Shown in pieces: positions 1-15,143 of a stretch of 15,143 nt of DNA. How positions within the stretch are numbered: position 1 is the stretch's first letter; each line of letters begins with the position of its first letter. Made by a program: the position numbers and the translations under genes. The DNA is taken from assembly GCA_028288395.1 (NCBI GenBank), contig JAQBNV010000055.1:1-15143 (forward strand), written 5' to 3'. The notes under the pieces were generated by a model, which was not told the DNA's origin, searched no databases, and saw only the letters and a program-made list of their open reading frames with translations. The stretch is from Adhaeribacter sp. (GTDB lineage: Bacteria > Bacteroidota > Bacteroidia > Cytophagales > Hymenobacteraceae).

Positions 1-224
1 CCCCAAACCCTGGCGCGCCTTTTTGAAAAACTGGTGCTTTAACGGGTATTTATCTGTTTGTTTTCTTTAGTAACCGCTATTTCCGCGCGTCAGCTTAATC
101 GTCCTGGCAAAAAAAGTTTTGGTGGGCAGAATATTCGCAGGCGTTATATTATTTTACCGCTATAAAGCCGTAGACAACTATCCGGCGGTGGCCGCCATAT
201 TCAAGTTATAAATAATCAATCCGA
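1..224 (+). other. Unassigned leader with two short open stretches
   Basis: No complete gene is recognisable. Frame 1 is open from the window edge to a TAA at 40-42 and reads PQTLARLFEKLVL, which could be the last residues of a gene that begins outside the window. A second open stretch runs from 74 to a TAA at 209-211 and ends ILFYRYKAVDNYPAVAAIFKL. Its composition looks protein-like, but it has no convincing start and no family was recognised. It may be a decayed gene end or chance. The sialidase relic begins 13 bases after its stop. Confidence 0.25.
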
Positions 225-989
225 ATGAAAAGCATACTGGTACTCTGCAGCTTAATACCAACGGTTTTATTTATTCAGGCGCAACCGGCGGCCGTGCCGG
301 TATTTATATCGGGTACCGAGGGCCAGAAATCCTACCGCATACCGGCCATCATCTGGTTGCCAAATAAAGATTTGCTGGCTTTTGCCGAAGGGCGGGTGCA
401 GGGTGCCGGTGATTTCGGGGATATAAACATAGTTGCCAAACGCAGCGCCAATAAAGACAAAACCTGGTCTAACCTGCAAACCGTGGCAGATAACAATACT
501 TTGCAGGCCGGCAATCCGGCACCGGTCGTAGACCTTAACGATCCGGCTTATCCGCAGGGTAGAATATTTTTGTTTTATAATACCGGTAATAACCACAAAG
601 GCGAAATACGGAAAGGCAAGGGTCTGCGGGAAGTGTGGTATAAAACCGCTACCGATGGCGGCGCTACCTGGGCGGAAGCCGTAAATATTACCACCCAGGT
701 GCACCGCCCGCGCTAGCCGCAGGAAAATGCCGCCTATAATTTTTCGGAAGATTGGCGCAGTTACGCCAATACCCCGGGACATGCCCTGCAGTTTACCACC
801 GGCCGGATTTTTGTCGCTGCCAATCACTCCGCCGGCGGTCTGCGGGATTATACCGCTTCTTCCGATTTAGTTAAACTTTCGCATAAAAAAATCGGGGTGC
901 TATACGAGCAGGACAATTATCGGCAACTTGTTTTCAAAGGGATGAAAGGAAATAAAAAACACCGGCCTAATCGGGTTTACTTCTGTTAG
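225..989 (+). pseudogene. Broken exo-alpha-sialidase (neuraminidase) relic
   Basis: An intact copy would be a secreted glycoside hydrolase removing terminal sialic acid from glycans. The ATG at 225 opens a signal peptide (MKSILVLCSLIPTVLFIQAQ), then the sialidase N-terminus: the YRIP motif carrying the first catalytic arginine, a GDFGDI segment, and a clear Asp-box-like TDGGATW before NITTQVHRP. The frame stops at TAG 714-716. The same frame continues with clearly homologous sequence (EDWRSYANTPGHALQFTTGRIFVAANHSAGG), so one base change, possibly CAG to TAG, would explain the stop. After about 838 the reading jumps to a C-terminal-type segment (YTASSDLVKL..KIGVLYEQDNY) and ends at TAG 987-989. 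The central propeller region, expected to be well over 100 residues, is missing. Two independent lesions indicate a dead gene rather than a sequencing error. The family assignment is from memory of motifs. Confidence 0.82.
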
Positions 990-1295
990 CCGTTTTAAGG
1001 TAGATTAGGGTATAAAATTAGTAAAAATATAACCACAAGGCTATTAAGCAGAATAATTACAGGTGCGTTACAAAGCTGGTATGCCACTAAATAAAGAAAA
1101 ATATATTGCGCCTCGTGGAGGCAGATAATGCATTATAAACGGAAAATGAAAAATTTATCTTTTTCAACAGCTTCCAGGCATTCCTAATTTAACCGGGGCC
1201 AAAACAATATTCCGGAAACTTTTTCGTGAAATATAAGGGTTGAGGCTTTAGGCACATTTATTGAAGTAACCAAAATAACTCTTTAGGTAGTTTGC
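990..1295 (+). other. Intergenic region before the TPR gene
   Basis: No convincing gene is present. The region is AT-rich. It holds a short hairpin, GCCTC-GTG-GAGGC (1110-1122), whose right arm includes a GGAGG placed 6 bases before an ATG at 1128. That ATG opens a 19-codon basic reading frame ending at TAA 1185-1187. This could be a tiny leader peptide but is as likely chance. No confident promoter for the TPR gene was found. Confidence 0.4.
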
Positions 1296-2015
1296 ATGAA
1301 AAATATTCTTTTTACATTTTCTTTTAGTCTGCTGTTGGCTAACGGGGCATTGGGTCAGGGCTTAAATCTGGTTAATCCCTCATTAAACAAAGCAAATAAA
1401 TATTTCGATGCCGGCCTTTACAAAGAAGCCATCGCGGAATATTCTAAAACCATTTACATCGAACCTACCTTTATGCAAGCTTATAACAACCGCGGCCTAG
1501 CCCGGCTGGAACTAAGCGATTATACCGGCGCCCTCGCCGACTTTAATAAAGTAATTAGCCAGGAACCTAAAAATGCCGAAGCTTACCGGAACCGGGCTAC
1601 TTTAAAAATCCGGAAGCAGGATTACGCCGGTGCACTTACCGATTACGATAAAGCCGTGGCGCTGGGGGCCGGCGATGCCGATACTTACTTTAACCGGGGC
1701 GTAGCCCGGGTTGTAATGAATAAAAGACGCGAAGCCTTGGCCGATTTTGACAAAAGTATCAGCCTGCGGCCCGATATGGTTGATTCTTACGTGGAGCGGG
1801 GTTTTACCAAAATAGATTTAGGGGATGCCAATGGTGCCTTAATTGATTTTAACCAGGCCATAAAATTAAACCCCAAATTAGCAGCTGCTTATTATGGCCG
1901 CGGTAATAGCCAGATAGTCCTCAAAAACAAAACTGCCGCCTGTTCCGATTTACAGAAAGCCTCTCAGATGGGCTCGAAAGAAGCCCAGGCTTTGCAGATT
2001 AAAACCTGTAAATAA
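1296..2015 (+). CDS. Secreted/periplasmic TPR-repeat protein
   Basis: A 239-residue protein with an N-terminal signal peptide (about residues 1-20, MKNILFTFSFSLLLANGALG) followed almost entirely by tetratricopeptide repeats. About six 34-residue units start near residues 28, 60, 94, 128, 162 and 196. Each carries the A-Y/T-Y..R-G helix-A pattern and a D-Y-x-x-A-L-x-D-F helix-B pattern, often with P near the unit border. TPR solenoids are protein-protein interaction scaffolds. The partner cannot be told from sequence. No catalytic domain is present and two cysteines lie near the C-terminus (about 216 and 238). The gene stands alone: over 270 bases separate it from the next gene, and a strong hairpin terminator lies 46 bases after its stop. 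TPR assignment is secure; role unknown. Confidence 0.9.
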   Translation: MKNILFTFSFSLLLANGALGQGLNLVNPSLNKANKYFDAGLYKEAIAEYSKTIYIEPTFMQAYNNRGLARLELSDYTGALADFNKVISQEPKNAEAYRNRATLKIRKQDYAGALTDYDKAVALGAGDADTYFNRGVARVVMNKRREALADFDKSISLRPDMVDSYVERGFTKIDLGDANGALIDFNQAIKLNPKLAAAYYGRGNSQIVLKNKTAACSDLQKASQMGSKEAQALQIKTCK

Positions 2016-2061
2016 GGCTGCTTACACATAGAAGCAGACGTCGCAAAACATTTTACCACGC

Positions 2062-2089
2062 AAAAGCCCTGGCCAGACCAGGGCTTTTT
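2062..2089 (+). terminator. Rho-independent terminator after the TPR gene
   Basis: Arms AAAAGCCCTGG (2062-2072) and CCAGGGCTTTT (2078-2088) pair perfectly over 11 bases with a 5-base loop and end in a T run. The A-rich start and T-rich end make it potentially usable in both directions. Confidence 0.85.
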
Positions 2090-2230
2090 CTTTAACAAAG
2101 GTTACTATCACCGGTATTTAGAGCTAATTATCGTAAGCGCCGGTGCATTATCGCTTCCATTAATTTTTAATTTAATAAATTGGCTGGCCCGGTTTATTCT
2201 ACTGCCATGCCTTAATTCTTATCGGTAGGA

Positions 2231-2262
2231 TTGCGTAAGCCTGATAATATTTAATATATTTA
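2231..2262 (+). promoter_or_regulatory. Possible Bacteroidota-type promoter for the DUF1080 gene
   Basis: A TTG at 2231-2233 is followed, after 21 bases, by TATATTTA (2255-2262). The Bacteroidota consensus is TTG near -33 and TAnnTTTG near -7, so this matches except for the last base. It would give a leader of roughly 25 bases before the ATG at 2295. The surrounding sequence is very AT-rich, so a chance match is quite possible. Confidence 0.25.
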
Positions 2263-2294
2263 ATCGCTCAAATTACCTGATACCATTATTAATT

Positions 2295-3074
2295 ATGAAT
2301 TTAAATTTTAAAAGTCAAAAATTATCAGCGGCCATGCTGGTAGCCGGCTTTTTTGCCGTTACGCAGGTGCAGGCCCAAACCCAGGAAGCGATACCCAAAC
2401 CACCCAAGATGGTACCGGAAATGACAGAATTCTGGGAACCCGAAATAAAAGTAATAACACCTGGCAACGGCACCGCGGCCCCTTCGGATGCGATTATTTT
2501 GTTTGATGGAAAAGACCTCTCGAAGTGGAAAGGCAAAGACGGCGGTGACGCCAAATGGCAAGTAAAAGACGGCGTGATGACGGTAACCAAAGGCACCGGC
2601 GATATTACCACGAAACAAAACTTTGAAGATTTCCAACTGCACGTAGAGTGGTCGTCGCCAACCGAGGTGGTAGGCAAAAGCCAGGGACGCGGCAACAGCG
2701 GCATTTTCCTGCAGGATCGCTACGAAGTACAGGTGTTGGATAACTACAACAACCGCACGTATTCCAATGGCCAGGCCGGCAGTATTTACAAACAATCTCC
2801 GCCCTTGGTAAACGCGATGCGCAAACCCGGCGAATGGAACACTTACGATATTTTATACACTGCTCCCCGCTTTAAAGAGAATGGCACCTTAATAATGCCG
2901 GCCCGCGTTACAGTTATTCATAACGGTGTGGTGGTGCAAAATAATACCGAATTAAAAGGCCCTACCGAATACATTGGCCTACCGAGTTATAAAGCCCACG
3001 GCAAAGCGCCTTTACACCTGCAGGACCACGGCAATCCGGTGCGGTTCCGGAACATCTGGCTGCGCGAACTCTAA
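2295..3074 (+). CDS. Secreted DUF1080 (3-keto-disaccharide hydrolase family) protein
   Basis: A 259-residue protein with a signal peptide (about 1-28, ending VQAQ) and one DUF1080/PF06439 domain of concanavalin-like beta-sandwich type from about residue 64 to the end. Diagnostic family segments are visible: ILFDGKDLSKWKG (68-80), WQVKDGVMTV (88-97), FEDFQLHVEWSSP (110-122), GRGNSGIFLQDRYEVQVLD (131-149), GSIYKQSPPLVNAMRKPGEWNTYDI (162-186), and the closing LQDHGNPVRFRNIWLREL. The family includes enzymes that hydrolyse 3-keto-glycosides made by GMC or Gfo/Idh oxidoreductases, plus many uncharacterised members. The substrate here is unknown and no oxidoreductase partner is in the window. The gene is flanked by terminators on both sides, suggesting it is transcribed alone. 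Location is probably periplasmic or extracellular. Confidence 0.9.
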   Translation: MNLNFKSQKLSAAMLVAGFFAVTQVQAQTQEAIPKPPKMVPEMTEFWEPEIKVITPGNGTAAPSDAIILFDGKDLSKWKGKDGGDAKWQVKDGVMTVTKGTGDITTKQNFEDFQLHVEWSSPTEVVGKSQGRGNSGIFLQDRYEVQVLDNYNNRTYSNGQAGSIYKQSPPLVNAMRKPGEWNTYDILYTAPRFKENGTLIMPARVTVIHNGVVVQNNTELKGPTEYIGLPSYKAHGKAPLHLQDHGNPVRFRNIWLREL

Positions 3075-3101
3075 CAAAAATATTTAAATATAAAAAAGAA
3101 G

Positions 3102-3132
3102 CAGGGCTTTCTGACTACAGAAGCCCTGTTTT
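3102..3132 (+). terminator. Hairpin with T tract between DUF1080 gene and SDR gene
   Basis: Arms CAGGGCTTTCTG (3102-3113) and CAGAAGCCCTG (3118-3128) pair with one bulged T around a 4-base loop, followed by TTTT. It fits a terminator for the DUF1080 gene. It ends only 18 bases before the SDR start, so it could also act as an attenuator for the downstream gene. Confidence 0.7.
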
Positions 3133-3150
3133 CATAACCCGACAGGCAAT

Positions 3151-3933
3151 ATGGCAATATTTAGTTTAGCTGGTAAAACGGCCGTAATTACGGGTGGCGG
3201 TAGCGGTATCGGCCGCAGCATTTCTACTTTATTCGCCCGCCAGGGCGCCACGGTTTGTATCCTGGAATTAAACCCGGAGGCCGCTGCCCAAACCGTTACC
3301 GACATTACCGAACAAGGCGGACAGGTAAGTGCTTTTGCCTGCAATGTAAGTATCCAGGCCGAAGTAACGGCGGTATTCGACACCATCCGGCAACAAACCG
3401 GACGCATCGATATTGTAATTAACAATGCCGGCATTGCCCACGTAGGCACGATTGAGCAAACCACCGAAGCCGACTTAGATCGCATTTACCAGGTAAACGT
3501 AAAAGGCGTGTACAATGGCATGCTGGCCGCGGTAAGCCACATGCAGGAAACTGGCGGCGGTGTTATATTAAACCTGGCTTCCGTGGCCTCGGTGGTAGGT
3601 ATTCCCGACCGCTTTGCTTATTCGATGAGTAAAGGCGCTGTACTGACCATGACGTACTCGGTGGCCCGCGATTATATCAAAAGCAATATCCGTTGTAATT
3701 GTCTGGCGCCTGGCCGGGTACATACCCCTTTTGTCGATGGTTTCCTGAAAAAAAACTACCCGGGCCAGGAACAGGAAATGTTCGATAAATTATCCCGTAC
3801 CCAACCAATAGGCCGCATGGGCGAACCCGCCGAAGTAGCCGCCCTGGCCCTCTATCTCTGCTCCGACGAAGCCTCGTTTATTACTGGCACCAATTACCCT
3901 ATAGATGGGGGCTTTATTACCCTGAACACCTGA
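3151..3933 (+). CDS. SDR-family NAD(P)-dependent dehydrogenase, probably 2-keto-3-deoxy-L-fuconate/rhamnonate type
   Basis: A 260-residue classical short-chain dehydrogenase with a complete active site: cofactor motif TGGGSGIG (14-21), acidic Glu39 at the end of the second beta strand (suggesting NAD over NADP), NNAG (91-94), Asn116, Ser144, and Tyr157/Lys161 in YSMSK. The end IDGGFITLNT is typical of the family. Many members oxidise the C4 hydroxyl of 2-keto-3-deoxy-6-deoxyhexonates to the 2,4-diketo acid. That role is inferred mainly from the next gene, a FAH-family hydrolase, and the lactonase further on. Related SDRs act on many alcohols, so the exact substrate is unproven. Cytoplasmic, no signal peptide. 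The preceding hairpin leaves just 18 bases before the ATG, with no clear Shine-Dalgarno. Confidence 0.85.
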   Translation: MAIFSLAGKTAVITGGGSGIGRSISTLFARQGATVCILELNPEAAAQTVTDITEQGGQVSAFACNVSIQAEVTAVFDTIRQQTGRIDIVINNAGIAHVGTIEQTTEADLDRIYQVNVKGVYNGMLAAVSHMQETGGGVILNLASVASVVGIPDRFAYSMSKGAVLTMTYSVARDYIKSNIRCNCLAPGRVHTPFVDGFLKKNYPGQEQEMFDKLSRTQPIGRMGEPAEVAALALYLCSDEASFITGTNYPIDGGFITLNT

Positions 3934-4149
3934 TAAATATTTAATAGCTAGACCCGGAGAATATTCTGGTAAATCAAATATTTAACTGCTCTGGCGCCTT
4001 TTATAAATATTCAGGTTATTGCTGATTTACGTAAAGAGACAAACGTATTTTAATATATACAGGTCGTAACAAATTAATTACTAAATATTTATAGTATAAA
4101 CCGCAATACTTCCCACTTACTTACTATTTTCAATTTAATACTCTACTAA
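3934..4149. repeat. AT-rich spacer with repeated TAAATATTTA palindromes
   Basis: This 216-base gap between the SDR and FAH genes holds the 10-base palindrome TAAATATTTA twice exactly (3934-3943, overlapping the SDR stop region, and 4082-4091). AAATATTTA occurs once more at 3976-3984, and a near copy TAAATATTCA at about 4003-4012. Another exact copy lies upstream of the GDPD gene at 9897-9906. They could be sites for a regulator or simply a product of AT-rich composition. No gene, clear terminator or firm promoter was seen here. Confidence 0.35.
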
Positions 4150-5010
4150 ATGAAATTAATCCGTTTTGGCCAACCCGGCAGTGAAAAGCCCGGCTTGTTA
4201 TTAGCCGATGGCAGCCGCCTGGATGCAAGCGCGTTTGGCGAAGATTATACCGAATCATTTTTCCAGAACAACGGTTTGGCCCGCCTGGCTACCTGGCTGG
4301 CACAAAACCAAGACACTGCTCCCCGGATTCCTGGGGATGTGCGCCTGGGCCCGCCGGTTGCCCGGCCCGGCAAAATAATTTGCATCGGTCTGAACTACTC
4401 CGACCACGCTGCCGAAAGCAACATGGCTTTACCCGCCGAACCTATTATTTTCTTTAAAGCTACCTCGTCCCTAGTTGGCCCGAACGACGATTTAGTAATT
4501 CCCAAAAACAGTGAGAAAACAGATTGGGAAGTAGAACTGGCTGTTATTATTGGTCAGAAAGCTTCTTATGTTTCGGAAGATGAGGCGCTGCAGTACGTGG
4601 CCGGCTACGCCCTGCACAACGACTACAGCGAACGTGCTTTTCAGCTGGAGCGGGGCGGGCAGTGGGTTAAAGGCAAAAGCTGCGATACCTTTGCCCCGTT
4701 AGGCCCGGTATTGGCTACCCCCGACGAAATTGCCGATTTAAACAACCTGCGCTTGTGGTTAAAAGTTAACGGCGAAACCAAGCAGGACGGCAATTCCGGC
4801 AACCTCATCTTTAAAATACCTTTTATCATTAGTTATTTGAGCCAGTTTATGACTTTATTGCCGGGCGATGTAATATCTACGGGTACACCCGCCGGGGTAG
4901 GTTTAGGATTTAAGCCGCCGCAATATTTAAAACCCGGCGATGTAATAGAACTGGGCATCGATGGACTGGGCGAATCGCGGCAGGAAGCGAAGGCTTACCA
5001 ACCTGCCTAG
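4150..5010 (+). CDS. Fumarylacetoacetate-hydrolase-family enzyme, probably 2,4-diketo-3-deoxy-L-fuconate/rhamnonate hydrolase
   Basis: A 286-residue cytoplasmic enzyme with the short N-terminal domain (MKLIRFGQPGSEKPGLL) and the FAH catalytic domain from about residue 70. Visible family marks: GLNYSDHAAE (80-89, with the His implicated in C-C bond hydrolysis), metal ligands Glu127 and Glu129 in DWEVELAVIIG, Asp158 in HNDYSER, the GQWVKGKSCDTFAPLGP block (170-186), and ISTGTPAGVGLGFKPPQYLKPGD near the end. Length matches the approximately 285-residue group that splits diketo-deoxy sugar acids into pyruvate and a hydroxy-acid (lactate in the L-fucose and L-rhamnose routes). The preceding SDR would supply the diketo substrate. 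Other members of this fold are acylpyruvases, so substrate is inferred from context. A very strong hairpin follows the gene. Confidence 0.87.
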   Translation: MKLIRFGQPGSEKPGLLLADGSRLDASAFGEDYTESFFQNNGLARLATWLAQNQDTAPRIPGDVRLGPPVARPGKIICIGLNYSDHAAESNMALPAEPIIFFKATSSLVGPNDDLVIPKNSEKTDWEVELAVIIGQKASYVSEDEALQYVAGYALHNDYSERAFQLERGGQWVKGKSCDTFAPLGPVLATPDEIADLNNLRLWLKVNGETKQDGNSGNLIFKIPFIISYLSQFMTLLPGDVISTGTPAGVGLGFKPPQYLKPGDVIELGIDGLGESRQEAKAYQPA

Positions 5011-5376
5011 AGATGCCGAAGCCAGCTTTCCCTGTTTTACAAAGTAGGGAAAACTGGTTATATTTTAATTACAAATATTGCCTGAAACTGGTTAAGTTGT
5101 ATATCCGGTTTCAGGCAATATTTTTTCTGAAATATCAACTTGGTTAAAGGTTAATTATATAGTATTAGCCTTAAAAAAATGGAAAGTTAAAATGAATAAA
5201 AAGCAACTTCTCTCTTCCGTAAGGGTTTAATTTAGATAAAGGGAAAAGCAATAATTAAGGTAAATAAAGAAACGCAACGTAGCAGAATAGAGAGTCCCAA
5301 TAAAAATTTCGGGGCAATATTCAGGTCAATTTCAGGCAGCGCCAGCCGCCAATCACCGGTAAGTATCATTTAATTT
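5011..5376 (+). other. Intergenic region between FAH and metallophosphoesterase genes
   Basis: A 366-base gap. It begins with a weak hairpin (TTTCCCT about 5029-5035, AGGGAAA about 5046-5052) and then the strong terminator at 5073-5126. The remaining 250 bases are AT-rich with no recognised gene and no confident promoter, though a promoter for the metallophosphoesterase/lactonase pair must lie here if the terminator is efficient. Confidence 0.5.
5073..5126 (+). terminator. Long hairpin terminator after the FAH gene
   Basis: Arms at 5073-5091 (AAATATTGCCTGAAACTGG) and 5105-5123 pair over 19 bases with a single T-G wobble, around a 13-base loop, and the right arm runs into six Ts (5121-5126). 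It is unusually long for a simple terminator but has the right shape. Confidence 0.8.
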
Positions 5377-6738
5377 ATGCGAATGGGTTTGGGGAAAAAT
5401 CGGGTCAGGTTTAATTTATGCTTTCGCTGCGTGCGTTTATTTTTCTTTTTGGGTTCGCTGTTGCCCCTGCCGGCCTTAACCCAAAACGAGAGGCAACCTA
5501 TCCAGCAGGTAAACCCATCCCCCAGTCCCCGCCCCGACCGCATTATTTTAACCTGGCAAACCGAACCCGCTACTTCCCAAACCGTCACCTGGCGCACCGA
5601 CCAATCGGTAAAAACACCCCAAGCCGAGATTGCGTTGTCCGACGCATCCGCGTATTTCACCAATTATGCTACTACTTTTCCGGCCGCAACCGAAGCGCTC
5701 AAAACAGCTAATGGCGAAGCGCTTTACCATTCTGTAAACTTTTCCAAACTTTCGCCCAATACCCTGTATGTTTACCGGGTAGGTAACGGCACCTACTGGA
5801 GCGAATGGTTTCAGTTTCGTACCGCCAGCAAGCAACCCGAACCCTTTTCTTTTATTTATTTCGGCGACGTTCAGAACCAAATTTTTTCCCAATGGTCGCG
5901 GGTAATCCGGGCTGCCTACGCCGAAATGCCAAAAGCTAAATTTATGCTGTTTGCCGGCGACCTGGTTAACCACGCCGAGGACGATACAGAATGGCAGGAA
6001 TGGTTTACGGCCGGCTCTTTTATTCCGGCTACCCTCCCCAGCATATTGGTTGCCGGCAACCACGAGTACGCCCGCAACGCTGCGGGTTTACCCCGAATTT
6101 CCCGGCATTGGGATCCGCAGTTCAACCTGCCCGGCAATGGCTTGAAATCACAGCAGGATCTCGTTTATTATACCGATTACCAGGACATGCGGATTATTTG
6201 CCTGAACTCTTACTGGCTGGTACCGGCCCAAGCCAGGTGGCTCGAAGAAGTATTGAAAAACAACCCGAAGAAGTGGACCGTGGTGGCTTGCCATTACCCG
6301 GTATTTTCTACCGCGGTCGGCCGCGAAAACGAAAACCTGGTAAAGCACTGGCAACCGCTGCTCGAAAAATATAAAGTAGATCTGGTTTTGCAAGGCCACG
6401 ATCATACGTATGCACGGGGTTCTAATTCGCCAGCCGGTAATACGAAAAACGCCAGTGAAACCGGGCCGGTATACGTGGTTTCGATCAGCGGTCCGAAAAT
6501 GTATACCCTCGGCGATAGAATAGGGATCGCCCGGAGCGCCGAAAATACCCAGCTTTACCAGATTATTACCGTTGATCAGGATAGCTTGCTGTATAAATCG
6601 ATGACCGTAACCGGCGAACTTTACGACGCTTTTACGCTACATAAAAAAAAGGGCGAGCCGTCCCGCTTAACCGAACTGCCTAAAGATGTAAAAACCGAGC
6701 GCCGGTTTAATAATACCCTAAAGATTCCAACAAAATAA
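5377..6738 (+). CDS. Secreted purple-acid-phosphatase-like metallophosphoesterase
   Basis: A 453-residue protein. A signal peptide (about 1-36, hydrophobic LFFFLGSLLPLPAL) leads to a fibronectin-III-like N-terminal domain of purple acid phosphatases (about 52-150: RIILTWQTEPATSQTVTWRTD..LSPNTLYVYRVG), then a calcineurin-type catalytic domain (about 155-400). Metal and active-site motifs are GDVQN (Asp164), GDLVNHAED (Asp195), GNHEY (Asn228, His229), CHYPVF (His306) and GHDHTYAR (His341, His343). True purple enzymes have a tyrosine after the second motif (GDLxYA); here the matching position is Asn/His, so the iron-tyrosinate colour centre is probably absent. It likely hydrolyses phosphomonoesters or diesters outside the cytoplasm; substrate unknown. 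Only 3 bases separate it from the lactonase gene, so the two are almost certainly co-transcribed. Confidence 0.88.
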   Translation: MRMGLGKNRVRFNLCFRCVRLFFFLGSLLPLPALTQNERQPIQQVNPSPSPRPDRIILTWQTEPATSQTVTWRTDQSVKTPQAEIALSDASAYFTNYATTFPAATEALKTANGEALYHSVNFSKLSPNTLYVYRVGNGTYWSEWFQFRTASKQPEPFSFIYFGDVQNQIFSQWSRVIRAAYAEMPKAKFMLFAGDLVNHAEDDTEWQEWFTAGSFIPATLPSILVAGNHEYARNAAGLPRISRHWDPQFNLPGNGLKSQQDLVYYTDYQDMRIICLNSYWLVPAQARWLEEVLKNNPKKWTVVACHYPVFSTAVGRENENLVKHWQPLLEKYKVDLVLQGHDHTYARGSNSPAGNTKNASETGPVYVVSISGPKMYTLGDRIGIARSAENTQLYQIITVDQDSLLYKSMTVTGELYDAFTLHKKKGEPSRLTELPKDVKTERRFNNTLKIPTK

Positions 6739-6741
6739 AAC

Positions 6742-7575
6742 ATGAATATTGACGCGCACCAACACTTCTGGCAGTATTCCGCCGCCGCTTACGATTGGAT
6801 TGATGCCTCTAAGTCCGCTTTGCAGCGGGATTTTTTGCCCCCGCACTTAGCACCGCTGCTGCAACAGGCTGGTTTTTCCGGCTCAGTGGCCGTGCAGGCC
6901 TTGCAAACCGAAGCCGAAACGCAATTCTTGCTGAATTTAGCAGCGCAATACGATTTTATCAAAGGCGTAGTCGGCTGGACGGATTTACAGGCGGCGGATG
7001 CGGAAACAAAACTGGCGCTACTGGCGCAAAACCCGAAGCTAAAAGGCCTGCGGCACGTGGTACAGGATGAACCCGACGATCGCTTTCTTTTGCGCCCGGC
7101 TTTTCTGCGGGGTATGGCGCTGCTGCAAAAATTTAATCTTACCTACGATATTCTTATTTTCCCCAAGCATCTGCCTGTAGCCTGCGCGTTTGTAGCCCTG
7201 TTTCCCGACCAGGCTTTTGTGCTCAATCATCTGGCCAAACCGGATATCAAAAATCAGCAACTGGCGCCCTGGGCGCAACAAATACGGGAACTGGCCCAAT
7301 ACCCGCACGTTTACTGCAAACTCTCCGGCCTGGTAACCGAAGCCGATTGGCACCACTGGCATCCAAACCATATGCAGCCCTACCTGGCGGTTGTAATGGA
7401 AGCCTTCGGCCCCGACCGCCTGATGATTGGTTCGGATTGGCCGGTTTGTACGTTGGCTGGGCCATATGCCGCCGTCATGAACCTGGTTAAGGAATATTTG
7501 GCGCCGCTTTCTGCCACCGATCAGGCCAAAATATTAGGCGGCAATGCCGCCAGGTTTTACAACTTAGCTACTTAA
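6742..7575 (+). CDS. Amidohydrolase-2 family lactonase (L-fuconolactonase/L-rhamnonolactonase type)
   Basis: A 277-residue cytoplasmic TIM-barrel hydrolase of the amidohydrolase_2 (COG3618) family. The metal-site HxH is at 6-8 (DAHQHFW). Further family residues are Arg104-His105 (KGLRHVVQDEP), His163 in LNHLAKP, Lys193 in CKLSGL, and Asp232 in MIGSDWPVC. Characterised close relatives open sugar-1,5- or 1,4-lactones such as L-fuconolactone and L-rhamnonolactone. With the SDR and FAH genes upstream, a role early in an L-fucose or L-rhamnose oxidative pathway is the best reading. The dehydrogenase making the lactone and the dehydratase after it are not in this window. Starts 3 bases after the phosphoesterase stop and converges with the next gene, leaving a 26-base gap with no obvious hairpin. 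Confidence 0.85.
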   Translation: MNIDAHQHFWQYSAAAYDWIDASKSALQRDFLPPHLAPLLQQAGFSGSVAVQALQTEAETQFLLNLAAQYDFIKGVVGWTDLQAADAETKLALLAQNPKLKGLRHVVQDEPDDRFLLRPAFLRGMALLQKFNLTYDILIFPKHLPVACAFVALFPDQAFVLNHLAKPDIKNQQLAPWAQQIRELAQYPHVYCKLSGLVTEADWHHWHPNHMQPYLAVVMEAFGPDRLMIGSDWPVCTLAGPYAAVMNLVKEYLAPLSATDQAKILGGNAARFYNLAT

Positions 7576-7601
7576 TTTCAGCCCACAAAAGTAAATGCGG
7601 C

Positions 7602-8675
7602 TTAGTCGAGTTTAAAAGTAAACTCATCGTGCGTTTCGGTTCGCCAGGCAAATTGCTGGGTAGTGGGAGAAATACCAAAAAAGGGCGAAAAGGTTTTTAC
7701 TTTTACTGTTTTACCATCCGGCAAAAACTCCAGGATGCGCAGCCAGCCGTCTCCCCCATTGCCGTACCAGCCGCCTCCCAGCGCCTGGGCATTAAATACC
7801 ATCTGCTGCACCTTTTTCCCGCCCGCGTTGGTATCGGTACGAAAAGCGACGTGTGCTTTGGGGTTATCGGGTGCCCCGATATGGCCGGCAAAAACCAACT
7901 GAATATTTTTGGATGGCTGCACTAGTTTCTGATAAATGGCCGCCCCGTAATTTCCCTCCGCAATGCCATAATTTTCTTTAACCATGTGCTCATTTTTTGC
8001 ATTCATGTAGGAGTGGGTCAGTACAATTACTTTATGCTGGTTATACTTAGGTAGGTTGACCACCTCTTTTGCCCAGGCCAAAATGGTATCGCGGGGCGCA
8101 AACTCCAGGGTAATAATTAAAAACTTTACGCCGTGGGGAGAAGTAAAATCGAAGGAAGCATTTTCCAACGTAGGAATTTTCTCGGCATTCTGCGCCACTT
8201 CCCGCACCAGTTTCTGGGTTTGGAAATTTTTATCAATGGGGAAATATTTATTAAAATTGGTATTCCGGGAGCTGATGTTGGCATAGCCATAATCATGATT
8301 TCCGGCCGCCGTGATAAAAGGCACCCGCCCATCTAGTTTGCTAAAAGAACGAGACACCGACTCCCATTGCAATTTACTTGGTTGGTTTACTTTTGTTCCT
8401 TCCGGGTTAATCATTTCGTTTTGCTCTACCAAATCCCCGGTACACAACACCAGTTTAATATTCAACGGCTCAATATTTTCCTTTATCCAGGAGGTCATTA
8501 ATTCCAATATAGGCTGGTTGCGCTCAAACTTTACGTAAGATTGCGGGTCCGGAACCAGAATCATGGACCAGGAACCAGGAGTGCTTAAAGCAGGCGCGAT
8601 ATACTTTTTCTGCGCAACAACACCCAATGAAAACAAGATTCCTAAAAACAGACTGACAAAAAATTTAATTTTCAT
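7602..8675 (-). CDS. Secreted calcineurin-like metallophosphoesterase with altered final motif
   Basis: A 357-residue protein with a signal peptide (about 1-21, MKIKFFVSLFLGILFSLGVVA) and a metallophosphoesterase domain. Motifs in order: VPDPQ (Asp43, with Gln45 where the usual DxH has His), CTGDLVEQNE (Asp81), AAGNHDYG (Asn126, His127), LTHSYMN (His221), and AGHIGAP (His265, Gly267). The last motif is normally GHxH, so one metal ligand is replaced by glycine, and the first motif also lacks His. Such changes occur in some extracellular members of the superfamily and may alter metal content or substrate. No N-terminal Fn3 domain is present, unlike the neighbouring plus-strand enzyme. It lies 160 bases downstream of the GDPD gene on the same strand, so the two may share a transcript. 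Substrate unknown. Confidence 0.85.
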   Translation of the reverse strand: MKIKFFVSLFLGILFSLGVVAQKKYIAPALSTPGSWSMILVPDPQSYVKFERNQPILELMTSWIKENIEPLNIKLVLCTGDLVEQNEMINPEGTKVNQPSKLQWESVSRSFSKLDGRVPFITAAGNHDYGYANISSRNTNFNKYFPIDKNFQTQKLVREVAQNAEKIPTLENASFDFTSPHGVKFLIITLEFAPRDTILAWAKEVVNLPKYNQHKVIVLTHSYMNAKNEHMVKENYGIAEGNYGAAIYQKLVQPSKNIQLVFAGHIGAPDNPKAHVAFRTDTNAGGKKVQQMVFNAQALGGGWYGNGGDGWLRILEFLPDGKTVKVKTFSPFFGISPTTQQFAWRTETHDEFTFKLD

Positions 8676-8835
8676 TTGTAAATGGTTTTATGCAACATTT
8701 TTAATTCCGGGTAAGGTAATTTGCCAAAACCTTCGGAATACAACCGGCAAAATTCTCCTTAGTAGTTAACAATCAAAGTTTCGGGCAAGGATAAATGATA
8801 GTTTTAAGGGTAAAAAGAATTTGATTTTTCAATGA

Positions 8836-9816
8836 CTATTTTTTAGCCGGGCCTTTGGATTGATTAAAATATTTCGTTTTTACACTTTTCGGTGGTATCA
8901 TCCCTTGGATCGCGGCAGCGGCTTCTATGGGCAAATCTGATTCCAGCACATCCGCGCCACTTTTAAAGATATCCTGGTACGCTTTCTTCCGTTCAGTAGG
9001 ATCTTTCAATTTATCGTAAGTGGGAGCCGCCGAAATCATACACATCACACCCCGGGCATGCAATAAATCGTACATTTCTTTTACTTCGGGCTTATTTTCT
9101 GGTCCCACGTAAGCCATAATCCGCGACCAGGGCACCCCAGCCTTTTCGTAAGATTCCAGTTCCTTTTTGGTTTTCACGAAAGCGGAAAACATGACACCCG
9201 GAATATTATCGTAATAATATTTTGCTTGTTCGGCCGTGTGAACGGTTAGCATGACGTGGGCCGCGGCATTGTGCTGTTTTAGCTTTTTCATGGTCATGGC
9301 TAATGGCACATCTTTTTTATCGAGGTTAACGATGGTTTTTCCTTTGCTCCACTTAATTACTTCGTCCAGGGTGGGAATTCCGTAAGGCGTTAAGTTACCT
9401 TCGGGGTCCTTTAGTTTGAATTTCTTTAGCTCATCCCAGGTATAATCCGATACTTTGCCCGTGCCGTTCGTGGTACGCTCCAGGGTTGCATCGTGCATTA
9501 AAACAATAACACTGTCTTTTGTCAGCCGGGGATCGATTTCAAAAAAGGCTGGAGTGTGCCGCAAAGTATTTTCAAAGGTGGCAATGCTGTTTTCAGGGTA
9601 GCCCCGCGTCATGCCGCCCCGGTGGCCACTAATCAATGGAATATCTTGGCCGGTATATTTAAAATAATTATGCAGCTCGGCGGTAGTTTTAATATTAAGC
9701 GTATGCAGCGGTTTTTTTGCCTGGGCAGTCGTTTGGTTAGGCACACCAGCAAAAAGGGCAATCATTAATCCCACGGTGTAAGAAAAGGGAAAGAATGGCA
9801 TCTGGAATATTTTCAT
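8836..9816 (-). CDS. Secreted glycerophosphodiester phosphodiesterase family protein
   Basis: A 326-residue protein. A hydrophobic N-terminus ending near residue 33 acts as a signal peptide (..VGLMIALFAGVPNQTTAQA). The GDPD TIM-barrel domain follows from about residue 60. Key residues are present: His65-Arg66 in ISGHRGG, Glu75-Asn76 in YPENSIATFENTL, Glu93 and Asp95 in FFEIDPRLTKD, and His108 in LMHDATLERTTNGTG. This pattern predicts a metal-dependent enzyme cleaving glycerophosphodiesters to glycerol-3-phosphate and an alcohol, or a related phosphodiester such as glycerophosphoinositol. It acts in the periplasm or outside. The C-terminal SGADVLESDLP is also typical. Start at 9816 gives a complete signal peptide; MPFFP at residue 6 is an alternative start. 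It may be co-transcribed with the downstream calcineurin-like gene. Confidence 0.9.
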   Translation of the reverse strand: MKIFQMPFFPFSYTVGLMIALFAGVPNQTTAQAKKPLHTLNIKTTAELHNYFKYTGQDIPLISGHRGGMTRGYPENSIATFENTLRHTPAFFEIDPRLTKDSVIVLMHDATLERTTNGTGKVSDYTWDELKKFKLKDPEGNLTPYGIPTLDEVIKWSKGKTIVNLDKKDVPLAMTMKKLKQHNAAAHVMLTVHTAEQAKYYYDNIPGVMFSAFVKTKKELESYEKAGVPWSRIMAYVGPENKPEVKEMYDLLHARGVMCMISAAPTYDKLKDPTERKKAYQDIFKSGADVLESDLPIEAAAAIQGMIPPKSVKTKYFNQSKGPAKK

Positions 9817-9945
9817 AATTGAACTACATTATCTGGCGGAAATAATATTAAGGTTTTGAAAGCGGAATAATCTTTATTAATAATTTATAGCAGGATTAAA
9901 TATTTAAATACTTCCCCGGTTGAAAACAGGTTAATACCTACAATA

Positions 9946-10545
9946 TCATAATTTACTATTCAGGTGTACCAGCGAAAGTTCACCGGCGGCATCCAGTTGG
10001 AACAAGGTAACCGACGAATTATCGATTACTAATTTCCGGTAGTTTTTAACGGGCATGCCCAATTTATAAGCCAGGTAAAGGCGGTTTACGCCGTTGTGCG
10101 CTACTACCAAAATATTGCCGCCAGTATGTTGCGCCTGCAGCGAAAGATAAAAATCATTTACCCGTTTAATTACTTCCCCTGCCGATTCGCCGGTTTCTCC
10201 GGCCTTGGTTTGTTCCGGGTCTTCACACCAATTTTGCCAGATCTGCTCGTTTTCCGGTATAAATATTTCTTTGGGCTTACCTTCCCATCGGCCAAAATCA
10301 GCTTCGATTAAACGTTCATCTTTTTTTACGGCCTGGCCGCCACAGGCAATCTGGGCCGTGCGGTAAGCCCGTTCCAATGGCGATGAATAAACAGCATCGA
10401 AAGTGATATTTTTGAGCTGGGCCGCGGCGGCATGCGCTTGCGTCAAGCCTGTTTCGGTTAAAGGTAAATCGGTACGGCCACAGTAGCGGTTGCCATCCGC
10501 ATTCCAGGCCGTTTGACCGTGCCGGAGTAAATATATATTAAGCAT
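9946..10545 (-). CDS. Histidine phosphatase (phosphoglycerate-mutase superfamily)
   Basis: A 199-residue cytoplasmic protein. The first motif LLRHGQTAWNADGNRYCGRTDLPL holds catalytic His9. SSPLERAYRTA (54-64) holds the second arginine, EADFGRWEGK (81-90) the acid region, and VVAHNG (147-152) the second histidine His150. This is a complete branch-1 active site, closest in pattern to GpmB/CobC-like small-molecule phosphatases rather than glycolytic mutase. The frame is open 25 codons further upstream, but LNIYLLRHG directly after the ATG at 10545 is the normal family beginning and the upstream part encodes the end of the kinase in another frame. It overlaps the kinase stop by 8 bases and is the last gene of the operon. 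It probably dephosphorylates the pathway product or clears a wrongly phosphorylated by-product; substrate unknown. Confidence 0.88.
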   Translation of the reverse strand: MLNIYLLRHGQTAWNADGNRYCGRTDLPLTETGLTQAHAAAAQLKNITFDAVYSSPLERAYRTAQIACGGQAVKKDERLIEADFGRWEGKPKEIFIPENEQIWQNWCEDPEQTKAGETGESAGEVIKRVNDFYLSLQAQHTGGNILVVAHNGVNRLYLAYKLGMPVKNYRKLVIDNSSVTLFQLDAAGELSLVHLNSKL

Positions 10546-11995
10546 ATTGGTAATCGGCGATATAGCCTTTTTTTTGTAAAACGTGCAGGAATTCGCCGTA
10601 ACTTTTCTGATAACTGGCACTGAGGGCCGGGGTAGGACGAACTTCTTTTTCGATTTGGGTTAAAGCCCGGGTGGCTTGGCTAATAGACTTAAAATAGGTT
10701 TTGGAAGCTGCTAAAATAGCTGCTCCTACTGCTCCCGTTACATGCCGCATTTTGTAAATGGGCAGATTCAATACGTTACTGCGGATGGTAAGCCAGGTAT
10801 CACTGTTGCTGGCACCGCCCGCTGTATACACGGCTTCTACTTTTTCGCCCGAAAGCTGTTGTATGATTTCGTACGCATAGCGCTCCACGTAAGCCACCCC
10901 TTCCATATTGGCTACGAAACGCTGGACTTGGGATAAACCTTCCGGCTCAAAACCACGGGCTTGCGGGGATATAAACGGGAAACGTTCTCCTGCCTGCCGC
11001 AACGGGTAAGCTAAATAGCCCGAAGGAATAAGAGCTGCTGCCTGTTCATTTAGTAAAGCTAAATCTTCTTTAAACTCTTTTGTTACCCAATCGGCACCGG
11101 TGTTGCTGGCGCCGCCCGGCATCCAGAAACCTTCCGGGTGACGGTGGCTGTACAATCTGTCTTGGGGGTCTTTTAATTCTGCCCGGGTTACGCCTTTTAC
11201 AACCAATGTAGTACCAATTGTGGTGTTCCAATCGCCAAGATTAACTGCCCCGGACGCTACCTGCGAAGCGCACCCATCGGTCATGCCGGCCACCACCTGC
11301 AGCTGCGGGCTTAAACCCAAGGCCGCGGCTAAATCGGGCGCTATTTTGCCGATGGGAGTCCCGGACGGAACAACCGCGGGCAGCCATTCTTTTTTCAGGG
11401 GCAATTGCTCGTAAATATAGGCTGGCCAATAATTATCTTTTACATCGTAACCCGACTTTAAGGCATTGGTATAATCGGTGATGCCCCACTGGTGGCTGAG
11501 CTTACCGATAATAAAATCGGCCGCGTGAATCCATTTAGCTATTCTGGCGGCTTTTTCCGGAAAATGACTGTTGAACCAAACCATTTTAGATAAGCCACTC
11601 GATGCATTAAAGCCCGTATAGCCCGCCGGATGAAAAGCCTGCGCTGTTTCACGGCACAGCTTGCCTTCGGTGGCCGAACGACTATCGCTGTACATAATGG
11701 CATTGTGCAGCGGCTCATTCCGGGCATCCAGGGGAATTACGGTACCCGAAGTAGAAGTAACCGAAACCGCCAGAATATCCAAAAGAGAAATATTCGATTT
11801 TGTCTCCGCTAATAAATCTTTTAAAGAGGCCAGGCAAGCTTCCCACCACAACGTTGGCGATTGCTCTTCACGGGATCCATTACTTAGCGGAAAGGTTTCT
11901 TCGCGGCTGGCCACCTGGTTACCGGCTACATCCAATAAAACTACCCGGGCACCCTGGGTACCAATATCGATGCCTAAAAAATAAGGTGCCGTCAT
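10538..11995 (-). CDS. FGGY-family carbohydrate kinase, D-ribulokinase-like
   Basis: A 485-residue cytoplasmic sugar kinase with two actin-like domains. The N-terminal phosphate motif is GIDIGTQGARVVLLD (8-22). Asp240 in AGMTDGCASQVASGA is the expected catalytic base. WNTTIGTTLVVKGVT (256-270), LYSHRHPEGFWMPGGASNTGAD (281-302) and the ATP-binding TAGGASNSDTW (391-401) resemble the plant/cyanobacterial D-ribulokinase (XK-1-like) group. It should phosphorylate a ketose or polyol; D-ribulose is one candidate. The frame is open 49 codons upstream of the chosen ATG, but those bases encode the end of the preceding kinase. ATG 11995 is supported by the ATGA overlap, by GGAGG 7 bases upstream and by the family start. 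Two kinases of one superfamily adjoin here but belong to different subgroups, so this is not a recent duplication. Confidence 0.88.
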   Translation of the reverse strand: MTAPYFLGIDIGTQGARVVLLDVAGNQVASREETFPLSNGSREEQSPTLWWEACLASLKDLLAETKSNISLLDILAVSVTSTSGTVIPLDARNEPLHNAIMYSDSRSATEGKLCRETAQAFHPAGYTGFNASSGLSKMVWFNSHFPEKAARIAKWIHAADFIIGKLSHQWGITDYTNALKSGYDVKDNYWPAYIYEQLPLKKEWLPAVVPSGTPIGKIAPDLAAALGLSPQLQVVAGMTDGCASQVASGAVNLGDWNTTIGTTLVVKGVTRAELKDPQDRLYSHRHPEGFWMPGGASNTGADWVTKEFKEDLALLNEQAAALIPSGYLAYPLRQAGERFPFISPQARGFEPEGLSQVQRFVANMEGVAYVERYAYEIIQQLSGEKVEAVYTAGGASNSDTWLTIRSNVLNLPIYKMRHVTGAVGAAILAASKTYFKSISQATRALTQIEKEVRPTPALSASYQKSYGEFLHVLQKKGYIADYQYA

Positions 11996-13452
11996 ACTAC
12001 TTCCTCCGGACATAACCTTTTGAAGGTTTGACGATTGCGTTTCCATTCCTGGTAACGGGCGGTATAATCTCCTACTTCCAGTGGCTCCACTACGGCTACC
12101 GCTACCGTTGGGCAGGCTGGTTCGCCCAACGCTTCGTTGCATATATAAACGCCGCCAACCGCCGAGGCTTGCTGATAACTTTCGCGGATATAAACCTTTT
12201 TATTTAATAAACTGGCGATAAACTGGCGCAATAAGCGGCTCTGAAATCCGCCGCCGCAGGCCCAGACATAATCTTTTTCGTTTGTCGAAATATCAGTTAA
12301 AGTATTGTAATTTTCTTTAATGCTGCAGGCAATATCCCAGAGCGTAGCCCACACAAAATGGCCGCGGGTTAGCACATGCGAAACCGGTGCCGGAAAAATA
12401 AAACCCCCTTTAGTGATAGGCGATTTTTCGTCGGCTACCAGCGAACCCAAAGAAGCCACGCACAAGGCACTTTTTACCTGGCTTAGTTCCTGCTCTATTA
12501 CCGCATAGCTCTCGTTCGGGTAAAATATTTCTTTCAGGCGCTGGTAGTTCAGGCCGGTTACGCCGGCGTTGGTTTCCAGCACAAAATTATTTTCATCGAT
12601 GTGCCGGTTCGTCCAGGAACGTTCCCGAACGTCCGTAACATATTCGTCGATGAGTTTGATAATGGGCGTGGTCGTTCCCGAAACAATTACTACATCCTCT
12701 ACGGCTGGTTGGGTGCCTTTTACCGCTAATTGCGTATCGGCCCCACCGATAACTACCTGGGCAGCCGGGGAAATAGTAAAGGTTTGCGCAACTTCTGGTA
12801 AAATATCGCCCAAAATAGTACCCGAATGGCCCATTGGAGATAATAAACCAGGATTAATATCAAATATTGCGCATAATTCCGGCGACCAACCTTTTTGGGC
12901 CACGTTATACAGCAAAGTTTCGGATGCCTGGGAGTGTTCGTATTTGGCAACGCCGCTCAACATGAACTGCGCCCAATCGCTGATGCTTAAAAAGGTAGCG
13001 CAGGCTGTCCAAATTTCCGGACGACGTTCCCGCACCCCTACCAGCTTTAAAGCAGAAAAAAGAGAAGTGGGATAACGGCCGGTTAGTTCATAAACATAAC
13101 TTTTGTCGGTAACCTGGTGCTCCCATTCCCTTCCCCGGTGGTCGATATTGGGTAAGCCAATCAACGACTCCCCATTATGCCCGATTAAGACAATGCCTTC
13201 GCGCTGGCTGGTAGCAGTCATGGCTTTTATCTCCAGTCCGGGCACTTTTGCCAAAGCCGTTTGGGCCAATTGGATAATAATTTGCCACAGTTGGTTGGGG
13301 TCAAAATAAATGGATTCGGGATAATGCGTATCTATCTGATAAGGCATGTTGTCGCGCGCCACACTTAATATTTCCCCTGTTTTGGCAGCCATCGCCACCC
13401 GCACGTTACCGGTGCCGATATCAATTATTATATAACCTTCCTGCTTTGCCAT
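11992..13452 (-). CDS. FGGY-family carbohydrate kinase, autoinducer-2 kinase (LsrK)-like
   Basis: A 486-residue cytoplasmic kinase. The N-terminal phosphate-binding motif is IIDIGTGNVRVAMA (9-22). SQREGIVLI (82-90), PNIDHRG (101-107) and SISDWAQFMLSG (156-167) closely recall LsrK, which phosphorylates the signal autoinducer-2. Asp239 in GGADTQLAVKG is the expected catalytic base; SGTTTPI (259-265) and ACGGGFQSRLLRQF (398-411) complete the nucleotide site. No lsr transporter, LsrR or LsrF/G gene is nearby, so AI-2 itself is not an obvious substrate. A small polyol, ketose or hydroxy-acid fits the operon better. The stop overlaps the next kinase start by 4 bases (ATGA), and the start lies 7 bases after the dehydrogenase stop, so translation is probably coupled. 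The subfamily call rests on motif memory. Confidence 0.85.
   Translation of the reverse strand: MAKQEGYIIIDIGTGNVRVAMAAKTGEILSVARDNMPYQIDTHYPESIYFDPNQLWQIIIQLAQTALAKVPGLEIKAMTATSQREGIVLIGHNGESLIGLPNIDHRGREWEHQVTDKSYVYELTGRYPTSLFSALKLVGVRERRPEIWTACATFLSISDWAQFMLSGVAKYEHSQASETLLYNVAQKGWSPELCAIFDINPGLLSPMGHSGTILGDILPEVAQTFTISPAAQVVIGGADTQLAVKGTQPAVEDVVIVSGTTTPIIKLIDEYVTDVRERSWTNRHIDENNFVLETNAGVTGLNYQRLKEIFYPNESYAVIEQELSQVKSALCVASLGSLVADEKSPITKGGFIFPAPVSHVLTRGHFVWATLWDIACSIKENYNTLTDISTNEKDYVWACGGGFQSRLLRQFIASLLNKKVYIRESYQQASAVGGVYICNEALGEPACPTVAVAVVEPLEVGDYTARYQEWKRNRQTFKRLCPEEVV
12003..12007 (-). promoter_or_regulatory. Strong Shine-Dalgarno deciding the start of the second kinase
   Basis: Read on the minus strand, GGAGG stands 7 bases before the ATG at 11995, inside the last codons of the upstream kinase (Pro-Glu-Glu-Val-Val-stop). 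Most genes in this window lack a clear Shine-Dalgarno, so this one stands out and supports coupled but independently boosted translation. Confidence 0.65.
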
Positions 13453-13459
13453 ACCCCTA

Positions 13460-14467
13460 TTAGTTTTTAGCCGACAGCAACGCTGTGTTTGCCAGTTGTT
13501 TAATATTTTTATTATCGTCGATAAACCAGGCTTTCAGCGCATCGTTCATGATATAGGCATGATGGTCTTCCACTTCGAAGGTAGCGCCGGCAATGTGCGG
13601 GGTAGCCAATACGTGGGGGTGGTGAATAATTTTATAATCAATGGCATCAGGGGGTTCGTGGTCGAATACATCCAGAATGGCCCCGCGTATCTGGTTTTTT
13701 TCCAATGCCTCCAGTAAATCATCGCGATTTACCACTACGGCCCGGGCAGTGTTTACAAAAAGCGCATCGTGTTTCATCAAAGAAATCAAGCTTTTATTTA
13801 TCATGCCTTCGGTTTGTTTTGTAACCGGCAAATGAATGGAAACAATATCGCTGGTGGCAAAAACCTCTTCTAAACTAACCTTCTTATAATACGGGTCGGG
13901 CGATTCGGTGTAAGGGTCGTAGAACTGAATGAGGCACGGAAAACTTTTTACCATGTTGGCAATGCGCTGCCCAATAGCGCCAAAACCTACCATGCCAATG
14001 GTTCGGCCAGCTAATTCATTGCCTTTAAACTGCAGGTACGAGGTATGCGCCCCCGCTTCCCAGTTTTCACCTTCCAGCCATTCGCAGCCGGCAATGGTAT
14101 TGCGCAGAAAGGCAATTACGTTGGAGACAAACATTTCGGCCACAGCCTGGGCATTACGAGCGGGGGTATGAAAAACCGGAATATCGTGCGCGGTAGCAGT
14201 TGAGACGGCTACATTGGAAGGGGTCCCGCGACAAACCCCGATAAATTGCAAATCCGGGAAAGAATTTATTACGTTTTCTGTTACGTGGTCGTGCTCGGTT
14301 ATCAGGGCTTCTGCCCCGGTTTCCGCCAGCAAAGCCATGAGTTCGTTTTCGTTGTAGGCCTTGCCCTGGGTTTTCCAGGGGTGATATATAATTTCTCCAA
14401 AGATAGCAGCCAATATTTCTTGCGCCTTTTCGTGGTAAGGCGCGGTAATTAAAATTTTCATACGCAT
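13460..14467 (-). CDS. D-isomer-specific 2-hydroxyacid dehydrogenase (SerA-like)
   Basis: A 335-residue cytoplasmic NAD-dependent oxidoreductase with the split catalytic domain plus Rossmann domain of the family. The dinucleotide motif is GFGAIG (161-166), followed by Asp184 in QFYDPY, which favours NAD. The catalytic triad is complete: Arg242 in NTARAVVVNRDDLLEAL, Glu271 in DVFDHEPP and His291 in ATPHIAGATFE. NAQAVAEMF (105-113) is also typical. The C-terminus lacks the ACT domain of long 3-phosphoglycerate dehydrogenases, so serine synthesis is unlikely. It is the only oxidoreductase visible in the operon and would interconvert a 2-hydroxy acid and 2-keto acid, or a related hydroxy-ketone, from the imported substrate. 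MRM at the start leaves two ATGs (14467 or 14461); neither has a clear Shine-Dalgarno. The permease stop is 85 bases upstream. Confidence 0.88.
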   Translation of the reverse strand: MRMKILITAPYHEKAQEILAAIFGEIIYHPWKTQGKAYNENELMALLAETGAEALITEHDHVTENVINSFPDLQFIGVCRGTPSNVAVSTATAHDIPVFHTPARNAQAVAEMFVSNVIAFLRNTIAGCEWLEGENWEAGAHTSYLQFKGNELAGRTIGMVGFGAIGQRIANMVKSFPCLIQFYDPYTESPDPYYKKVSLEEVFATSDIVSIHLPVTKQTEGMINKSLISLMKHDALFVNTARAVVVNRDDLLEALEKNQIRGAILDVFDHEPPDAIDYKIIHHPHVLATPHIAGATFEVEDHHAYIMNDALKAWFIDDNKNIKQLANTALLSAKN

Positions 14468-14552
14468 TTGTTAAAAATAATCGCTAAAAATTACGGGTTG
14501 AATAGTCCCGCTGAATTAAAGGGGAATTTCTCTAAATTCTAAAATAATCGGT

Positions 14553-15143
14553 TTATACCAGCGGCGAAGCATTGATGCCTTTGGTAGCCGGTGCTATCGT
14601 TTCTTCTTTTACCTGATGTGCGGTTTTAGCATTATCGGGTAAGGTTATAAACTTAGTTAAAACTGCGCTCAGCAAATAAAGTCCGGCTAAAATCCAAACT
14701 ACCCCTTCATCGCCAACCAAACCAATAAATACACCCACAATGGCTGGTCCGAGGAACACCGGTAAGCCAGCGCCTAAATTTAAAATTGCCATGGCGGCAC
14801 CTTTATCTTTTTTTACCAGCGAAGGCACCAACGCCGAAAGCGGCACATAACCGGCCAGTAAAGCGCCCCATAAAACACCGGCCATTAAAACTACCCAGAA
14901 ATTATTACCGACCAGCTGCGGCGTATAAAAAAATAATAAGGTGGACACAGCGCATCCTACCCCGCCGAACCACATAACGGTATTGCGCCAGCCCATCTGG
15001 TCGCCCACAAAACCAAAGATCAAGTTGAAGGCAATATTGGCCGTGAAAATAGTACCCCAGATTTGCAGCCACTCGGTTGTAGAAAAACCGTGCGCCGCCA
15101 TATAAGTGGGCAAAAAGACCGGAAAAGCAAACTGAGCTGTGGT
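14553..15143 (-). CDS. MFS permease, RbtT/DalT/CsbX polyol-transporter-like, C-terminal half
   Basis: Only the last 196 residues are present; the frame is open to the window edge, so the start lies beyond it. About five to six hydrophobic helices are visible (for example around GTIFTANIAFNLIFGFVGD, NTVMWFGGVGCAVSTLLFFY, FWVVLMAGVLWGALLAGYVPLSALV, AMAILNLGAGLPVFLGPAIVGVFIGLV and VVWILAGLYLLSAVLTKFITL), matching transmembrane helices 7-12 of the major facilitator superfamily. The segments GDQMGWRNTVMWFGGVGC and PLSALVPSLVKKDKGAAMAILNLGAGLPVF recall the ribitol/D-arabitol permease group. It should be an inner-membrane importer driven by the proton gradient. First visible gene of the operon with the dehydrogenase and two kinases, it points to a polyol or similar small uncharged substrate. 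Substrate assignment is tentative. Confidence 0.82.
   Translation of the reverse strand, partial: TTAQFAFPVFLPTYMAAHGFSTTEWLQIWGTIFTANIAFNLIFGFVGDQMGWRNTVMWFGGVGCAVSTLLFFYTPQLVGNNFWVVLMAGVLWGALLAGYVPLSALVPSLVKKDKGAAMAILNLGAGLPVFLGPAIVGVFIGLVGDEGVVWILAGLYLLSAVLTKFITLPDNAKTAHQVKEETIAPATKGINASPLV

Follow-up and report, generated by a model that had tools for sequence, protein, structure and literature searches.

A recurrent Bacteroidota operon with a polyol-type permease, a 2-hydroxyacid dehydrogenase, two FGGY kinases and phosphoesterases

Described systems nearest to the locus

The yoaDCB operon of Bacillus subtilis presumably consists, like the Bacteroidota loci described here, of genes for a permease, a 2-hydroxyacid dehydrogenase (DH) and an FGGY kinase, the likeness being one of names and gene types; to our knowledge, no function has been assigned to it. 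In two published studies yoaDCB is under S-box (SAM riboswitch) control, and a speD mutant showed a decrease of yoaB and yoaC alongside mtnA and mtnK (PMC2743287, PMC5519356). Compared with yoaDCB, the Bacteroidota loci carry in addition a second FGGY kinase (KIN2, beside KIN1), a histidine phosphatase (PHO), a GDPD-family phosphodiesterase (GDPD), a DeoR gene and, in some loci, SusC and SusD. S-box control of the present operon is not supported, no Rfam match, to a SAM riboswitch or otherwise, being found in the window (the whole stretch of 15,143 nucleotides analysed, from Adhaeribacter sp.), in the relatives L038, L039 and L040 or on contig C599 of the same genome. Rfam searches of the stretches L121, L122 and L124 also gave no match.

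The classical ribitol operon (RbtT, ribitol dehydrogenase, D-ribulokinase) shares its permease family with the present locus, and KIN2 resembles a D-ribulose-active kinase. In contrast, the present locus is without a polyol dehydrogenase and has an extra kinase, PHO and a phosphodiesterase. A YoaC/YoaD-like pair lies within a DHAP-shunt cluster (mtnK-mtnA-ald2) in Enterococcus raffinosus, but none of the three shunt enzymes is found in the Bacteroidota core. The polysaccharide utilization loci of Bacteroidota have in common with the locus a SusC-SusD pair, a regulator and exported hydrolases; here, however, the hydrolases are mostly phosphoesterases. Of the 80 named loci (the best 80 of 175), only 8 have SusD immediately before the permease or DH gene and 26 have SusC at any point of the stretch, so that import by SusCD is not universal. 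A plasmid of Streptomyces sp. KN37 holds a 7.3-kb cluster (L144) of genes for a 2-hydroxyacid dehydrogenase, PHO, two FGGY kinases, DeoR and an MFS protein, including a KIN2-like kinase (35%) and an RbtT-family MFS protein (49%). Its second FGGY kinase gave no BLAST match to KIN1, its gene order differs, and the stretch is without GDPD; we know of no study of this cluster.

The initial annotation had set the gene content apart from the classical ribitol, arabitol, erythritol and lsr operons, and this was borne out. On novelty the outcome is divided: the full set was found assigned nowhere, no paper placing it in a known pathway being found in the open-licence literature searched, but the trio of permease, dehydrogenase and kinase is not new in kind, because it recalls yoaDCB.

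Organization, recurrence and probable regulator of the operon

The genes of the locus in the window are collected in Table 1. The five genes from the permease to PHO are all open reading frames.

Table 1. Features of the operon and its probable accessory gene in the window
Feature	Coordinates	Strand	Family or nearest model
RbtT/DalT/CsbX-family MFS permease (last 196 aa, truncated at the window edge)	14553..15143	-	MFS_1 (Pfam); TIGR00897
YoaD-like 2-hydroxyacid dehydrogenase (DH)	13460..14467	-	2-Hacid_dh (Pfam), PF02826
FGGY kinase 1 (KIN1), LsrK-like	11992..13452	-	FGGY_N+FGGY_C (Pfam)
FGGY kinase 2 (KIN2), SePSK/AtXK-1-like	10538..11995	-	FGGY_N+FGGY_C (Pfam)
Histidine phosphatase, branch 1 (PHO)	9946..10545	-	His_Phos_1 (Pfam)
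GDPD-family phosphodiesterase, sixth core gene, putative signal peptide (by eye)	8836..9816	-	PF03009; PDB 3mz2
Calcineurin-like phosphoesterase, putative signal peptide (by eye)	7602..8675	-	PF00149

The 7-base gap between DH and KIN1, the 4-base overlap (ATGA) between KIN1 and KIN2 and the 8-base overlap between KIN2 and PHO, as first described for this same-strand set, match the sequence to the base; permease and DH genes are separated by an 85-base gap. Pfam bore out the named families, and the two kinases are indeed unlike each other, with about 21-24% identity over the aligned parts (the window pair and the same genes in relatives). The operon of five genes is real, but the limits first drawn for it, 9946 and 15143, proved too narrow on both sides, owing to GDPD on the left and to contig C599 on the right. 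The operon resumes on this 5.8-kb contig with the N-terminal 238 aa of the permease, SusD and SusC (Pfam), and an adjoining SusC-SusD pair, a trait of polysaccharide utilization loci, is also present at L038 and L040. As no aldolase or isomerase was visible, further genes to the right had been one of two options considered; SusD and SusC do follow there, but C599 carries neither an aldolase nor an isomerase, which argues against such an enzyme just past the right edge. The permease fragment scored 233 bits on TIGR00897, below the cut-off of 375 because the gene is cut by the window edge, while its full-length genus relatives scored 569 and 568 bits.

Of 80 named Bacteroidota loci, 73 have permease, DH, KIN1, KIN2 and PHO in this order on one strand; these loci, the best 80 of 175 stretches encoding the gene, were chosen by KIN1 match, so that KIN1 is present by selection. 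The ordered five-gene loci belong to 20 named genera and two MAG groups (best 80 of 175). The arrangement is not due to chance, and the uptake-and-phosphorylation operon initially proposed is real, its ordered set recurring across Bacteroidota. All six genes including GDPD were present in 67 of the 80 named loci, and adding the window and L038 gives 68 of 82 (best 80 of 175 for the named loci); gap lengths across loci are rough, ORF starts being fused or extended in some. GDPD was present in 72 of 81 loci assessed (from the best 80 of 175 plus the window and L038) and missing from 9, so that a phosphodiester step would be dispensable or replaced in some loci. The count covers 81 of 82 loci, L068 being excluded because an antisense ORF masked KIN1, for which tblastn gave a full match. 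The calcineurin-like gene follows GDPD after 160 bases on the same strand. Its counterparts in A. aerolatus and A. rhizoryzae are placed alike, 8 of the 80 named loci (best 80 of 175) contain relatives of it, and it is probably an accessory member of the operon.

A KIN1 ortholog (75-81% identity) was detected in 3 of 7 genus-mates and in none of 51 other relatives, and KIN1 at E<=1e-100 in 3 of 395 genomes of the phylum, its own included. This patchy distribution is what an accessory trait would show, and it speaks against a role in metabolite repair or housekeeping.

A divergent DeoR gene is present in 67 of 80 loci (best 80 of 175), and 62 of 82 loci have a usable DeoR-operon intergenic region. 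The motif TTAAACAAAATTAAA, with at most two mismatches, was found in 48 of these 62 regions and in 10 of 320 others (Fisher p 3e-38, the species not being independent), compared with 0-7 of 62 regions in 20 Markov simulations. It is absent from 14 of the 62 regions, and the motif is A+T-rich in regions of 28% G+C. Contig C599 holds three copies, each with 1-2 mismatches. Among 23 further motif intervals, 19 lie before the permease, before MFS8-FAD-EEP genes or ENPP, or adjoin a DeoR gene; in one interval of the MFS8-FAD-EEP class, the gene after the motif encodes an SSF symporter and is followed by FAD-EEP. We infer that TTAAACAAAATTAAA is the DeoR operator. The common motif indicates co-regulation and, together with DeoR, suggests a regulon with further phosphoesterases, as judged from sequence. 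No cognate DeoR gene was found in the 79%-complete assembly of the same genome. The DeoR encoded on its contig C252 is probably a paralog, since it is only 55-58% identical to the DeoR proteins of the genus, which are 86-98% identical among themselves; the cognate gene was probably missed by the incomplete assembly.

Families of the encoded enzymes

DH belongs to the 2-hydroxyacid dehydrogenase superfamily: R242, E271 and H291, which we take to be its catalytic Arg-Glu-His triad, are conserved in at least 97% of 72 DHs (the alignment holding only DHs of 300-360 aa, 72 plus the window). Also conserved are TPxRNA and R80, which presumably sits at the substrate loop. The score on the phosphoglycerate dehydrogenase model TIGR01327 was 176 bits (cut-off 454), and the positions aligned to R54 and R75 of that enzyme, in our assumption its phosphate-holding arginines, are not Arg in DH. 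DH therefore most likely acts before phosphorylation. In Ilyobacter, Mesorhizobium and Agrobacterium, the genes around relatives of DH had no theme in common.

Both kinases pass the gathering scores of FGGY_N and FGGY_C, but every match to the xylulokinase, gluconokinase, L-fuculokinase, rhamnulokinase and glycerol kinase models stays below the cut-off, the rhamnulokinase models matching KIN1 only. On the gluconokinase model (649 bits) KIN1 scored 83 and KIN2 125, and on the LsrK model NF008187 (cut-off 528) they scored 145.1 and 125.6 bits. KIN1 keeps R84, E85 and D239; a homolog from Adhaeribacter aerolatus bears the name YoaC in its source annotation. Among solved structures KIN1 is closest to LsrK (132 bits with profile), with which it has a REGIVL stretch in common. 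KIN2 scored 62 of 408.7 bits on the pentulose-kinase model TIGR01315. Its nearest solved relatives are SePSK and AtXK-1, the latter being the best match. In the SePSK/AtXK-1 study, D-ribulose stimulated SePSK most among five substrates, and AtXK-1 responded little to it (PMC4880283). Against the D-ribulose-binding and catalytic residues of SePSK (D8, T11, S12, the S72 region, D221 and S222), KIN2 aligns D10, T13, the S83/G84 loop and D240 with D8, T11, the S72 region and D221, and has Q14 and G241 at the positions of S12 and S222. FGGY specificity positions (PMC3245297) were mapped by eye only. A contig scan with the single kinase gave 11 stretches and no relatives. Gene contexts of plasmid xylB genes were uninformative.

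PHO scored 142.9 bits on the alpha-ribazole phosphatase (CobC) model TIGR03162, below its cut-off of 162.9, and no signal peptide was seen in it by eye. GDPD is a member of PF03009 (76.6 bits, gathering score 23.6), and it matches PDB 3mz2 (381 bits). H65, R66, E75, N76, E93, D95, H108 and D109, which presumably form the motifs HR..PEN, E.D and HD of the family, are conserved in at least 98% of 69 sequences. The conservation alignments were length-filtered and include the window, with 78 sequences for KIN1, 77 for KIN2 and 69 each for PHO and GDPD.

A candidate route and its alternatives

We give about an even chance to a reading in which DeoR controls the locus and its genes serve, as an accessory trait, the catabolism of a small neutral sugar or polyol that forms part of a larger molecule with phosphate-ester links. 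SusC and SusD, where present, would import the phosphodiester-linked cargo across the outer membrane, and exported phosphodiesterases (GDPD and, in some loci, ENPP, calcineurin-like or EEP proteins) would cleave it in the periplasm. The RbtT-like permease would take up the released sugar or polyol, and DH would oxidize or reduce it, most likely before phosphorylation. KIN1 and KIN2 would then phosphorylate the intermediates, KIN2 giving a ribulose-5-phosphate-like product for which no aldolase is needed, and PHO may remove a misplaced or first phosphate. The products would enter central metabolism, and the DeoR repressor would probably respond to a phosphorylated intermediate as its inducer. 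Against this reading, hydroxy and keto acids are the normal substrates of 2-hydroxyacid dehydrogenases, a poor fit with a neutral polyol. A bolder version, which we consider improbable, sees a new cross-phylum route in which relocation of phosphate replaces aldolase cleavage, and which would in addition give a clue to the function of yoaDCB. Here a phosphodiester-linked C4-C5 sugar or polyol would be freed outside the inner membrane, imported and oxidized by a SerA-like dehydrogenase that has departed from hydroxy-acid chemistry; one FGGY kinase would phosphorylate the product, PHO would dephosphorylate it, and the D-ribulokinase-like enzyme would rephosphorylate its other end.

The RbtT family of the permease, read as a ribitol importer, and the SePSK-like KIN2 could also mean a variant of ribitol or pentitol use, for instance of ribitol teichoic acid, with GDPD as teichoicase, DH oxidizing ribitol and KIN2 making ribulose-5-phosphate. 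GDPD is weakly similar to PDB 5t91 (47 bits), which we take to be the teichoicase GlpQ. This variant is unlikely, as the core has no enzyme of a polyol dehydrogenase family, KIN2 scores poorly on TIGR01315, KIN1 and PHO are left without a place, and we know of no 2-hydroxyacid-type enzyme oxidizing a polyol. The full catalytic triad of DH and its extra conserved R80 would suit keto-aldonate use on the pattern of kguT-kguK-kguD, a permease, kinase and reductase for a 2-keto sugar acid (compared by gene type), which would be imported, phosphorylated and reduced by DH to a phospho-aldonate; the 2-ketogluconate reductase 9m0t is among the matches of the E. raffinosus DH. We rate it lower, with a permease of a polyol-transporter family, gluconokinase scores far below the model and two kinases and PHO unexplained.

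More doubtful still is salvage of a SAM-derived deoxy- or methylthio-pentose or diketo sugar, after the YoaC/YoaD context in Firmicutes. The E. raffinosus plasmid joins a DH (45%) and a kinase (33%) to a FucA-like aldolase (276 bits, cut-off 264), an iron ADH, MtnK (370, cut-off 275) and MtnA, which scored 334 on the subfamily model NF004326 (cut-off 271) and 207.5 of 279, below cut-off, on TIGR00512. Klebsiella has an MtnB-FGGY-DH cluster, and the S-box and speD observations on yoaDCB point the same way. However, the Klebsiella FGGY kinase resembles KIN1 only remotely (27% over 38%), the riboswitch searches above were negative, phosphodiesterases and SusCD do not fit, and the core is without an aldolase. 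MtnK passed the cut-off in none of 34 operon-bearing Bacteroidota genomes (covering 34 of the 80 loci, best 80 of 175), with one weak partial match and with the E. coli and B. subtilis controls responding, which weakens a DHAP shunt as well; none was found in the genome of the window. AI-2 (DPD) uptake and processing as by lsr, suggested by the LsrK likeness of KIN1 and the common REGIVL, is very improbable: the LsrK model scores are low, LuxS occurs in 1 of 34 operon genomes, no lsr-type partner was seen in the core by gene layout, and GDPD and KIN2 would go unexplained.

The recurrence of the set in 20 named Bacteroidota genera (best 80 of 175) and, with a swapped kinase, in Streptomyces points to a substrate met by many bacteria, for which we found no described pathway. 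The probable regulon, in which a permease of polyol type, a dehydrogenase and two kinases stand together with several unrelated phosphoesterases, makes a clear biochemical prediction, and the set gives a context for yoaDCB as a SAM-riboswitch operon of a model organism.

In the favoured reading, the sugar or polyol would probably be a C4-C5 compound. The closest plasmid relative of the permease (68%) clusters with ADH, RpiB, DhaK and DhaL genes, but the second-closest plasmid relatives (64% and 56%) lie outside RpiB/DhaK clusters, so that this hint comes from only part of the permease relatives.

Relatives of the permease in Peribacillus, Priestia, Klebsiella and Pantoea each have a different gene context.

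Gene organization and extent of the operon

The catabolic operon is real and well conserved. The initial annotation placed five genes, encoding a polyol permease, a 2-hydroxyacid dehydrogenase (DH), two FGGY kinases (KIN1 and KIN2) and a histidine phosphatase (PHO), at 9946-15143. All five were found at these positions on the minus strand with open reading frames, and the junctions were as described (a 7-base gap, a 4-base overlap and an 8-base overlap). Their family names were backed by Pfam and NCBIfam, and none of KIN1, KIN2, DH and PHO reached a curated NCBIfam cut-off. The extent assigned to the operon was, however, too narrow, because the conserved set includes a GDPD-family phosphodiesterase gene downstream, and the remainder of the permease, SusD and SusC lie on C599, another contig of the same genome.

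Features of the operon and the genes downstream of it
Feature	Position	Strand	Remark
Permease fragment	14553-15143	-	window
DH	13460-14467	-	window
KIN1	11992-13452	-	window
KIN2	10538-11995	-	window
PHO	9946-10545	-	window
GDPD-family phosphodiesterase	8836-9816	same strand as operon	directly downstream; part of conserved set
Calcineurin-like phosphoesterase	7602-8675		after GDPD in window, A. aerolatus and A. rhizoryzae

To the right, the contig ends where the window does. On C599 lie the remaining part of the permease (91% to its A. aerolatus counterpart), SusD (88%) and a TonB-dependent receptor of SusC type (Pfam), in the order permease-SusD-SusC that A. aerolatus and the relative L038 also show. 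The two contig ends share no base overlap, and two codons are absent at the junction relative to A. aerolatus; C599 is a putative continuation, linked by homology.

Conservation and flanking genes

Loci were collected by a pattern scan with a KIN1 alignment, using one genome per species, and the best 80 of 175 encoding stretches were kept (the named loci). Together with the window and one further relative they make 82 loci, of which 81 were assessed, L068 having dropped out because of an artefact in ORF picking. Among these 81, drawn from the best 80 of 175 plus two, KIN1 and KIN2 were both present in every locus, PHO in 80 (the single absence at a contig end), DH in 78 (two of three absences at contig ends), the permease in 75 (three of six absences at contig ends), GDPD in 72 and a DeoR gene in 67. 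Because the loci were chosen by KIN1, the count for KIN1 itself is no evidence of conservation. The five-gene order is kept elsewhere in Bacteroidota in 73 of the 80 named loci (best 80 of 175), representing 20 named genera plus two groups of MAGs; with GDPD added, six genes stand in order in 67/80, or 68/82 with the window and the extra relative.

A search of 59 related genomes, own genome included, detected a KIN1 ortholog in three genus-mates (75-81% identity) and none in four other genus-mates and 51 further genomes. In a phylum sample of 395 genomes, three matched at E<=1e-100, the own genome among them. This patchy occurrence is that of an accessory catabolic trait.

The flanks are variable, every gene cluster beyond the core and DeoR being found in at most 27 of 82 loci. 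In the window, four plus-strand genes (3151-7575), also present in A. aerolatus, converge on the operon, encoding an SDR, a purple acid phosphatase and relatives of 2,4-didehydro-3-deoxy-L-rhamnonate hydrolase (363 of 500 bits) and L-fucono-1,5-lactonase (311.5 of 400 bits); they would form part of a non-phosphorylative deoxyhexose pathway. A sialidase-like 163-aa ORF at 225-716 (+) matches part of the BNR_2 domain (positions 2-102 of 277), and its early stop suggests that it may be shortened or frameshifted. A rhamnose-type catabolic set lies just upstream in the Pedobacter locus L054 (by eye; aldolase-SDR fusion confirmed) and, judging by gene sizes, in L056. GH106 alpha-L-rhamnosidase genes occur near the operon in eight loci, L061 (14794-17844; called by Pfam) and L046, L048, L064, L066, L069, L075 and L099 (called by gene cluster).

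A candidate DeoR operator and the associated phosphoesterases

In 62 loci the DeoR gene and the operon diverge from an intergenic region that could be analysed. The motif TTAAACAAAATTAAA (up to 2 mismatches) was detected in 48 of these 62 regions and not in the other 14, as against 10 of 320 intergenic regions elsewhere in these loci (Fisher p about 3e-38, uncorrected for species relatedness). Simulations of the same dinucleotide make-up gave the motif in 0-7 of 62. We read it as a candidate DeoR operator. Across all loci the motif was present in 23 further intervals, including 11 directly before the permease (DeoR being elsewhere or other genes lying between), three that separate a DeoR gene from SusC or a different gene, two before genes for an MFS transporter (MFS8), a FAD oxidoreductase and an EEP phosphoesterase, one before an SSF symporter gene ahead of FAD-EEP genes, two before ENPP phosphodiesterases and four without any such tie. 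Upstream of SusC, C599 carries three copies that each depart from the motif at one or two positions; the own-genome assembly yielded no cognate DeoR gene.

Judging from this motif distribution, the MFS8-FAD-EEP cluster and ENPP are likely members of the same regulon, and the operon probably forms a regulon with further genes. MFS8, FAD and EEP were found in 20, 21 and 20 of the 80 named loci, respectively. Near the operon they lie as MFS8-FAD (PF12831)-EEP (PF03372) in L092 (3556-7457) and its relatives, about 20/80 named loci, some of which have the operator-like motif ahead of these genes.

Most of the members that look exported are phosphoesterases, with unrelated folds (GDPD, ENPP, calcineurin-like and EEP); by eye, GDPD and the other phosphoesterases appear to have signal peptides. 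A second, unlike GDPD gene (PF03009) lies near or inside the operon in L058 (14745-15674), L087 (6628-7425) and L107 (9072-9989), in the last between DH and KIN1. These several unrelated phosphoesterases, with the second GDPD in three loci, are the main ground for supposing a phosphate-ester cargo.

Related enzymes and the proposed pathway

The two kinases are markedly unlike, as first annotated: the best solved relative of KIN1 is the AI-2 kinase LsrK, and those of KIN2 are Arabidopsis AtXK-1 and Synechococcus SePSK. According to passages of one report, D-ribulose gave the strongest response of SePSK among five substrates and a small response of AtXK-1 (PMC4880283). By alignment, catalytic residues are conserved in KIN1 (R84/E85/D239), KIN2 (D10/T13/D240), DH (R242/E271/H291) and PHO (RHG), and GDPD, whose closest solved relative is 3mz2 (381 bits, residues 35-318 of 326), keeps the GDPD-motif residues. 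The phosphate-holding arginines of human PHGDH have no counterpart in the DH alignment, and for this reason DH would act ahead of phosphorylation.

To the observed gene content, gene order, motif enrichment and catalytic residues we add a route inferred in all its steps. SusCD would import the cargo, which would be cleaved in the periplasm; the neutral sugar or polyol would then be imported, oxidised or reduced by DH, phosphorylated twice and dephosphorylated once, and would leave as a pentose-phosphate intermediate. A more speculative possibility is that the pathway relocates a phosphate, one kinase being followed by the phosphatase and then by the other kinase; this would account for the joint presence of both dissimilar kinases and the phosphatase in 80/81 assessed loci.

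As to the substrate, among the plasmid relatives of the permease that were examined, the closest (68%) and two others (54%) belong to clusters with alcohol dehydrogenase (ADH), an RpiB-type isomerase and DhaK-DhaL kinase, which resemble threitol/erythritol pathways; those at 64%, 56% and 46-47% are not in such clusters. This partial hint, from part of the permease relatives, points to a C4-C5 polyol or ketose. The three clusters (L139, L142 and L143, from Pseudalkalibacillus, E. coli and Salmonella) also contain transaldolase or GlpX, and possibly serve tetritol use.

The operon is related in kind to sugar utilisation loci and to yoaDCB, to which it is likened by gene types and by YoaC, a source's name for a KIN1 homolog; its enzyme mix is unusual. 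B. subtilis yoaDCB is reported to be under S-box control (PMC2743287; PMC12121620), and methionine starvation is described as usually inducing yoaB and yoaC (PMC5519356). Riboswitch scans of the window, three relatives and C599 gave no match. No published account of this gene set was found among open-licence papers on yoaDCB, S-box and FGGY combinations, and as far as this search goes the operon is uncharacterised; an FGGY family analysis (PMC3245297) mentions neither YoaC nor Bacteroid- words in its main text.

Outside Bacteroidota, DH, PHO, DeoR, an RbtT-family permease (49%) and two kinases, one KIN2-like (35%) and one a different FGGY kinase, lie within 7.3 kb on a plasmid of Streptomyces sp. 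KN37. Streptomyces sp. NBC_01727 has DH, an FGGY kinase, PHO, DeoR and a KIN2-like kinase (35%), with a GDPD gene about 6 kb off; an RbtT-family permease was not found in the stretch read. BLAST of the other Streptomyces FGGY kinase against KIN1 gave no match, so the first kinase seems exchangeable. In the plasmid collection, the closest DH (45%) and KIN1 relative (33%) found outside the phylum belong to Enterococcus raffinosus, inside a cluster with the DHAP-shunt genes for a FucA-like aldolase, MtnK and MtnA (over the subfamily model, below TIGR00512). This cluster (L121, 5632-14664), in which the YoaD-YoaC-like pair makes two enzymes more than in the DHAP shunt of which it is a variant, also contains an NhaC-like antiporter and an iron ADH, with DeoR divergent beside it. 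In Klebsiella and other Streptomyces, DH of the same subfamily is accompanied by an FGGY kinase together with either MtnB or a class II aldolase; the two of these kinases that were compared with KIN1 show only distant similarity to it. On the Klebsiella plasmid (L122, 5887-9029), an MtnB-family protein (over cut-off) adjoins the FGGY kinase and DH, which may represent a third role for DHs of this kind.
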